Of a stretch of DNA of 64,000 bases, positions 1 through 64,000 are shown in pieces. Below the pieces are notes generated by a model. The model ran no database searches, was not told the origin of the DNA, and worked only from the letters and a program-made list of their open reading frames with translations. A program made the position numbers and the translations under genes. Origin of the DNA: Brevundimonas naejangsanensis DSM 23858. GTDB lineage: Bacteria > Pseudomonadota > Alphaproteobacteria > Caulobacterales > Caulobacteraceae. The stretch is from NCBI RefSeq assembly GCF_000421705.1, contig NZ_ATXN01000002.1, positions 992,001 to 1,056,000 on the forward strand, given 5' to 3'. The stretch's first letter is position 1, and the number at the start of each line of letters is the position of its first letter.

Positions 1-1
1 A

Positions 2-667
2 CAGCAGGGCCAGATGGGCTCGCCCGAGGATCAGGACGGCCAGTTCGTCGAGGTCGTCGGCTCCAACATCAACGACGTGTGGAAGACCAAGCTGAAGGGC
101 TACACCGCGCCCATCACCGTCCTTTACGAACAGGGCACCCAGACCGGCTGCGGCTATGGCCAGGCGGCGATGGGGCCGTTCTACTGTCCGGCGGATCAGA
201 AGGTCTATCTGGACCTCAGCTTCTGGCGCGAGATGGAGACGAAGCTGGGCGCGTCCGGCGCTGACTTCGCCAAGGCCTATGTCATCGCGCATGAATTCGG
301 CCACCACGTCCAGACCCTGACCGGGGCCAGCCAGCAGGTGCAGCGCGCCCAGCAGGCGGCGCGGTCACAGGCCGAGGGCAACCGCTATTCCGTCGCGCTG
401 GAGCTTCAGGCCGACTGTTACGCCGGGGTCTGGGCCAGCAACGCCGCCGCCGTGTCGAACGGTCAGGTGGCGCTGGAGCCGGGCGATCTGGAAGAGGGCA
501 TGAAGACGGCCCAGGCCATCGGCGACGATACCCTGCAGCGGCGCGGCGGCGGGCGCGTCTCGCCCGAAAGCTTCACCCACGGCTCCTCGGCCCAGCGGGT
601 CGAGTGGCTGCAGCGCGGCTATCAGACCGGCGATCCAGCCGCCTGCGACACCTTCTCCCAGCTTTAA
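2..667 (+). CDS. Neutral zinc metallopeptidase (YpfJ-like), 5' end outside the window
   Basis: The reading frame is open from base 2 and has no stop before the window edge, so the true start lies upstream; about 221 residues are visible. The zinc-peptidase signature HEFGHH lies about 97 residues into the visible part, followed about 30 residues later by ELQADCYAGVWA, which matches the third-ligand region of the YpfJ / putative neutral zinc metallopeptidase family. These proteins are usually close to 300 residues with an N-terminal membrane anchor, so roughly a quarter is missing here. The substrate is unknown in the family. It ends just before the convergent DUF418 gene. Confidence 0.85.
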   Translation, partial: QQGQMGSPEDQDGQFVEVVGSNINDVWKTKLKGYTAPITVLYEQGTQTGCGYGQAAMGPFYCPADQKVYLDLSFWREMETKLGASGADFAKAYVIAHEFGHHVQTLTGASQQVQRAQQAARSQAEGNRYSVALELQADCYAGVWASNAAAVSNGQVALEPGDLEEGMKTAQAIGDDTLQRRGGGRVSPESFTHGSSAQRVEWLQRGYQTGDPAACDTFSQL

Positions 668-677
668 ACCGAGTGGA

Positions 678-1979
678 TCAGGCGGCCTTCGCGCGCTTCA
701 GCTGCGAAGGCCGCCCATAGGCGAACCAGCGCAGGGCCCACTCCAGCGGTCCCATGTTGAAGGCGCGCAGCCACAGCGCGCTGAACGTCATCTGAACCAC
801 CCAGATGCCGAGCGCGACACCCCACAGGCCCCACCAGTCCAGCCTGCCCCACAGGTTCAGGCCATAGAACAACAGGGCCGCGATCGCCGACTGTCCCAGA
901 TAGTTGGTCAGGGCCATCCGTCCCAGATTGCGCAACGCCCGCCCGACAAACCCCAGGGCGTTCATCTTCCACAATGAGAGCAGCAGGCCGACATGACCCA
1001 GGGTCATGGCGCATCGGCCCAGTTCATAGCTGCTCTGCGTCGCCCAAGACTCGGACGAAAACTGGCTCAACCACAGCACCACCGCCTGCCCGCCGTTGAC
1101 CGCCAGCCCCACGCCATAACCACAAGCCGTCAGCGCCAGATAGAAACCCAGCGAACGCGCCCCGCCCAGCACGCCCAGCTTGAACAGCGCCATGCCCAAC
1201 AGCATGAAGGCGACCGATTCAATGACCAGGGTGATGGTGTAGCTGGACGCCGCATAGTCCAGCCAGGTCCTCACGCTCCACTTCAGCAGGCCTGCGACGC
1301 CGCCGGTGCGCACGGCGACCTCTTCGGCGACAGCCTCCGGCGACAGGCTCTGCGCCTCCTGGGCGCGGCTATGCGCCTTCAGGGCCTCGGCGTCTTCGGC
1401 CGACAGGGACGCTCCGGCCTCAACCTGCAACGCCAGTTCGGCGCCGCGACGCGCTTCAATCGTCTGATAGGCGCCGACCACGGCCGACTCAGCCGTCAAC
1501 AGCAGCAGAAGCGCGGCCGACAGGGCGATCAGAGTGCGCGGGCGGGCCATGCGGAAAACAAACAGCAGAAATCCCGACAGGCCATAGACATAGAGAATGT
1601 CCCCCGGAAACAGCAGGGCCGTGGCGTTGAACACGCCCAGCGCCAGCAGGGCGATGCAACGTCGAAAGTACACGTCCGCCGCCTGAATCGTCCCGCGTCC
1701 GTCTTCGCCGCGCAGGGTGATCAGCAGCATTCCCGCGCCGAACAGCAGGGTGAACAGACCCCGCATCGACCCCTGCACGAACAGATGCTGGATGATCCAC
1801 GCCGACCAGTCCGGATTGGCCAGCGTCGGCGGCAGGTCCGGATGATACTGGTCCCAGGCGCCGCCCATCATCATGATATTGACCAACAGGATGCCGCACA
1901 GGGCGAAGCCGCGCAGCAGGTCCAGGCTTTCCAGCCTTTGACCTGGCGATACGGACATCATGGACGGCGAGGCGCTCAT
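678..1979 (-). CDS. DUF418 family membrane protein
   Basis: 433 residues. The N-terminus carries the family hallmark RLESLDLLRGFALCGILLVN, followed by many hydrophobic segments consistent with about eight to ten membrane helices. A soluble, Glu/Ala-rich stretch near residues 175-220 interrupts the helices. The C-terminal half (about 260-425) is the DUF418 region, ending in the typical GPLEWALRWFAYGR. It belongs with YeiB-like proteins, whose biochemical role is not established. The retropepsin-like gene upstream ends 65 bases before this start on the same strand, so co-transcription is plausible. Confidence 0.85.
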   Translation of the reverse strand: MSASPSMMSVSPGQRLESLDLLRGFALCGILLVNIMMMGGAWDQYHPDLPPTLANPDWSAWIIQHLFVQGSMRGLFTLLFGAGMLLITLRGEDGRGTIQAADVYFRRCIALLALGVFNATALLFPGDILYVYGLSGFLLFVFRMARPRTLIALSAALLLLLTAESAVVGAYQTIEARRGAELALQVEAGASLSAEDAEALKAHSRAQEAQSLSPEAVAEEVAVRTGGVAGLLKWSVRTWLDYAASSYTITLVIESVAFMLLGMALFKLGVLGGARSLGFYLALTACGYGVGLAVNGGQAVVLWLSQFSSESWATQSSYELGRCAMTLGHVGLLLSLWKMNALGFVGRALRNLGRMALTNYLGQSAIAALLFYGLNLWGRLDWWGLWGVALGIWVVQMTFSALWLRAFNMGPLEWALRWFAYGRPSQLKRAKAA

Positions 1980-2044
1980 GCGGGCCGCTTATCCCCCTTC
2001 AGGCCGTGGACGAAACGGATTCTGCCTGCGCAAACCCGTCAAAG

Positions 2045-2989
2045 CTAAACAATGGTCACATCCATCAACGGCGCGAGGTGCAGCTGTCCGTCGCCAAGGT
2101 TGAGAATAATATCGCGCCCTGCGAACGCCTCCATGCCCAACAGGGCGTCCGGGTAGTTGGGCAGCGCCCGATCGGCGTAGACCGCTATCGTCACGTCGCG
2201 CCAGGTTTCCGACCCCAAAGCCACGCTCTTCGCCTCAACCAGACGCGCCCTGGCCACCCCGCCCAGAACGATGCTTGACCCTTCCCGTTCCGGGCGGCCG
2301 TCCAGCAGGCCCGCCGACTGCGCGACGCCTTCGCTCACAGCCAGAAGGGCGGAAGAGCCGGTATCGAGGACGGCCTGCACCCTGACGCCCTCCACGACCG
2401 TATCGGCGATCAGGGACGTACCGGCCCGCCGCACGGGCATGGCGCGATAGGCCGGCGACAGCTCCGTCTGCGCCTTGCGGAACAGACGCAACCGCCGTCG
2501 GCGCAGGTCCATCTCCAGCCCCGCCTGCATCAGCAGATCCTGCCCCAGGATCAGCGGCGCCCCCAGCCCCTCCTCTTCCGACAGAGGCCCGAGGTCCAGA
2601 ATTCCTGCGCGCAGGCGGTCGATGCGCGCCTCGCCAAACGTCAGGTCCAGGGTCACCCCACGGCCCATCTGGGCGCGCCCATCCACCCCATAGGCGATCA
2701 GCGGCATGTCGAAGAAACGATCCAGCCCCAGCTCGGCCACCAGCCGCCGGTCGATCACCGAATACTGGGCGCCGCTGTCGATCAGCGCCGTCAGTTCGCG
2801 ACCAGCCAGCCGCACCGGCACGGTCGGCAACAGGGTCCGGGGCGCGACGAACTGAAGCCAGCCGCTGCTTCCGTCGGCGCCGAAGGTCACGCCGGGACGT
2901 CGCCACAGCACATGATCCTTGAGCCACAATCCGCCGCCTACGGCGGCGACGGCGGCTCCGGCGCGAATGAAAAGGGAGCGGCGGTTCAT
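2045..2989 (-). CDS. Retropepsin-like aspartic protease with N-terminal signal/anchor
   Basis: 314 residues from the ATG at 2989. This start is preferred because it begins MNRRSLFIRAGAAVAAVGGG, a twin-arginine-like or lipophilic signal; the open frame extends further upstream to 3139 but the extra residues look non-coding. Two aspartic-protease half-sites are visible: IDSGAQYSVID near residue 70 and VLDTGSSALL near residue 208, as expected for a single-chain protein with two retropepsin-like lobes. Likely exported to the periplasm. Substrate unknown. The thrC gene diverges from it. Confidence 0.8.
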   Translation of the reverse strand: MNRRSLFIRAGAAVAAVGGGLWLKDHVLWRRPGVTFGADGSSGWLQFVAPRTLLPTVPVRLAGRELTALIDSGAQYSVIDRRLVAELGLDRFFDMPLIAYGVDGRAQMGRGVTLDLTFGEARIDRLRAGILDLGPLSEEEGLGAPLILGQDLLMQAGLEMDLRRRRLRLFRKAQTELSPAYRAMPVRRAGTSLIADTVVEGVRVQAVLDTGSSALLAVSEGVAQSAGLLDGRPEREGSSIVLGGVARARLVEAKSVALGSETWRDVTIAVYADRALPNYPDALLGMEAFAGRDIILNLGDGQLHLAPLMDVTIV

Positions 2990-3176
2990 CGGCCTGACAT
3001 GAACCGGGCGGGGCTCCGACGCCAGCCCTTTTCCCTCGAGATAGCGGTCGCGACGGGGCAAGGCGCGCTGAACGCTTAGTCCCAACCAGGTTGTTGCGTC
3101 ATCTGGCGAACTTTCCCTTCGCATACGCAAAATAATCATGACGAAGCAGCCAACGGCGGCTAGAAACGACCCCGAT

Positions 3177-4571
3177 ATGACGAATTCAGCTGACCGCTAC
3201 ATCTCGACGCGCGGCGACGCCGCTCCGACCCGTTTTTCGGACGCCCTGCTGCGCGGAATCGCGCCGGACGGCGGCCTCTACATGCCGCAGGCCTGGCCCG
3301 CCCTGCCGGTCGACGCCACCCGGCCGGGACGCAGCTACGCCGAGATCGCCAAGGCGGCGATGGCGCCCTTTATCGGCGACGCCCTGCCAGCGGGCGCGCT
3401 GGATCGTGCGTTGGACCGTCTGACCAAGGGCTTCGACCATCCGCTGGTGACGCCGCTGGTCGAACTGGAGCCGGGCCTGTTCGTACTTGAGCTGTTCCAC
3501 GGCCCGACGGCGGCGTTCAAGGATCTGGCCATGCAGCTGGTCGCCGCCCTGTCGGACGAGGCCCTGGCCGCGACGGGCGAGACCCTGACCCTGCTGACCG
3601 CCACCAGCGGCGACACCGGCGCCGCCGCCGTGCGCGCCTTCGCGGGCGCCGAACGCATCAAGCTGATCGTTCTGCATCCGCTGGACCGCGTGTCGCCGGT
3701 GCAGCGCAGGCAGATGACGACGGTCGAGGCGGACAACGTCCTGAACCTGGCCGTGCGCGGCGACTTCGACGACTGTCAGCGTCTGGTGAAGGGGCTGCTG
3801 GCCGAGGAATCCCTGCGTGAACAGGGCCGTCTGTCCTCGGTCAACTCGATCAACTGGGGCCGACTGGCGGGCCAGATTCCCTATTACGTCTCGGCCACGG
3901 CCCAGCTAGGCCAGGCGGCGACCTTCGTGGTGCCGACCGGCAATTTCGGCGACGCCTTCGCCGGGATCGCCGCCAAGAAGATGGGCCTGCCCGCCGCCGG
4001 TTTCGTCGCCGCCGTCAACCAGAACGACGCCCTGGCCCGCGCCATCAATGACGGCGTCTACGCCCGCCGCCCGGCGGTCGAGAGCGGCAGCGTGTCGATG
4101 GACGTGCAGGCGCCGTCCAACTTTGAACGTCTGGTCTATGAAGCCTCCGGCCGCGACGCCGAGGCGACCCGCGCCGTGTTCGAAACCTTTGCGCGCGAGG
4201 GGTCCGTCACCCTGCCCGCCGACCTTCTGGCCGCCCTGCGCGCCGAGGTGTCGGCTGTCTCGGTCGATGAAGCGACGACAAAAGCCGAGATCGCCCACGC
4301 CCACGCCGCCTGGGGCCGCGTCGTCTGTCCGCACACCGCCGTGGCCCTGGCCGCCGCGCGCCGCCTGGACCGCAACGGCGCGCCCATCGTCGCCCTGTCC
4401 ACCGCCCACCCGTCCAAGTTCGGCGCCTTCGTCTCTGACGTCATCGGCGTCGAGCCGGAACCGGCCCCCGTCATCCGCGCACTGGGCGACCGCCCCGAAC
4501 GCCTGACGGTGATCGAGAACACGCCCGAGGCGGCGCTGACGGCGGTGAAGGGGTTTGCGAAGGCGAGCTGA
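3177..4571 (+). CDS. thrC: Threonine synthase
   Basis: 464 residues. Converts O-phosphohomoserine to L-threonine with pyridoxal phosphate, the last step of threonine synthesis in the cytoplasm. The N-terminus RYISTRGDAAPTRFSDALLRG and the PLP-lysine motif HGPTAAFKDLAMQ (Lys about 115) are diagnostic, as is the nucleotide-like phosphate loop SGDTGAAA. An in-frame ATG at 3138 would add 13 residues; 3177 fits the usual family N-terminus better. It stands apart from the homoserine dehydrogenase-kinase operon at 5.2-7.9 kb but completes the same pathway. Confidence 0.95.
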   Translation: MTNSADRYISTRGDAAPTRFSDALLRGIAPDGGLYMPQAWPALPVDATRPGRSYAEIAKAAMAPFIGDALPAGALDRALDRLTKGFDHPLVTPLVELEPGLFVLELFHGPTAAFKDLAMQLVAALSDEALAATGETLTLLTATSGDTGAAAVRAFAGAERIKLIVLHPLDRVSPVQRRQMTTVEADNVLNLAVRGDFDDCQRLVKGLLAEESLREQGRLSSVNSINWGRLAGQIPYYVSATAQLGQAATFVVPTGNFGDAFAGIAAKKMGLPAAGFVAAVNQNDALARAINDGVYARRPAVESGSVSMDVQAPSNFERLVYEASGRDAEATRAVFETFAREGSVTLPADLLAALRAEVSAVSVDEATTKAEIAHAHAAWGRVVCPHTAVALAAARRLDRNGAPIVALSTAHPSKFGAFVSDVIGVEPEPAPVIRALGDRPERLTVIENTPEAALTAVKGFAKAS

Positions 4572-4595
4572 CACTCCCTCTCTAAATACTCTGGC

Positions 4596-5063
4596 TCAAC
4601 GGTCGCCGGTCGAGCGGCTGATGGCGGCCCTCATCCCTTCGGCGTGAAGAGCGCCGGACGGAGCGATCTTGTCGTTGGGGGTGTCGGCAGGGTCGGTATG
4701 GGCCGTGCGGTTGTCAGGGATGCCCTCATGCGTCTGTTCGGCCTTACGCTCTACGGCGGCCTTCAGATTGCGCGTCGCTGAGGTCGATGCACGACGGCGC
4801 TTCTGTTCCTCAGCTGCGCGCTCGATCGCCTCGGCCAGTTGCGCCTTCTTTTCACGCGCGCCCGTGTCGATATTGGCCTGCCCCTCGCGGCTGGCCTGGC
4901 GGGTGCGGGTGCGGATCATCCGCTGAGCGCGGTCGCGCCGCTCGCGCAGTCGTCGCAGCAGATCGGTCAGTTGCGTATCGGTCAGGTGCGCCGCCGCACG
5001 GCTCATCTCGACCCACTCCGTCTCATTACGGTCCAGGGCGCGGTTCTTGTCGGCTGCGGTCAT
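4596..5063 (-). CDS. Hypothetical charged, probably coiled-coil protein
   Basis: 155 residues, very rich in Arg, Glu, Lys and Ala. The start at 5063 is chosen because GGAGG lies five bases upstream; an ATG four codons earlier overlaps that site. Residues about 10-110 alternate charged and alanine residues (for example LTDTQLTDLLRRLRERRDR), suggesting long helices or a coiled coil. The tail is hydrophilic and probably disordered. There are no membrane segments or catalytic motifs. I do not recognise a family. It lies between thrC (convergent) and the terminator of the thrB operon, so it is probably expressed alone. Confidence 0.65.
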   Translation of the reverse strand: MTAADKNRALDRNETEWVEMSRAAAHLTDTQLTDLLRRLRERRDRAQRMIRTRTRQASREGQANIDTGAREKKAQLAEAIERAAEEQKRRRASTSATRNLKAAVERKAEQTHEGIPDNRTAHTDPADTPNDKIAPSGALHAEGMRAAISRSTGDR

Positions 5064-5155
5064 GCTGTCCTCCATTCTGAGATGTAGAGGGAGCGCATGG
5101 GCCGCCAAGCTTGTTCCCGGTTGCGGCGCCTTGTCCTGCCACACAGGCGGGAATG

Positions 5156-5187
5156 AAAAAGCGGCCCCTTCGCATGAAGAGGCCGCC
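5156..5187 (-). terminator. Rho-independent terminator after thrB
   Basis: Read on the minus strand, an 11-base stem GCGGCCTCTTC/GAAGGGGCCGC (one internal mismatch) with a short loop is followed by TTTTTC. It lies 16 bases beyond the thrB stop codon and closes the hom-thrB transcript. Confidence 0.8.
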
Positions 5188-5202
5188 TTGATCGCAGAGG
5201 GT

Positions 5203-6165
5203 TCAGGCCGGCTCCGCCGCCTTCCAGTAATCCAGGCGCCGGAAGAAGGGCGTCGGATCCTTGGGCGTGACGAGATTGGCCGGGTCGTGAAACAGCCGGT
5301 CATGCAGGCGCGTCAGGGTGAAGCGCACCGCCGCCGCCGCGCCGAGTTCCGGCAGGGCCTGACGCTCGGCGTCCGACAGGGGCCGCACCGACTCATAGCC
5401 CTTCTGGAAGGCGCGCAGGGCTGACGGCAGAGGCCGTCCCTCGGCGTCGAAGCCCCAGGCGCTGAGCGCGATGGCCAGGTCATAGGCCAGCACGTCGACG
5501 CAGGCGAAATAGAAGTCGATCACGCCGCCCACGTCGGTCGCCCCATGCTCGTTCACAGCAAACAGGACGTTGTCGGGGAAGTAGTCGGCGTGGATCGGGC
5601 CGCGCGGCAGCGACGCGTCGCTCCACGGTCGGGCCAGATCGGGCAGCAGGCGCTGCATCTGCTCCAGCATCCTGTGATCCTCGCCCGCAGCGACCGTATC
5701 GCAGCGCGCGGCCAGATCGGCCCAGACGCGCGGCCCGACCGGGTTCTCGCGCATGCCTTCATAATCGGCCGCATCGAGATGCAGCAGGGCCAGAACCTGA
5801 CCGGCGCGATACTGATCCTTGTCCGTCGGCTGGCGCTTCCAGGCGCCGGGCGTCCATTCAACAATGGCGGCGGCGCGATTGTTCAGGCGGCCGATCACCA
5901 GCCCTTCGCGATCCGCCACCGGCGCGGGCGTCGGAAAGCCCTGCGCCGCCAGCCGCCCCGTCAGGCCGAGGCAGAACGGCAGGGCCGAGGCCTCGGTCCG
6001 CCCCTCGAACAGGGTCAGAACATAGGCGCCCTTGTCAGTCACCAGACGGTAGTTGGTGTTCTCGACCCCCTCGGCGATCGGGGTCAGTTCGACCAGCCCG
6101 CCGAGAGGGTAGCGCATGAGATAGTCGTCGGCCTGTTGCGGCGTGACGGGCGTGAAGACGGCCAT
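5203..6165 (-). CDS. thrB: Homoserine kinase (choline/aminoglycoside-kinase-fold type)
   Basis: 320 residues. Phosphorylates homoserine to O-phosphohomoserine with ATP. It is the APH-fold homoserine kinase (ThrB type 2) used by many alphaproteobacteria rather than the GHMP type: the catalytic loop HADYFPDNVLF lies near 192-202 and the metal-binding VIDFYF near 215. The ATG at 6165 is used; the open frame upstream overlaps the previous gene in another frame. Only two bases separate it from the stop of the homoserine dehydrogenase fusion, so the two are one operon, ended by the hairpin at 5156-5187. Confidence 0.93.
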   Translation of the reverse strand: MAVFTPVTPQQADDYLMRYPLGGLVELTPIAEGVENTNYRLVTDKGAYVLTLFEGRTEASALPFCLGLTGRLAAQGFPTPAPVADREGLVIGRLNNRAAAIVEWTPGAWKRQPTDKDQYRAGQVLALLHLDAADYEGMRENPVGPRVWADLAARCDTVAAGEDHRMLEQMQRLLPDLARPWSDASLPRGPIHADYFPDNVLFAVNEHGATDVGGVIDFYFACVDVLAYDLAIALSAWGFDAEGRPLPSALRAFQKGYESVRPLSDAERQALPELGAAAAVRFTLTRLHDRLFHDPANLVTPKDPTPFFRRLDYWKAAEPA

Positions 6166-6167
6166 GA

Positions 6168-7904
6168 CTAGACAAGCTCCGCAGCGGCGCGCCGGGCGCG
6201 CATGACGTCGGCGACATCGGCCAGAACGCTCTCGGTCGTGGCCCAGCGCCCGGCGCCGCGCCCCTTGCACGTCCACACCCGGCCGTCCTGACCATAGACT
6301 TTCAAGGCGTTGCGCTCTCCGTTCAGCGACAGGAAGAGCGCGTCCTCAAGCGCGCCGTCAAGACGGACATAGGCGTCCAGTTCGCCGTCGCGGTCGAAAC
6401 AGGCGCCGATCTGGCGCACCGGCGCGTCGCCCAGCGGGGTTTCGGCGGCCAGCACGTCGCGCGGCAGGGCGTCGGGCGAACGGCCGAAGGCCTCGAACGA
6501 CAGCAGTTTGACCTTGGCCTCGGCGTCGAAGCCTTCCAGGTCCGAGGACGGGTCCTCCTCGGCGAAACCGGCGGCGCGGGCGTCGGCCAGGGCGTCGGAG
6601 AAGGTCGCCCCCTCGCCCAGACGCTGCAGCATGAAGTTGACCGTGCCGTTCAGCACCGCCTCGAAACCGACCACCGGACCGGCGGCGCGGGCGGCGCGCA
6701 GCGTTTCTATCATCGGCGAGCCCCCGCCGACCGAAGCCGACCAGGCGACCCGACAACCGTTGGCGTCTGCCAGGGCCTGCAGCCCTTTGGGATCGCGGGC
6801 CACGGCCTGTTTGTTGGCGCTGACCACGTCGCAGCCCGCCTCCAGCGCGCGGCGGATCAGGGCGTGACCCGCCTCGCCCTCGGACAGGGCTTCCAGCAAC
6901 AGGTCGGGTTTCTTGGCCAGCAGGGCGTCGACGTCATTGGTGAACAGTTCAGCCGGGGCGGCGACGTCGCGCGGCTTCTTCGGATCACGGACCAGGACGC
7001 CGACGACTTCAAAACGGCTGTCGGGCAGAAGGCGGCTGAGCAGACCCCCGCCGACGACCCCGCATCCGGCCACGGCCACCTTCAGCGCCGCCGCCGCCTG
7101 CACCGGCCCCGGAGGGGCGCCGCGATCGCCGACCACCGTGCCCTCGGCGCGGCCCAGAGCCGCCACTTCAATCTCGACCGCGCGGGCCTGAGCCAGGTCG
7201 ATGGCGTCATGCTGGACCAGGGCCCCGCCCACCTGGCGCGCCGTCTCCCATGAGGCGCGGCGATAGCGCACGGGCGTCCCCGCGCTGACCGCCGGATCGC
7301 GGTCGTAGAGGCCGTCCACATCCTTGACCAGCCGCACGCGGTTCAGTCCCAGTTCAGCCGCCAGAACCACCGCCGTCAGATCGGACCCGCCCCGGCCCAG
7401 CAGGGCGACGCGGCCGTTGGGCCGGACCGCGCCGAAGCCAGGCACGACCACCACCTCATGCGCCTCCAGCGCGCGTTGCAGTTGGTCGCCCTTGAGGCAG
7501 ACCGGGCGGGCGTGCTGGCTCGGCCCCTCCGCGATGATGCCCAGTTCCCGCACCGACAGGCCGATGGCGTCCAGCCCCACACGATCGCAGGCGACGGCGA
7601 CCAGGGCGGCAGCCTTTTCCTCGCCCAGCACGACATAGGCGGGCAGAAGCTCGTTCTCGTGGTCGAGGCCCAGGCTGCGCGCCTCGGACAGCAGCTTGTC
7701 GGTCTGGCCAGCCAGGGCGGAGACGACGGCGACCACCTTACGGCCGGCGCGGACGTGGCTGTAGATTTCGCTGGCGACGGCGGGGGCCTGAGAGGCGTCG
7801 CGCAGAACGGACGAACCGAACTTCAGCACCACCACTTCGGCGGCCGGAGCGAGGGCTTCAACTGGTTTGGGCTGGTCGGCGACGAGGGCGAGAGAGGCGG
7901 ACAT
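6168..7904 (-). CDS. Aspartokinase-like / homoserine dehydrogenase fusion lacking ACT domains
   Basis: 578 residues. Residues 25-262 are an amino-acid-kinase fold like aspartokinase: KFGSSVL (28-34), GRGGSDLT (170-177), VKDVDGLYDRDP (193-204). Residues 274-578 are homoserine dehydrogenase: Rossmann motif VAVAGCGVVGGG (276-287), SANKQAVA (362-369), LNGTVNFML (418-426) and the catalytic region DLEGFDAEAKVKLL (455-468). In ThrA-type enzymes paired ACT domains sit between the modules and sense threonine; here the join is about 12 residues long and neither end has room for one. The kinase signature differs from the usual KFGGTSV, so kinase activity is uncertain. Expression is likely controlled by the upstream threonine attenuator. 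Confidence 0.9.
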   Translation of the reverse strand: MSASLALVADQPKPVEALAPAAEVVVLKFGSSVLRDASQAPAVASEIYSHVRAGRKVVAVVSALAGQTDKLLSEARSLGLDHENELLPAYVVLGEEKAAALVAVACDRVGLDAIGLSVRELGIIAEGPSQHARPVCLKGDQLQRALEAHEVVVVPGFGAVRPNGRVALLGRGGSDLTAVVLAAELGLNRVRLVKDVDGLYDRDPAVSAGTPVRYRRASWETARQVGGALVQHDAIDLAQARAVEIEVAALGRAEGTVVGDRGAPPGPVQAAAALKVAVAGCGVVGGGLLSRLLPDSRFEVVGVLVRDPKKPRDVAAPAELFTNDVDALLAKKPDLLLEALSEGEAGHALIRRALEAGCDVVSANKQAVARDPKGLQALADANGCRVAWSASVGGGSPMIETLRAARAAGPVVGFEAVLNGTVNFMLQRLGEGATFSDALADARAAGFAEEDPSSDLEGFDAEAKVKLLSFEAFGRSPDALPRDVLAAETPLGDAPVRQIGACFDRDGELDAYVRLDGALEDALFLSLNGERNALKVYGQDGRVWTCKGRGAGRWATTESVLADVADVMRARRAAAELV

Positions 7905-7978
7905 GGACGTTTCCTGAAGGCTGGGTCTGGGAGGATTTTTAAGAGAGATCGGCGGGGTCAGAGTGGATTTAAGGCAAT

Positions 7979-8007
7979 AAAAAACCCGCCCGGGGGTCCA
8001 GGCGGGT
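7979..8007 (-). terminator. Attenuator terminator of the threonine operon
   Basis: On the minus strand CCCGCC (8006-8001) pairs with GGCGGG (7990-7985) and is followed by six T. It lies between the leader peptide and the homoserine dehydrogenase start, so it ends transcripts before the structural genes. A competing partner for the 5' arm, GGCGGG at 8061-8056, lies inside the last codons of the leader peptide. Ribosome stalling on Thr codons would leave that partner free and prevent the terminator from forming. Confidence 0.85.
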
Positions 8008-8045
8008 GATCGGTTTTCTGCGTGTCTCGCCCTAAACGGCGCGCA

Positions 8046-8147
8046 TCATCCGGTCCCCGCCCGCAAGGGCATGGTGGTGGTACCGGTGGTGGTAATCATG
8101 GACGCGAAGAGACCCGTCGCCGGGGCGGCGATGGTGGTCGTCTTCAT
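8046..8147 (-). CDS. thrL: Threonine operon leader peptide
   Basis: 33 codons, beginning MKTTTIAAPATG and continuing through MITTTGTTTM to a TGA. Eleven of 33 residues are Thr and two are Ile, with triplets of ACC/ACG codons, the pattern of thr operon leader peptides such as E. coli ThrL (known family logic; no similarity beyond composition is claimed). It lies just upstream of a terminator and then the homoserine dehydrogenase gene. No clear Shine-Dalgarno sequence precedes the ATG. The last codons contain the sequence able to form the antiterminator. Confidence 0.85.
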   Translation of the reverse strand: MKTTTIAAPATGLFASMITTTGTTTMPLRAGTG

Positions 8148-8160
8148 GCTGGCGAGGCGG

Positions 8161-8198
8161 TAAGGCACAGGCGGCGTCCGGTTGAAAATCGTGCCTTA
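8161..8198 (-). repeat. 8-base perfect inverted repeat at the start of the thr leader
   Basis: TAAGGCAC (8161-8168) and GTGCCTTA (8191-8198) are perfect inverted copies separated by 22 bases. They sit between the predicted promoter and the leader peptide, so they could be a 5' hairpin of the leader RNA or a protein operator. Confidence 0.5.
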
Positions 8199-8227
8199 GG
8201 GTGAGCCAGGGCGCCGCGTCGCGTCAA
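8199..8227 (-). promoter_or_regulatory. Probable promoter of the leader-hom-thrB operon
   Basis: On the minus strand TTGACGC (8227-8221) is followed after about 14 bases by GCTCACCC, resembling the Caulobacter housekeeping pattern TTGACG...GCTANAWC. Position relative to the leader peptide fits a transcription start near 8190. Confidence 0.45.
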
Positions 8228-8354
8228 CCCCGCATCGAAATAATTTTTCTCGACATCGCCCCAACAGGCCCATTTGGCCATCACCTTGGGGCGCTTTCGC
8301 CCAAACGGGGTGAAATTTTTCGCTTGACCGGCGCTCTTCGCAACCGCACCGTAA

Positions 8355-8488
8355 GCTCACTCATCAAGACCGGCTGAGGGATTAGGCCCTTTGACGCCGG
8401 GGCAACCATCGGGTTCCGCCCGAAACGGTGCCAACTCCTGCGGGGTTCTTCGGGCTTGCCTGAATGGACCGCGAGAGATGGGTGGAGC
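8355..8488 (+). ncRNA. SAM-I (S-box) riboswitch upstream of metX-metB
   Basis: The conserved S-box core is recognisable in order: CTCATCAAGA, TGAGGGAT, AGGCCC, then GGGGCAACC, and on the 3' side GGTGCCAACTCCTGC and GAGAGATG. The outer helix P1 closes with GCTCACTCATC (8355-8365) against GATGGGTGGAGC (8477-8488) with one bulge and one G-U pair. These elements bind S-adenosylmethionine in known SAM-I RNAs and switch off methionine genes. A following hairpin, GCGTCG/CGACGC (8487-8504), shares two bases with P1 and may be part of the expression platform; there is no U-tract, so control may be translational. Confidence 0.88.
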
Positions 8489-8566
8489 GTCGACGAGGCG
8501 ACGCGCCACAGGTCTGTCACTGCATGGGTTCCTTGGCGAGCCGTATCTGCTGAGTGACCGAGACCA

Positions 8567-9634
8567 ATGACCCTGGCCCTGATCGATCCCGCCTCCCCCG
8601 CCGAAGAGCCCGCCTGTCGGTCGGCTTCCCCACGCCGCCCGTCCAAACTGCTGCAACGCGAGGGCGCTCATGACGTCGTGGTTCCGATCCCGGACGGTTT
8701 CGAGCTCGATTTCGGCGGAACCCTGACCCAGAAACAGGTCATCGGCCGCCTGCACGGCAAGCCGGGCGCCCCCCTGATCGTGGTCGCGGGCGGGATTTCC
8801 GCCGACCGTTACGTCCATCGCACCGAGACCAAGGGACTGGGCTGGTGGTCCGGCGCCGTTGGCGTGCGCGCGCCGATCGACCTGACGCGATTCCGCGTCC
8901 TGGCCTTTGATTTCGCACCGGAATTCGGCGACGGCGTGACGGAGCCGAAGACGCCGCTGACCATCACCACCCAGGATCAGGCGCGGCTGCTGGCCCATCT
9001 GCTGGACCATCTGGGCGTGGACAAGGTCGCCGCCTTTATCGGCTGTTCCTACGGCGGCATGATCGCCCTGGCCTTCGGCGAGCTCTTCCCCGACTGGGCC
9101 GAGCAACTGGTGGTGGTGTCCGCCGCCCACCGCCCTCATCCGCTGGCCACCGCCTGGCGCGGCATTCAGCGCCGCATCCTGCAACTGGGCCTTGAGACCG
9201 GCCGCATCGATCAGGCCGTCGGCCTGGCGCGCGAACTGGCCATGACCACCTATCGCACCCAGGAAGAGTTCGGCGACCGCTTCGATTCAGAGGCCCCAAG
9301 CCATGCGGGCCAGGCCTATCCGGTGTGCGACTATCTGACGGCGCGCGGTCGGGCCTATCGCGACCGCACCACCCCCGCCCGCTGGCTGACCCTGTCCGAC
9401 TCCATCGACCGCCACCGCGTCGAGCCCGAGGCCATCACCGCCCCCGTCACCCTGGTCGGCTTCACCACCGATCGCCTGTGCCCCATCGACGACATGAGGG
9501 AGTTGGCGGACCGTCTGCCCAACCTCTGGCGCTTCGAACAACACGCTTCCGTCTACGGCCACGACGCCTTCCTGAAGGAAGACAGACTGGTCGCCGACAT
9601 CCTGACCTCCGTACTGAAGGATATCGACCAATGA
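8567..9634 (+). CDS. metX: Homoserine O-acyltransferase, MetX family
   Basis: 355 residues. Alpha/beta-hydrolase fold enzyme that acylates homoserine, committing it to methionine. The nucleophile elbow GCSYGGM puts the catalytic Ser near 161; an Asp near TTDRLCPIDDM and a His near YGHDAF complete the triad. The N-terminal part GGISADRYVH and GWWSGAVG resemble the MetX subgroup reported to use succinyl-CoA, and the next gene is MetB-like, which favours succinyl, but acyl specificity cannot be settled from sequence alone. The start has only a weak ribosome site, after the riboswitch leader. Its stop overlaps the metB start (ATGA). Confidence 0.88.
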   Translation: MTLALIDPASPAEEPACRSASPRRPSKLLQREGAHDVVVPIPDGFELDFGGTLTQKQVIGRLHGKPGAPLIVVAGGISADRYVHRTETKGLGWWSGAVGVRAPIDLTRFRVLAFDFAPEFGDGVTEPKTPLTITTQDQARLLAHLLDHLGVDKVAAFIGCSYGGMIALAFGELFPDWAEQLVVVSAAHRPHPLATAWRGIQRRILQLGLETGRIDQAVGLARELAMTTYRTQEEFGDRFDSEAPSHAGQAYPVCDYLTARGRAYRDRTTPARWLTLSDSIDRHRVEPEAITAPVTLVGFTTDRLCPIDDMRELADRLPNLWRFEQHASVYGHDAFLKEDRLVADILTSVLKDIDQ

Positions 9635-10809
9635 GCCGCGCCCGTCCCGCCGATCCCCGCACCATCGCCGCCCGCTCGGGCGTCGATACGGACACGGCCC
9701 ACGGCGCGGTCATGCCGGCTCTGTATCTGTCGTCCAACTATTCCTTCGCCGCCTTCGGCCAACCGCGCAAATACGACTATTCGCGCTCGGGCAATCCGAC
9801 CCGCGACGTGCTGGCCGAGACGCTGGCCGAGTTGGAAGGCGGCGCCGGGGCCGTCATCACCGCCACCGGCATGGCGGCGGTCGACCTGCCGCTCAGCCTG
9901 CTGGAGCCCGGCGACCTGCTGATCGCGCCGCACGACTGCTACGGCGGCACCCACCGCCTGCTGACCGCCCGCGCGAAAAAGGGCCACTTCCGCGTCGCCT
10001 TCGTCGATCAGAACGACAGCGCGGCGCTGGATACGGCGCTGGCCGACGGCTGCAGGCTGGTGCTGGTCGAGACGCCGTCCAATCCCCTGCTGCGCGTCAC
10101 CGACATCGCCGAGGTCTGTCGCCGCGCCCACGCCGTGGGGGCCAAGGTGGTGTGCGACAACACCTTCCTGTCGCCCGCCCTGCAACGGCCGTTGGAGCTG
10201 GGCGCCGACATTGTGGTCCACTCGACCACCAAATACATCAACGGCCATTCCGACGTGGTCGGCGGCGCCGTGGTCGCGGCCGATCCGGCCGATCATGAAC
10301 AGCTGGCCTGGTGGGCCAATTGCCTGGGCGTCACCGGCTCGCCGTTCGACGCCTATCAGACCCTGCGCGGCCTTCGGACCCTGTTCACCCGCATCGAGCG
10401 CCAGCAGGCGACGGCGGGCGCCGTGGCCGCAGCGCTGCAGCAGCACCCCGCAGTCAAGGCGGTCCACTATCCGGGTCTGACCAGCCACCCCGGCCATGCA
10501 CTGGCGTCGCGCCAGCAGTCCGGGCCGGGCGCCATGCTCAGCTTTGAGCTGACCGGCGGGACCGACGCCGTGCGCCAGGTGATCGAGCAGCTGGAAATCT
10601 TCACCCTCGCCGAATCTCTGGGCGGCGTCGAAAGCCTGATCGCCCACCCGGCCACCATGACCCACGCCGCCATGACGCCCGAAGCGCGCGTGACGGCAGG
10701 CATCACCGACGGGCTGCTGCGCCTGTCGGTCGGACTGGAGCATCAGGACGACGTCCTGGCTGACCTGATTCAGGCGCTGGATACGGTGACGCTGGAGGCG
10801 GCGGCGTAA
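9631..10809 (+). CDS. metB: Cystathionine gamma-synthase (MetB-like PLP enzyme)
   Basis: 392 residues. Cys/Met-metabolism PLP family, condensing an acyl-homoserine with cysteine to cystathionine. Motifs: YDYSRSGNPTRDVL (48-61), ELEGGAGAVITATGMAA (67-83), DNTFLSPALQRPL (176-188) and the PLP lysine in STTKYINGHSD (Lys 201). The wording of these motifs is closer to E. coli MetB than to sulfhydrylases (MetY/MetZ), although direct sulfhydrylation cannot be excluded. ATG overlaps the metX stop by four bases, so translation is coupled and the gene shares the SAM riboswitch. Confidence 0.88.
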   Translation: MSRARPADPRTIAARSGVDTDTAHGAVMPALYLSSNYSFAAFGQPRKYDYSRSGNPTRDVLAETLAELEGGAGAVITATGMAAVDLPLSLLEPGDLLIAPHDCYGGTHRLLTARAKKGHFRVAFVDQNDSAALDTALADGCRLVLVETPSNPLLRVTDIAEVCRRAHAVGAKVVCDNTFLSPALQRPLELGADIVVHSTTKYINGHSDVVGGAVVAADPADHEQLAWWANCLGVTGSPFDAYQTLRGLRTLFTRIERQQATAGAVAAALQQHPAVKAVHYPGLTSHPGHALASRQQSGPGAMLSFELTGGTDAVRQVIEQLEIFTLAESLGGVESLIAHPATMTHAAMTPEARVTAGITDGLLRLSVGLEHQDDVLADLIQALDTVTLEAAA

Positions 10810-10810
10810 C

Positions 10811-10937
10811 CTCTCCTCCCCCGTTTGTGGGGAGGGGGACCTCGAAGCGGTGGAGGGGCAAAGGCCTGCGGAACCAAGCGGCCCCTCCGTCTCGTCGGCT
10901 GCGCCGTCGATCCACCTCCCCACTGAGGGGTGAGGAA
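10811..10937. repeat. REP-like palindromic intergenic element
   Basis: A C-run/G-run rich imperfect palindrome: CCTCCCCCGTTTGTGGGGAGG at the left, CCTCCCCACTGAGGGGTGAGG at the right, with further inverted material between. It lies between the convergent metB and chemoreceptor genes and could act as a bidirectional terminator. This style of element is common between genes in Caulobacterales; no second copy was noticed in this window. Confidence 0.55.
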
Positions 10938-10943
10938 AACGCC

Positions 10944-12767
10944 TTAGGCCACCGCCCGCGCCAGGGCCTCCATCCGCCCGCGTGCGTCCAGATCGCGCGC
11001 ATCATCCAACGCGAACTGCCCCATCATCCGATCCAGCTCGACCGCGTCCGACGCCAGAGCATGGCTGGCGGCCGTCGACTGTTCGACCATGGCCGCATTC
11101 TGCTGCGTGACCTGATCCATCTGGGTCACGGCGATATTGACCTGTTGCAGGCCGCTGGACTGTTCCTGCGACGAGGCGGCGATCTCTTCAGCGATCAGGG
11201 TCAGGCGTTCGATCTGACCGGCGATCCGCTCCAGCGCCTGGCCGGTATCGCCGACCAGAGCCACCCCCGCCCCGACCTGACGGCCGGATTCCGAAATCAG
11301 CGTCTTGATCTCCTTGGCCGCCGAGGCCGAGCGCTGGGCCAGCGCCCGCACCTCGGACGCCACGACCGCAAAGCCGCGCCCGGCGTCGCCTGCCCGCGCC
11401 GCCTCCACACCGGCGTTCAGCGCCAGCAGATTGGTCTGGAAGGCGATCTCATCGATCACGCCGATGATGGCGCTGATCTGGTTGGACGACTGCTCGATGG
11501 CGCCCATGGCGGCGATGGCGCGGCCGACCACGGCCTGTCCTTCGACGGCTTCGGACCGGGCGCCGCGCACTACGCCCCCCGCCTCGATCGCGCCCTCGGC
11601 CGAACGGGCCACGGTGGCGGTGATCTGCTCAAGGGCCGCCGCCGTCTCTTCCAGGCTGGCGGCCTGCTGTTCAGTGCGACGCGACAGGTCGTCGGAGGCT
11701 TGCGAAATCTCGCGGGCGCTGGCGCCGATGGCGGCGGCGCGTTCAACGATGACCCGCATCACGCCTTGCAGCTTGTCCATCGCCGCGTTGAAGTCGGCGC
11801 GCAGGCCTTCATATTCCGGCGCGAACGGGTCGTTGAGACGGAAGGCCAACTGGCCGCCCGACAGACGCTCAAGCCCCCTGGCCACGCCGTCGACGACCTG
11901 GGCCTGCTGGCGGGCGGCCTCGGCGTCGCGGGCGGCCTGCTCCTGACGCTCAATCTCCGACGCGAGGCGCGCTGTTTCGGCCTCGGCTTCCAGCCGCACC
12001 TTCTCCTCAGCGTTCTGTTTGAAGGTCAGGACGGCGTCGGCCATCCGACCGATCTCGTCGCGACGGCCCACCGCCGGGATGGCGACGTTCAGATCGCCAT
12101 TGGCCAGGCGGCTCATGGCGCGGGTCATCGCCTCGACCGGGCGGCTGAGGGCGCCGATGAGCCACAGGGCGGCGCCCACGGCGATGGCCAGAGCCAGCAC
12201 CCCGCCGATGGCGAAGGAGACATAGGCCTGAACAAAGGCGCCGGATTTGGCCCGGCTGACGACCTCTGCCTCTGCGGCTTCCTTGGCGCGGATGGCGGCG
12301 ACGGCCGTACGGATATCGGTCAGCTTGGCCACCTGTCCGACCTGGGCCAGAGCCTCGCCGCGAGCGGCCGGATCGCGAGCCTCAGCCATAATCGCCTGAG
12401 CCTGCTCCTGAAAGGCGGCGGCGGCGGCGCGAATCTGCGCCTGCTCCTGCCCATAGACGCCCTTGATGTCAGAAGCCGCCAGATCGGCCAGGCGAACAGG
12501 CAGGTCGCGCCGTCCCGCTTCGTACTGTTCCAGCACGGCCGGATCTCCGGTCAGGACATAGCCGCGCATGGCGTTCTGCTGCTCGACAGCGGCGGCCAGC
12601 AGGCGGTCGGACGCCTTCAACACCTCGCGCGAGGTCAGGTCCGCCGCGTCGGCGCGCTGCAGGGACGCCACGCACCACAGGACGATCAGGGTCGCCGCCC
12701 CGCAAGCCCCGATCACGGCCATGAAGGACAGGATCAGCTTCTTGGGTACGGACAGGTTATGCAGCAT
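10944..12767 (-). CDS. Methyl-accepting chemotaxis protein
   Basis: 607 residues. A first membrane helix (about 8-34), a periplasmic sensor region (about 35-182) with the CHASE3-like feature [19 protein letters not shown], a second helix (about 183-210), a HAMP domain (about 205-260) and a long cytoplasmic signalling domain. The hairpin tip region reads [21 protein letters not shown], where MCP tips have the E-A-A-R core. It relays ligand state to CheA/CheW. No che genes are adjacent. The Asn in [10 protein letters not shown] is also normal for MCPs. Confidence 0.93.
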
Positions 12768-12866
12768 GACTCAAGGCTCAGACAGAGGGAGGTTCAGCCT
12801 CGCTCCTAACCCGCCGTTGTTCGACAAAGTGTTAGCGCCCGCCTGCGGGCATCTACTTAATCGCGC

Positions 12867-13691
12867 TCACAGCGCCTTCAGCACCACCGAAAACGCCGTC
12901 AGCAACAGATAGACGGCGAAGGCCCGGCGCAGGATCTTGCGGTCCAGCCGGTGCGCCAGCCGCGCCCCATAGGGCGCGGTCAGCGCCGTCAGCAGTCCCA
13001 TGATCACCGCCGCCGGCACATTGACATAACCCAGCGACAGCGGCGGCCGCCCCGGCGCATCCCAGCCGAAGAAGGCGAAGCCCAGCGCCGCCGCCGCCCC
13101 GATAGCCAGACCGAAGCCCGAGGCGGTCGCCACCGCCTGATGAATCGGCCGCCCGCACAGGGTCATGGTCATGCCGCCCAGACTACCCCCGCCCACGCCC
13201 ATCATGGCGGACAACAGGCCGATGCCTGTCCCCACGCCGCGACGGCCCCAGCCCGTCGGCAGGTCTTTTCTGAGCGTGAACCGCTCGGGCATCAGCCCCA
13301 TCTGCGCCGCGACCAGCAGCAGGCAGGCGCCGTAGACGACCGCCAGCCCCTCCATCGAGGTGAAGCCCGCAATCGCCGCCCCGACCAGTCCGCCGAACGC
13401 CACCCACGGCGTCCAGGTCTTCAGCACCGTCTCATCCACCGCCCCATGCGCCCTGTGCGTGGCCAGCGACCTCAGCGAGGTGGCGACGATGGTCAAAAGC
13501 GAGGTGCCGATGGCGACGTGCAGATTGCTCTCGCCCCCGACGCCCAGCACCGAAAAAGCGTAAAACAGTGCTGGGACAAGCACCGTCCCGCCGCCAACGC
13601 CGAACAGGCCGCCGATCACTCCGGCGATCGCGCCAGCCCCAGCAAGCGCGGCGAGCATCAGGGCGAGTTCGGAAAGGGGAAGGGCGCTCAT
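12867..13691 (-). CDS. TauE/SafE family sulfite/anion exporter
   Basis: 274 residues from the ATG at 13691; the frame is open further upstream but those residues are not membrane-like. The repeated Gly-rich signatures GVIGGLFGVGGGTVLVP (near 26-42) and the second-half GVGGGSLGG, together with about eight hydrophobic helices, are typical of TauE/SafE (DUF81) permeases in the inner membrane. Transported anion unknown. It precedes the chemoreceptor stop region by a normal gap and is followed by dusA on the same strand. Confidence 0.88.
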   Translation of the reverse strand: MSALPLSELALMLAALAGAGAIAGVIGGLFGVGGGTVLVPALFYAFSVLGVGGESNLHVAIGTSLLTIVATSLRSLATHRAHGAVDETVLKTWTPWVAFGGLVGAAIAGFTSMEGLAVVYGACLLLVAAQMGLMPERFTLRKDLPTGWGRRGVGTGIGLLSAMMGVGGGSLGGMTMTLCGRPIHQAVATASGFGLAIGAAAALGFAFFGWDAPGRPPLSLGYVNVPAAVIMGLLTALTAPYGARLAHRLDRKILRRAFAVYLLLTAFSVVLKAL

Positions 13692-13801
13692 GGCTTGGGC
13701 ATAGCCGCAGCCTTGGCCAGCGTCATCCCGGAATTGCGCCAACCTTCCCCTACCTTTCGTCATCCTCCGGCGCCCGTAGGGCGAGGGTGACGCCTGAGGG
13801 A

Positions 13802-14836
13802 TCAGGCCGCTTCTTCGCTCTCGCCCAGACGGGCCTGCCGCGCCTCGGCCTCGCGCACGGCCTCGACGGCGCGATCCACGACCTCCAGCCCCGCGCCGGA
13901 TTTCACGCCCTCGACGGTCAGGATCCGGCGGAAGGCGCGCGCCCCTGCCCGACCGTGCATCAGCCCCAGCATATGGCGGGTCATGCTGGCCAGATTGGCG
14001 CCTTCGACCAGCCGCGCGGCCATATAGGGTCGATACCGCTCCAGCGCCTCGAACACGTCCACATCCGGCGTCGCCTCGCCGAAAATGCGTCGATCCACCT
14101 GGCCCAGCAGGGCTGGCTCATGATAGGCGGCGCGGCCCAGCATGACGCCGTCCAGTTGCACCCCGTCGTCAGCCTTCAGATGCGCCTCGGCCTGATCCAG
14201 ATCGCCGATCCCGCCGTTGATGCAGATGGTCAGATGCGGCCGCTCGCGCTTCAGCCGACGCACCAATGCGTAGTCCAGCGGGGGCACGTCCCGGTTCTCC
14301 TTGGGCGAAAGGCCTTTCAGCCAGGCCTTGCGGGCGTGGACGACAAAGTGGGTGATCCCTACCGCCGCCGAGGCGTCGACCGTGGCGAACAGGCTTTCCT
14401 GCGGGTCCTGATCATCGACGCCGATGCGGCATTTGACGGTGGCGGGCACGGCGACGGCTTCCTTGATCGCCGCCATGCAGTCAGCCACCAGCTCCGGCTT
14501 GCGCATCAGACAGGCGCCGAACCGGCCCGACTGCACCCGGTCCGACGGGCAGCCGACGTTCAGATTGATCTCGTCATAGCCATAGGCCTCGCCGATCCTC
14601 GCCGCCTCGGCCAGCTGCGCCGGATCCGAGCCGCCCAACTGAAGCGCCACCGGATGCTCGACCGCGTCGAAGCCCAGCAGACGGTCACGATCCCCGTGGA
14701 TCACCGCCGGCGCCGTCACCATCTCCGTATACAGAAGGGCCCGCGTGCTCAGCGCGCGGTGAAACGCCCGACAGTTGCGGTCGGTCCAGTCCATCATGGG
14801 TGCCACGGACAGCCTATGAGCTTGAATTATAGACAT
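13802..14836 (-). CDS. dusA: tRNA-dihydrouridine(20/20a) synthase
   Basis: 344 residues. FMN-dependent reduction of uridine in the tRNA D-loop. Motifs: SVAPMMDWTDRNCR (10-23), QLGGSDP (66-72), NLNVGCPSDRVQSGRFGACL (91-110) with the catalytic Cys at 109, VKCRIGVDD and INGGIGDL. The first seven residues before RLSVAPMM are encoded in AT-richer sequence than the rest. That fits an island that integrated at the 5' end of dusA and restored the reading frame, and an integrase gene starts 112 bases away. Confidence 0.93.
   Translation of the reverse strand: MSIIQAHRLSVAPMMDWTDRNCRAFHRALSTRALLYTEMVTAPAVIHGDRDRLLGFDAVEHPVALQLGGSDPAQLAEAARIGEAYGYDEINLNVGCPSDRVQSGRFGACLMRKPELVADCMAAIKEAVAVPATVKCRIGVDDQDPQESLFATVDASAAVGITHFVVHARKAWLKGLSPKENRDVPPLDYALVRRLKRERPHLTICINGGIGDLDQAEAHLKADDGVQLDGVMLGRAAYHEPALLGQVDRRIFGEATPDVDVFEALERYRPYMAARLVEGANLASMTRHMLGLMHGRAGARAFRRILTVEGVKSGAGLEVVDRAVEAVREAEARQARLGESEEAA
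14780..14836. other. Probable island attachment site in the 5' end of dusA
   Basis: Integrases of dusA-associated genomic islands recombine within the codons for APMMDWTD (here about 14780-14807). The adjoining integrase gene supports attachment here. The repeat expected at the far end of the island was not found in the window, so the core cannot be delimited. Confidence 0.5.
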
Positions 14837-14948
14837 TTTTTTAGTAAGATCAAAAAGTTGGAAGGCGGCGTGTGCACTCGAATTTACGACGTGTTGCGAC
14901 GTTTTTTCCGGGTTTTCGACACCTCAGTGCACACAGAGCGCACACGAA

Positions 14949-16010
14949 ATGGCGACGTACTCGAAACTCCCGTCAGGAACGTGGCGGGTCCAGGTGAGAC
15001 GGAAGGGTCGCTATATAAGCGAGACCTTCCTCAAACGCGATGACGCGCGCCGGTGGGCCACCGAAGCCGAGGGGCGGATCGATCGCGGCGAGGTCCCTAC
15101 CCCATCGCGGTCAGCGCGGCTCCGCACGTTCGGCGAACTTATCGACCTACACATCGCGGACATGAAGTCCGTCGGGAAGCCGCCCAGGCGGTCGAAAGCG
15201 GCGACGCTGAAGATGCTGAAGACGCGCCTGGGCGCTAAGAAGATCGCCCAGCTGGATCGACAACTGTTCATCGATTTCGGTCGGAGGCGCGCTACCGAAG
15301 GCGCCGGCCCCATGACGCTGAGCATCGACATCGGGGCGATCAAGCTCATCCTCTCACACGCCGCGGCGGTTCACGGCCTGACAGTCTCGGTCGAGGCCAT
15401 CGACATGGCCCGCCTCGCCCTCAAACGCCTTGGCCTGATTGGCAAGGGCGTCGAGCGAGATCGCCGGCCTAGCACTGAAGAACTGGAGCGCTTGATCCGC
15501 CACTTCGACGAGAAGCCTCGTCAAACCATACCCATGGGAGCCGTCATTCGGTTCGCGATCGCAACGGCGATGCGTCAGGAAGAGATCTTCAAAGTCGTAT
15601 GGGATGATTACGCAGCCCGGACCAAGATGCTGACCATCCGCGACCGGAAAGACCCTCGCGAGAAGACGGGAAATGATCAGCGCATCCCCCTATTGTCCGT
15701 CTCTGGGTTTGATCCCGTCGCGTTGATCGAAGATCAGCGCCCTGCCCGCTCGAATGCGGACCTTCGCATCTTCCCTTTCAATCACCGGTCAGCCGGGACC
15801 GCGTTCACGCGAGCCTGCAAAAGCCTCGAAATCAAGGACCTGCATTTTCACGACCTTCGTCATGAGGGGACGAGCCGTCTGTTCGAAGCCGGCTTTCAAA
15901 TCCAGCAGGTTGCGCTTGTTACCGGACACAAGGACTGGAAGATGCTCCGACGGTACACTCACCTGCGCCCCGAATCCCTCCACCTCGTTGCATCCGGATT
16001 GGCGGCCTGA
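14949..16010 (+). CDS. Tyrosine recombinase / integrase of a dusA-associated island
   Basis: 353 residues. The N-terminal arm-binding region (about 1-50; TWRVQVRRKGRYISETF) and core-binding region (about 58-150) precede a catalytic domain. Catalytic residues are visible: Arg 209 in AMRQEEI, a basic stretch RDRKDPREK near 231-239, HDLRH (His 301, Arg 304), GHKDW (His 327) and nucleophile Tyr 336 in RRYTH. All appear present, so the enzyme may be active. It reads away from dusA, leaving 112 bases between the two starts. No excisionase was seen. Confidence 0.92.
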   Translation: MATYSKLPSGTWRVQVRRKGRYISETFLKRDDARRWATEAEGRIDRGEVPTPSRSARLRTFGELIDLHIADMKSVGKPPRRSKAATLKMLKTRLGAKKIAQLDRQLFIDFGRRRATEGAGPMTLSIDIGAIKLILSHAAAVHGLTVSVEAIDMARLALKRLGLIGKGVERDRRPSTEELERLIRHFDEKPRQTIPMGAVIRFAIATAMRQEEIFKVVWDDYAARTKMLTIRDRKDPREKTGNDQRIPLLSVSGFDPVALIEDQRPARSNADLRIFPFNHRSAGTAFTRACKSLEIKDLHFHDLRHEGTSRLFEAGFQIQQVALVTGHKDWKMLRRYTHLRPESLHLVASGLAA

Positions 16011-16250
16011 ACCAACCGTAGGTGACCAAAGGCGGAGCTGTAGAACACCGAGGAGCGACGATGGCTTGGCCGCCTGTAAACGGACGCGCGCGCCACCGGC
16101 GATTGCAGGGGCACATTCGACCCGTTGAACCCTTTTTTCCGGCTTTACCCGAAGATGGGGCGCCGGTCGCAGAGGGAATTTAGCGGACGTCGCGGCGCCC
16201 GCTTTTCATTCGATGACGAGAACTGTCTTCGAAAGGCCCAGTCGGATTTC

Positions 16251-17396
16251 TCAAGCAGTCTCACCCGTAGGAACTGCCGTGAAAGCCCGCCCGACCTGCT
16301 CACGAAGAGGCTGAAGGCGGGTAAATCCCCGATTGGTAAGGACGACAAGCACGGCGTCCTGATCCGGCAGTTGTTCGAAGTCGGCGATATAGCCGTTCGT
16401 GCCGCCGCTATGCCCGACCATGACCTGGCCAGCCGCCGAAGAGACCACCACGCCCAGCCCATATCCTCTGGGGCCGACCACAGCCTTGCCTTCCCGGCTC
16501 ACGACCGGCGCTGCGCGCATCTCGGCCAGGCTTTCAGGCTTCAGAAGTCGGCCGTCATCCAGGGCGCGGTCGAGCGCGAGCATGTCTGCAAGACTGGCGC
16601 GAACAGCTCCCGCGCCAAGTTGAATAAAGGCCCAATTCTGAGCCTGGGAAAGAGCGCCGGGCGACCCGTTATAGCCGATGGCCAAGCCTTCTTCCTGCAC
16701 CGCCACCGGGTGACCGGCGACCATGTTCGGCGCTTCGACGCTGGCGGTCGTCATGCCAGCCGGCTTGAGGACCAGCTCTTCCAGGAGGTGGTCGAAGGGC
16801 GCCCCCCGGGTCGCGGCCGCCGCATGCGCGAGAAGCTCGAAACCGAAATTATTATAGCGGAAGTTTTCGCCCGGCGCTTCCAGGGGGCGGGTCTCGTCCT
16901 CGGGCAGGTCGTTCAGAACCGCCTTCATCGCCGCCGGGTGATCGACGCTGAAACGCGCCAGCATGGCCTCCGTCAGGTCCGGCAGACCCGAGGTGTGGTT
17001 CAGCAGGTTCCGCACGGTGACGCCGGCCCAGCTCGCAGGCGCATCGGGGAGATAGCGACCGATGGGAGCGTCGAGATCCATCTCCCCGTTTTCGCACAGG
17101 CGCAGGATGGCGATGGCCGTCAGATACTTGCTGGTCGAAAAGATCTTGAACCGCGTTTCAGGCGTATTGGCGACGCCGTTGACGGGGTCGGCCTGGCCGC
17201 AGACATGCTGGAACAGCATCTCGCCGCGCCGCGCCACCGCGAGCACCCCGGAAAATTCTCCGGCTTCGCACGCCGTGACAAGTTGCGCTTCGAGAGGCGC
17301 GAAATCAGGTCGCTCTGCGGCGGAGGCCGACAAGGGCGACAACAGGATCAGTGAGGCCAACGCCCCGGCGGGAAGGCTATGCTTGATAAGGGTCAT
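16251..17396 (-). CDS. Exported serine hydrolase of the beta-lactamase/esterase family
   Basis: 381 residues from the ATG at 17396; a GTG two codons upstream is also possible. A clear signal peptide ends near SASAAE. The SxxK motif is STSK (about 87-90), the Tyr-containing second motif is RYNNFGF, and HSGGTNGY stands in the third position. This is the class C beta-lactamase / EstB / D-aminopeptidase family, whose members range from esterases to peptidases; antibiotic hydrolysis should not be assumed. The upstream 240 bases after the integrase contain no gene I can support. Confidence 0.88.
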   Translation of the reverse strand: MTLIKHSLPAGALASLILLSPLSASAAERPDFAPLEAQLVTACEAGEFSGVLAVARRGEMLFQHVCGQADPVNGVANTPETRFKIFSTSKYLTAIAILRLCENGEMDLDAPIGRYLPDAPASWAGVTVRNLLNHTSGLPDLTEAMLARFSVDHPAAMKAVLNDLPEDETRPLEAPGENFRYNNFGFELLAHAAAATRGAPFDHLLEELVLKPAGMTTASVEAPNMVAGHPVAVQEEGLAIGYNGSPGALSQAQNWAFIQLGAGAVRASLADMLALDRALDDGRLLKPESLAEMRAAPVVSREGKAVVGPRGYGLGVVVSSAAGQVMVGHSGGTNGYIADFEQLPDQDAVLVVLTNRGFTRLQPLREQVGRAFTAVPTGETA

Positions 17397-17602
17397 GACC
17401 ACAGCCTAGGGAGCGGCCCCTCCTCTCCTCAAGTGAAGCTTGAGTCAGGTTGCGGCCATTCTCGTGACGAACGCCCCCTCCAAAAGGCGCTGCCAGATGC
17501 CCAGCCCCTTGCCGATTATAATCCGCCCGCATGACCGAGATTTAACTGGTCGCGTGACGGATCTGCTGACTAACCAGGCCTGAACACTGATTTTGGTCCG
17601 TC

Positions 17603-18640
17603 ATGCTCCTTCCCCTTCTCGCCGCCCTCTCGCTGACCCAGCAGCCTTCCGAACGTTTCGACGCCGAGGCGCGCATTCAAGACGCCATTGCTATCGTTCG
17701 CCCCGTCGCCTATCGCAGCCGGCAGGTCGACTGGGACGCGCTGGCCGAGGACATGCGCCATCGCGCCGAAGGCGCCCGCGACGACATCGACATGCTTCCG
17801 GCCTGGGCGGCCCTGGCGCATGGATTGGGCGACGGCCATTCCTTCGTGCAACCCACTCCCGAAGCGATCGCCGCCTGGCGCGAGCGATATGGCGATCGCC
17901 CGCTCATGCCTGATGCGCCGTCCCGGCCTCGTCCAGGTTCCCCGTTCATGAAGCGGGCTGAGATCGAAGCCCGCACGCTTGCTGTAGGCACCGACCATGA
18001 CGCCGATCTGGTTACCGTGCCCTCCGTCTCCGGTTTTGGTGACAAGGCTATCGCCTACGCCTCCCGTCTGTTCGGCGCCGTCGCCGACGCCAGCCCGCGC
18101 ACCTGCGGTTATGTCCTGGACCTGAGAGGCAATACAGGCGGCAACGTATGGCCGATGCTGATCGGGCTTTCGGGTCTGCTTGGGGACGGTCCGCAGGGCC
18201 GAAGCGAGGACGCCGACGGAATGATCGAGGACTACGCCATGCTGAAGGAGGGCTCCGCAATCGTGCTCGCCGAACAGGGACGCGGCCTGACCATGATGAC
18301 GATCGACAACTGGCGTCCGATCCCGTCGCTCGCCGCCGCCCCAGTCGCGCTTCTACTGGATGACGCGACCGCCAGCTCCGGCGAGGGCGTTGCGGTCGCC
18401 TTCGCCGGCCGGGCGCTCACACGCAGCTTCGGCGCCCGCACCTATGGCGTCGCCTCCTCTAACGAGGGGTATCCCCTGGCCGATGGCACCAATGTGGTCG
18501 TGACCACGGCCATGATGATGGATCGGAATGGCCGAATCTACCCGGACGGTATCGAGCCGGACCAGGTCATCGATGGTGAAGGCGAAGATGCCGTCGAAGC
18601 CGCCCGTACCTGGCTCGCCCTCCAGCCCGCCTGCAAATAG
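17603..18640 (+). CDS. S41 family peptidase (C-terminal processing protease-like)
   Basis: 345 residues with a short hydrophobic start (MLLPLLAALSL) that may be a signal peptide. Hallmarks are YVLDLRGNTGGNVWPM in the middle and the catalytic-serine region DDATASSGEGVAVAFAG, plus the end block DRNGRIYPDGIEPD. No PDZ domain is evident, so it resembles the short tricorn/CtpA-like S41 proteins. Likely periplasmic; substrate unknown. It diverges from the serine hydrolase gene. Confidence 0.85.
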   Translation: MLLPLLAALSLTQQPSERFDAEARIQDAIAIVRPVAYRSRQVDWDALAEDMRHRAEGARDDIDMLPAWAALAHGLGDGHSFVQPTPEAIAAWRERYGDRPLMPDAPSRPRPGSPFMKRAEIEARTLAVGTDHDADLVTVPSVSGFGDKAIAYASRLFGAVADASPRTCGYVLDLRGNTGGNVWPMLIGLSGLLGDGPQGRSEDADGMIEDYAMLKEGSAIVLAEQGRGLTMMTIDNWRPIPSLAAAPVALLLDDATASSGEGVAVAFAGRALTRSFGARTYGVASSNEGYPLADGTNVVVTTAMMMDRNGRIYPDGIEPDQVIDGEGEDAVEAARTWLALQPACK

Positions 18641-18856
18641 CGATGCGAGGCCTGGAGGCATGATCTCCAGCTTCGTTTGCGTTGAGCGAGAGCACTCATC
18701 GTCGGCCAAACCAACCTCCACCTCCCGCCAGCAGAATGTCGCGAGGGCCGCAGACCCAGGCCGCATCTGCGCCAAGAGCGGACATTGGCACACCGCTGAA
18801 AAGCAGTCCTTTAGAGCGTCCGACCAGCCCTGACCGCTGCCGCCACCCCTAATAAC

Positions 18857-19432
18857 TTACCGGTCATCCGAAGCTGTAAAAACGTCTTCTGGTGCACCCC
18901 AGCGACGCAGGTCCTCTTCATCAACAAATCCAAGACTGCTTTGGGCGATGATGTCGAACTGATGAAGGGCGGCAAGCAACTCGTTCGCTTCATCCACGAC
19001 TGTCGGCAAAATGGCATTCATCGCCGTCCGCGTCAGTTTCAGTGGGGCTCGATCGAGCGTGCTCAGAAGCGCGTCCAGCTTCAGGCCCACCTCCAATACG
19101 GCGATCATCAATGCTTCCGTCCCGTCAGGGGTCGCTTCAACAAAGCGCTGCACATAAGCTTGGGCAGTCCTTAAGCGATAGAGCTCCGAAAGACGGCCAG
19201 AATCGCCAAAGGCGTTCAATCGTTCCGCGATATGATTGCGGACGGCGAACATACCCGTCAGCAAGGTCCGTTCGCGTTGTGCTCGAAGGTCTTCTTCAAC
19301 ACGGCGCTTGCGCCTATCTGTGACCCAGTTCGCCAAAATGACGAGACCGCCGCCTACCACTGCAGCTACTAGGCTGCCACAGAGCCGGAGCAGTTCGATC
19401 GCGATGGGCGTCAAGCCTGAGGAAAAAGTCAT
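18857..19432 (-). CDS. Hypothetical small membrane-anchored protein
   Basis: 191 residues. One strong membrane helix (about 12-35, LCGSLVAAVVGGGLVILAN) is followed by a basic stretch TDRRKRRVEEDLRAQRER and then a helical cytoplasmic region to the end. No family recognised. It is divergent from the 814-residue DUF4238 gene, with 183 bases between them, within the integrase-proximal accessory region. An association with that gene is only positional. Confidence 0.65.
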   Translation of the reverse strand: MTFSSGLTPIAIELLRLCGSLVAAVVGGGLVILANWVTDRRKRRVEEDLRAQRERTLLTGMFAVRNHIAERLNAFGDSGRLSELYRLRTAQAYVQRFVEATPDGTEALMIAVLEVGLKLDALLSTLDRAPLKLTRTAMNAILPTVVDEANELLAALHQFDIIAQSSLGFVDEEDLRRWGAPEDVFTASDDR

Positions 19433-19615
19433 GACACTCGGTAACGCACATCCCAGCGCTGCACACTAAGCCAAATGGCTGTGCTTTGACGGCGATGACG
19501 CCCTCATCCGAAGCGAATGCTTCTAGAGATCATCAATCCCCCCACTGATGGGGCACCACTTGTTCGGTACCGATAGCCGATTGATCTCCTGACGCTGCTC
19601 GCCGACCATGGTCCG

Positions 19616-22060
19616 ATGGCGAGCCGCGATAACCACTATGTCCCGCGTTGGTACCAGGAAGGGTTCTTCGAACCCGGCCAGAGCGCCCTCGCCTATCTCG
19701 ATCTACAACCGGTCCAGTACCGTCAGAGCGACGGCTCCCTGAAGCCCGGCAAGTCGCTGTCGTATCGGCCGACGTCCCGCTGCTTCGTGAAGAAGGATCT
19801 CTACACCACCTTCTTCGGCGAGGACGTCAATGACGAGATCGAGCGGATGCTGTTCGGCGCCGTCGATCGAAGCGGCGCTCCGGCGGTCCGGGCGTTTATG
19901 GCCGACGACAGGAACGAGTGGATCAGGCACTTCCAGACCCTGTTCGGCTACATCGATACGCAGAAGCTCCGCACACCGAAGGGGCTCGCCTGGTTGCGGA
20001 CCCAGTATCCCGGCCTGACCCAGAATGAACTGATGGAGGAGATGCAGGGTGTCCGGATGATGAACTGCACCATCTGGAGCCAGGGCGTTCGCGAGATCGT
20101 GTCCGCCGAAGCGTCCGATGTGAAGTTCCTGATCACCGACCACCCAGTCACCATTTACAATCCGGCCCTGCCCCCCAGCGACGCCCGGAACTGCTATCCT
20201 AACGACCCGTCGATCGCGCTGAAGGGCTCGCAGACGATCTTCCCCCTGAGCAGGGACTTCTGCCTGATCCTGACGAACCTCGAGTTCGCCCAGGAACCGG
20301 GACGCGCACCGCTGGACAAACGCACCTTCGCGCGGAGCTTCCGCCAATCGATGGTGAAGGCGGACGAGTTCGTCAGGACGAGATCGCTGCAACGTGGGGA
20401 GGTCCTCAGGATCAATGCGATCCTGAAGGCTAGGGCTAGTCGCTATGTCGCGGCTGGACGAAAGGAGTGGCTCCACCCGGAAGCCGAGGCCGTCGGGGAC
20501 TGGCGCGCCCTGGGGGAGCCGCTGTTGCCGCCGAAGAATGAACTCTGGGGGTTCGGCGGCGAGATGTTCGCCAAGATGGAGGACGGTCGCGTCTTCTATC
20601 AGGATGCCTTCGGTCGCACCGAGAAACCACTGGAAGAACTGACGAAAGTGCCCACCAAACGGCAGCCGAACGATTCGTGCGGCTGTGGCTCCGAATACGC
20701 CTACCGCGCCTGCTGCGCCACGCGCCCGGATCACCTTCGCCCGAGCTGGACGGCGATGAGCATCCGCGAACGCAACTTGTCCCTGTACAACGCGATCTTG
20801 GACATCTGCGGCTTCGCCGAGGGCAAAAGCTGGGACGAGGTCCGGCGTGCGATGACGGACGAGAAGATTGCCCGCCTCTATGGCGTCTTCGCCGCCTTCT
20901 GGCCGCTCGAGACCGACCTGCTTCAACTGCTTCCCAAACCGGATGGGCGCCCCCGCGCGGTCTACACCGGTCTGATCCACCCTGAGTCGATTGGCCGACA
21001 TGCCGTCGGCATGGCCCTCTATTTCGGCGAGGTGATTATCCAACACCCCTTCGCCCATCCGGGGGTGTTGGCGAAGGAATTCAGCCCGGTCGAACAGCCA
21101 CAGGCCTATCGGCAGGAGGTCCTCAAGGCTGTCCTCACCTTCCTGAAACTGTTCCCCTTGGTCGACGCGGGTCTGGTCAACCTGGTCCCCGACCCCTGCG
21201 TCTTCGATTTCCACCTTCGCGATCAGATGATGCACATGGCGCAGTCCCGCGGGGCGCGACGCCCGGAGGACGCACCGCAGGACCCTGCCGCCTACCGATT
21301 GATGGAAGCGGATGCGCGACGCGCCCTGATGCTCATGCCCGACGAGGTGTTCGAGAAGAGGATAGACGAGGGCCTCCCTGGCCTCGAGGGTGCCAGTCGT
21401 GAGGATCTTCGTGTGGCGCTGGACGAGCTTAGGCTGAACGATCCCCTGATATCGCTGCAGCCGGACGGCCTGCCTGCAGGCAAGGAAAAGGGGCTTCTCA
21501 CAACGATGAGCCTCGCACCGAACTTCGAGATGGCGATGTACCTCGCCCAGGCGACTGGGGCTGCGATCGTGACGGACTCGCCAGACCGGTGGAGAGAGGT
21601 CATGACGGCCATGCGGGTCAAGGGAAGCCCCGCCAATGACGGTTTGAATGGACTGGCGCGCGTGATCGAAGGCGCGAGCTTCGCCTTTCCGACCGAGCCG
21701 ATGAATCTCTTCCTGACCGGCTCCGCCTCGACGGCGACCTACCCCGACCTGTTCTCCGGTGCCTTACGCTATCTTCAGACGCGTTCGGTCAAAGGCCCCA
21801 AGCCGAACGTGGAGGCCTCGATCGCCTCGCAGTTCGGGCGCATCCACTCAACCGCGCAGAAGGCCATCGCCAAATCCGGCCAGCCCACCATGACTGCACA
21901 GATACGAACGGCGCTCCCGGCGCAGGGCATCCAGGATCACACGATCAACCGCCTGCTTCTGATGTCGAGCTCAGAGCATCATCTCTCGAGTGTTCCGATG
22001 GCTTTTTTCATCGCGCCGCCTGGCCCATCGACCGTTAGCCACCTGCCCGGCCTGGGGTAG
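19616..22060 (+). CDS. DUF4238 / SEC-C motif protein, possible defence component
   Basis: 814 residues, no signal peptide or membrane segments. Residues 1-290 match DUF4238, which typically starts NHYVPR as here (RDNHYVPRWYQEGF). A SEC-C zinc motif follows at about 353-368 (CGC...ACC; Cys 355, 357, 366, 367). A C-terminal region of some 430 residues has no domain I recognise. The function of DUF4238 is not established; such proteins are often found in variable genome islands. It is followed 201 bases later by a Cap4-like nuclease remnant, and lies 3.6 kb from the integrase. Confidence 0.8.
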   Translation: MASRDNHYVPRWYQEGFFEPGQSALAYLDLQPVQYRQSDGSLKPGKSLSYRPTSRCFVKKDLYTTFFGEDVNDEIERMLFGAVDRSGAPAVRAFMADDRNEWIRHFQTLFGYIDTQKLRTPKGLAWLRTQYPGLTQNELMEEMQGVRMMNCTIWSQGVREIVSAEASDVKFLITDHPVTIYNPALPPSDARNCYPNDPSIALKGSQTIFPLSRDFCLILTNLEFAQEPGRAPLDKRTFARSFRQSMVKADEFVRTRSLQRGEVLRINAILKARASRYVAAGRKEWLHPEAEAVGDWRALGEPLLPPKNELWGFGGEMFAKMEDGRVFYQDAFGRTEKPLEELTKVPTKRQPNDSCGCGSEYAYRACCATRPDHLRPSWTAMSIRERNLSLYNAILDICGFAEGKSWDEVRRAMTDEKIARLYGVFAAFWPLETDLLQLLPKPDGRPRAVYTGLIHPESIGRHAVGMALYFGEVIIQHPFAHPGVLAKEFSPVEQPQAYRQEVLKAVLTFLKLFPLVDAGLVNLVPDPCVFDFHLRDQMMHMAQSRGARRPEDAPQDPAAYRLMEADARRALMLMPDEVFEKRIDEGLPGLEGASREDLRVALDELRLNDPLISLQPDGLPAGKEKGLLTTMSLAPNFEMAMYLAQATGAAIVTDSPDRWREVMTAMRVKGSPANDGLNGLARVIEGASFAFPTEPMNLFLTGSASTATYPDLFSGALRYLQTRSVKGPKPNVEASIASQFGRIHSTAQKAIAKSGQPTMTAQIRTALPAQGIQDHTINRLLLMSSSEHHLSSVPMAFFIAPPGPSTVSHLPGLG

Positions 22061-22261
22061 GGCGCGACCAGCTCCCATCCCAATTTCATCCCTACAGGGC
22101 CACTCGATCGCGACGTCCCTCAACTGCGGCACCAGGGCCACCTGACAGACGGCCATGAAGGCGGTGATCCAGGCGTTGGAGTGGCTCCGCGCGGTGCGCG
22201 CCCATCCTTGTTCATTCACGACCCTGTAGACTGATCTACCGAATCAGACCGGCGGAAACCC

Positions 22262-23287
22262 TTGGCTAAGTTGAAGACAACACGACCCCCGATCGCGCGT
22301 CGTCAGCCTCGCAAACGCGGTGGTGGACCGACGGCGGCGGGCGGCTACAACTATCAGGCTGCGGTAACAGCCATCGCCCTCGCCTATGCGGGACGCGGCG
22401 CGCCGCTCGGCTGGCTGGATGGGCTGGCCGACGACACACCTCGCGAGGTCGCCTGTGAGACGGGACGCGGCGGTGACGACATTCGCCTGACTCTCGTCAA
22501 CGGCGATCGCGTGGAGATTCAGGTCAAGAAGGGACTGTCTGCCGGGGCTGCGTTAACCGACGCATTAACCGACTTGGCCACCGTCCTCGCCGACGGAAGC
22601 GCGGCCTTCGGTGTTCTCGCGGTGTGCCCCTTCAGCAGCCGAACAGTCGCCCAGGGTCTAGCCGCCGACATCATTCGCTTGGGCCAGGATCCCTCAGCGG
22701 AGATCGATCCCCTCGCGGCGGATTTTCGGGACAGCTTGACCGCTGGGGGACTGGATATCGCTGGCGTCTGCGGGCGACTGCGGATCGTGACCGTGGCCGC
22801 CCTTGACGGCAACGCCGCGCATGTCGCCGCGGCGCGCGCCGAACTGGCTTACCTCTGCGGGAACCCCGCGCAAGCCCGTTCGGCCTGGGATGCGCTTTAC
22901 CGGTTCGCCTCCATCATGATCGCGAGCCGCGGACGCCGAACCGTCGCCGGCATCGTAGCGCTCCTGCGATCGGCGGGCATCGACCTGTCGAAGGGTGAAG
23001 TGCACGCAACGGCGGTTCTGATTGACCGCCTCATCCGCTGGACCGCAGACACCAACGACAGCTTTTCCATCCTGGGGCTCGGCCAAAACCTGTCCATCGA
23101 TGAAGCTTGGCTACCTCTGACGCTTCGGGTGACCACGGAGACCATTCCTGCCACCACAGACACTCAGACTGCCCTCGACGCCTACCATGGCTGGTCGGCC
23201 CGGCCCGGAGCCAAGGGTGAGACCTGCGATGCGGACTCCGTTGGACGCTTCTTTCGACAGGCGGTCAAACCAGGCGACCTGGCGTTG
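22262..23287 (+). pseudogene. Truncated Cap4-like dsDNA endonuclease-domain protein
   Basis: The first about 335 residues of an open frame from a TTG start. GGPTAAGGYNYQAAV (21-35) is the opening of the dsDNA-nuclease (Cap4-type) domain found at the N-terminus of STAND/NACHT-type defence proteins. GDD at 71-73 and VEIQVKK (84-90, with Glu 85, Gln 87 and Lys 89) form the PD-(D/E)xK-like active site. The helical region around EAWLPLTLRV and AYHGWSARPG usually leads to a P-loop NTPase. Here, after SVGRFFRQAV, the sequence turns into pirin instead, so the NTPase and sensor are lost. The frame continues without a stop to 24109. Confidence 0.7.
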
Positions 23288-23855
23288 ACTGACCCCTTTT
23301 TCCTGATGGCCGACGATCAGGTCACATCTGGCGGGCCATTCGGCGAAGCCCACCCACACGCCGGGCTGGAAACGGTCACCTTCATGCTGAACGGCTTCAT
23401 GGAAGACGGCACAGGCCGCCTTGAGGAAGGCGACGTTGAGTGGATGACTGCAGGGAGCGGCATCGTCCACAATAAGGACACCGTCGTCTCGACCGGCATG
23501 CGCCTTTTCCAGCTATGGCTTATTCTCCCCGAGCGCGATCGGAACATGGAACCCCGGGTCCAGATTTTGAAGCGCGATCAAATGCCGGTCCGCCGAGCCC
23601 ACTACGAAGCCGTTGTATGCTCCCGGCAGATCCTTCGTTGGCTGGACGCATCCTCTCGAGGAGAAAGGCGAAAGCCGGCTGCGACTGACGGCGGGCCCAT
23701 TGGGTGGCCGCATCATGCTCTACGCGGGCCAGCCCCAGGATATCCAAGTGGTCGCGCGAGGCCCCTTCATCGCCGGATCGGCGCAAGAGTTGGACGGCTA
23801 TTACCGGAGCTATCGACACGGGGAATTCCCGCAGGCCGAATCTTTGCCCGCATAG
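23288..23855 (+). pseudogene. Broken pirin gene (5' truncated, internally rearranged)
   Basis: From about residue 343 of the nuclease frame the protein reads as pirin: DPFFLMADDQ, EAHPHAGLETVTFMLNGFM and DVEWMTAGSGIVHN, through RDQMPVRR. The pirin start (about 35 residues) is missing. After MPVRR the matching sequence moves to another frame (23613-23855), where the pirin C-terminus is clear: VGWTHPLEEKGESRLRLTAG, MLYAGQPQDIQ and ARGPFIAGSAQEL. About 70 middle residues are absent. An intact, different pirin lies at 36599-37492. Confidence 0.75.
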
Positions 23856-24201
23856 GTCCGCTCCACGGACGCTCTACGATCACAGGTCGCCACTTGTCGG
23901 CCAGAAAGAGCGGCCTGAGACGCCCTTTGCGGTCCGCGTCAGCATCACCGCGCAGAGCTTGCTCACGCTGGCCGACGCGGCGGCTGGCGATCGATTGGCG
24001 ACGCCGAGACGCAGGGCGGCCGTCCACCACGTCCACCGCCTTAGGTTCCGGCATTGCAACTCTCTGTTCCCACAAGGCGCACTATAGGGACGCAGGCGAG
24101 AGTGGTTAGCTAGCCGAAGCCCGGCCCTAGCCCATGCAGGTTTCGGTGCTTCACGAGGAGCGCGCCTTGCCGACTTTCGACATCATCCCAGCGAGCGCAG
24201 C
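23856..24201. other. Gene-free stretch between the pirin remnant and the alcohol dehydrogenase
   Basis: No gene supported. The nuclease-pirin frame stays open to 24109 but the residues become Arg/Ser/Pro-rich and look non-coding. A minus-strand open frame (to about 24051) is equally unconvincing. Confidence 0.5.
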
Positions 24202-25320
24202 ATGAGCGTCCTGGCCCGAGCCGCAGTCATCGCTGAAAAGGACGCGGCCTTCACCTTCCGCAAGGTAATCATCGACGACCCGCGCGCCGACGAGGTTCTT
24301 GTCCGCATGGTTGCGACCGGCATTTGTGCAACGGACGCCCATGTGCGGCAGCAGCATATCCCCGCGCCATTGCCGGCCATCCTTGGACACGAAGGCGCGG
24401 GCGTCGTGGAGCAGGTCGGATCCGCCGTAGTCCACCTGAAGCCGGGGGACCACGTCGTGCTGTCGTATCACTCCTGCGGTCAGTGCAAGCCGTGCCTGTC
24501 TTCCCATGCCGCCTATTGCGACCACGTCTGGGAGACGAACTTCGCCGGTGCGCGGCTGGACGGCTCCATCGGCGTCGGGTCCGATGAAGTGAAGGGCTTG
24601 CGCGCCCACTTCTTCGGCCAGTCGTCCTTCGCGACCTATGCGTTGGCTCACGCCCGGAACACCATAAAGGTTCCGGATGATATCCCGCTGGAGCTGCTCG
24701 GGCCGCTGGGCTGCGGATTTCAGACGGGTGCGGGCGCGGTGTTGAAGGCCATGGCGGTCACGGTGGGCGCGTCCATGGTGGTCTTCGGCGTCGGAGCGGT
24801 CGGGCTGGCGGCCATCATGGCGGCCAAGGTCGCGGCCGCGGCAACGGTCATAGCAGTCGATGTCAACGCCGAGCGACTACAGCTGGCCCTCGAACTTGGC
24901 GCCACCCATGTCATTAATGCACGCGAGACCACTGATGTCGCAGCGGCCATACGGGACATCATCCCCAGAGGGATTGAGTACGTCCTGGATACAAGCGGCC
25001 GAAAAGAGAACCTCGACGCGGGCGTCGCCGCCCTGGCGCCGATGGGACGCTTCGGCTTCGTCGCCTTCAACGATCATTCGGGCGCGACCCTGGATGCGTC
25101 CCGGCTGACGCTAGGCCAGACGTTGCAGGGGATCATCCAGGGCGATGCGGTGTCCTCCCTGCTGATCCCTGAGTTGATCGACTTCTACCGCAGCGGTCGG
25201 TTCCCGTTCGATCGCCTGATAACCTTCTACGACTTCGCCGACATCAACGAGGCGTTTGACGACGCTGCTGCAGGGCGCGTCATCAAGGCGGTGCTCCGCT
25301 TCGACGCTCCGCGCGGCTGA
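24202..25320 (+). CDS. Zinc-dependent alcohol dehydrogenase (aryl-alcohol type)
   Basis: 372 residues, medium-chain dehydrogenase family. Catalytic zinc ligands are Cys 42 (GICATD) and the GHE at 62-64; the structural zinc site has the spaced cysteines SCGQCKPCLSSHAAYC. A Rossmann motif, VFGVGAVGLAAI, binds NAD(H). Length and the insertion after the structural zinc site resemble benzyl/aryl-alcohol dehydrogenases. Likely oxidises an aromatic or allylic alcohol; the substrate is inferred only. The metallo-beta-lactamase-fold gene follows after 35 bases and is probably co-transcribed. Confidence 0.9.
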   Translation: MSVLARAAVIAEKDAAFTFRKVIIDDPRADEVLVRMVATGICATDAHVRQQHIPAPLPAILGHEGAGVVEQVGSAVVHLKPGDHVVLSYHSCGQCKPCLSSHAAYCDHVWETNFAGARLDGSIGVGSDEVKGLRAHFFGQSSFATYALAHARNTIKVPDDIPLELLGPLGCGFQTGAGAVLKAMAVTVGASMVVFGVGAVGLAAIMAAKVAAAATVIAVDVNAERLQLALELGATHVINARETTDVAAAIRDIIPRGIEYVLDTSGRKENLDAGVAALAPMGRFGFVAFNDHSGATLDASRLTLGQTLQGIIQGDAVSSLLIPELIDFYRSGRFPFDRLITFYDFADINEAFDDAAAGRVIKAVLRFDAPRG

Positions 25321-25355
25321 CAGACATTTCACCGACTTCAACTTGGAGACAGACG

Positions 25356-26435
25356 ATGTGTGACAACCATCAAAAACCGATCACGGCATCGGATACGCCC
25401 GGATTCTTCGGCATCGACCGGTACGGGTTTCCGGAAGCGGGCGAGCATCCGCTCGACCCTCCCGAATATTACCCGCCTTACTTCCGGAGCGAGCGCTTCC
25501 AGAAGCTCGGCTACCACGTTGAAGAATTGCGCGACGGTTTCTACTGGGTGACCAGCGGCGGCTATGACGCAGCCTTTGTGGTGACCGCGGACGGCGTGAT
25601 CGCCATCGACGCACCGCCCACGCTCGGCGAGAACATGCTGGCCGCCATCGAGGACGTGACCGACAAGCCGGTCACCCACGTGATCTACAGTCATTGGCAC
25701 ACCGACCATATCGGCGCCGCTTCGATCTACGGGCCGGACGTCCAAATCGTCGCCCATGAGATCACAAAGGAGTTGCTCGAGCGCTTTCCCGACCCTAACC
25801 GACCCATTCCCACGCTGACATTCGACAAGGCGCACACCCTCATCGTCGGCGGAGTGACGCTTGAGCTCTCCTACAAGGGCGAAAACCACTGCCCAGGCAA
25901 CATCTTCATCTACGCCCCGGCCCAGAAGGTGCTGACGGTGATCGACATCCTGAGTCCGGGCAGCGCCACCTTTATGCACTGCGACGCGTCACAGAACATT
26001 ACGGCCTGGTACGAGGCTCAGCACCAGATCATGGAGTATGACTTCGACTTCCTGGTGGCGGGGCACCACATGAAGTACGGCACGCCTGAACTGGTGAAGG
26101 AGGGCATCGAGTATTTCGCCGATGTGCTGGAGGGCGCCCAACTCGCCGTTGATCGCTACTCGCGATCGGATCGACTGGTGGACATCCTGCTAAAACCTGG
26201 CCTCGATCGCTTCTGGGTAGGGACGGAGAACTGGATCAACTCAATGGTGAATTACGCCACCAAGCACGTGCTCGAGAAGAAGACCAGCAACGGCAAGCTC
26301 TGGTCTGAGCGGTTAGCCGGCGTCACCACCCAGACCAAATATCACGCCTACACAGTCCTCGAGTCGATCCGCCTAGAGCGACCGCGCCCAGACTATCGCA
26401 AGAGGGGCGAGAATCCGCCGCCATTCTACGCCTGA
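25356..26435 (+). CDS. MBL-fold metallo-hydrolase
   Basis: 359 residues. The metal-binding signature SHWHTDHIG (His 113, His 115, Asp 117, His 118) is complete, with later ligands in GENHCPGNIF and AGHHMKYG. The C-terminal about 100 residues are an additional helical region. No signal peptide. A good ribosome site (GGAGA) precedes the ATG. It follows the alcohol dehydrogenase closely and is closed by the hairpin at 26447-26482. Substrate unknown. Confidence 0.88.
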   Translation: MCDNHQKPITASDTPGFFGIDRYGFPEAGEHPLDPPEYYPPYFRSERFQKLGYHVEELRDGFYWVTSGGYDAAFVVTADGVIAIDAPPTLGENMLAAIEDVTDKPVTHVIYSHWHTDHIGAASIYGPDVQIVAHEITKELLERFPDPNRPIPTLTFDKAHTLIVGGVTLELSYKGENHCPGNIFIYAPAQKVLTVIDILSPGSATFMHCDASQNITAWYEAQHQIMEYDFDFLVAGHHMKYGTPELVKEGIEYFADVLEGAQLAVDRYSRSDRLVDILLKPGLDRFWVGTENWINSMVNYATKHVLEKKTSNGKLWSERLAGVTTQTKYHAYTVLESIRLERPRPDYRKRGENPPPFYA

Positions 26436-26446
26436 TCGGCCTCCGG

Positions 26447-26482
26447 CCCTCCCTCGTTTTCTTTAAAACCGAGGGAGGGTCT
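26447..26482. terminator. Hairpin between convergent genes
   Basis: A perfect 10-base stem, CCCTCCCTCG/CGAGGGAGGG, has a 13-base A/T-rich loop. It lies between the stops of the MBL-fold hydrolase and the LysR gene and would serve either direction, though no long U-tract follows. Confidence 0.6.
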
Positions 26483-26507
26483 ACTGCGACCGTGAGGCGC
26501 GAGACGT

Positions 26508-27491
26508 CTACAGCGAGGCCCGTCTCGAACTATCCGCATGCGTTGCCCCACGCTCCCCGTCAGATCCGCGCCCTTGAATATTCGCCTCAACGCCGAGCAA
26601 CTCCGCCTTCAGATCCGCCGCTACGTGATCAATGAAGCTCCGGACAGCTCCCCGTTTGGCTCGGTCAGCCGAGAACACCAGATGGACCGGAACAGCAGGC
26701 GGTTCGAAACTCTCAAGAACGCGCACCAAGCGCCCGGCCGCGATGTGTTCCGCAACTTGATAAGATCGCGCGCTGATGACGCCCTGCCCCCGAAGAGCCG
26801 CGTCGATGACGGCCGCTTGGTGGCTCACGCTCAACCGCGTACGGACACGAACCGATCGCACCCCGCCTTTTCGCTCCCCTACCGCCCTAAACGGCCATAG
26901 CTCAGCGCCGCTTTCCGCGTTTAATCCGACGCAGCTGTGGCGCTCCAGGTCGCCGATAGACGCCACCGCCCCCCCCTCATTCAAATAATCGGGAGAGGCG
27001 CAAAACAGTATGCGTACTTGACCGATCTTGATCGCTGACAGCGTTGAATCAGGAAGCGGTGCGATACGAACCGCCAGGTCCACGCCCTCACCGATCAGAT
27101 TGACGACACGATTGACCAACAAGGCGCGTACAGAAACGGCGGGGTGGTTCCTCAGGAACGTTTCGACAGTAGGCAACACTTTGAGACGCCCGAAGAGCTC
27201 CGGCGCAGTCAGGACGACCTCGCCTCTGAGCGACCCCCCCGATTGCTCGCAGGCCACCTCATCAAGCTTCAATAGCACTTCGCGCCAGGTCGCCAGATGG
27301 CGCGCGCCGGCCGGCGTAAGGCTGAGTTGCCGCGTGGAGCGCAAAAGCAGAGTCGCGCCGGCGAAGTGCTCCAGCAGCGCCACCGCACGTGTGACGGCAG
27401 CAGGCGAGCGGCCGTGACGCCGCGCAGCGGCAGCCAGTGACCCTTCGTCCACTGCCGATACAAACAATGCCATGGCGTCGAGGCGATCCAT
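26508..27491 (-). CDS. LysR family transcriptional regulator
   Basis: 327 residues. The N-terminal winged helix-turn-helix (about 1-60) begins MDRLDAMALFVSAVDEGSLA; an effector-binding domain with periplasmic-binding-protein fold follows (about 90-295). The C-terminal 30 residues are a hydrophilic tail. It diverges from the alpha/beta hydrolase at 27584 with a 92-base gap, the usual arrangement for a LysR protein controlling its neighbour. It is not close to the three paralogous LysR genes elsewhere in the window. Confidence 0.92.
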   Translation of the reverse strand: MDRLDAMALFVSAVDEGSLAAAARRHGRSPAAVTRAVALLEHFAGATLLLRSTRQLSLTPAGARHLATWREVLLKLDEVACEQSGGSLRGEVVLTAPELFGRLKVLPTVETFLRNHPAVSVRALLVNRVVNLIGEGVDLAVRIAPLPDSTLSAIKIGQVRILFCASPDYLNEGGAVASIGDLERHSCVGLNAESGAELWPFRAVGERKGGVRSVRVRTRLSVSHQAAVIDAALRGQGVISARSYQVAEHIAAGRLVRVLESFEPPAVPVHLVFSADRAKRGAVRSFIDHVAADLKAELLGVEANIQGRGSDGERGATHADSSRRASL

Positions 27492-27583
27492 CGTTCCAGA
27501 ATCTGCAACTAAGATACGCCAACGGCAAGAGTTCTAACGGCCAGTGGAATAAATACCATCGGTCCTCTTTCAGGAGGTCTCTG

Positions 27584-28579
27584 ATGGACGCGCCCAACCC
27601 CACCCATCCTCGCCGCGCTGCACTTGCTCTCCTTGCTGGAGGAACAATCGCCTTGCCCGCACTGCAGGCTGCAAGAGCCGAGCCTGCTCAGGCGAAATCA
27701 AAGGATAGGCCGATGACTACCGTTCGATATCTCACGCAGAAGGTGGGCGAGGTAGACGTGTTCTACCGCGAGGCCGGGCCGCTAGACGCGCCAGTTATTC
27801 TGCTGCTCCACGGCTTTCCGTCCGCCAGCCACATGTTCCGGGACCTCATACCCGAATTGGCTGATCGCTATCGCGTAATCGCACCCGATCTTCCTGGTTT
27901 CGGACAGACTAAAGCGCCCCCGCGGGGCCAGTTCACCTACAGTTTCGACGCTCTGGCTGACGTTGTCGACGGTTTCGTGGATGCCCTGGGGCTCCGCCGT
28001 TATGCGATCTACATCTTCGACTACGGCGCTCCTACCGGCCTGCGACTGGCGATGAGGCGCCCCGAACGCGTCACCGCGATCATCTCGCAGAACGGCAACG
28101 CCTACCTTGAGGGCTTCAGCGACAACTGGGGACCTTGGCAGGCCTACTGGCGCGACCCGAGCGAAGCAAACCGTGAAGCCTGCCGCGCGTCGCTCTCCCC
28201 GGACGCGATCCGCGACTTCCAGTATGGGCCCGGTTCCCCACCTGACCTACTGTCCCCCGACGGATACGAACTCGACATCGCTTACATGGCGCGTCCTGGG
28301 GCAGAGGACATCCAACTCGACCTGATCCTCGACTACCGTAGCAATGTCGAGCTCTACCCGGCCTTTCACACCTATTTTCGTGAACACCGCCCGCCTCTGC
28401 TGGCCGTATGGGGGCGCCACGACCAAGCGTTCATTCCCGCGGGCGCGCAGGCCTATAAACGCGACCTTCCCGACGCCGAGGTCCACCTTCTCGATGCGGG
28501 CCACTTCGCGCTCGAGACACACGCTCGCGAAATCTCGGCTTACATCCGGGAATTCCTTGAACGACGGCTCGTCCGATGA
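27584..28579 (+). CDS. Exported alpha/beta hydrolase (epoxide hydrolase/dehalogenase-like)
   Basis: 331 residues from the ATG at 27584, which has AGGAGG six bases upstream; upstream in-frame sequence overlaps the LysR gene and is not used. The N-terminus PRRAALALLAGG...ALQAARA looks like a Tat or Sec signal. The oxyanion motif is LLHGFPS, and the nucleophile elbow IFDYGAPTG places Asp where epoxide hydrolases and haloalkane dehalogenases have it. A C-terminal GHFALETH supplies the His. Substrate unknown. Likely regulated by the divergent LysR. Confidence 0.85.
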   Translation: MDAPNPTHPRRAALALLAGGTIALPALQAARAEPAQAKSKDRPMTTVRYLTQKVGEVDVFYREAGPLDAPVILLLHGFPSASHMFRDLIPELADRYRVIAPDLPGFGQTKAPPRGQFTYSFDALADVVDGFVDALGLRRYAIYIFDYGAPTGLRLAMRRPERVTAIISQNGNAYLEGFSDNWGPWQAYWRDPSEANREACRASLSPDAIRDFQYGPGSPPDLLSPDGYELDIAYMARPGAEDIQLDLILDYRSNVELYPAFHTYFREHRPPLLAVWGRHDQAFIPAGAQAYKRDLPDAEVHLLDAGHFALETHAREISAYIREFLERRLVR

Positions 28580-28695
28580 CGTCCGCGCTCTGCGTTTGCT
28601 GAGCAAGCCGCAGCCCCCTTTCGGGCTGCGCAGGGCCCTCCCCACCGTATCTATGACGATTAGCCCGCCAATTTTTCATCCGCCAAGGCCGCCTC

Positions 28696-29340
28696 ATGAC
28701 CAGCGAAACGATCCGCAATCCACACACCGACCAACTTCTGTCGCCCGAGAATTCCGCCCTCATAGTGATCGACTACCAGCCGATTCAGGTATCCTCAATC
28801 CGCTCGATGCCGCGCGACGAACTCGTCTTCAATATCACGGGCGTGGCCAGGGCGGCGGTCAACTATGGTCTGCCGATCGTCCATTCGACCGTCAATGTTG
28901 CGACCGGCCGGAACAAGCCTCCCATTCAGGAACTGCAGGACGTCATCGGCCACCTTCCGACCTATGACCGCACGTCGATCAACAGTTGGGAAGACGTCGA
29001 GTTCAAGCAGGCTGTTAAGGCGATCGGTCGCCGCAAGCTCATCATGACGGCGCTCTGGACCGAAGCGTGCCTGACCTTCCCGGCGCTCGACGCCATCCAG
29101 GAAGGCTACGAGGTCTACGTGCCGGTCGATGCCGTAGGCGGCACCTCTCTGGCGGCGCACGACGCAGCCCTGCGCCGGATGGAACAGGCCGGTGTGAAGT
29201 TGATCAGCCGGGTTCAGATGTACTGCGAGCTTCAGCGCGACTGGGCGCGTGAGGCCACCGTTGCGGGCTTCATGGACGTCTTCCAGAGCTTCGACGGCTT
29301 CAATCCGGAAAAGGCGGCCGAAGCGGCGCAGGAATCGTAG
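28696..29340 (+). CDS. Isochorismatase-family cysteine hydrolase
   Basis: 214 residues. The family core is seen as LIVIDYQP (catalytic Asp), a central Lys region and ALWTEACLTFPALDAI with the nucleophile Cys. Members hydrolyse small amides or N-carbamoyl compounds, and true isochorismatases are a minority, so the substrate is open. The next gene, 180 bases on, encodes a related protein of the same family. Confidence 0.88.
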   Translation: MTSETIRNPHTDQLLSPENSALIVIDYQPIQVSSIRSMPRDELVFNITGVARAAVNYGLPIVHSTVNVATGRNKPPIQELQDVIGHLPTYDRTSINSWEDVEFKQAVKAIGRRKLIMTALWTEACLTFPALDAIQEGYEVYVPVDAVGGTSLAAHDAALRRMEQAGVKLISRVQMYCELQRDWAREATVAGFMDVFQSFDGFNPEKAAEAAQES

Positions 29341-29520
29341 CCACCGACGATCCATGCGGGAAGTTCCGAACGGTGGATGAGCCGCCCTCTCTTTCGAGCG
29401 GGGAGGCTCGAGCCTCGCTTGCCGCACCACGCTAACCACCGCCAGGGCCGATCATCCTGATGCGGTGATCATCATGAGCTCACTGACAAGCTGCAACTCG
29501 CCAGACTTGAGGACATTCAA

Positions 29521-30180
29521 ATGCCAATCACCGCCACCCCGTCGGCCGGCAAAGGTCTGCTTACCCCGACCGATCACACCCTGATCCTGGTTGATCACCA
29601 ACCGCAGATGGCTTTCGCTACGGCATCCATCCCCATCTCGACACTGCGCACCAACACGGCCCTGGTTTCGGCCGCAGCCCGCGACTTCGAGATCCCTACC
29701 ATCCTGACGACGGTTGCTGAAAAATCGTTCTCGGGCCCTATCTTCCATGAGATCCGAACCGCCTTCCCCGACGCCGAAGTCTATGACCGAACCACGATGA
29801 ATGCGTGGGAAGACGCCCAGGTAACCGACGCTGTCAATCTTGCGGGCAAGTCACGCATCGTCTTGGCGGGCCTGTGGACGTCGGTATGCATCACCGGCCC
29901 CGTGCTCTCCGCTTTGGATCAAGGTTTTGAGGTCTTCGTCATCACCGACGCGTCCGGCGACATCTCCGATGAAGCGCACGAACGCGCTGTGCAACGCATG
30001 ATCCAGGCGGGAGCTCGCCCGATGACGTCACTGCAGTATCTCCTCGAACTGCAACGCGACTGGGCCCGTACCGAAACCTACGACACGACCACCGCCGCCG
30101 CCGCCGACTTTGGCGGCGCTTACGGGATCGGCCTGCACTACGCCCTAGCCATGCTCGGAGAAGACGCCCGCGAGGGCTGA
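29521..30180 (+). CDS. Isochorismatase-family cysteine hydrolase (second copy)
   Basis: 219 residues. LILVDHQPQMAFA gives the Asp and AGLWTSVCITGPVLSA the nucleophile Cys. It ends with the family-typical LELQRDWAR block, shared with the first copy at 28696. Sequence divergence between the two indicates old paralogues or separate acquisition. A 9-base hairpin follows its stop. Confidence 0.88.
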   Translation: MPITATPSAGKGLLTPTDHTLILVDHQPQMAFATASIPISTLRTNTALVSAAARDFEIPTILTTVAEKSFSGPIFHEIRTAFPDAEVYDRTTMNAWEDAQVTDAVNLAGKSRIVLAGLWTSVCITGPVLSALDQGFEVFVITDASGDISDEAHERAVQRMIQAGARPMTSLQYLLELQRDWARTETYDTTTAAAADFGGAYGIGLHYALAMLGEDAREG

Positions 30181-30192
30181 TCCGCAAATGTT

Positions 30193-30216
30193 CCCGCGGC
30201 GGCCGGGCGCCGCGGG
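30193..30216 (+). terminator. Hairpin after the second isochorismatase gene
   Basis: Perfect 9-base stem, CCCGCGGCG/CGCCGCGGG, six-base loop, 12 bases after the stop. No U-tract, so it may be only a weak or Rho-assisted terminator. Confidence 0.45.
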
Positions 30217-30288
30217 CTTCGCAAGCTCAGCCTTGCGCCCGCACGTGACCGGCTTCGCTATGTTCGCTCTTTGGCCCGGAGTTCCGGC

Positions 30289-32166
30289 ATGCCCTCAACC
30301 GAGACCCCTGATCTAATCCTAAGCGGCGGTCGATTCACTACTTTGGACCGATCGAACCCGAGCGCCGACACCGTGGCGGTCAAGAACGGGCTCTTTTCCG
30401 CTGTGGGTTCTGCGCACGAAATCCTGCCCACCGCAGGCCCCCTGACAAAGATCATGGACCTGGGCGGCCGGCGGGTGGTGCCGGGCCTGATCGATAGCCA
30501 CACCCACTTCATCCGCGGCGGGCTGAACTACAACATGGAGCTCCGCTGGGACGGCGTACCCAGCCTGGCCGACGCCATGGCCATGCTGAAGGCCCAGGCT
30601 CAGAATACGCCGCCGCCGCAGTGGGTGCGCGTCGTCGGCGGCTTCACCCGCCACCAGTTCGTCGAAAAGCGGCTGCCGACGCTCGACGAGATCAACGCCG
30701 CCGCGCCAGAGACCCCGGTTTTCATCCTGCACCTTTACGATCGGGCCCTAATGAACCGCGCGGCGCTCCGCGCCGTCGGCTTTACCAGAGACACGCCTAA
30801 TCCTCCGGGGGGCGACATCCAGCGTGACGCGTCTGGCGAGCCAACCGGCATGCTGATCGCACAGCCCAGCGCCTTTATCCTATACTCTACCCTGGCCAAG
30901 GCCCCGAAGCTGCCGGAAGAGTATCAATTGAACTCGACCCGCCACTTCATGCGCGAGTTGAACCGGCTGGGCGTAACCAGCGTCATCGACGCGGGCGGCG
31001 GCTTCCAGAACTATCCCGACGACTACGAGATCATCGAGAAGCTGCACGAGGACGGTCAGCTCACGATCCGGCTGGCCTACAACCTCTTCACCCAAAAACC
31101 GAAGGAAGAGCTGGCGGACTTCAAGTCCTGGGGCGCAAAGATCCATCCCGGCCAGGGCGACGACTATTATCGCCACAACGGAGCGGGCGAGATGCTGGTC
31201 TATTCCGCCGCCGACTTCGAAAACTTCCACCAGCCGCGCCCTGACCTGCCCGTCGGCATGGAGGACGACCTGGAGCCGGTGGTGCGCCAGTTGGTTGAGC
31301 AGCGCTGGCCCTGGCGCATGCACGCCACATACGACGAGACGATCGACCGGGCTTTAGACGTCTTTGAGAAGGTCGACCGCGACATGCCATTCGATGGCTT
31401 GCACTGGTTCTTCGACCACGCTGAGACCGTGAGCCAGAAAAATATCGACCGCATCGCGGCTCTCGGCGGCGGCGTCGCCGTCCAGCACCGCATGATGTAC
31501 CAGGGCGAAGATTTCGCCGAGCGCTATGGCGTCGAAGCCCTGGCGAACACGCCGCCGGTATCGCGGATGCTGGCTTCGGGCGTGCCGGTCGGCGCGGGCA
31601 CCGATGCGACCCGGGTCGCGTCCTACAACCCCTGGGCTTCACTGAGTTGGCTCGTGACAGGCAGGAGCCTCGGCGGCCTACGCATGTATCCAGCCGCCCA
31701 GCGTCAGGACCGCGAGACGGCGCTGCGCCTTTGGACCGAAGCTAACACCTGGTTCTCCAATGAAGAGGGCAAGAAGGGCGTCATCGCCGAGGGCCATCTG
31801 GCCGATCTGGTCGTGCTGGACCGCGACTATTTCTCGGTGGCCGAAGACGAAATCGTTCACATCGAAAGCGACCTGACCCTGCTAGGCGGACAGGTTGTCT
31901 GGGGATCCGGCGACTTCGCGAGCGAGGCGCCGCCAATTCCACCGCCCACGCCGGACTGGTCGCCAGTGCGCGCCTTCGGCGGCTATCACTCGACCAGGGC
32001 GCAAGAGCCTGCGGGCTTTTTCGCCAAGGTCGCGGCGGCTTGCGGGTGCGCCACGGCCTGCGGCGTGCACGGGCACGATCACGCGGCCGCAATGCGCCTT
32101 CAGGTTCCGGCCGCTGACGCCCGATCCTTCTGGGGGGCGCTCGGCTGCGCCTGCTGGGCGGTTTAG
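30289..32166 (+). CDS. Amidohydrolase, YtcJ-like, with Cys/His-rich C-terminal tail
   Basis: 625 residues from the ATG at 30289, with CGGAG eight bases upstream; a TTG six codons earlier is less likely. Metal-binding motifs of the YtcJ-type amidohydrolase fold are present: IDSHTHFIRGG at the start of the barrel, GLHWFFDHAE, and GAGTDATR near the end. The last about 50 residues are unusual, rich in Cys and His (CGCATACGVHGHDH and a final CACWAV), and follow the usual family end. First gene of a tightly packed operon; DoxX follows after one base. Confidence 0.88.
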   Translation: MPSTETPDLILSGGRFTTLDRSNPSADTVAVKNGLFSAVGSAHEILPTAGPLTKIMDLGGRRVVPGLIDSHTHFIRGGLNYNMELRWDGVPSLADAMAMLKAQAQNTPPPQWVRVVGGFTRHQFVEKRLPTLDEINAAAPETPVFILHLYDRALMNRAALRAVGFTRDTPNPPGGDIQRDASGEPTGMLIAQPSAFILYSTLAKAPKLPEEYQLNSTRHFMRELNRLGVTSVIDAGGGFQNYPDDYEIIEKLHEDGQLTIRLAYNLFTQKPKEELADFKSWGAKIHPGQGDDYYRHNGAGEMLVYSAADFENFHQPRPDLPVGMEDDLEPVVRQLVEQRWPWRMHATYDETIDRALDVFEKVDRDMPFDGLHWFFDHAETVSQKNIDRIAALGGGVAVQHRMMYQGEDFAERYGVEALANTPPVSRMLASGVPVGAGTDATRVASYNPWASLSWLVTGRSLGGLRMYPAAQRQDRETALRLWTEANTWFSNEEGKKGVIAEGHLADLVVLDRDYFSVAEDEIVHIESDLTLLGGQVVWGSGDFASEAPPIPPPTPDWSPVRAFGGYHSTRAQEPAGFFAKVAAACGCATACGVHGHDHAAAMRLQVPAADARSFWGALGCACWAV

Positions 32167-32167
32167 G

Positions 32168-32557
32168 ATGAGCATCCTTTTCAAGCGGGCGACCGTCTCT
32201 GGAAGCATCTTGCTCACGGCTGCCTTCTGGGCAAACGGCGTGTCGAAGCTGCTCGATTTCGGGGCGGCCAAAGCTGAACTCCGCAGCAGAGGCTTGCCTT
32301 CTCCTGCCCTAGAGGCCGCTATCGTCGTCGCTATCCAACTCGGCGGATCCGGCTTGGTGATTTCGGGGCGAGCGGTGTGGATCGACGCATCACTCCTCAC
32401 ATCCTTCACTGTCCTCGCCTTGCTGGTCGGCCACGCTTCCTGGACGGCCCCCAAGGGCAGGGAACGAACCCATCATCTGAACGCCCTTTTGTCCAACCTG
32501 GGCCTCGTCGACGGTCTGGGCCTGGCCGTCGTGTCGGCGGAAAGCCCCCTGCCATGA
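32168..32557 (+). CDS. DoxX family membrane protein
   Basis: 129 residues with about four membrane helices; AAFWANGVSKLLDF near residue 20 is the DoxX-type opening. Family members are small inner-membrane proteins linked to redox or thiosulfate metabolism, with roles mostly unproven. It starts one base after the amidohydrolase stop and its own stop overlaps the MFS start (ATGA). Confidence 0.8.
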   Translation: MSILFKRATVSGSILLTAAFWANGVSKLLDFGAAKAELRSRGLPSPALEAAIVVAIQLGGSGLVISGRAVWIDASLLTSFTVLALLVGHASWTAPKGRERTHHLNALLSNLGLVDGLGLAVVSAESPLP

Positions 32558-34206
32558 GCACCGCGACGTTTGAAAGCGCAGCCCGGTCGCCTTTGACCAC
32601 TCCGGCATTCCGCGCCCTTTGGATCGCCACCATAGTGTCGAACATCGGCACCTGGATGAATGATGTCGGGTCCGCGTGGCTGATGACCTCGCTGTCGCCC
32701 AGCCCGCTCTGGGTCGCCATGGTGCAGACGGCGACCACCCTGCCGATATTCCTGTTCGCCCTGCCTGCAGGCGCGCTGGCGGACGTGATTGACCGACGCA
32801 AGCTGCTGATCGGATCGCAACTCCTGATTCTGGTCGGCGCGGCCGCGCTCGCGACCACGACCTGGCTTGGCCTGACCACGCCGCTGCTATTGCTGGGGCT
32901 GACGGCGGTGATGGGACTGGGCGCTGCGCTCAGCGCCCCAGCCTTCCAAGCCATTGTGCCGGAGCTCGTGGACAGGCCCGTTCTGGCCGAGGCGATCTCG
33001 CTGAACAGCCTCGGCGTGAATATCGCGCGCGCCATTGGCCCCGCGCTCGGCGGCGTCATCGTGGCCCTGTCTGGGCCGCCTGCCGTCTACGCTCTTAACG
33101 CCGTCTCTATCCTGGCCGTCCTTGGCGTTCTCGTCATGTGGCGGCGACAGGTCGAGGTCAGCTCCCTGCCTGCAGAGCATTTTTTCGGCGCCCTGCGCTC
33201 CGGCTTTCGCTACGCACGCCATGCGCCTGCGCTGCAGCTCGTCCTCATCCGCGCGGTCGCTTTCTTCCTCTTCTCGAGCGCTCTTTGGGCCCTTCTTCCT
33301 CTGGTCGGACGTCGAGAGCTTGGGCTGGATGCGGCCGGGTACGGCGCGTTGCTGGGCTGTATGGGAGCAGGCGCCATAGTCGGGGCCGTCGGCCTGTCGC
33401 TTCTTCGCAAGCACGTAAGCCCCAACAGCTTGTCGATCTGCGCCTCGCTGCTGTTTGCTGTGGCGACCCTATCGCTGGCGCACGCCCCCAACGTCTGGGT
33501 CGCGGGCATCGTCATGCTTCTAGCCGGCCTGGCGTGGATCACCATGCTGTCTGCGCTCAACGTCGCCGCCCAGATGGCCGTCCCAGCCTGGATCAAGGCC
33601 AGGGCTCTGGCGATCTATTTACTGGTGTTTCAGGGGGCCATGACGGCCGGCAGCATTTTCTGGGGCGCGCTCGCCAGCCGAACGGACATCACCACCGCTC
33701 TCAGTATCGCTTCAACCTTAACCGCACTGGCGACCGTTATCGCGCTTCGTTTCCGATTACCTGCCGCCAACGCCGTCGATCTGACGCCGTCCGGCCATTG
33801 GGCCAGCCCGGCTGTTGCGGGCGACCACGCTGCAGATCGAGGACCGGTGATGATCTTGATCGAATACCGGGTCGACCCCGCTCGAACGGCGGAGTTCGCC
33901 AGCGCCCTTCACAGCTTCAAGTCCGTCCGCAAACGCGACGGCGCCCTCCGCTGGGATGTCTTCGTCGACGCCGAGACGCCGGGCCTCGTCGTGGAGAGCT
34001 TTGTGGTCGCGAGCTGGCTCGAACACCTGCGCCAACACGAGCGTGTCACCAACGCTGACCGCCTGAGCCAGGAACAGATGCAGCGTTTTCACATCGGCGA
34101 CGTTCCCCCCGTCGTTCGCCACCTCATTGCTCCCCCAGTCGTCGCCGGGTCGAAACGCCTGTCGACACGACGCTCGCCCCTCACATTCTTGAAAGGAGTA
34201 GACTAA
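32554..34206 (+). CDS. MFS transporter with C-terminal monooxygenase-like domain (MFS_3 type)
   Basis: 550 residues from the ATG at 32554. Residues about 15-410 form the 12-helix major facilitator fold of the EntS/MFS_3 group (opening [20 protein letters not shown]). Residues about 430-530 are a soluble tail ([20 protein letters not shown]) resembling the antibiotic-biosynthesis-monooxygenase fold that this group often carries. Probably exports small molecules. ATGA overlap with DoxX and a one-base TAATG overlap with the next gene show translational coupling. Confidence 0.87.
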
Positions 34207-35036
34207 TGACGTTTCTAACTCTGAACGACGGCGTTCGCATCTTCTATAAGGACTGGGGGCCGAAAGACGCCCAGCCGATCGTCTTCCACCACGGCTGGCC
34301 GCTAAGCGCGGACGACTGGGACAATCAGATGCTCTTCTTTTCTCAGAAGGGCTATCGCGTCATCGCGCACGACCGCCGCGGTCACGGCCGTTCCGATCAG
34401 ACCGATGCCGGAAATGAAATGGACACCTACGCCGCCGACGTGGCGGCGCTGGCCGAGGCGCTCGATCTGAAGAACGCCGTCCACGTCGGTCATTCTACCG
34501 GCGGCGGCGAGGTCATCCGCTATGTCGCGCGCAGCACGCCCGGCCGGGTCGCCAAGGCGGTGCTTATCGGCGCGGTCCCGCCGATCATGTTGAAGACAGC
34601 CCGGCATCCCGACGGACTGCCCATGCAGGTGTTCGATGGGTTCCGCGAGGCTCTGAGTCAGAATCGCGCGCAGTTCTTCCTCGATGTGCCGTCCGGCCCC
34701 TTCTACGGCTTCAATCGCGAGGGCGCAGCGCCCAGCGAGGGACTGATCCGGAACTGGTGGCGGCAAGGCATGATGGGGGGAGCCAAGGCTCATTACGATT
34801 GCATCGCGGCCTTTTCAGAAACCGACTTCACCGAGGATCTCAAGGCTGTGTCACAGCCGGTGCTTCTGATGCATGGCGAGGACGATCAGGTGGTGCCGAT
34901 CGAGGCCTCCGCCCGAAAGGCGATTGACTTGCTCCAGCATGGAACGCTGAAAACCTATCGCGGCCTTTCGCACGGCATGTTCGCCACGCATCCCGACGTA
35001 ATAAACGCCGACCTGCTAGCGTTCATCAAGGCCTGA
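34206..35036 (+). CDS. Alpha/beta hydrolase, non-heme chloroperoxidase type
   Basis: 276 residues. The nucleophile elbow GHSTGGG places Ser at 97; the Asp lies in [10 protein letters not shown] and the His in [21 protein letters not shown] is characteristic of the cofactor-free haloperoxidase/perhydrolase subgroup, which makes peracids in vitro; the physiological role is usually an esterase or lactonase. A strong GAAAGGAGT-like ribosome site sits before the start. Fourth gene of the amidohydrolase operon. Confidence 0.92.
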
Positions 35037-35043
35037 CGTCGAC

Positions 35044-36012
35044 ATGGCCTTCGATCGATCGCGGCTCCCGGGCTCCCGCCTCCCCCGACGAGGTCAGTCG
35101 CCCGCCGTAAACCCGACCAGTAGCAGCTCAGCGATCGTCGCGGGAATGGGCCGCAAGTCCATAGGCGTCTACATCGCCAGCGCCCTTGCACTCAGCTGGC
35201 TCCTTCAACTGGCGGCTATTCGCTTCTGGGGTCTCAACACCGGCGGCGCAGACCTGATCTTGCTAGCCACCATGTGGTCGCCCACCCTGTTGGCCTTGAT
35301 CTTCATTGCAGTTCATCGCCCAGCACGCTCCGGCGTACTTTGGCGCCTGGGACGTCTCCGCTATCTACCGTTGGGCGTAGCCGTCGAGACCGCCATCGCC
35401 TTTGCCATGGTGGCGATCCTGGCCGGAGCCGCCGTCGCGACCATGGGATGGTTTGCATTCGAAAGAACCGGGGTGACGGTCCACGGCGGGCCGTGGCTGC
35501 TCGGTGCTGGTTTCCAGATCTGGCCGTTTTACGTTTTGAACATCGCGGTCACGGCTGCCGCGTTCTCGGTGTTCGGTCTCGTCGCGGCCACTGGGGAAGA
35601 GTTTGCTTGGCGGGGCTTCCTCCAAGGGCACCTGATTAGCCAGGTCGGCGTGCGAAGAGGCATTCTTCTGATCGCGGCCGTCTGGTGGGCGTGGCATCTG
35701 CCGGGCCTGCTAGCCGGGTATAACTTCCCTGAATATCCCATCGTCGGCGCCCTGATCCTTTTTCCCCTTCAGATGATCGGCGCAGCCTTATTCTTCGGCT
35801 GGCTCACCCTGCGCTCCAAAAGCTTCTGGCCGGCGGCGCTGGCGCATGCCGCCGTCAATTCGGTGCAGCAGGGCGTCATCAACAATCTCGTCGCGACCGT
35901 GCCGACGCTCTATATGGACGGACTTCGCACGGCCCTGATCGTGGCTGTGGGCTTGGCTTGCTGGGCGAGCTTGGGCAGGGCTGAGAACAGGTCGACGGCA
36001 AAACGAGCATGA
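35044..36012 (+). CDS. CPBP-family intramembrane protease-like protein
   Basis: 322 residues, about eight membrane helices. The glutamate motif is present as ATGEEFAWRGF and the later HAAVNS motif completes the CPBP (Abi/CAAX protease-like) signature; an HLPGLLAGYN-type middle motif is also visible. Such proteins are putative glutamic intramembrane proteases, with roles in secretion or bacteriocin immunity in other bacteria. The start at 35044 follows the previous stop by seven bases; ATG 35146, just before the first helix, is an alternative. Confidence 0.85.
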   Translation: MAFDRSRLPGSRLPRRGQSPAVNPTSSSSAIVAGMGRKSIGVYIASALALSWLLQLAAIRFWGLNTGGADLILLATMWSPTLLALIFIAVHRPARSGVLWRLGRLRYLPLGVAVETAIAFAMVAILAGAAVATMGWFAFERTGVTVHGGPWLLGAGFQIWPFYVLNIAVTAAAFSVFGLVAATGEEFAWRGFLQGHLISQVGVRRGILLIAAVWWAWHLPGLLAGYNFPEYPIVGALILFPLQMIGAALFFGWLTLRSKSFWPAALAHAAVNSVQQGVINNLVATVPTLYMDGLRTALIVAVGLACWASLGRAENRSTAKRA

Positions 36013-36118
36013 ACTGCGGGCCTTGGCCCGACAAGTCATAACCGTAAGCCGCGCGATCAACCGTCCGGCGTCTGCTTTGGCCGTTGCTGGGAAAACCCCT
36101 GCAGAAAGATAGCGCCGA

Positions 36119-36537
36119 TTACATCGCCGTCGTGATCGTGGGAGTGCTTTCCAGCGTTCGCTGCACTGGGCATTTGTTGGCGACAGCGAGCAGGCGAGCC
36201 CGCTGTTCATGCGTAAGCCCGGAGCCGTGGATCGTGATTGTCTTTTCGAACACCTCGACCGGCGCCCTGCCTCCGGCAGGCGCCGCCTTGCTGTAGTTGA
36301 CGATCACCTCGACGCTCTCCACCGGCCAAGCCTGCTGTCGGGCGAACCACCTCAATGTCATCGCAGTGCATTCGGCCAGGGCCGCCGACAGGAGCTCATA
36401 CGGCGCAGGCCCCAGACCCCCGCCTCCCGCCTCCACGGGTTCATCACCGGTCAGGACATGGGGCCGACCTGCATGCGCACGGCGTAGACGCTCTCGCCGG
36501 TCTCTCTGGCGGCGGCGCGCGCGTGATAGGCCTCCAT
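36119..36537 (-). pseudogene. OsmC-family peroxiredoxin with a single-base frameshift
   Basis: The start at 36537 has GGGAAGG upstream. The frame reads to MQVGP and then hits a stop in MS-TGA. In the next frame the protein continues as an OsmC: EAGGGGLGPAPYELLSAALA, with both expected Cys in ECTAMTL and NKCPVQRTL. Adding one C (G on the plus strand) at the 36460-36463 homopolymer restores GPHVLTGDEPVEAGG exactly. So it is either a recent inactivation or a sequencing error; product about 139 residues if intact. Confidence 0.8.
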
Positions 36538-36598
36538 TACGCCTTCCCTGCAGCGAGACTGCGCGCGAGAGCAGCGCCGTCGTGACGCGCTGCCGGGT

Positions 36599-37492
36599 TC
36601 AAGCCAGGGGCTCCGGCGTGATCCGAGCATTCTCCGGAAAAGGCGTGAACTCCTGGTCATCCTCGCCAGGCAGGATCATGCGACCGGCTTTCCAGTCCTC
36701 GGAAGCCTGCCGAAGCCGATCGGGAGAGGAGGATACGAAGTTCCAGTATAGGTAGCGTTCGCCGACCGGCTCCCCGCCGAGAACCATCACGGTCGATGGT
36801 TGATTGGCTCGCATCGACGACGCCTGCTTGTCCAGAATCGCCATCTGGCCAGCCGTCAGCCGTTGGCCGCCCAACTCGATTTCGCCTGCGGCGACATAAA
36901 GGGCGCGTTCGCTGTGACCGGTCGGGACCTCGGCGGCTGCGCCCGTCTCCAGCTCGAGATGAAGATAGAACAGCGGCGAGTGGGTACGCGCGCCCGCGGT
37001 CAGGCCGTGGGCGTTTCCGGCGATCAGATGCCCGTTGACGCCCCTGTCCCGCCAGGATGGCAGATCGGCCCCAGCATAATGGGCGAAGGCCGGCGTCGTT
37101 TCCTCATATTCGGTCGGCAGGGCGACCCAGGCCTGGATGCCATGCAGGTGGTCGCCGACGGCTCGCGCCTTCTCCAAGCGCTCGCTGTGCGTGACGCCGC
37201 TGCCGGCGGTCATCCAGTTGACCTCCTGAGGCCGAACCGCCTGCGTGAAGCCGAGACTGTCCCGGTGCATCATCTCGCCGGCGAATAAATAGGTGACGGT
37301 CGACAGTCCGATGTGAGGATGTGGACGCACATCAATGTCGCGACCGACCCCGGCGCCGACGTCGATCGGTCCCATATGGTCGAAGAAGATGAAGGGCCCG
37401 ACCATGCGCCGCTTTGCGAACGGCAGGACGCGGCCGACTTCCAGTCCGCCGCCGAGGCTCCGTCGCCGCTGTTCGATGATCATTTCGATCAT
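36599..37492 (-). CDS. Pirin family protein
   Basis: 297 residues. Bicupin pirin with the metal-binding motif HPHIGLSTVTYLF (His-x-His near 58-60) and WMTAGSGVTHSE. C-terminal cupin ends in the usual EPVGERYLYWNFVSSS block. Some pirins oxidise flavonoids (quercetinase) or bind regulators; function here is unassigned. It precedes the OsmC gene on the same strand (62 bases between them), suggesting co-expression. The LysR gene at 37848 diverges from it. Confidence 0.92.
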   Translation of the reverse strand: MIEMIIEQRRRSLGGGLEVGRVLPFAKRRMVGPFIFFDHMGPIDVGAGVGRDIDVRPHPHIGLSTVTYLFAGEMMHRDSLGFTQAVRPQEVNWMTAGSGVTHSERLEKARAVGDHLHGIQAWVALPTEYEETTPAFAHYAGADLPSWRDRGVNGHLIAGNAHGLTAGARTHSPLFYLHLELETGAAAEVPTGHSERALYVAAGEIELGGQRLTAGQMAILDKQASSMRANQPSTVMVLGGEPVGERYLYWNFVSSSPDRLRQASEDWKAGRMILPGEDDQEFTPFPENARITPEPLA

Positions 37493-37847
37493 GGATTTGT
37501 CTCTCTATCTACGTGGTTTCAGCGGTCGAGCCGCCTGAAGAACCTCGACCCGCACCTGCCCGGCTCGGCGATCACTGTGTGGCGTGCTTCACCACGGCCT
37601 GCGGATCATGGCTGCTCAGATTGGCCAGATGGAAGCGTTGCTAGTTGATCGGACCAGAACGGAATCCGCCCGAAGGATTTGGAACCATTGCGGAACGTTA
37701 TGATTGCTCTTTGCGCCGGAAGCGGAAACATTGCGAAGAATGGCCATCGCCGCATGCCGCCACGGATGCTTCTACGATCGCACTGAGGGTCACACTGGGG
37801 TATTCCCCCTGCGAGCTACGCCGTGTTGCCGTTTGGGGAACGACTAG
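37493..37847. promoter_or_regulatory. Divergent intergenic region between pirin and LysR
   Basis: 355 bases with no supported gene. It must hold both promoters and, by LysR convention, the regulator's binding site, but I see no clear T-N11-A palindrome that stands out. Confidence 0.4.
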
Positions 37848-38753
37848 TTGGACATCGAAGATCTGCGCATCTTTGTGGAGGTGGCTGACGCGGGCGGCGT
37901 CTCCGAAACAGCCCGGCGTCTCGGCCTTGCAAAATCGATTGTGAGCCGTCGCCTCTCGCGGCTTGAAAGCGCGCTCGGCGTGGAACTCTTAACCCGGACC
38001 ACACGCGGGGCGTCTCTGACGCAGGCCGGGGCGACGCTGAAAGACCACGCTGCTCGCATCACAGCCGATGTCGACGCAGCCAGGGAATCGGTTCTGCCGG
38101 AAGGCGAACTGCGTGGGCGTCTCAGGATTTCGGCGCCGCTCACATTCGGGCCGACGCATATAGCGCCTGTACTTGCGGAGATGGCCCGTCGCCATCCCTT
38201 GCTGAGCCTCCAGTGCTGCTACACGGACAGGTTCGTTGATCTCGTTACGGAAGGATACGACTGCGCGATCCGGGTCGGGCATCTGCCGGACTCCAACCTG
38301 CTGGCAAAACGCATAGGGCCGCTTCTTGCCAAGCTGGTCGCGAGTCCGGACTATGTCAGGGCTCATGGCGCACCCGACAAGCCCGAGGACATCGGCGACC
38401 ATGAGGCCGTTATGCAAGGCACCGAGGCGTGGCGATTCGCGGACGGCAAGAAGATCATTACGGTTCGCCCGCGCGGGCGCTTTAAAGCCGACAACGGCAC
38501 GGCGCTCGCATCGGCGGCGGTCGCAGGGCTCGGCCTTGCTTGTCTGCCCGATGATTTCATCGACCAACACCTCGCATCAGGCGCTCTTATATCGGTAATG
38601 ACACGCTATCCACCGCCGCCCGCAGGCGCATATCTCGTGCGCCCGTCAGGTCTGCCGCCCGTGCGAAAAATTCGCGCGCTGACCCAAGTCTTAATCGAGC
38701 ACTGGAACGACCGGGATGCCTTGGCCGCGCTCCCGAGTGCGCCCCACCCATAA
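37848..38753 (+). CDS. LysR family regulator, paralogue A
   Basis: 301 residues, TTG start (reads LDIEDLRIFVEVADAGG). HTH at about 15-60 (ETARRLGLAKSIVSRRLSRL), effector domain about 90-290 with the shared block RLRISAPLTFGPTHIAPVLAEM and the GHLPDSNLLAKRIGPL stretch. It closely resembles the genes at 62146 and 63299, so the three arose by duplication or transfer. Divergent from pirin, which it may control. Confidence 0.92.
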   Translation: MDIEDLRIFVEVADAGGVSETARRLGLAKSIVSRRLSRLESALGVELLTRTTRGASLTQAGATLKDHAARITADVDAARESVLPEGELRGRLRISAPLTFGPTHIAPVLAEMARRHPLLSLQCCYTDRFVDLVTEGYDCAIRVGHLPDSNLLAKRIGPLLAKLVASPDYVRAHGAPDKPEDIGDHEAVMQGTEAWRFADGKKIITVRPRGRFKADNGTALASAAVAGLGLACLPDDFIDQHLASGALISVMTRYPPPPAGAYLVRPSGLPPVRKIRALTQVLIEHWNDRDALAALPSAPHP

Positions 38754-38822
38754 CCTTCTTCGGTGGGTCGGGGTCCGTGGCTGACGCCTCCACCCCGCGA
38801 CGGGCCCGTAGGGCCCACAACA

Positions 38823-38858
38823 CAAAAAGAGGGGCCGCCGGCTAACGCCAGCGGCCCC
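38823..38858 (-). terminator. Rho-independent terminator of the large autotransporter
   Basis: On the minus strand an 8-base GC stem, GGGGCCGC/GCGGCCCC, with inner pairs is followed by TCTTTTTGTG. It lies about 100 bases beyond the autotransporter stop at 38962. Confidence 0.75.
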
Positions 38859-38961
38859 GGCCCCATGTCATCGCGGGGGGGCAGGAAGGGATGACATGGA
38901 GCGACAACACCGGCTCCAGAGAATACCACGGCCCGGCATTGCTTTCCTTACCAACAGCTAC

Positions 38962-41900
38962 CTAGAAACGGATCCGCATGCCGATCCGCGCCGACATAGC
39001 GTCATAACCGGAGCCGACATCACCCTGCCCTTCGGCGAAGGTCTCTAAGCCTCGCTCACTCCGGTATGATAGGCCGACCACGCCCTGCCCCCAGGTCTCG
39101 ACGCGTTCAGCCTCGACACTTTGGCGATTACCGCTGGCAAGCGTGAGGTGATAGTCGTCTCCGAAGCTATGGACGACGGTAGCGCCGCCGTAGAAGCTCA
39201 GTTGATCGCCACCGGCCAGGGCACGAGCGCCGCCCAAACGGAACCCAAGGCGACCGGACAGATCTTCGGCGTCCTTGAACAAGAGGGATTGAGCGCCTGA
39301 GATGAGATCGTCGGACTTGCTCGTCGTCCAACGCAGCGCGACAAGGGGCTCAAAGAACAGGGTCGGCTTGCCAAGCCGATAGCCGCCTTCCACGTCCAGA
39401 CCCCAGGTGGAGCCGTCAAGATCGACCTTGCGCGTCAGCGCGGTGCTCGTGAGCTCTGCGGAATGCTGATCGTACTTCAGCAAGACGTTGGCGAAAACGG
39501 CGCCCCGAACGATCCCAGCATAGGCCCCGAGGTTGTAGCTCGACACGTCGAACGAGTCAGAGGAGCCGCTGAAGTCCAGCGATGATTGACCATAGCCGGC
39601 GGTGACGCCCGCCCTGACATTTTCGCTGACCACCCGCTCGTAGCCGAACTGAGCGCCCTGATGATCCTGGCTGTAGCCCAGATCCACATCTCCGCCGCCC
39701 ACCATGGCCGCATCCCAGTCGCGGTTGCTTTCCCCAGCCTGAGCAGCGAACCAGAAGCCGCCCTGCGGGGAGCCATCGAAGGCCGCATCACGAGAGCGAA
39801 CGTTCTGAGAGCCGACGAGATCGCTGCTTGCGGTCCAGACGCCGTCTAGCGCCTGGAGCAGTCCAACCTGGCGGTAGGCAGCCGCGCTGGCCGCGCTGTG
39901 GAGCGCGTAGCGTCGGTTCGCCGCGTCGTAGGACAGACTGTGGCCGACGAAACCAAGGTCGCCGGCGCCAGGCGCCAGGCTGAAGGCGTCCGCATCGGAC
40001 CCTGCGCCCGTTTCGACGACAACCAGCCCATCCAGCCCCCCGAGGGTGGCGACGGAGTAATCGCCCTTGAAGATCAGGCCTGTCTTGCCTGTCGCCGCAC
40101 CGCCGATCACAAGCCGGTCGGCGACGCCCTTGGCCAGGTCGATATCCAGCGCCACTGTCGAACCCTCCTGACCCGCAAAATCACCCGAGATCGTCAGTTG
40201 ATCGCCGATCGCGCCGTTACGTAGGTCGACCAGTCCGGCGTTCTCGAACCGCTCGAGGTTACGCAGGGCCAGGATATTCGCGACCTTCCCTTCGGCCAGC
40301 GCGACGATTCCGGTGTTGCGCAACAGATCCACGCCGTCACCGAAGTCGCTGTCCTTGGACATCTCGAACAGGCCGGCGTTGTCGAACCGGTCATCTTCCC
40401 CGGCGAGCGACAACGAGCCCAGAATCCGACCGGTATTGGTCAGGGCCAGTCGACCGTGGGTCAGACGGATGGCGTGTCCCGTCCCGCCAACGATAACCCC
40501 TGCGTTGTTGACCGCCGCTTCACCGTCTCGAAGGATCGGCTGCAGCTTTTCGGGATCGTTATGGTATCCTTCATCGTCGCCAGGATTGGGGCAAGGGTTC
40601 GGCGACTTTCCATCATCCGGATTGGGAAGCACGCAGCGCGATCCGGCTGTCAGAAGCAGCCCGTCGACGGCGCCCTGTATGCGGGCGCCCGCACTGATCC
40701 TGGCGTCCACGTTCCCGCCCTTCAGCAGTACTGCGCTGCCAAGTTCAGAACGGGCCGCGCCCCGCAGATCCAGAGCAATGTCGCCGATCATATCGGATTC
40801 AATCGCCAGATGATGGCGCGACGAGACATCGCCCACAAGCAGGTTCGCATCACCTCGTCCGCGGGCGCTGATGCCGATGGAGCCGGCGCCGGTCACCGCC
40901 ACATCAACGACCCGAATATCGATATCGCCGTTCAGCAGCGTCTCCGAGGGAGTTTCGGGCATCCCTTGATACAATTCGGCATAGTAGGTCCGCGCGTTGA
41001 CCCCATGCGAACCTTCGCCGCTTGTCACGATCCGGTTGGCCGCAATCCGCACGTCCCCGCTCTCTCCGCCCCCGAAGACGCCGTGGGACGCAGCTCCGAA
41101 GGTGGTGACATCGTCATGCGCTCCGATGTCCGTCACGCCATAGCGCCCGACCGCTCGGAGGGCGTGCGATGCGTCCCCTCGAGTCGTGACCCCGGCGCTG
41201 GCCACCACGACAGCATCGCCAAGCGTGGACACCGCTCGAACGCCATCACTGAGCAAACCCGATGTTTCAACGGGCCCCGAGACGGAGACGACCACGTCCT
41301 TACCCGCCGCCAGGATGCCGCTCGACTCGTCACCCAAGGTCGTCACATCACCGGCGTAAACCTGCACGGTCCCGCGGAAGGCGGTCGCGGCGATCCCGAC
41401 GGATTTCCAGCCGCGCGTCGTCACGTCTTTGGCGCGAACGAGAGCGCCGCCCTCTAGCGAACCCGCACTGATGCCGATCGCTTCGTGGCCACCAACGTCA
41501 ATCGACCCGGCGTCCACAAAAGCCGTGCCGTACTTGCCGTAGGCGAGGACGCCAAATCCGTTCTCGCTCACAAGACTGCCGACGGAAACGTAGGCGTCGC
41601 CGTCGGATTCAGCGCCCAGCCCCCCGGTGTTCTCCCCAGTGAAGCGCGCGCTACCGACCATAAGGTGGGCTCTCTCAATTCCAGTCACCATCGCGCCTAT
41701 GCCGAAATCACCATTGATGGTGAGATCATCAATGACCGCTTCAGCCTGCGTCCATGATCCAAGATTGACGCCGATGTTGTGAGCGCCCTTCAGGTCGATC
41801 TTTCCGACTGAAACGCCCGTATAGTCGCTGCTAATCTGGCCTGACGAGTCCATAACGCCATTGAAGGCGTTGACGCCCCAAATATAGTCGCCGTCGCCTC

Positions 41901-42690
41901 GGATTTCTTTGACGTCAATGATCATCAGACCGCCGCCCGTCGCGACCACGCCGTCAGACGCAAATCCTGCGGTGACGACGGAGTCGGCCTTGATCGAGAT
42001 CATGCCGAGGCCGCCGTCGACGACAATGCCTCGGGATTCATCCCCCGCCGTCTGGATCTGGCCGGCGTTGATGGCGATGGAGCCGCCGCTGCGCGCGAAG
42101 ATTCCGTCAGCCATGTAGCCGTCAGTTTCGACCGATTTGGCCTGAATTTTGATCGCGCCCGACACGCTGCCAGCGGAGATGCCGGTCGCGTAATCGCCGC
42201 TCGTCCGGACATGGCCGACGTCGATGACGGTATCGCCATGATCGGTCCAGGTGTCTACGCCCCGAAGCGTCGTCCCGGTATTGTCCGAAATTGCTGTGAC
42301 ATCTCCCACTTTCACTCTGACGTCGCCAGCGCCTTCAACGTAGGCCGCCACGCCGCTGGCGTTGTGCGTCGTGAGGGTTGCCCCGGCGCCCTCGATACTG
42401 ATCGCTCCGCCCTGCGTCACCACATGAACAGCTGGGCGGCCCTGGTCGGTTTCCACGACCGTGCCGTCTTCAAGTCGAACCGTAATATCGCCCGGATACT
42501 CGCCGCCATAGTGGATGCCGTCAGGGTAGTCTCTTGGTTCGCAAATCGCGACGCCCTCGACGAGGGGGCCGCACGCGTCGTTGCCGAGAGACTGGCTGTG
42601 AACCGCCCCGGCGCTCATAAGGGCCGCGCTCGCGGCCCCGCCGCAAAGCAGGAACCGGCGGCCATGCCGGCCGAGTGATGGGTGCTTCAT
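38962..42690 (-). CDS. Large autotransporter with about 26-residue passenger repeats
   Basis: 1242 residues from the ATG at 42690, followed by a signal peptide (RRFLLCGGAASAALMSAGAV). The passenger (about 40-850) is mostly Gly/Ala/Val repeats about 26 residues apart with a core T-x-G-x-x-S-x-G-(I/V)-x-A, for example TAGDESRGIVV, TLGDESSGILA, TSGEGSHGVNA, typical of a beta-helix. A linker with a Cys-containing proline-rich loop (CVLPNPDDGKSPNPCPNPGD) lies near 690. Residues about 960-1242 form the beta-barrel and end RIGMRIRF with a terminal Phe. The effector function is unknown. Confidence 0.9.
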   Translation of the reverse strand: MKHPSLGRHGRRFLLCGGAASAALMSAGAVHSQSLGNDACGPLVEGVAICEPRDYPDGIHYGGEYPGDITVRLEDGTVVETDQGRPAVHVVTQGGAISIEGAGATLTTHNASGVAAYVEGAGDVRVKVGDVTAISDNTGTTLRGVDTWTDHGDTVIDVGHVRTSGDYATGISAGSVSGAIKIQAKSVETDGYMADGIFARSGGSIAINAGQIQTAGDESRGIVVDGGLGMISIKADSVVTAGFASDGVVATGGGLMIIDVKEIRGDGDYIWGVNAFNGVMDSSGQISSDYTGVSVGKIDLKGAHNIGVNLGSWTQAEAVIDDLTINGDFGIGAMVTGIERAHLMVGSARFTGENTGGLGAESDGDAYVSVGSLVSENGFGVLAYGKYGTAFVDAGSIDVGGHEAIGISAGSLEGGALVRAKDVTTRGWKSVGIAATAFRGTVQVYAGDVTTLGDESSGILAAGKDVVVSVSGPVETSGLLSDGVRAVSTLGDAVVVASAGVTTRGDASHALRAVGRYGVTDIGAHDDVTTFGAASHGVFGGGESGDVRIAANRIVTSGEGSHGVNARTYYAELYQGMPETPSETLLNGDIDIRVVDVAVTGAGSIGISARGRGDANLLVGDVSSRHHLAIESDMIGDIALDLRGAARSELGSAVLLKGGNVDARISAGARIQGAVDGLLLTAGSRCVLPNPDDGKSPNPCPNPGDDEGYHNDPEKLQPILRDGEAAVNNAGVIVGGTGHAIRLTHGRLALTNTGRILGSLSLAGEDDRFDNAGLFEMSKDSDFGDGVDLLRNTGIVALAEGKVANILALRNLERFENAGLVDLRNGAIGDQLTISGDFAGQEGSTVALDIDLAKGVADRLVIGGAATGKTGLIFKGDYSVATLGGLDGLVVVETGAGSDADAFSLAPGAGDLGFVGHSLSYDAANRRYALHSAASAAAYRQVGLLQALDGVWTASSDLVGSQNVRSRDAAFDGSPQGGFWFAAQAGESNRDWDAAMVGGGDVDLGYSQDHQGAQFGYERVVSENVRAGVTAGYGQSSLDFSGSSDSFDVSSYNLGAYAGIVRGAVFANVLLKYDQHSAELTSTALTRKVDLDGSTWGLDVEGGYRLGKPTLFFEPLVALRWTTSKSDDLISGAQSLLFKDAEDLSGRLGFRLGGARALAGGDQLSFYGGATVVHSFGDDYHLTLASGNRQSVEAERVETWGQGVVGLSYRSERGLETFAEGQGDVGSGYDAMSARIGMRIRF

Positions 42691-43406
42691 GGAATGTCCC
42701 GATCTGGACGTTGATATTGGGCGTAAGACGCCGCCCAAGGTTCGAACCCGCACGCTGCCCGGAGAAAAATCCGCCCAAATGAGCCAGTGACCGAGATAAT
42801 AAGCTGATAAATAAAGATTTTTTCTTTATGAATCGAGAGCGCCTTCAGCCTGAATGAGGGAGACTAGGCACGTCGCGCCGTAAAGCCGCCTGCCCGTCGC
42901 AGTCCTCCTCCTGAATGGACATCGCTCCGGCTGCGCGCCCAAGGTCGGTTCGCCGCACCCAGACCTCGTCCGAGAGCCGGGTCCGGGCGACGGTCGCTAA
43001 CCCGGCCGCCTACCGGAACTGAGAGGGACGTCTCACACGCCATTCGCGTAAGCCGGGGTCTCTGCCTCGACCACCGTCCGTTGCGCCTCGGCAACGCCAG
43101 TCTCTTGATGTCCGCCCGCCACGTCGCGCTAAATTTTGAGCGAACAAACGTCGGACACAGTCCAGCGCCCCTCAGCCTCGGCGGGACTTGCGTTACCTTG
43201 GACGCTCTCGACCTGACCTCAGCTCGAGACTCGACTACCCCCAAGGGGAGGACTGCGCCATCCGGCTGGAAGCCATAGTGGCAGGGTCTTCAACCCTTCA
43301 TATCGCGGCGAAGCGCTTCGAGATCGGAGCGCAAAGGCGCGCGTTAGCCAGCCCCGCCTGTCGACACCCACGTCCAACAACGAGGCCCCCCCTCAGCAAA
43401 AGTCCG
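42691..43406. other. 716-base gene-free region upstream of the large autotransporter
   Basis: No supportable gene; the minus-strand open frame at 42864-43244 is Arg-rich and lacks a plausible start or family. An A/T-rich patch with the inverted repeat ATAAAG/CTTTAT (near 42810-42830) lies about 130 bases upstream of the autotransporter start and may be part of its promoter. Confidence 0.5.
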
Positions 43407-43715
43407 TCAGATGCCGAGAATGCCCCGATAGGTCGGATGGACGACGTCCGCGTGCTCGGGATGCTTCTTCAGATAGGACGAGAAAAACGGACAAACCGGC
43501 AAGATCAGCAATTTACGCGCCGCCGCATCGGCGATCACATATTTGGCTAGACGCGCCGCGAGCCCTTGCCCCTCAAGCTTCACCGGAACCAAGGTTTCAG
43601 TGATCATGAGCTGGTTCGCTCCAGACAGATTATAGGTCACGACTGCTAGGTCGCCGTCGACTTCCAGCTCGTAACGGTTCTGATCAGCGTTATTGCGAAT
43701 GGTTGCATCAAGCAT
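43407..43715 (-). CDS. GNAT-like N-acetyltransferase (YjdJ type)
   Basis: 102 residues from the ATG at 43715, which has GGAGGG seven bases upstream; the longer open frame upstream is not supported. The fold order NRYELEVDGDLAVVTYNL, TLVPVKLEGQGLAARLAKYV and ARKLLILPVCPFFSSYLKKHPE fits the short YjdJ/GNAT family (acetyl-CoA binding at the EGQGLAARL loop). Substrate unknown. Confidence 0.85.
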   Translation of the reverse strand: MLDATIRNNADQNRYELEVDGDLAVVTYNLSGANQLMITETLVPVKLEGQGLAARLAKYVIADAAARKLLILPVCPFFSSYLKKHPEHADVVHPTYRGILGI

Positions 43716-44052
43716 ATTCCGCCCTCCGGCAGCACTGTAGCGGTTCAAGCCATGACCTGGCTGCCTGCCGGCCTTGGAGCGCTTGGTGAAATGTTGATCA
43801 GGTCCCCGCCGGCGGTGTCGAGAATACAAGATGGACGTCTTGAACCTCCAACGGCACGAGCCCTGACGCCCCCAGCTAAGCATTCACATCCGCTTTGTCC
43901 CGCCCCCGATCGTTCCTGGACATGAAACTCTGTGACGCAGATTTCGAGGCTGTTGAACCACCAGAGGAACGATAACGTGTCGGGACTTGGAGCAGGCCGA
44001 TCTGTCCGACGCTTCATGGACCTTTTCGCCCCCAATCGCTCGAGGCGAGCCA

Positions 44053-44946
44053 ATGCTTACGGAACGACCTTTGTCGCCGCGGATCTGGATGCTCGTTGGC
44101 GCCCTGCTCGCAGCTGGCTTTACCGCTCTCAGCATTCATGTGGGATTGTTGGCGGCGGGCGTCCCATTTCCGCTTCCAAACGGCCCCGCCTGGGCCGGAT
44201 GGTTGTATGACTCGACGGTCGCAGGCGGGGTTCTCGCTTTCCTCAGCTACGCGCGACCACGCCTTGGGCGTCTCAGTATCCTGACGCAGGCCCTTGTGAC
44301 CTTCCTGATCATTGCAGCCGTTCAGGAAACCCTGCGAGCGGCGGTCATGAACGGTGTTGTGACGGGCGGGTGGGGCCACTCCGCGCTCAGCTTGGTAAAA
44401 CCAGTCCTGAGCGATTTGATCTTCGCCTTCCTCTGCGTGATCGCGGCTCGCTGGACCCGCAGCCTCCTGTCGTTTTTCGGAGCGGCCCTGGCGGTCGGCG
44501 CGCTCGCGGGATTTGCGGACGACGCGATCAAGGCCGCCATGGCGCCGGTCCTTGAAGCCTTCGCCTGGCTCGCGCGAGATGACCTCTACGGCTTCCCTTA
44601 CCCAGCCCACGTCATGATCGCAGCCTACGCCACCTTCATCGAAGCGGTGGCTGGCGTAACCCTGATGGCAGCGCTCACATGGGAGCAGATCTCCGCCTCC
44701 CGGACGGTTCGCCTGCTGACGCTCGCCGCGCTGACGGCCACGGTGAAGGGAGTGGCTGGCGGCACGTTCCTGCTCGGCTTCTTCACCGGCGAGAACGTCT
44801 GGATCGGCATGTTCAGTTGGAGCCAGTTCCTGCTCGAGTTTCTAGCGCTGGGCCTGCTTGTCGGCCTGGCCTGGGAAACGCTGGGTCCCCCCTCAACGCT
44901 GGCGGGGCAGCTTGCGCAGCCCCTTCGCAAAGGAATTTTTCAGTGA
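44053..44946 (+). CDS. Hypothetical polytopic membrane protein
   Basis: 297 residues with about eight hydrophobic segments. The start at 44053 has GAGG upstream; the ATG at 43987 lacks support. No family recognised. Gly/Ala-rich helices with GFADDAIKAAMAPVLEAFAW in the middle. The following oxidoreductase starts at a GTG overlapping this stop by four bases, so they are translationally coupled. Confidence 0.65.
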   Translation: MLTERPLSPRIWMLVGALLAAGFTALSIHVGLLAAGVPFPLPNGPAWAGWLYDSTVAGGVLAFLSYARPRLGRLSILTQALVTFLIIAAVQETLRAAVMNGVVTGGWGHSALSLVKPVLSDLIFAFLCVIAARWTRSLLSFFGAALAVGALAGFADDAIKAAMAPVLEAFAWLARDDLYGFPYPAHVMIAAYATFIEAVAGVTLMAALTWEQISASRTVRLLTLAALTATVKGVAGGTFLLGFFTGENVWIGMFSWSQFLLEFLALGLLVGLAWETLGPPSTLAGQLAQPLRKGIFQ

Positions 44947-45950
44947 CTTACGTTTCACGCCAGTTTCATCTTATAGACCGCCCGAAGGCCACGCCAAGCA
45001 GCCAAAGCTTCAGCTTGGTAGAGCGCCAGTTGACGCCGCCCGGCCCCAAGCAACTCCTCGTTAAAAATCTATGGCTGTCGGTCGATCCGTACATGCGGGG
45101 GCGCATGGTCGACCAACCGTCCTACATTGCGCCTTTCGGCCTCAACGAGCCTTTGGATGGCGCTGCGGTCGGCGTCGTCATCGAAAGCCGCGACGACGCG
45201 TTCGCGCCGGGCGACATGGTGAGCCACTTCTCTGGATGGCGCGATCGCGCCGTCATTGATGCGTCAGCGGCCACCCTCATCGAATCGTCCCTTCCAGCGC
45301 AAACGTTTCTCGGACCGCTGGGCCTGCCCGGGCAGACCGCCTATGTCGGCCTCTTGCGGATCGGCGCCGCTAAGGCTGGCGAAACCGTCTTCATTTCCGC
45401 GGCGGCAGGAGCCGTAGGCTCGATTGCGGCCCAGATCGCCAAGATCAAAGGCTGTCGGGTTATCGGCTCCACCGGCTCAAAAGACAAGGAGCGCTGGCTG
45501 CTTGAGGAGGCCGGCATAGACGTCGTCATCAACTACAGGGACACCCCTGACATAACGGCAGCATTGATGGATGCTGCCCCTGAAGGCATTGACGTCTATT
45601 TCGACAATGTCGGCGGAGATCATCTAGAGGCGGCTATCAGCGCAGCAAACGATTTCGCACACTTTCCACTTTGCGGAATGATCGGCCAGTACAACGGTGA
45701 ACCCGTGGGTCCTAGAAATATCTTTCAGGTCGTCACAAAGCGCATTCGCATGGAAGGCTTCATCGTAACCGATCACTCGGACATGATAAACGATATACAT
45801 CGTGACATCAGTCTATGGATCAATCGTGGAGACATAAAATGGACCGAGACAATCGTTGATGGCCTAGAAAACACTCCCAAGGCCTTCATTGATCTGTTTA
45901 ACGGCAAAAATACTGGAAAAATGATCGTTCGCCTGGATCATAGTATTTAA
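44943..45950 (+). CDS. NADP-dependent oxidoreductase, CurA/PTGR-like MDR family
   Basis: 335 residues, GTG start (GTGA overlap with the upstream gene). The MDR signature is present: NLWLSVDPYMRGRM, AAAGAVGSIAAQIAKIKGCR (nucleotide binding), FDNVGGDHLEAA and GMIGQYN. The family reduces conjugated enones and aldehydes with NADPH. No zinc ligands. Codons near its 3' end are more A/T-rich than its neighbours (for example GDIKWTETIVDGLENTPK), hinting at a different origin for the end. Confidence 0.92.
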   Translation: MTYVSRQFHLIDRPKATPSSQSFSLVERQLTPPGPKQLLVKNLWLSVDPYMRGRMVDQPSYIAPFGLNEPLDGAAVGVVIESRDDAFAPGDMVSHFSGWRDRAVIDASAATLIESSLPAQTFLGPLGLPGQTAYVGLLRIGAAKAGETVFISAAAGAVGSIAAQIAKIKGCRVIGSTGSKDKERWLLEEAGIDVVINYRDTPDITAALMDAAPEGIDVYFDNVGGDHLEAAISAANDFAHFPLCGMIGQYNGEPVGPRNIFQVVTKRIRMEGFIVTDHSDMINDIHRDISLWINRGDIKWTETIVDGLENTPKAFIDLFNGKNTGKMIVRLDHSI

Positions 45951-45998
45951 GCACTCTCACTGAGAACATACACCCGAGACACGAAAGGCAATAGGAAC

Positions 45999-47057
45999 AT
46001 GACCACCTCCTCCAGAAGACGCCTGCTGCAGGGCGCGGTGGCGCTTGGACTGGGCGTCGGCCTTAGCGGCTCTGCTGCAGCCTCGATCGGTGCAATAGGC
46101 GGCGACTTTCCGCTTCAAAGCAGGCTGATCAACATCAATGGCAAGCCGTTCCGCGTTCTCGAGCAGGGCAGCGGTCCTGCTGTTCTGTTCTGCCACGGAT
46201 TTCCGGATACCGCCGCCACCTGGCGCAGTCAGATGAAGGCTGTGGCCGATGCAGGATACCGCGCCATCGCGCTCGACATGCGCGGCTTTGGCGACAGTTA
46301 CGCGCCCGTCGAAACAGAGCTCTATTCGTCTCTTTACATCGTCGGGGACATCATTGGCGTGCTGGATGCGCTCGGCGTTCCCACAGCCGTTATTGTCGGC
46401 CACGACTGGGGCGCCGACCATGCGCAGCGCACAGCCCTGCTTCGCCCGGACCGAATCCGGGCGCTGGTCAGCCTCAGCATTCCCTACGCGCCACGTGGCG
46501 AAGCCAATTACTGGGACATCCTGCGCGAGCTTGGCTTCGGCGAGCGCTACTATGCGCTGGGCATGCTTGGCGACGGCGCCGAGCAGATGTTCGAGCCCGC
46601 GTCGCAATCGATTCCGAGCATTCTCTACTGGTTGTCGGCGAGCCCACCGGCCGGCACAGGCTGGGATCCGGTCGATCCCGCCCGACATATGCTGCGCCCG
46701 GCGCCGGTCTCCGTCCCCGACTGGGCGGACCCCGACTATGTCGCCCATACGATCCGCGCCTTCACGAAGGGCGGCTTCCGAGGCGGGATGAACTATTATC
46801 GCTCGCTGCCGGAGACCTTCGACCTCACGTCGGCATTCAAGAACGCGCCCATTCGGCAACCGAGCCTGTACATCTGGGGCGAGGCGGACGGTCTGTGCCA
46901 GTTCTTCCACCCGGGGGGGCCGTCGCTGAGCGACCTGCGGCGAGGGCAACCCGGCCTGGTCGACCAGATCATGATCGAAAACGCAGGGCACTGGATCCAG
47001 CATGAGGCGGCCGACCGCGTGAACGCGGAGCTGCTGAAGTTCCTGAAGTCGATCTGA
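45999..47057 (+). CDS. Exported alpha/beta hydrolase (epoxide hydrolase-like)
   Basis: 352 residues. The Tat-type signal TTSSRRRLLQGAVALGLGVG is clear. The motif FCHGFPDTAATW forms the oxyanion hole, and GHDWGADHA puts the nucleophile Asp in the epoxide-hydrolase position; Tyr residues of the lid and IENAGHWIQHEA complete the pattern. Periplasmic. Separate from the oxidoreductase by 48 bases; a strong hairpin follows at 47070-47096. Confidence 0.87.
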   Translation: MTTSSRRRLLQGAVALGLGVGLSGSAAASIGAIGGDFPLQSRLININGKPFRVLEQGSGPAVLFCHGFPDTAATWRSQMKAVADAGYRAIALDMRGFGDSYAPVETELYSSLYIVGDIIGVLDALGVPTAVIVGHDWGADHAQRTALLRPDRIRALVSLSIPYAPRGEANYWDILRELGFGERYYALGMLGDGAEQMFEPASQSIPSILYWLSASPPAGTGWDPVDPARHMLRPAPVSVPDWADPDYVAHTIRAFTKGGFRGGMNYYRSLPETFDLTSAFKNAPIRQPSLYIWGEADGLCQFFHPGGPSLSDLRRGQPGLVDQIMIENAGHWIQHEAADRVNAELLKFLKSI

Positions 47058-47069
47058 CTCCGCTCAAAT

Positions 47070-47096
47070 GGGCAGGCTGCGGTCGGCAGCCTGCCC
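47070..47096. terminator. Perfect 11-base hairpin after the epoxide hydrolase-like gene
   Basis: GGGCAGGCTGC (47070-47080) pairs perfectly with GCAGCCTGCCC (47086-47096), loop GGTCG. No U-tract. It contains the ATG at 47068 that would otherwise be read as the ankyrin gene's start, making that start improbable. Confidence 0.6.
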
Positions 47097-47121
47097 AGAC
47101 ATCTGTTGTAAGGAGGCGAAC

Positions 47122-48156
47122 CTGACTCTCATCGATAATGTGCGAAACGAGGATCTGACCGCCATCCTCGCGCACGTCGAGGCTGGCGCTGACATCAATC
47201 AAGCAGATGAGAACGGACTGACGCCATTGATGATCGCATCGGGTTTCGGCCGAGCGCACGTGGTCGAAATCCTCCTTAGCGGAGGGGCTAACCTGCACGC
47301 TACTGAGCCTCGCATGGGGGCGACGGCCCTGCACAAGGCTGCGCAATCAGGCGATGCGGACGTGATTGCGCTTCTGCTCGACCACGGGGCCTTTATTGAT
47401 CAGCAAACACCGACCCTGGGTCATACGGCGTTGATGGATGCCGTTCTGCACAAACAGGAAATAGCAGTCCGGCGCCTTTTGGATCGCGGGGCCAAGACCG
47501 GGATCCGAACCCATTACGACAAAACCGCGCTCGACCTGGCTCGCGCTGACGATCTCATCGAGATCGCTAGGCTGCTGGAAGCGGCCCAAGAGAGGATCAG
47601 CGCCCGCGCCGCCTCCCAAGCGCTGATGCTGGCGGTCCAGGCCAACGACGTTGAAGAGGTCCGACAGCGGATTGCGGACGGGGCCTGGATCGACGAACGG
47701 GCGCCGATGCTCGGCACGCTGGACGACGACTACACCCCTCTCGGCCTCGCTGCGCGGGATGGGCGTGCAGAGATCGTTCGCGCCCTGCTGGAAGCCGGAG
47801 CGGATATCTCGCTACTGAATGGCCTGATGCGCGCCACCGCAGGACATGAGGCCGGATATATGGGGCATGCTGATGTTGCGCGGCTTCTGGTGCAACATCG
47901 CGACGGAGGCCGGGCGCTCGATATCGACGCTCAAGGCGCCTACAACGGCTATACCGCCCTGCACGACGCCGTGTGGCACGGCCATCTCGCTGTCGCAGTC
48001 GTGCTTGTAGAGGCAGGCGCCCGCCTCGACCTCGAAACTCACGCCGGGATGACTGCCCGCCAACTCGCCATCAGTCTCGGCTACGATGACATCGCACGTC
48101 TTCTGAGCGAAGCCGGACCAAGGCGCGGGCCTGACGACGTCCGCAGCCATGCCTAG
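47122..48156 (+). CDS. Ankyrin-repeat protein, likely with a CTG start
   Basis: 344 residues if it begins at CTG 47122. AAGGAGG lies five bases before it, while the ATG at 47068 lies in a hairpin and lacks a ribosome site. About seven ankyrin repeats follow, for example GLTPLMIASGFGRAHVVEIL, GATALHKAAQSGDADVIALL and GYTALHDAVWHGHLAVAVVL, with a break near 165-190. No signal peptide. Protein-protein interaction role; partner unknown. The TetR gene is convergent. Confidence 0.82.
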   Translation: MTLIDNVRNEDLTAILAHVEAGADINQADENGLTPLMIASGFGRAHVVEILLSGGANLHATEPRMGATALHKAAQSGDADVIALLLDHGAFIDQQTPTLGHTALMDAVLHKQEIAVRRLLDRGAKTGIRTHYDKTALDLARADDLIEIARLLEAAQERISARAASQALMLAVQANDVEEVRQRIADGAWIDERAPMLGTLDDDYTPLGLAARDGRAEIVRALLEAGADISLLNGLMRATAGHEAGYMGHADVARLLVQHRDGGRALDIDAQGAYNGYTALHDAVWHGHLAVAVVLVEAGARLDLETHAGMTARQLAISLGYDDIARLLSEAGPRRGPDDVRSHA

Positions 48157-48175
48157 CCAAAAGGTCGGCGCGGCG

Positions 48176-48796
48176 TCAGGCCGTCCCCTCATGGAGGGGG
48201 GCCTCTTGCGACGGCGCAAGGAGGCCGGATGCAAAGGCGTTGAAGGCCTCCGTGGCCCGTCCCAGAACAGCCTTGGGATCATCAGCTGTTGCGACCCACA
48301 TCGCCGCGTTCAGGGCCGCGCCGTTCAACAGCCGCGCAGCTGCTTCGGCGTCCACCGTCTTGAGCTGCCCTTCCTCGATCAGAGCTCTGACCGCCTGAAT
48401 CGTCGCCTGCAGGCATCCATCCTGGCTGGGCCATTGCGAGGGGTCGCCCAGCACCGCAGGACCGTCCAGCAGGACAATTCTCTGGACCTCGGGGTCCATC
48501 GCCATTTCGATATAGGCTGCGCCCTCGGCCAGGAGAGCGCGCCACGGCGTCGCGGCCTTACGCCCGATGGCGCGCGCACGCGCCGCCATGTCGCTATCAA
48601 TCTGTTCGACCACCGCCTGCATCAAGCCGCGCTTGTCGCCGAAGTGGTGATAGAGCGCGCCGCGGGTGAGGCCGGCCTCGGCGGTGAAGTCATCCATAGA
48701 CGCCCCGGCATAGCCCTTCTCGGCGAAAGCCTTGCGACCCGCGCGCATAAGCTTTGCGCGCGTCTCTTCGATCATTTCGCTGCGCGATCTTCGCAC
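48176..48796 (-). CDS. TetR family repressor
   Basis: 206 residues if it starts at GTG 48796, which has GGAGG eight bases upstream; the ATG at 48826 would put coding sequence inside the operator. HTH at about 15-55: GYAGASMDDFTAEAGLTRGA and LYHHFGDKRGLM. The C-terminal ligand pocket is unassigned. It is divergent from the RidA gene and the tandem palindromes at 48824-48863 lie between them, so it probably represses both. Confidence 0.88.
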   Translation of the reverse strand: MRRSRSEMIEETRAKLMRAGRKAFAEKGYAGASMDDFTAEAGLTRGALYHHFGDKRGLMQAVVEQIDSDMAARARAIGRKAATPWRALLAEGAAYIEMAMDPEVQRIVLLDGPAVLGDPSQWPSQDGCLQATIQAVRALIEEGQLKTVDAEAAARLLNGAALNAAMWVATADDPKAVLGRATEAFNAFASGLLAPSQEAPLHEGTA

Positions 48797-48823
48797 CAAG
48801 CCAACCTCCATGTCACCCATTGA

Positions 48824-48863
48824 CATACGATACGTATGCGATTACATATTCGCATACGTCACG
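48824..48863. promoter_or_regulatory. Tandem palindromic operator of the TetR/RidA pair
   Basis: CATACGATACGTATG (48824-48838) is a near-perfect palindrome, ATACGTCACGTAT (48854-48866 region) a second one, and ACGTATGCG/CGCATACGT (48832-48840, 48851-48859) a 9-base inverted repeat spanning them. Two TetR dimer sites in a row are implied. Confidence 0.75.
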
Positions 48864-48936
48864 TATACTATCGCACCAAATCACTGACTAGAAAAGGCGG
48901 GGCTTCGCCACGCAGTGTCGGCGCCCTGAAGTGTCC

Positions 48937-49341
48937 ATGACCCAACGCCAAGCTGTTTTCCCTGCAGGCCGCCACGCCCTCTATGAGACGCACGGCTACT
49001 CCGCCGCCATCAAATCCGGCGACCTTCTCTTCGTATCCGGCCAGGTCGGCAGCCTGCCCGACGGCTCGCCTGAGCCGGACTTCACCAAACAGGTGCGACT
49101 CGCCTTCGACAATCTGATCGAGGTCCTGGCGGCGGCAGGCTGCACGCTGCAGGACGTGGTCGATGTGACGACCTTTCACACCGACCCGGAGAACCAGTTC
49201 GACCAGGTCATGCAGGTTCGCAACGCCGTGATCGGAGACCCCCCCTACCCGAACTGGACGGCCGTAGGCGCCACCTGGTTGTCGGGCTTTGATTTCGAGA
49301 TCAAGGTCATCGCTCGCATCCCGTCGACCACAGAACTCTAG
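48937..49341 (+). CDS. RidA family enamine/imine deaminase-like protein
   Basis: 134 residues from the ATG at 48937. The trimeric RidA/YjgF fold is indicated by GDLLFVSGQVG, NLIEVLAAAGCTLQDVVDVTTF and the late conserved Arg in KVIARIP. RidA hydrolyses reactive 2-aminoacrylate-type imines; subgroup members act on other metabolites. Divergent from TetR; its promoter overlaps the operator. Confidence 0.9.
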   Translation: MTQRQAVFPAGRHALYETHGYSAAIKSGDLLFVSGQVGSLPDGSPEPDFTKQVRLAFDNLIEVLAAAGCTLQDVVDVTTFHTDPENQFDQVMQVRNAVIGDPPYPNWTAVGATWLSGFDFEIKVIARIPSTTEL

Positions 49342-49400
49342 CTCCACAGCACGGCTCCGCAGGGCAGGCTGTATCCAGCCAATGCCCTGTGCGACGCCGG

Positions 49401-50060
49401 TCAGGCTTTATGGGCGGATCCGGCAATCCCGTCCCAGGCCGCCATGGCGACGTCAGCAACACCCTCTAGCTCAGCACGACCAGCCCCGCCTCGCGCTTGG
49501 ATCGTCATGCCGTACTGGATGGTCTCGACGAACTTGGCCAGGCGGCTCGCATCATCGGTTTCCCCCAACTCTCCGTCCGCGACGCCCTTTCGAAATCTCT
49601 CCTCCAGACGCTCGAACGTCCCCTGGATGGATTGGGCGAAAGCGTTAAGCGCCGGCAACCCCTCGCAACCGACTGAGGCGATCGCCAGCATACAGCCGCG
49701 AGGCCGGTCGGAGACGGCTCCGCTGAGGGCGGCGGCTGAGTCGTAAAGAAAAGTCCGCGCCGCTTCTCGCGCGGTTGTCGCCGCTTCAAAGCCAGTCCAT
49801 CCCAGCCTGGCGTAGGTTTCATAATAGTGCTGAAGCGCCTCGGCAAACAGGGCTTCTTTGGAGCCGAAGGCCGCATAGAGGCTCTTCGTCCCGATCCCCA
49901 TGACAGCGGTCAGATCAGCGATCGACGTCGCCTCGTACCCATTTCGCCAGAACAGGTTGGTGGCGGCGCCGAGGGCCTTCTCACGATCAAACGCCCGCGG
50001 CCGCCCGCGTCCACGGCGTGTCGGCGGGGCATGGATCGTCACTTCGCCTGATTTCTGCAT
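49401..50060 (-). CDS. TetR/AcrR family regulator
   Basis: 219 residues. HTH near 40-65 (ATSIADLTAVMGIGTKSLYA) preceded by the basic arm RRGRGRPRAFDREKAL. The C-terminal domain contains the Cys-containing GCMLAIASVGCEG common in TetR_C_16-like repressors. It is divergent from the SDR gene, with a palindrome between them, so autorepression and SDR repression are likely. Confidence 0.92.
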   Translation of the reverse strand: MQKSGEVTIHAPPTRRGRGRPRAFDREKALGAATNLFWRNGYEATSIADLTAVMGIGTKSLYAAFGSKEALFAEALQHYYETYARLGWTGFEAATTAREAARTFLYDSAAALSGAVSDRPRGCMLAIASVGCEGLPALNAFAQSIQGTFERLEERFRKGVADGELGETDDASRLAKFVETIQYGMTIQARGGAGRAELEGVADVAMAAWDGIAGSAHKA

Positions 50061-50111
50061 CGATCACTGAATATATCTATTGACTCCCCCACGCAAGTCC
50101 CCAAGTTATTG

Positions 50112-50127
50112 TGCATCAATCGATGCA
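50112..50127. promoter_or_regulatory. Palindromic operator between TetR and SDR
   Basis: TGCATC (50112-50117) and GATGCA (50122-50127) form a perfect 6-base inverted repeat with four bases between. It lies 18 bases upstream of the SDR start; a related half-site, TGCATCGAT, overlaps the TetR start. Confidence 0.6.
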
Positions 50128-50144
50128 TAAATGGATGAAAGACG

Positions 50145-50885
50145 ATGACTGATCTGACCGGAAAGCGCGCGCTGGTGACAGGCGGCTCCAGAGGCATTGG
50201 AGCCGCCATCGCCCAGGCCCTTGCGGATAACGGCGCCGATGTCGCCTTTACCTATCAAAACTCGGCGGCGAGAGCCGAAGCCGTGAAGACCGGGATTGAA
50301 GGCAGGGGGCGTAAGGCCGTCGCGATTCAGGCTGACAGCGCCGACCCCGCCGCTATCGCGCGCTCTGTCAGCGAAGCCGTTTCAGCGCTCGGCGGACTCG
50401 ACATTCTCGTCAATAGCGCGGGCATCGCCCACAACGGCTTTATCGAAGACCTGGATGTAGACGCCTATCAGCATTTGATGGACGTCAACGTTCGTGCGCC
50501 GGTGCTGTTCGCAAAGGCGGCGATCCCTCACCTTCCTGCGGGCGGGCGCATCGTCTTCGTAGGTTCGAACCTGGCGGACCGCGTGCCCTTCCCGGGCGTG
50601 ACCGCCTACGCCATGTCCAAGTCAGCGCTGCTTTCGCTGACCCGCGGACTGGCGCGTGAACTGGGCCCGAAAGGTATCACCGTCAACCTCCTGCATCCCG
50701 GATCGACCGACACGGAAGCTAACCCGGCGGACGGCGCGAGCGCGGAGGTTCAGCGGAGCCTTTCGGCGATTGGGCGTTTCAGCGAGCCTGCCGAGGTTGC
50801 AAACGCAGCGGTCTTCCTGGCGAGTCCCGCAGCGAGCGTCGTCACGGGTTCTGTCCTGACTGCGGACGGCGGCGGCGTCGCCTGA
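50145..50885 (+). CDS. SDR family oxidoreductase
   Basis: 246 residues. Classical short-chain dehydrogenase: cofactor motif TGGSRGIGAAIA (13-24), NSAGIAHNG, catalytic Ser in VGSNLAD and Tyr-Lys in YAMSKSA. NADP preference is suggested by Arg in the GGSRG motif. Similar to FabG-like reductases but lone copies like this, next to TetR, usually act on small carbonyls. It ends with a good hairpin at 50938-50968. Confidence 0.92.
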   Translation: MTDLTGKRALVTGGSRGIGAAIAQALADNGADVAFTYQNSAARAEAVKTGIEGRGRKAVAIQADSADPAAIARSVSEAVSALGGLDILVNSAGIAHNGFIEDLDVDAYQHLMDVNVRAPVLFAKAAIPHLPAGGRIVFVGSNLADRVPFPGVTAYAMSKSALLSLTRGLARELGPKGITVNLLHPGSTDTEANPADGASAEVQRSLSAIGRFSEPAEVANAAVFLASPAASVVTGSVLTADGGGVA

Positions 50886-50937
50886 GACGCAGGGCGGTTT
50901 CATTCGCGCACAAAACCTCTTAGCACGGCCAGCATAA

Positions 50938-50968
50938 CCGGCCCCGGCCATCATCAGGTCGGGGCCGG
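50938..50968 (+). terminator. Hairpin terminator after the SDR gene
   Basis: Perfect 9-base stem, CCGGCCCCG/CGGGGCCGG, 13-base loop, 53 bases after the stop; U-tract weak. Confidence 0.5.
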
Positions 50969-51024
50969 CGCTCCACGCCCTTCTGATCTTGCCCTGAAAA
51001 CCCCCCCTACGGTTAGCCCAGCGA

Positions 51025-51540
51025 ATGACGAAGCTTTCTGCGCCGCCCTCGGGACTTGAGGCGGTCTTTCTCGAGCTTCGGCCAACGCTTCTCCACCGCG
51101 CGCGCGCCATGGGCGCCGGCCCGGACGCAGAAGACGTCCTCCAAGACGTCTGGTTGCGAACGCAGGCGGTCAAGACGCCGATCGCCCAACCACGCGCCTA
51201 CCTCTACCGCATGGTCTATACGGTGGTGCTGGATCGTCGCCGACAAGCGCGCCGCGCGGCAACGAGAGACGGCGCCTGGATCCGCGACCAGGACGTGGAC
51301 GAACCCAGGGCGACGCCGACCCCGGAGCGCAGCCTGTTGGCCCGAGAAGCCCTGCGTGCCGTAGAGACGCGCCTCGCCATTCTCGGCGAGCCCGCCGCCA
51401 CCATTCTGCGTCGTCACCGGCTAGGCGGCGAAACTCAGAAGGCGATCGCCGCCGATCTGGGAATGGGCCTCAGCACGGTGGAAAAACATCTCAGGCGCGC
51501 CTACGCCGCCCTTCTGGACGTGAGCGAGGACGAGACATGA
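51025..51540 (+). CDS. ECF sigma factor (FecI-like)
   Basis: 171 residues. Region 2 (DAEDVLQDVWLRTQ, about 30-44) and region 4 (EAAT..LRRHRLGGETQKAIAADLG, about 120-150, ending STVEKHLRRAYAAL) are clear. With the FecR and TonB-receptor genes behind it, this is a cell-surface signalling set: the sigma factor turns on receptor transcription when its anti-sigma factor is activated. FecR starts 31 bases after its stop. Confidence 0.92.
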   Translation: MTKLSAPPSGLEAVFLELRPTLLHRARAMGAGPDAEDVLQDVWLRTQAVKTPIAQPRAYLYRMVYTVVLDRRRQARRAATRDGAWIRDQDVDEPRATPTPERSLLAREALRAVETRLAILGEPAATILRRHRLGGETQKAIAADLGMGLSTVEKHLRRAYAALLDVSEDET

Positions 51541-51571
51541 GGGCGAACGCTGTTCGCGGCGTCTTAGAGGG

Positions 51572-52546
51572 ATGGCGACGATGACCGCATCCAAAGACAT
51601 TCAACAGGTCGCGCTGGACTGGCTCCTACGCGTCAACGACCCTCTGTTCGACGACTGGGACGGCTGGCAGGCCTGGCTGGACGCCTCGCCGGAACACCCC
51701 AAGGCCTACTGGACGCTGGCGGAGCAGGAAGCCGAGCTTGTGGACACGCTCGGGTCGATCTCGTGGCCCGCTTCGGGAGCCGCGCCAACGGCCGCGCCCA
51801 CAGACCCCCGCGCGGGCGGCCGGACGCGAGCCGGCCGCCGCTGGACGCTCCCCGCCCTCGGCGGTCTGGCCGCCGCCCTGGCCTTTGGACTCTGGCTGGC
51901 CGTCACCGTGCCCGGTCGGCACTCCATCGTCGAGAGCCCTGACGGCCAGCCCATGACCCTAGCCCTCGCCGACGGCAGCGAAATCGCCCTGGCGGGAGGC
52001 AGTCGCATCGTTTTGGACCGCCGCAACCCCCGCTTCGCCAAGCTGGAAGAGGGACGCGCCCTCTTCACCGTCGTCCATGACCGTCACCGCCCGTTCGAGG
52101 TCCGGATCGGCGATATGGTCGTGACGGATCTCGGCACCGTCTTCGACGTGACACGCCTTGATCAGGGTGTCCGCGTCGAGGTCGCCGAAGGCTTGGTGCG
52201 CGTCGCTCGCGGTGCGGACCGCGTCGACCTTGAGCCAGGCGAGGGCGTCATGGTCGCGCCAGACGGCTTCCATCTGCGCTCGACGCCTCCTGCGAGCGTC
52301 GCGGGCTGGCGATCATCCCGCCTCACCTACCATGACGAGACATTGTCGGTCGTGGTTCAAGATCTGGCCCGCGTCCAGGGCCGGCGCATCGCTGTCTCGC
52401 CCGATGTCGAAGATCGGCGCTTCACCGGGAGCCTCTCGGCTGACGGAGCCGTGGCGCAGTCCCCCGAACGACTGGCGCAGTTGCTGGGTGCGCCAGTGAC
52501 GGTCGAGCGGGACGGCTGGCGGGTGGGGGCCGCGACGGGTCATTGA
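51572..52546 (+). CDS. FecR-type anti-sigma regulator
   Basis: 324 residues from ATG 51572; ATG 51581 has a better-spaced ribosome site and may be the real start. A cytoplasmic sigma-binding domain (about 12-60, DUF4880-like) is followed by a membrane helix (about 96-114) and a periplasmic FecR domain (about 125-240), then a C-terminal STN-like region. It transmits the receptor signal to the sigma factor. The stop overlaps the TTG start of the receptor gene (TTGA). Confidence 0.88.
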   Translation: MATMTASKDIQQVALDWLLRVNDPLFDDWDGWQAWLDASPEHPKAYWTLAEQEAELVDTLGSISWPASGAAPTAAPTDPRAGGRTRAGRRWTLPALGGLAAALAFGLWLAVTVPGRHSIVESPDGQPMTLALADGSEIALAGGSRIVLDRRNPRFAKLEEGRALFTVVHDRHRPFEVRIGDMVVTDLGTVFDVTRLDQGVRVEVAEGLVRVARGADRVDLEPGEGVMVAPDGFHLRSTPPASVAGWRSSRLTYHDETLSVVVQDLARVQGRRIAVSPDVEDRRFTGSLSADGAVAQSPERLAQLLGAPVTVERDGWRVGAATGH

Positions 52547-54813
52547 CGATCATCGCCTTTGCAGTCGCGGGCCTTGTCGCGTCTGAACCCCTGACGTCCG
52601 TGGACGTCCGCTCCGGCCCTGCGCTTCAAGGCGTCTACAGCATCGCCGAGCAGACGGGAATCGACGTGGTCGTCTCGACCCCGCTGGGATCGCGGCGTCT
52701 GCCAGCCTTGCGAGGGCGGATGACGCCGGAGGCGGCTCTGGATCGCTGGCTTGCACCGGCCCAAGCGCGAGCGGATCGCATCGGCCCGGGCCTTTACCGG
52801 ATCGTCGCCGCCAGCCCGGACCGCCCCGCCGTTTCGGCGGATCCAAGACTGACGGAGCCTGTTGCGGTCGCCGATGTCGTGGTGCGCGCCCGGCCTGCCC
52901 GCAGCCCCCTGGATGGCGCTGAGGGCCGCGTCCGGCTGCCCGCGGAAGCGCTTGACCTCCAGACTGGACGGCACGCTGTTGCGGCCCTGTCCGATCTCGC
53001 CTCCACCGTGGATTCCACGCGGCAAGGATCGGGACGCAATAAACTCTTTATCCGCGGCGTGTCCGACTCGGCCTTCAGCGGCCCCCTACAATCGACGGTC
53101 GGGGTCTACCTTGGCGATTTCCGGATCGGGGCCGGAGCCCCGCATCCCGACCTTGCCCTGGTCGACATCCAGAGCGTGGAGGTTTTCGAGGGCCCGCAAA
53201 GCGCTCGCTTCGGCACAGGCTCTATTGGCGGCGTAGTCCGGCTCATCCCCACTCCTCCGGATCCGGGGGCTACGGAAGGCTCGCTTGCGACGGGGATCCA
53301 AGCCACGCGCGACGGCGCAGCCGGCTTTGACGCGTCCGGATTCATCAACGCGCCCATCGACGACAAGACCGCATGGCGCGTGGCGGCCTACAGCCTACGC
53401 GACGGCGGCGGATACGGCGGAGCCCAGGCCGATGACGCGGTATCCACAATCGGCCTGCGCGCTTCCCTGATCCGCAGGGGCGAAGCATGGACGGTCACGG
53501 GAATAATCGCCGTCCAGGATATCCAGGCGGACGACAGCCGTAATCGCCCCCTGTACGAGGGAGCGCCGACACGGCGGATCGCCGAACCTTACGAGAGCCG
53601 GATCGCTCTGACGGGGGTCACGGCCGTGCGTCGCGCTGGCGGCGTACGCTTCCTTCAATCGGCGATCCTGTCGCGACAGACCCTGGACGAAAAATTCGAC
53701 GCCAGTCCTTCGCCCGCCAGCCCAGCCGCCGCGGCCCGGTCCCAGGATTCATTCATGGCGTCGAGCGAGACCCGGCTGGAGATCATCGACGGCCCCGTCA
53801 CCGCCAGTCTCAACCTTTCTCTTGCGGCGGGCCGATTAACCGCGCGACGCGCCCGAGACTTCCAGAACGACGCCGCCCCCATGACCCGGACCCGCGTGAC
53901 GCGCGACGCCCTGGAAGCCGGCCTCTACGGCGAAGCAGCGTTCGAGATCGGCCCGGATCTGCAGCTCGCGGTCGGCGGCCGGGCGTCGGCGGCGCGGATC
54001 GAATACCGCACCCGGACCACGGATCCTGCCGCAACGGGTGCGGAGCAGCCCGATGGGAGAACCTTGTCTCTGGTCCCGGCCCTCACCCTGCGGTGGCGTC
54101 GAGAGTCCCGACCGCTGGAGATTTTCGCGCGCCTCGAACAGGGGGTCCGGCCAGGCGGCCTCGACGGCAGCGGAGGCGGCTTCCACGCCTATGAGGAAGA
54201 TCGGCTGACCTATGCCGAACTCGGCGTCCGCACCGGCGGACTGAGGTCTGATTGGTCCGCAGAGGCGTCCTTCGGGCGCATAGACTGGCGCGACGTTCAG
54301 GCGGACATCACGACCCTCGGCGGCGATCTCGTGACCGACAATATCGGCGATGGCGTCGTCCGCTTCTTCCAGGCCAAGGCGTCGTGGCGGCCCGTGGCGA
54401 CCCTATCGCTGACGGGCAATCTCTTTCTCAACGACAGCCGGCTCCGCTCGCAACGGCCCGGCGTGATCGTCCCCGACGGCGACGCCATTCCCAACGTGGC
54501 CTCGGCCGGCGCCTATGTCGGCGCGACTTGGGACGTCTCCCCCTGGTTTCGCCTGGGAACCGCCGCTCGGTATGTCGGACGCTCCCGCCCTGGCTACGGC
54601 CCTGGCCTGGAAACCCCGCAGGGCGGCTACCTTAAGCTCAACCTGTCGGCTCGGCTGGGCGGCGATCGAAAAGCCCTGACCCTGGACATCTCCAATGTGC
54701 TGGATGAAGACGCTGTCGAGTTCGGGCTGGGTTCGCCCTACCAGTTGTCGTCGCCCCGCATTTCGCCTCTCCGCCCCATCACGGCGCGAATTGGCGTTTT
54801 CGCCGCCTTTTGA
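52543..54813 (+). CDS. TonB-dependent receptor with STN signalling domain
   Basis: 756 residues, TTG start overlapping the fecR stop, followed by a short signal (FAVAGLVASEPL). STN domain at about 25-90 (PALQGVYSIAEQTGIDVVVS), plug at about 110-230 with GRNKLFIRGVSDSAFSG and VEVFEGPQSARFGTG, then a 22-strand barrel ending in RIGVFAAF. STN domains talk to FecR in the periplasm. Substrate is probably a ferric siderophore or similar; not determinable. It converges on the MFS gene. Confidence 0.9.
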   Translation: MTIIAFAVAGLVASEPLTSVDVRSGPALQGVYSIAEQTGIDVVVSTPLGSRRLPALRGRMTPEAALDRWLAPAQARADRIGPGLYRIVAASPDRPAVSADPRLTEPVAVADVVVRARPARSPLDGAEGRVRLPAEALDLQTGRHAVAALSDLASTVDSTRQGSGRNKLFIRGVSDSAFSGPLQSTVGVYLGDFRIGAGAPHPDLALVDIQSVEVFEGPQSARFGTGSIGGVVRLIPTPPDPGATEGSLATGIQATRDGAAGFDASGFINAPIDDKTAWRVAAYSLRDGGGYGGAQADDAVSTIGLRASLIRRGEAWTVTGIIAVQDIQADDSRNRPLYEGAPTRRIAEPYESRIALTGVTAVRRAGGVRFLQSAILSRQTLDEKFDASPSPASPAAAARSQDSFMASSETRLEIIDGPVTASLNLSLAAGRLTARRARDFQNDAAPMTRTRVTRDALEAGLYGEAAFEIGPDLQLAVGGRASAARIEYRTRTTDPAATGAEQPDGRTLSLVPALTLRWRRESRPLEIFARLEQGVRPGGLDGSGGGFHAYEEDRLTYAELGVRTGGLRSDWSAEASFGRIDWRDVQADITTLGGDLVTDNIGDGVVRFFQAKASWRPVATLSLTGNLFLNDSRLRSQRPGVIVPDGDAIPNVASAGAYVGATWDVSPWFRLGTAARYVGRSRPGYGPGLETPQGGYLKLNLSARLGGDRKALTLDISNVLDEDAVEFGLGSPYQLSSPRISPLRPITARIGVFAAF

Positions 54814-54856
54814 ACCCCGGGGCGAGGGCCGACCCGCCGGCTTTATCAGGCGCAGC

Positions 54857-56056
54857 CTATCTGATTTTGACCCGGCTTGCGGCTATCATGGCCGCTGCAG
54901 CCAACATCACGCCGCTGGCGAGAAATACGCTCCGCGGCCCCGCCAGATCTAGGATCGCCCCGCCAAGCCCAGCGCCTACGGCGGTCGCAAGACTGACAGC
55001 CGCAACGATCAGACTCCCGCCTGCCTCGGTCTGATCCGGGACGGACCGGGTCACCCACGTCGACCAGGACACAGGAACCCCTGCGGAAGCCACGCCCCAG
55101 AAGGCGATCAAAATCGCGACAGGGGCCGACAGACCTCCGACTAACGTCAAGGCGATCGCCGTCGCCGCCATGACCACCGGAAGCAGCACCAGGGCCAAAC
55201 GCAGCGACCGACGGATGACAGAGGCAATCCAATAGGCGCCCAGGAGATTGGCCACCCCAAAGCCGAGGAGAATTAGGCCAACGCCATCGATACCGAGGCC
55301 GGTGACGGTCTCCAGAAATGGGCGCAGATAGGTGAAAAAAGTGAAATGGCCGCCAAAAGCCAGGAGTGCAGCCGTCATGCCGACGCCTACGCCGGGGCGG
55401 CGCAGCACTTCGAGAAGGACTCCGGCGCGAGCCCTGCCTTGGGCGGGAAGCGGCGGCAGCGTCAGGATCTGAAGCAGCAGGGCAGATAACGCCAGCCCCG
55501 CCGCCGCAACAAAAACCGCGCGCCAACCGACCAGGCCGCCCAGGTAGACGCCCATTGGGATCGCCAGGACCGTCGCCGCCGACACGCCCATGAACATGAT
55601 CGAAAGCGCCCTGGGCGCGTCCCGCTCGGGAACAAGACGGATCAGGACGGCGAACGACAGACTCCAGAACCCTCCCAAGGCGATCCCGGTCAGGATCCGC
55701 CCAAGCAGCAGCATGGCGATCCCTTGCGCGCTGGCCGCAATCACATTGGCAGCGACCAGGAGCACCGAAAAGGCCATGAGCACCCATCTGCGGTCCAGGC
55801 GACCGATCACAGTCGAAATGAACAGACTGGTGAGAAGACCGACAAACGCCGTCACGGTCACCGCCTGCCCGGCCGCGCCCTCGGTAACCCCCAAACCCTC
55901 CGCCAGCGGCCTTAAAAGGCTCGCCGGCAGCACCTCGGCCGTCACCAGTGCGAAAACACCGAACGACATGGAAATGACGGCGCCCCAGGCTGGCGGCGCC
56001 TGCTTGGGGGGGCGCGCCGCGTCGCTTGCGACAGCAACACATATATCGGACAGCAT
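54857..56056 (-). CDS. MFS transporter (AraJ/NepI-like)
   Basis: 399 residues from ATG 56056, with GAGAGG five bases upstream; the longer open frame upstream is Arg/Ala-rich and overlaps the next gene's end. Twelve membrane helices; FGVFALVTAEVLPASLLRPLA and the loop-2/3 motif GRLDRRWVLM mark the NepI/AraJ sugar-nucleoside efflux group. Probably proton-coupled efflux. Substrate unknown. Confidence 0.85.
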   Translation of the reverse strand: MLSDICVAVASDAARPPKQAPPAWGAVISMSFGVFALVTAEVLPASLLRPLAEGLGVTEGAAGQAVTVTAFVGLLTSLFISTVIGRLDRRWVLMAFSVLLVAANVIAASAQGIAMLLLGRILTGIALGGFWSLSFAVLIRLVPERDAPRALSIMFMGVSAATVLAIPMGVYLGGLVGWRAVFVAAAGLALSALLLQILTLPPLPAQGRARAGVLLEVLRRPGVGVGMTAALLAFGGHFTFFTYLRPFLETVTGLGIDGVGLILLGFGVANLLGAYWIASVIRRSLRLALVLLPVVMAATAIALTLVGGLSAPVAILIAFWGVASAGVPVSWSTWVTRSVPDQTEAGGSLIVAAVSLATAVGAGLGGAILDLAGPRSVFLASGVMLAAAAMIAASRVKIR

Positions 56057-56180
56057 GAGAGCCTCTCGTTCTTGGCCCCTCGCCGCTGACAGCGAGGCAG
56101 TCGCGATCCGCGACCGGTGGAGCTCTGCGGGCTCCGCGGCGCTCGCCGCTGCTGGACGGCAATAGGGCCCAGCGCTCGCG

Positions 56181-57305
56181 TCACTGCGTCGTCGACGGGA
56201 AGCGCGTTGCAAGCCAGGCAAGAGCTGCCTCGTTCACTTCCTGCGGCTTTTCGATTTGCGTCCAATGCCCTGCCCCGGCAATGACGACGACCTCGAGATC
56301 GGGCACGTGCTCGTGCATCCCCTCCGCCATGCGAGGCGTAAACACCACATCGTCCGACGCCGCGATCATGAGCGACGGGACACGTACCGTCTGGTCAACC
56401 GTAAGACCGGCCTCCCAGTTACGGGACAGGTTGCGGTACCAATTCGCCGCGGGCGTGAAAGTGGTCCGCGTGAAGCTCGCTGCAAAGAACGCGAGCTCAT
56501 CGTCCGTGAGGATGGCTTCGCCGAGCAAAGCCCCCTCAGGCGAACCCAGCGGCGTGTAGAAGGCCATTTGCCGGTATTCTGCAGGCAAGCTGAAGTAATC
56601 GTCTGGTGCGATGACATTTTTACGCACCATGCTTCGGAAGGAGCGCCCCGGATCGAGCGCCAGAAGGCGGTCCCCTTCGTCTCCATCGAGCATCATCAGC
56701 ACATACATGTCTGAGTTATAGACCTGTCGCATCTGCTGTACGGGATCGGCTAGCGGGTCCGGAACAAAGCCTTCGGGCGCTAGTCCGGCTATCAGCTCCG
56801 GCTGCAACCAGAACTGCCAGTGAGGGATGTGCGGCGTGCCGACGCTGATCACGCCCTGGCTGCGGCTTGGGTGGAAAAGCGGCATCTGCCAGGCGAGAAT
56901 TCCGCCCCAGTCATGACCCATCCACACGGCCTGCTCGATATCCAAGGCGTCAAGCAAGCCCACGAGGTCGTCCATGAGATGGGCAAGGTCGTAGTCTTCC
57001 ACCGCAGCCGGTCGATCAGTCAGGCCATAGCCTCGAAGATCCGGCGCGATGACGTGATACCCGGCGTCAACGAGGACCGGAATCTGGTTTCGCCAAGAAT
57101 GGGCGAGTTCCGGGAAGCCGTGAAGCAGCACAATAGCGGGGCCGCTGCCAGCCTCATAGACAGCCATGCGGATGCCGTTTGTCTCAACGTAACGCGCGGG
57201 CGGCATGGATGGGACTTCTGCCGACGCGCCGCTAGAAATCGGCGAGACCGTCGTCAGAACTGTAACGCTTAGGGCGAATATTAGCAAACGTCGAGAAATG
57301 TTCAT
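56181..57305 (-). CDS. Exported alpha/beta hydrolase (soluble epoxide hydrolase-like)
   Basis: 374 residues from ATG 57305, with a signal peptide (NISRRLLIFALSVTVLTTV). LLHGFPELAHSWRNQ forms the oxyanion region; GHDWGGILAW provides the Asp nucleophile, and GAGHWTQIEKPQEVN the His. Close to bacterial soluble epoxide hydrolases. It is third of the Asp-nucleophile hydrolases in the window with export signals (others at 27584 and 45999). Confidence 0.88.
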   Translation of the reverse strand: MNISRRLLIFALSVTVLTTVSPISSGASAEVPSMPPARYVETNGIRMAVYEAGSGPAIVLLHGFPELAHSWRNQIPVLVDAGYHVIAPDLRGYGLTDRPAAVEDYDLAHLMDDLVGLLDALDIEQAVWMGHDWGGILAWQMPLFHPSRSQGVISVGTPHIPHWQFWLQPELIAGLAPEGFVPDPLADPVQQMRQVYNSDMYVLMMLDGDEGDRLLALDPGRSFRSMVRKNVIAPDDYFSLPAEYRQMAFYTPLGSPEGALLGEAILTDDELAFFAASFTRTTFTPAANWYRNLSRNWEAGLTVDQTVRVPSLMIAASDDVVFTPRMAEGMHEHVPDLEVVVIAGAGHWTQIEKPQEVNEAALAWLATRFPSTTQ

Positions 57306-57659
57306 TTTCTTCAACCTGAGGCTGTCGGGTTCAGAGTAGTTGCAGCCATCGATCAAGATGCCATGCGATCAGAGCCTCACCCTCGCCGGAAGCCTGCGAC
57401 GGCAGCACGGGTTGCCCTGACGAACCCAAACCTAAGCGCTCAAAACAACTTTGTCTCTGCTGAGACCGTTCCAAAAACTGAGACTCTGTTGCCCACAACC
57501 TGACGCTACCGCACGCACCTTAGAACGCAGTATTCTAAGCCCATCCTAAGCAATACTCCCCATCAACAACCGAGCCATCCCTGAAACCATTTACATTATT
57601 ACCTCTAGGGACTCGCTCTCGAAAGTAAAAATCCCACCAAAATCAAATGAGGCGACCCT
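57306..57659. other. 354-base intergenic region with low GC
   Basis: No gene. It is more A/T-rich than the surroundings and carries two short inverted repeats: GTCTC/GAGAC (near 57450) and TTAGAA/TTCTAA (near 57519-57537). It separates divergent genes and likely holds both promoters. Confidence 0.45.
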
Positions 57660-58094
57660 GTGTTTAACAACACCGCCCCTCAACTGCTCACCATCGCTCA
57701 GCAGCGCCAACGCAAGAACGTTGCGAATTTGACACTCTGGACCTTCCAGGGGTGGATGGCGATGCTCCTTATCGGGGCTGGCTACGCTAAAGTCGCCGAG
57801 CCCATGACTTCTTTGGAGATCCTCCTCGGATGGGCGCGCGCCGACCAGCAGAGTTTGGTGCGCGCTCTGGGCTGGTTCGAGATAGCGCTTGGGCTGACGT
57901 CGGCGTCACCTCTCATATTCGGGAACTTCGCGCGATTTCCCCTTCTGATCGGCGCAGCCCTGATCAGCGCGCTCGCGACTATAATGATCGTGGTCCACGG
58001 CCTGAGGCTGGAGCCCGGCGCGGTTGCGATGAACCTGGCTCTATTGGGCATGGCCGCGGCAGTATTGGCTGGCCGTCGGCGCCGAACCGGCTAG
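57660..58094 (+). CDS. Hypothetical DoxX-like membrane protein
   Basis: 144 residues, GTG start. Four hydrophobic segments (LTLWTFQGWMAMLLIGAGYA, LGWFEIALGLTSASPLIF, FPLLIGAALISALATIMIVV, AVAMNLALLGMAAAVLAG) in the arrangement seen in DoxX-like proteins. Family assignment is tentative. It precedes the short autotransporter on the same strand. Confidence 0.6.
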   Translation: MFNNTAPQLLTIAQQRQRKNVANLTLWTFQGWMAMLLIGAGYAKVAEPMTSLEILLGWARADQQSLVRALGWFEIALGLTSASPLIFGNFARFPLLIGAALISALATIMIVVHGLRLEPGAVAMNLALLGMAAAVLAGRRRRTG

Positions 58095-58256
58095 GGGCCT
58101 TTGTCGCTAGTCCCGCAGCGGTCGTCGCAGATCTGAGCTTTCCCCGCAAATTGCCGCCTCCCCATAAGGCTCAAGGCCCAGTGCGGCGTCTTTCCTGAAG
58201 GGCCGCAAGCGCGGCGCCGCCTCGCCGACTAGCAGGCGGGTTCCAGGGAAACCTTC

Positions 58257-59876
58257 ATGTCCAGTTTCTTCGTCGCAGTTCTCGCCGGCGGCCACCGTGC
58301 TCTGCCCTTGTCCAGCGCCGCCGTGGCCGCGACTCTTTCGGTCACATCTCCGGCCGCGGCTCAGATCGAACGCACGCCAGCCTGGATGCGGGACGGGACC
58401 GTGCTCATCGTCGGCGGCTTAGGCTCGATCGAAAGCGCGCAGCCGCTGTCTGACGGCGACGACCACGTGATCAACACCGACACCCTGGTCCTGACCGCCA
58501 GCCGCGACTTTGGAGCCGGGAAGGATCTCTTCACCAACAAGGGCGGGACGGTTCGGTTCGGCCAGTCCGGCACGCCTCTCAAACTCGCTTTCAACGGCCT
58601 GGAGCAGTTCGCCAATGAGGGCGGCCGGATTGATCTTCGCAACGGCGGCGTCGGCGACAGCCTCACCCTCTCCGGCGCCTATTCCGCCTCCGGAGACGCC
58701 CGCCTCGCGCTAGATGTGAGCGGCGGAGCATCAGACAGCCTCGTAGTGATGGGCAAGGCTTCGGGACTAACCCATGTAAGTCTGGCTGCGCTCAAACCAG
58801 AGCAGGCCACCCTCTTCGCATCACCGATCAAGCTCATTTCCGTTGGAGCCGGCTCAACCGCCAACGCCTTCAGGTTGGCCGCTCCCGACCAGGGACTGGT
58901 GCGCTACCGCCTGACCTACGACCCGAAAGGACTGGCCTATATGCTGGACGCCACAGCCGGACGCTCGGTCCTGCAGAGCGTAAGAGCCGTGGAAGGGCTG
59001 CGGTTCGCCTGGCGATCGTCGGCTGAGGCCTTCGACACGGAACAGGCCATGGTGCGCGCCGCAGGCGGCGAGGGCGGTCGCCTCTGGGCCGTCGCTCATG
59101 GCTCTCGCATCTCACGCGATAGCGACGGCGCCGACCGCGAATTGGAATATGATCAGGACCTGATCGGCGGCCAGATGGGCGTGTCGCTCGGCGCGCCGCA
59201 ACTGGCCGGCGGGGATACGGCTTTCGGCCTGACCGGCGGCTACGTCGACTCAACGCTGTCTTTCCAGGGGTCCGGTCAGTCGATCAACATGCAGACCTTT
59301 AACCTAGGCGTCTATGGAGCCTGGCGTCGCGACGACTTCTACGCGACCGCCCTGATCAAGGTGGACCATCACGCTTTGGCGATCGAGGACGGCGCCGCCG
59401 GGTTCAAGACGAACGCCGACGGTCTCAGCTGGGGCGTGCGCCTGGAAGCGGGACATCGGATCCACCTCGGCCCCATCGCCTTCGATCCGATTGTCGGCCT
59501 CGACTACCTGTCGACCAGCGTCGACGACCTGGCGGTCCTTGGGCAGCAGGTGGTCCTGGACGACCGCGACGGCTTCTCGGGTCGGCTCGGGGGGCGAGCC
59601 CTAACCCGTTACGTCTTCGCCGAAGGGCGTCATCTGGAGTTGTCGGCCGGCCTCGAACTCGTGCACGACTTCGACGCCGCTCAGAAGGGATCCCTGGCCT
59701 CCAACAAGCTCAACGACGCAATCGAGCTCACTGGCCCCGAGACCTACGGACGGGCCCTCGCCGGCGTCCAAGTGAGTCTGACGCAGCATCTCCAGGCTTA
59801 CGTCCAAGGCGAAGGACGCTTCGGAGACGGCCAGAACGGCGGCGGTTTGCGCATCGGGGCGCGATACCGCTTTTGA
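58257..59876 (+). CDS. Autotransporter barrel with short passenger
   Basis: 539 residues. Signal peptide cleaved near AAAQIERTP. Only about 200 residues precede the barrel linker; those from 85 on match the end of the passenger of the large autotransporter (LEQFANEGGRIDLRNGGVGD versus its LERFENAGLVDLRNGAIGD). Barrel about 255-539, ending RIGARYRF. The 26-residue repeats are absent, so this is a reduced relative. No remnants of a longer passenger were seen upstream. Confidence 0.87.
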   Translation: MSSFFVAVLAGGHRALPLSSAAVAATLSVTSPAAAQIERTPAWMRDGTVLIVGGLGSIESAQPLSDGDDHVINTDTLVLTASRDFGAGKDLFTNKGGTVRFGQSGTPLKLAFNGLEQFANEGGRIDLRNGGVGDSLTLSGAYSASGDARLALDVSGGASDSLVVMGKASGLTHVSLAALKPEQATLFASPIKLISVGAGSTANAFRLAAPDQGLVRYRLTYDPKGLAYMLDATAGRSVLQSVRAVEGLRFAWRSSAEAFDTEQAMVRAAGGEGGRLWAVAHGSRISRDSDGADRELEYDQDLIGGQMGVSLGAPQLAGGDTAFGLTGGYVDSTLSFQGSGQSINMQTFNLGVYGAWRRDDFYATALIKVDHHALAIEDGAAGFKTNADGLSWGVRLEAGHRIHLGPIAFDPIVGLDYLSTSVDDLAVLGQQVVLDDRDGFSGRLGGRALTRYVFAEGRHLELSAGLELVHDFDAAQKGSLASNKLNDAIELTGPETYGRALAGVQVSLTQHLQAYVQGEGRFGDGQNGGGLRIGARYRF

Positions 59877-60244
59877 CCCAGTTGGCCTGCGGCCCCCCAC
59901 TAGCCCCCCTGGCGCGCCGCAGGCTTTCAGGGCGATCAGATATCCTTGCTGATCGCCTTCGGGGACCGGCGCCTCGGCGTCGGTCCCCGGCCCTCACGCC
60001 CTCTTTCGGAACGGCTGCAAGCCCGACGGCTTCGTTCGCTCGCCCGCCCCCACGCCGGTCCGCAGGAAGCCGCGCCGGTCAAGGGCGGCTTGTCCGAAGA
60101 AGGCGGTCGGCTCCTGCGCCGGGCGCCCTCTGCTTGATCGCATCGCTCCGCCGAGATGGGCGGCGGCGGGGCGCGTCGCCCCAAACTCACGGTCACGGCC
60201 ATCGCCCCCGCTGACCTAGAAATTTGCAAACCACCGAGCGCCTC
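59877..60244. other. Intergenic region after the short autotransporter
   Basis: Contains the hairpin pair listed separately; the rest, 59989-60244, is GC-rich with no supported gene. Confidence 0.45.
59931..59988 (+). terminator. Two tandem hairpins after the short autotransporter
   Basis: GGCGATCAG/CTGATCGCC (59931-59939, 59949-59957) is a perfect 9-base stem; GGGGACCG/CGGTCCCC (59961-59968, 59981-59988) a perfect 8-base stem. No U-tract; probably a transcription end or mRNA-protecting structure. Confidence 0.5.
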
Positions 60245-61390
60245 ATGAGAACCGCTATCGTCCTGCCGTCTGGCAGTCAGTTTTCCAGCTCCAGGCCTAA
60301 TTCGATGGAAACGGTCGTCCGCACGCTCCTTCGCGCTGGAACGGGCCATGACCTGCGGATCTTCTGCGACGATGGCGCCGCGGATCACGCGATGGGCGGC
60401 CTCATACTCCTGCCTCCCGGCCGCGCCCGCACGCCGACGCTCATTGCCGCCTTGCAGGATTTCGATCCCGAGATCGTCGAATACCACCAGCAGGTCAAAC
60501 AGGCCGTGGCCGTCGCCCGCCGCCTCCCGAGGGCGGCCCACATCCTCTATCGCCACAATGCCGTAAAGCCGCCGCGCCACGCGATCGATCGTTGGCGCTA
60601 CGGCCGCCGCTATGACCGCATGGACGGAATGATCTTCGTCAGCGAAGCCGAGCGCGCCCTGTTCGCCGAGACCTTCCCCCACCTTGCTGACCGCGCCTGG
60701 GCGGTGCCCAATCCCATCGAGGCGGCCGACTGGCGCGCGCCGCCCGAAAACCGTGAACCCCTGATCGCATTCGCCGGCCGCGCGATGCCGGAGAAAGGCG
60801 TCGATGTCATCTGCGCAGCGCTGCCCGCCATCCTCGACCGGCACCCCGACTGGAATGCCGTTCTGATGCTGAATGACTGGGAAGAGCATCGGCTCTGGGC
60901 CGAACCGCACGTGGCCCCGCTCCGGCGCTACGGGGACCGGGTGCGCCTGTTGCATTCGGCGCCGCTCGCAGAGGTGCGCTCCTGGATGAAGCGGGCCGCA
61001 ATCGCCCTCGTCCCCTCGACCTGGGCCGAGCCGTTCGGACTGACCGCCCTTGAGGCCCACGCTGCGGGCGCCGCCCTTGTCTCTTCTGGACGCGGCGGCC
61101 TTAGGGAAGCGAGCGGGCCGCATGCCCTGTATCTCAATCGAGTCACGCCGGCGGCGCTGGTCGCCGCAGCAGAGCGGCTGATCACGCACCCAGAGGAACG
61201 GCTCAGTCTGGCGCGTGCCGCCCAGGCCTATGTTGAGCTGGTGCACGCTCCCGGGCCGCGCGCCGCTCAACTCGACACCGCTCGCATGGCGATCGTTGAG
61301 CGCGCCCGCCAACGCTGTCTCAGACGCGCCGGCGCTTTGGAAAGGAGCGCCTCGGGCGTTCAGGACTGGCCGGTTCCCAACGAATCCTGA
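60245..61390 (+). CDS. Glycosyltransferase family 4
   Basis: 381 residues from ATG 60245; a TTG at 60224 is possible. GT-B fold: N-terminal acceptor domain, then IAFAGRAMPEKGVDVICAAL and EPFGLTALEAHAAGAALVSS, where the Glu motif binds the donor sugar nucleotide. Cytoplasmic or peripheral membrane. No other polysaccharide genes are near, so the pathway is unknown. The last 31 bases overlap the convergent Ada-like gene. Confidence 0.88.
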   Translation: MRTAIVLPSGSQFSSSRPNSMETVVRTLLRAGTGHDLRIFCDDGAADHAMGGLILLPPGRARTPTLIAALQDFDPEIVEYHQQVKQAVAVARRLPRAAHILYRHNAVKPPRHAIDRWRYGRRYDRMDGMIFVSEAERALFAETFPHLADRAWAVPNPIEAADWRAPPENREPLIAFAGRAMPEKGVDVICAALPAILDRHPDWNAVLMLNDWEEHRLWAEPHVAPLRRYGDRVRLLHSAPLAEVRSWMKRAAIALVPSTWAEPFGLTALEAHAAGAALVSSGRGGLREASGPHALYLNRVTPAALVAAAERLITHPEERLSLARAAQAYVELVHAPGPRAAQLDTARMAIVERARQRCLRRAGALERSASGVQDWPVPNES

Positions 61391-61845
61391 AGGGATACGG
61401 GCGCGAACACGCCAATCTGCCGCTTGAAGACGCCTGGCGTCTGCCCCGTCACGCACCGGAAGACCTTGTGAAAATGGCCGCGGCTAACGCCGAGCGCGTC
61501 CGCCAGTTCGGCGCTCGAAATCCGCCCCAGGCGCTCCCGGATTAGCGTTTGGGCCCGCGCCACCAGGGCTGCCCGCTCCTCGCCGAGCGACCGATCCTCA
61601 GGATGGCAGCGCCGGCAGGGTCGGAAGCCGGTGCGACGCGCTTCGGCGAGACTGCCATGGAAGCGCACGTGTTCAAGCCTCGCATGGCGCGACGGACATG
61701 ACGGCCTGCAATAGACGCCCGTCGTGACCACTGAACACCAGAAACGATCGTCCGCTGCAGCGGATCGGGCCAGATAGGCGGCAACGCGGTCTTGCCGCTG
61801 AGTATAGTTGGCCGCCAGCGGCCCGGAGGTCAAAAGGTTCGACAC
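61360..61845 (-). CDS. Short Ada-like methyl-sensing regulator (N-Ada plus AraC HTH)
   Basis: 161 residues, GTG start with GGAG seven bases upstream. The zinc/methyl-acceptor domain has its four Cys: FWCSVVTTGVYCRPSC and RPCRRCHPE. About 90-145 is one AraC-type helix-turn-helix (LADALGVSRGHFHKVF). E. coli Ada has a further O6-methylguanine methyltransferase domain; this one ends right after the HTH. It resembles AdaA-type activators of the methylation response. Confidence 0.88.
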   Translation of the reverse strand: MSNLLTSGPLAANYTQRQDRVAAYLARSAAADDRFWCSVVTTGVYCRPSCPSRHARLEHVRFHGSLAEARRTGFRPCRRCHPEDRSLGEERAALVARAQTLIRERLGRISSAELADALGVSRGHFHKVFRCVTGQTPGVFKRQIGVFAPVSLQDSLGTGQS

Positions 61846-62145
61846 TTAGCGTCTCCATCGCCCCCTTTTTGAAGACGCCGCGACCTCCTCTCCGCCTTAT
61901 GGTCCGGCTAGATCGCAGTCTAGGGTCGCGCAGATGCTCAACGGCGCATTAGGCGCCCCCGCTCTTCCAGTCGGGGCGATGCTCCCAACACGCTGGAGCA
62001 TGTCCGTCTGGCCTAGCCCCCGATTGATGGGGGCAGGCGACTGAACCCGCCGCCTGCCACGAAATCGACAGACAGTTGCAAGCGCCTCCCGCGCCATGGT
62101 AGCACCAGAATTGATACACCATGTCGCCCAAACAGGAACGCAAGG
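61846..62145. other. Intergenic region upstream of LysR paralogue B
   Basis: 300 bases, no gene. ATGCTCC/GGAGCAT forms a short hairpin near 61980-62000. It must contain the promoters of the divergent Ada-like and LysR genes. Confidence 0.4.
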
Positions 62146-63117
62146 GTGGATGTCGAAGAGCTACGGACTTTCGTGTCGGTCGCAGAGGCTGGCGGGGTCG
62201 CATCAGCCGCGCGAAAACTTGGTATCGCCAAGTCTATTGTTAGCCGCCGCTTAGTACATCTCGAAGACGAAATGGGCGTAAAGCTCATTGAAAGAACAAC
62301 GCGCGGCACGACACTGACTGAAGCTGGAGCTACTTTTCGCGATTACGCAACGAAAATCTGCGCAGAGCTTGACGTCGCCAAAGAAACTATCCAACCAACA
62401 GGCAGCTTGCGCGGACGCCTTAGGATCGCCGCACCGCTTTCCTTCGGACCGACACATCTCTCCTTAATAATCGCGGAATTGGCGCACCGTCACCCACATC
62501 TGGACGTCCATACAAGCTATACTGACCGCATCGTAGACATCGTCGCCGAAGGCTTTGATTGCGCGCTCCGACTGGGGCACTTGCAGGACTCAAACCTAAT
62601 CGCAAGGCGGGTAGGTCCATTTCACGGCAAGCTGGTCGCGAGCCCAGGCTACATCGAGATTTACGGGACGCCGAAGACCCCCGCAGAGCTCGCCGCACAC
62701 CAGGCTCTCATGCAGGGCACGGAGACCTGGCTCTTCATGGACGGCGAGAGAGTCATCACGGTCCACCCCCAAGGGCGGTTCAAAGCCGACAATAGCTTGG
62801 CCCTGGTTACCGCCGCTCTGGGCGGGCTTGGGATCGCCAATCTGCCGGAGGGGCTCGTCGCCGAGCATATCGCTTCAGGCGCGCTCGTGTCGATTATGGC
62901 TGACTACCCGCTCAAGCCAGCAGGGATATTCGTCGTCAGGCCGCCGAGCCAGTATCCGACTAGAAAGCTCCGAGCCCTCACCGAGCTTCTCATCGCACGC
63001 TTCAACCCGCACGTGATGGATGCCGAGCCCATCGCGGCTTCGACCGCTAAACCGTCCGACACAGCAATCAGTGATAGCGTAGCGGGAAGCTGTCGCCTTC
63101 CTACCATAAGCGGCTGA
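62146..63117 (+). CDS. LysR family regulator, paralogue B
   Basis: 323 residues, GTG start. HTH KLGIAKSIVSRRLVHLED at about 25-42; shared block RLRIAAPLSFGPTHLSLIIAEL as in paralogue A. C-terminal tail about 25 residues longer than paralogue A. Slightly lower GC and more mixed codon use than its neighbours. Next gene, another paralogue, starts 182 bases later on the same strand. Confidence 0.92.
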   Translation: MDVEELRTFVSVAEAGGVASAARKLGIAKSIVSRRLVHLEDEMGVKLIERTTRGTTLTEAGATFRDYATKICAELDVAKETIQPTGSLRGRLRIAAPLSFGPTHLSLIIAELAHRHPHLDVHTSYTDRIVDIVAEGFDCALRLGHLQDSNLIARRVGPFHGKLVASPGYIEIYGTPKTPAELAAHQALMQGTETWLFMDGERVITVHPQGRFKADNSLALVTAALGGLGIANLPEGLVAEHIASGALVSIMADYPLKPAGIFVVRPPSQYPTRKLRALTELLIARFNPHVMDAEPIAASTAKPSDTAISDSVAGSCRLPTISG

Positions 63118-63298
63118 TCCCTGTTTCGCGGAGACGAGACAGGAGAGCGAGCGGTCGAAGAATTCGCCCTCAAACTTACGACGTTTGGCGTGTCGTGGCC
63201 TTGCGCGCGCTCCTCCGATTATGTGGACAGCATCATTCCTGTTTGCGATACATAGCCACCCGACGCGGCCAAACTTGTCGCAGAAATAGGGACGCGAC

Positions 63299-64000
63299 AT
63301 GAACATCGACGAGCTCAGGACGTTCGTGGAGGTCGCCGACACGGGAGGTGTGACACCAGCCGCACGGCGACTTGGTTTGTCCAAATCAGTTGTCAGTCGT
63401 CGACTGGCTCGCCTCGAGGCGGCCCTGGGCGTGCAGTTGCTGGCGCGAACCACACGCGGCGCCGCGCTAACCGAGGCCGGCATCACATTCCGTGATCATG
63501 CTGCGAAGATTTGCTCCGACATCGACATCGCCCAGGAGACAATCCTGCCGGCTGGCGATTTGCGCGGTCTCCTCCGCGTAGCTGCGCCCCTGACTTTCGG
63601 CTCGACGCATTTCGCTCCGGTGATCACAGCCCTTGCCCAGCAGCACCCACAGCTGCACGTGCACACCTGCTATTCAGACCGAATGATCGATCTGATTGCG
63701 GAAGGCTTCGACTGCGGCATCTGGTACGGTCGCCGAAGTCAGTCGAGCCTGCCCACGAAGCGTGTTGGCCCGATGAGCGCCATATATGTCGCGAGTCCCG
63801 CCTACATTGAAAAGTATGGATCACCTGAAACGCCTGAAGAAATGAGGACCCACCAGGCGCTTTTGGGCAACGAAGTGTGGCCCGCTATGGATGGCGACAC
63901 GCTTATCGAAATGAAGATGAATAGTCGTTTCAAGGCCGACGCGGGCATCGCACTTGTACCCGCGGCTTTGGCGGGGTTGGGAATTGCAGGACTGCCTGTT
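63299..64000 (+). CDS. LysR family regulator, paralogue C (cut by the window end)
   Basis: 234 codons are visible with no stop. Starts MNIDELRTFVEVADTGGVTP; HTH LGLSKSVVSRRLARLEA; block LRVAAPLTFGSTHFAPVITAL. The position equivalent to GHLPDSN in paralogue A reads YGRRSQSS, so the effector pocket differs. AGGGA lies before the ATG. About 65 residues remain beyond the window, by comparison with the paralogues. Confidence 0.9.
   Translation, partial: MNIDELRTFVEVADTGGVTPAARRLGLSKSVVSRRLARLEAALGVQLLARTTRGAALTEAGITFRDHAAKICSDIDIAQETILPAGDLRGLLRVAAPLTFGSTHFAPVITALAQQHPQLHVHTCYSDRMIDLIAEGFDCGIWYGRRSQSSLPTKRVGPMSAIYVASPAYIEKYGSPETPEEMRTHQALLGNEVWPAMDGDTLIEMKMNSRFKADAGIALVPAALAGLGIAGLPV

Follow-up and report, generated by a model that had tools for sequence, protein, structure and literature searches.

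The hom-thrB operon of Brevundimonas naejangsanensis DSM 23858 is very likely preceded by a ribosome-mediated transcription attenuator, to which we assign a probability of about 0.87. In the window (the whole 64,000-nucleotide stretch of DNA that was analyzed), a conserved leader, predicted to be translated, is rich in codons for threonine, the product of the operon. By sequence and folding, an intrinsic terminator lies between this leader and the first gene, and an antiterminator that excludes the terminator is freed in silico by ribosome stalling and covered when the ribosome reaches the stop codon. Family matches indicate that hom and thrB make the amino acid that would be sensed. An earlier note had proposed a complete attenuator of this kind, and the conserved frame, the terminator, the competing pairing and the codon choice support that proposal. 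The leader frame, its start, the Thr block, the terminator, the competing pairing and the geometry of the element are derived from sequence comparison and folding.

Results

The leader as described in the earlier note runs from ATG 8147 to TGA 8046, and this 33-codon frame (8046 to 8147) with its 11 Thr and 2 Ile is indeed present exactly there. Coordinates refer to the window and, unless marked (+), to its minus strand. The frame is nested in the longer version that we favor, a 40-codon leader that likewise contains 11 Thr and extends from a GTG start to the TGA stop (8046 to 8168; MPYRLASMKTTTIAAPATGLFASMITTTGTTTMPLRAGTG). Its Thr control codons, ACC ACC ACC GGT ACC ACC ACC, occupy 8073 to 8093. 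Among the 773 short open reading frames (ORFs) of the window, the leader alone has at least six Thr in 12 codons, and no other combines at least five Thr with a terminator downstream. When the window was shuffled 30 times with its dinucleotides preserved, giving 1016 short ORFs per shuffle on average, ORFs with six or more Thr in 12 codons arose at a mean of 0.07 per shuffle, while ORFs with five or more Thr plus a terminator did not occur.

The gene behind the leader, hom (6168 to 7904), encodes a 578-amino-acid protein in which an aspartokinase-like domain is fused to homoserine dehydrogenase (HSD). Its AA_kinase, NAD-binding and homoserine dehydrogenase domains (PF00696, PF03447 and PF00742) were found with no ACT domain among the Pfam matches, and it is the sole PF00742 match in the genome. 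The next gene on the strand is thrB (5203 to 6276), a homoserine kinase of the APH type (TIGR00938, 290 bits; PRK05231, 305 bits) whose family match begins at residue 38 of the ORF. The order of a homoserine dehydrogenase fusion followed by thrB, as previously read from the letters, was thus confirmed by family matches, and the two genes presumably share a single transcript. A 235-amino-acid ORF past thrB (4596 to 5303) has no Pfam match. On the other side of the leader, a SAM-I riboswitch (8358 to 8484 [+]; RF00162, 77.9 bits) precedes the divergent metX-metB genes, so that, with the Thr leader, one intergenic region contains two amino-acid RNA sensors.

For comparison, we collected 80 loci, of which 64 were of the Brevundimonas type (60 to 98% identical in Hom), making 65 with the window; the nearest relatives by Hom were Brevundimonas, at up to 98% identity. 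The remaining 16 loci (L064, L066 to L069, L071 to L075 and L077 to L082) were left out of this count. The leader and the terminator were found in 62 of the 65 Brevundimonas-type loci, which are related, so that counts over them are not independent. Two others were not judged, L009 with only 46 nt of upstream sequence and L058 with its gene cut by a contig end, and in L060 the fusion hom lies directly behind a metB-like gene without a leader.

A -35-like element of the putative leader promoter, TTGACG, lies at 8222 to 8227; its TTGAC is conserved in all 62 aligned loci, 172 to 205 nt ahead of the leader end. The probable -10 region (CTCACCCTAAGG, 8194 to 8205) corresponds to a partly conserved block 22 to 31 nt past the -35 element, and a consensus scan found no sigma-70-type promoter. 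Measured from TTGAC, an in-frame GTG, TTG or ATG occurs at 55 to 68 nt in 61/62 loci (1/62 and 2/62 in the other frames), and the frame is open from the start position to the stop in 62/62 (58/62 and 3/62). Start and open frame coincide in 61/62 loci, compared with 1/62 and 0/62, and in 33/33 non-redundant representatives, compared with 1/33 and 0/33; these start and frame counts depend on a stop codon fixed by choosing the leaders for their Thr content. The sole locus without one of the three start codons, L021, has CTG there. Leader length differs between loci by whole codons, and the Thr-rich block is kept across the 62 loci. The comparison with the 61 relatives therefore favors GTG 8168, which is probably the start, over the previously proposed ATG 8147, a codon confined to the diminuta-bullata group among the aligned loci. 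Neither ATG 8147 nor a core ATG at 8099 is common to all clades, the latter being absent from locus L004. At the protein level, constraint on the N-terminal half of the leader is weak (pN/pS of 0.75; the other frames have 0.91 and 0.88).

The rho-independent terminator noted earlier behind the leader was recovered as a hairpin (ACCCGCCTGGACCCCCGGGCGGGT, 7984 to 8007) of 10 pairs and -20.1 kcal/mol, followed by a U tract (a T run in the DNA) at 7979 to 7984. The hairpin is present in 62/62 loci, with a mean of -21.7 kcal/mol. Competing with it is a segment at 8051 to 8063, in the leader codons Arg-Ala-Gly-Thr, which pairs with the 5' arm of the terminator. The two hexamers singled out in the earlier note, CCCGCC at 8006 to 8001 and GGCGGG at 8061 to 8056 (within the codons CGG GCG GGG), are correctly located and can pair, but the antiterminator extends beyond their six pairs. 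We find instead an outer helix of about 8 to 10 pairs plus a short second helix, which together join the last codons of the leader to the stretch just ahead of the terminator. In the window, this duplex has a predicted energy of -24.0 kcal/mol, compared with -20.1 kcal/mol for the terminator hairpin, and its mean over the loci is -23.4 kcal/mol. The leader RNA as a whole is structured (z of -3.0), and the minimum free energy fold of the untranslated RNA contains a protector (1:2) hairpin at 8050 to 8086.

We then folded the RNA in its different translational states, assuming a ribosome footprint that reaches 12 nt past the A-site codon. Untranslated RNA formed the terminator in the window and in 50/62 loci overall, and did not in 12/62. 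When the ribosome was placed on the core Thr codons, the nascent 5' arm of the terminator paired with the leader for one position or more in 62/62 loci, and this stalled-state antiterminator was still the best fold beside the complete terminator in 45/62. For the window itself, the terminator was the better fold at four of six Thr stall positions and the antiterminator at two. In 17/62 loci, the terminator was the better equilibrium fold at every stall position tried, and antitermination there would thus have to be kinetic. Placing the ribosome at the stop codon gave the terminator in 62/62 loci. Of the earlier proposal that a stalled ribosome leaves the pairing segment free and one that finishes the leader covers it, the second part is reproduced by the model in every locus and the first as a best fold in 45/62. 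As also anticipated, close relatives keep the leader frame (61/62 for start and frame) and, by folding in most loci, the alternative pairing.

The earlier note expected the pairing segments to co-vary, for which these sequences leave little room. The antiterminator columns are nearly invariant and the RNAalifold covariation term is only -0.34; since these columns hardly vary, covariation is silent, and support comes from codon choice instead. Within the antiterminator, Ala is encoded by GCG in 61/62 loci, compared with 34% in window genes, and Gly by GGG or GGA in 60/62, compared with 30%. GGC, which accounts for 61% of Gly codons in window genes, is used for this Gly in 0/62 loci. The antiterminator codons therefore follow RNA pairing and not common usage. 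Throughout these comparisons, window genes are a set of 38 genes selected for their length and GC3.

Thr, Ile and Met are products of homoserine. In the 14-codon core of the 33 representatives, Thr makes up 41% of residues, a share biased by the selection of leaders for Thr content, followed by Gly (13%), Met (12%) and Ile (11%); should some of the leaders begin at an internal ATG and not at the GTG, a few core Met would be start codons. The corresponding values for window genes are 5.2, 9.6, 2.2 and 4.2%. Ala, which like Ile and Met is one mutation away from Thr, is scarce in the core (2.4%, compared with 13.8% in window genes). This composition suggests that the leader may sense Ile and Met besides Thr. 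That it monitors all three homoserine end products is a tentative proposal, which we rate somewhat below even odds. Met codons averaged 1.5 in the leaders of genomes with at least two PF00742 matches (two-HSD, n = 11) and 2.8 in one-HSD leaders (n = 25), a weak contrast uncorrected for phylogeny (Mann-Whitney p of 0.003, kinship ignored). In the two-HSD set, the second match of G340 is partial at a contig end and that of G337 may be contamination, G318 and others are drafts, and the Met count of L171 was entered by hand. Membership of the one-HSD set was assumed and not derived by assigning each locus to its genome, and G301, whose second match is a short fragment, was kept in it. Thr codons of the leaders are ACC in 168/190 cases (33 representatives); window genes use ACC for 50% of their Thr and the hom genes of 15 loci for 31%. 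ACC is also the Thr codon of the Escherichia coli thr leader (PMC1183508). Hom and ThrB (5203 to 7904) shun the residues in which their own leader is rich: of the 38 window genes, these two have the lowest content of Thr, Ile and Met combined (4.5 and 7.8%, mean 11.8%), a tendency known as low cognate bias (PMC4209129).

The spread of the element was examined in 299 Caulobacteraceae genomes, whose species overlap those of the loci, with a covariance model built from 33 Brevundimonas sequences; coming from the same genus, this model shows spread and position and is not an independent discovery. The fusion gene was present at 60% identity or more in 54 genomes, and the element was found in 52 of these at 85 to 115 bits. 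No other genome reached 85 bits, the next match scoring 41 bits. In 51/52 of these genomes, the match immediately precedes the fusion hom and shares its contig; in the remaining one, G102, element and hom fall at the ends of two separate contigs. The genomes that have the fusion but no such match are G294 and G252, which contain the contigs of L060 (metB-like gene, no leader) and L058 (contig end), respectively. At E values up to 0.1, weak matches occurred in 225/299 genomes, and the 17 places below 42 bits that we read were in some cases leaders with other amino acids and otherwise gene ends with terminators.

Several other leader-plus-terminator units were seen along the way. In another Caulobacteraceae genus, a His-rich leader (MSGFAHHHGCHHHPTLAGPDRERLA) with a terminator (L143, about 690 to 810) directly precedes a gene that by eye resembles hisS or hisZ. 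Further units (L136, L137, L138 and L141) are Ile/Val-rich (AAAIIIITEPVVG) or Thr/Ile/Met-rich (MTTTMTMITP, TTTMIIITPTIGTG). In a Proteobacteria metagenome-assembled genome (L069), a Thr/Ile/Met-type leader ending in MTIIITTTMTTTTELGANGA and then a terminator stand directly before an aspartokinase-homoserine dehydrogenase (AK-HSD) fusion of 40% identity, with a metB-like gene of the same strand ahead of the leader. Like the Brevundimonas element, it is a Thr leader with a terminator before such a fusion. Two fusions from the same taxonomic order (L212 and L213) showed no leader by eye in 300 nt. In Planctomycetota (L064, L067, L071, L072 and L080), a metB-like gene with a Thr-rich tail ending in ARQL precedes the AK-HSD fusion; no terminator was seen in these five loci, and they were rejected as attenuators. 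The more distant fusions of the genera g14 and g3 (37 to 46% identical) had no short ORF with more than four Thr in 12 codons at the 21 places read (19 of 25 for g14 and 2 of 2 for g3), and a Thr leader was rejected there. Among 385 genomes spread over the class, the fusion was found at an E value of 1e-70 in the window's genome alone.

Brevundimonas also contains shorter homoserine dehydrogenases, and in 15 stretches upstream of these we found no short ORF with more than three Thr in 12 codons. Eight of these stretches (L084 to L088 and L091 to L093) clearly contain the end of a metB-like gene. The short proteins of L083 to L089 and L091 have a degenerate aspartokinase-like N terminus: 8 of 10 tested matched the aspartokinase portion of Hom weakly, with E values up to 0.001 (the value for L091), with about 31 to 52% identity over 25 to 110 residues, and L092 and L093 had no match. 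Fusion hom and short hom occur together in G117, G189 and G282. Sixteen of 131 Brevundimonas genomes, several of them listed as 99 to 100% complete, have no PF00742 match and are possible auxotrophs.

Discussion

In the mechanism that we propose, RNA polymerase would start upstream of 8168 and a ribosome would begin the leader at GTG 8168. With plentiful threonyl-tRNA, the ribosome would reach the stop codon at 8048 to 8046 and cover the segment at 8063 to 8051, and the terminator at 8007 to 7984 would then halt transcription ahead of hom. A shortage of threonyl-tRNA would stall the ribosome in the Thr block (8093 to 8073), the antiterminator segment would pair with the 5' arm of the terminator, and polymerase would enter hom-thrB. 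Untranslated RNA would fold its own protector hairpin and transcription would terminate. Starvation for Ile and Met may also release the attenuator. The transcription start, translation of the leader, termination in the cell and the response to threonine are steps that we infer.

We weighed this mechanism against other readings of the same element. The poorly conserved N-terminal half of the leader peptide would suit a plain terminator that limits readthrough or yields a small RNA, behind a Thr-rich ORF that is neither translated nor regulatory. This is improbable given that start codon and frame are kept together in 61/62 loci against 1/62 and 0/62 in the other frames, that the Thr block is kept and the antiterminator codons are chosen as they are, and that the element is absent before the fusion hom of L060, which lies behind a metB-like gene, and before the 15 short hom genes. 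The same lack of constraint on the N terminus argues against action of the leader RNA or peptide in trans on other mRNAs, with attenuation as a by-product or second function, and we consider such action equally improbable; its precedents are rnTrpL and peTrpL of Sinorhizobium meliloti, an alphaproteobacterium (PMC10117765 and PMC7298713). Least probable of all is an RNA that binds threonine or tRNA, a riboswitch or T-box not driven by the ribosome. The structured leader (z of -3.0) would agree with it, but no such family appears among the five Rfam matches at 7850 to 8350 (E values up to 10), the weak best match is the peptide-dependent Thr_leader, and the conserved reading frame would stay unexplained.

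That match, to RF00506, scored 15.8 bits (E value of 2.4), below the gathering score of 55, and its alignment spans the whole model from the Thr codons to the U tract. The cut-off was reached in 0/100 Caulobacterales genomes and a weak match occurred in 28/100; nine such places read in other Caulobacterales contained no Thr leader. Among 14 control genomes, one reached the cut-off, and E. coli was among the four with any match. The E. coli thr operon begins with an aspartokinase-homoserine dehydrogenase fusion gene, and its leader contains Ile codons. E. coli thrL and the Brevundimonas leader are alike in being Thr-rich, with a terminator and a competing antiterminator. Unlike thrL, the Brevundimonas leader has a GTG start, 40 codons, and Met besides Ile codons; the 578-amino-acid fusion of the window, unlike the E. 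coli system, has no detected ACT domain, and its thrC is on the other strand. Vitreschak et al. reportedly predicted in 2004 a Thr/Ile/Met attenuator of thrA in Pasteurellales, which likewise serves a single AK-HSD gene with Thr, Ile and Met codons, but in Gammaproteobacteria.

The earlier note regarded attenuation as little documented in Caulobacterales. For threonine we came across no description in the literature searched, but attenuation as such is described for the ilv operon of Caulobacter crescentus (PMC4117421). That case is leader-peptide attenuation in the same bacterial family but with Ile/Val codons, and neither threonine nor homoserine turned up in a term search of the paper's main text. 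In S. meliloti, the SEP5 small ORF, which carries six Thr codons and lies in the 5' untranslated region of an "aspartate dehydrogenase" gene, was proposed as a leader peptide and is said to be conserved in Sinorhizobium only (PMC10117765). Unlike the Brevundimonas leader, SEP5 has three Lys codons besides Thr and precedes another gene. It was the only similar case among the matches listed in a search for threonine leaders in Brevundimonas, Caulobacter and alphaproteobacteria, a search that mostly lay outside the subscription literature, and an earlier description of the Brevundimonas leader may exist.

Judged by its sequence, the Brevundimonas element would be a new, lineage-specific example of classic leader-peptide attenuation. 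It would extend threonine attenuation to a genus of Alphaproteobacteria, in a distinct sequence attached to a fusion hom, in an order, Caulobacterales, where the Rfam threonine-leader model has no match at its cut-off. The genus offers a natural experiment, with hom carrying its own Thr leader, hom behind a metB-like gene without a leader, or both. If the leader does read all three end products, the 0.66-kb hom-metX region would hold two RNA sensors, this attenuator and the SAM riboswitch, that divide the flux of homoserine.
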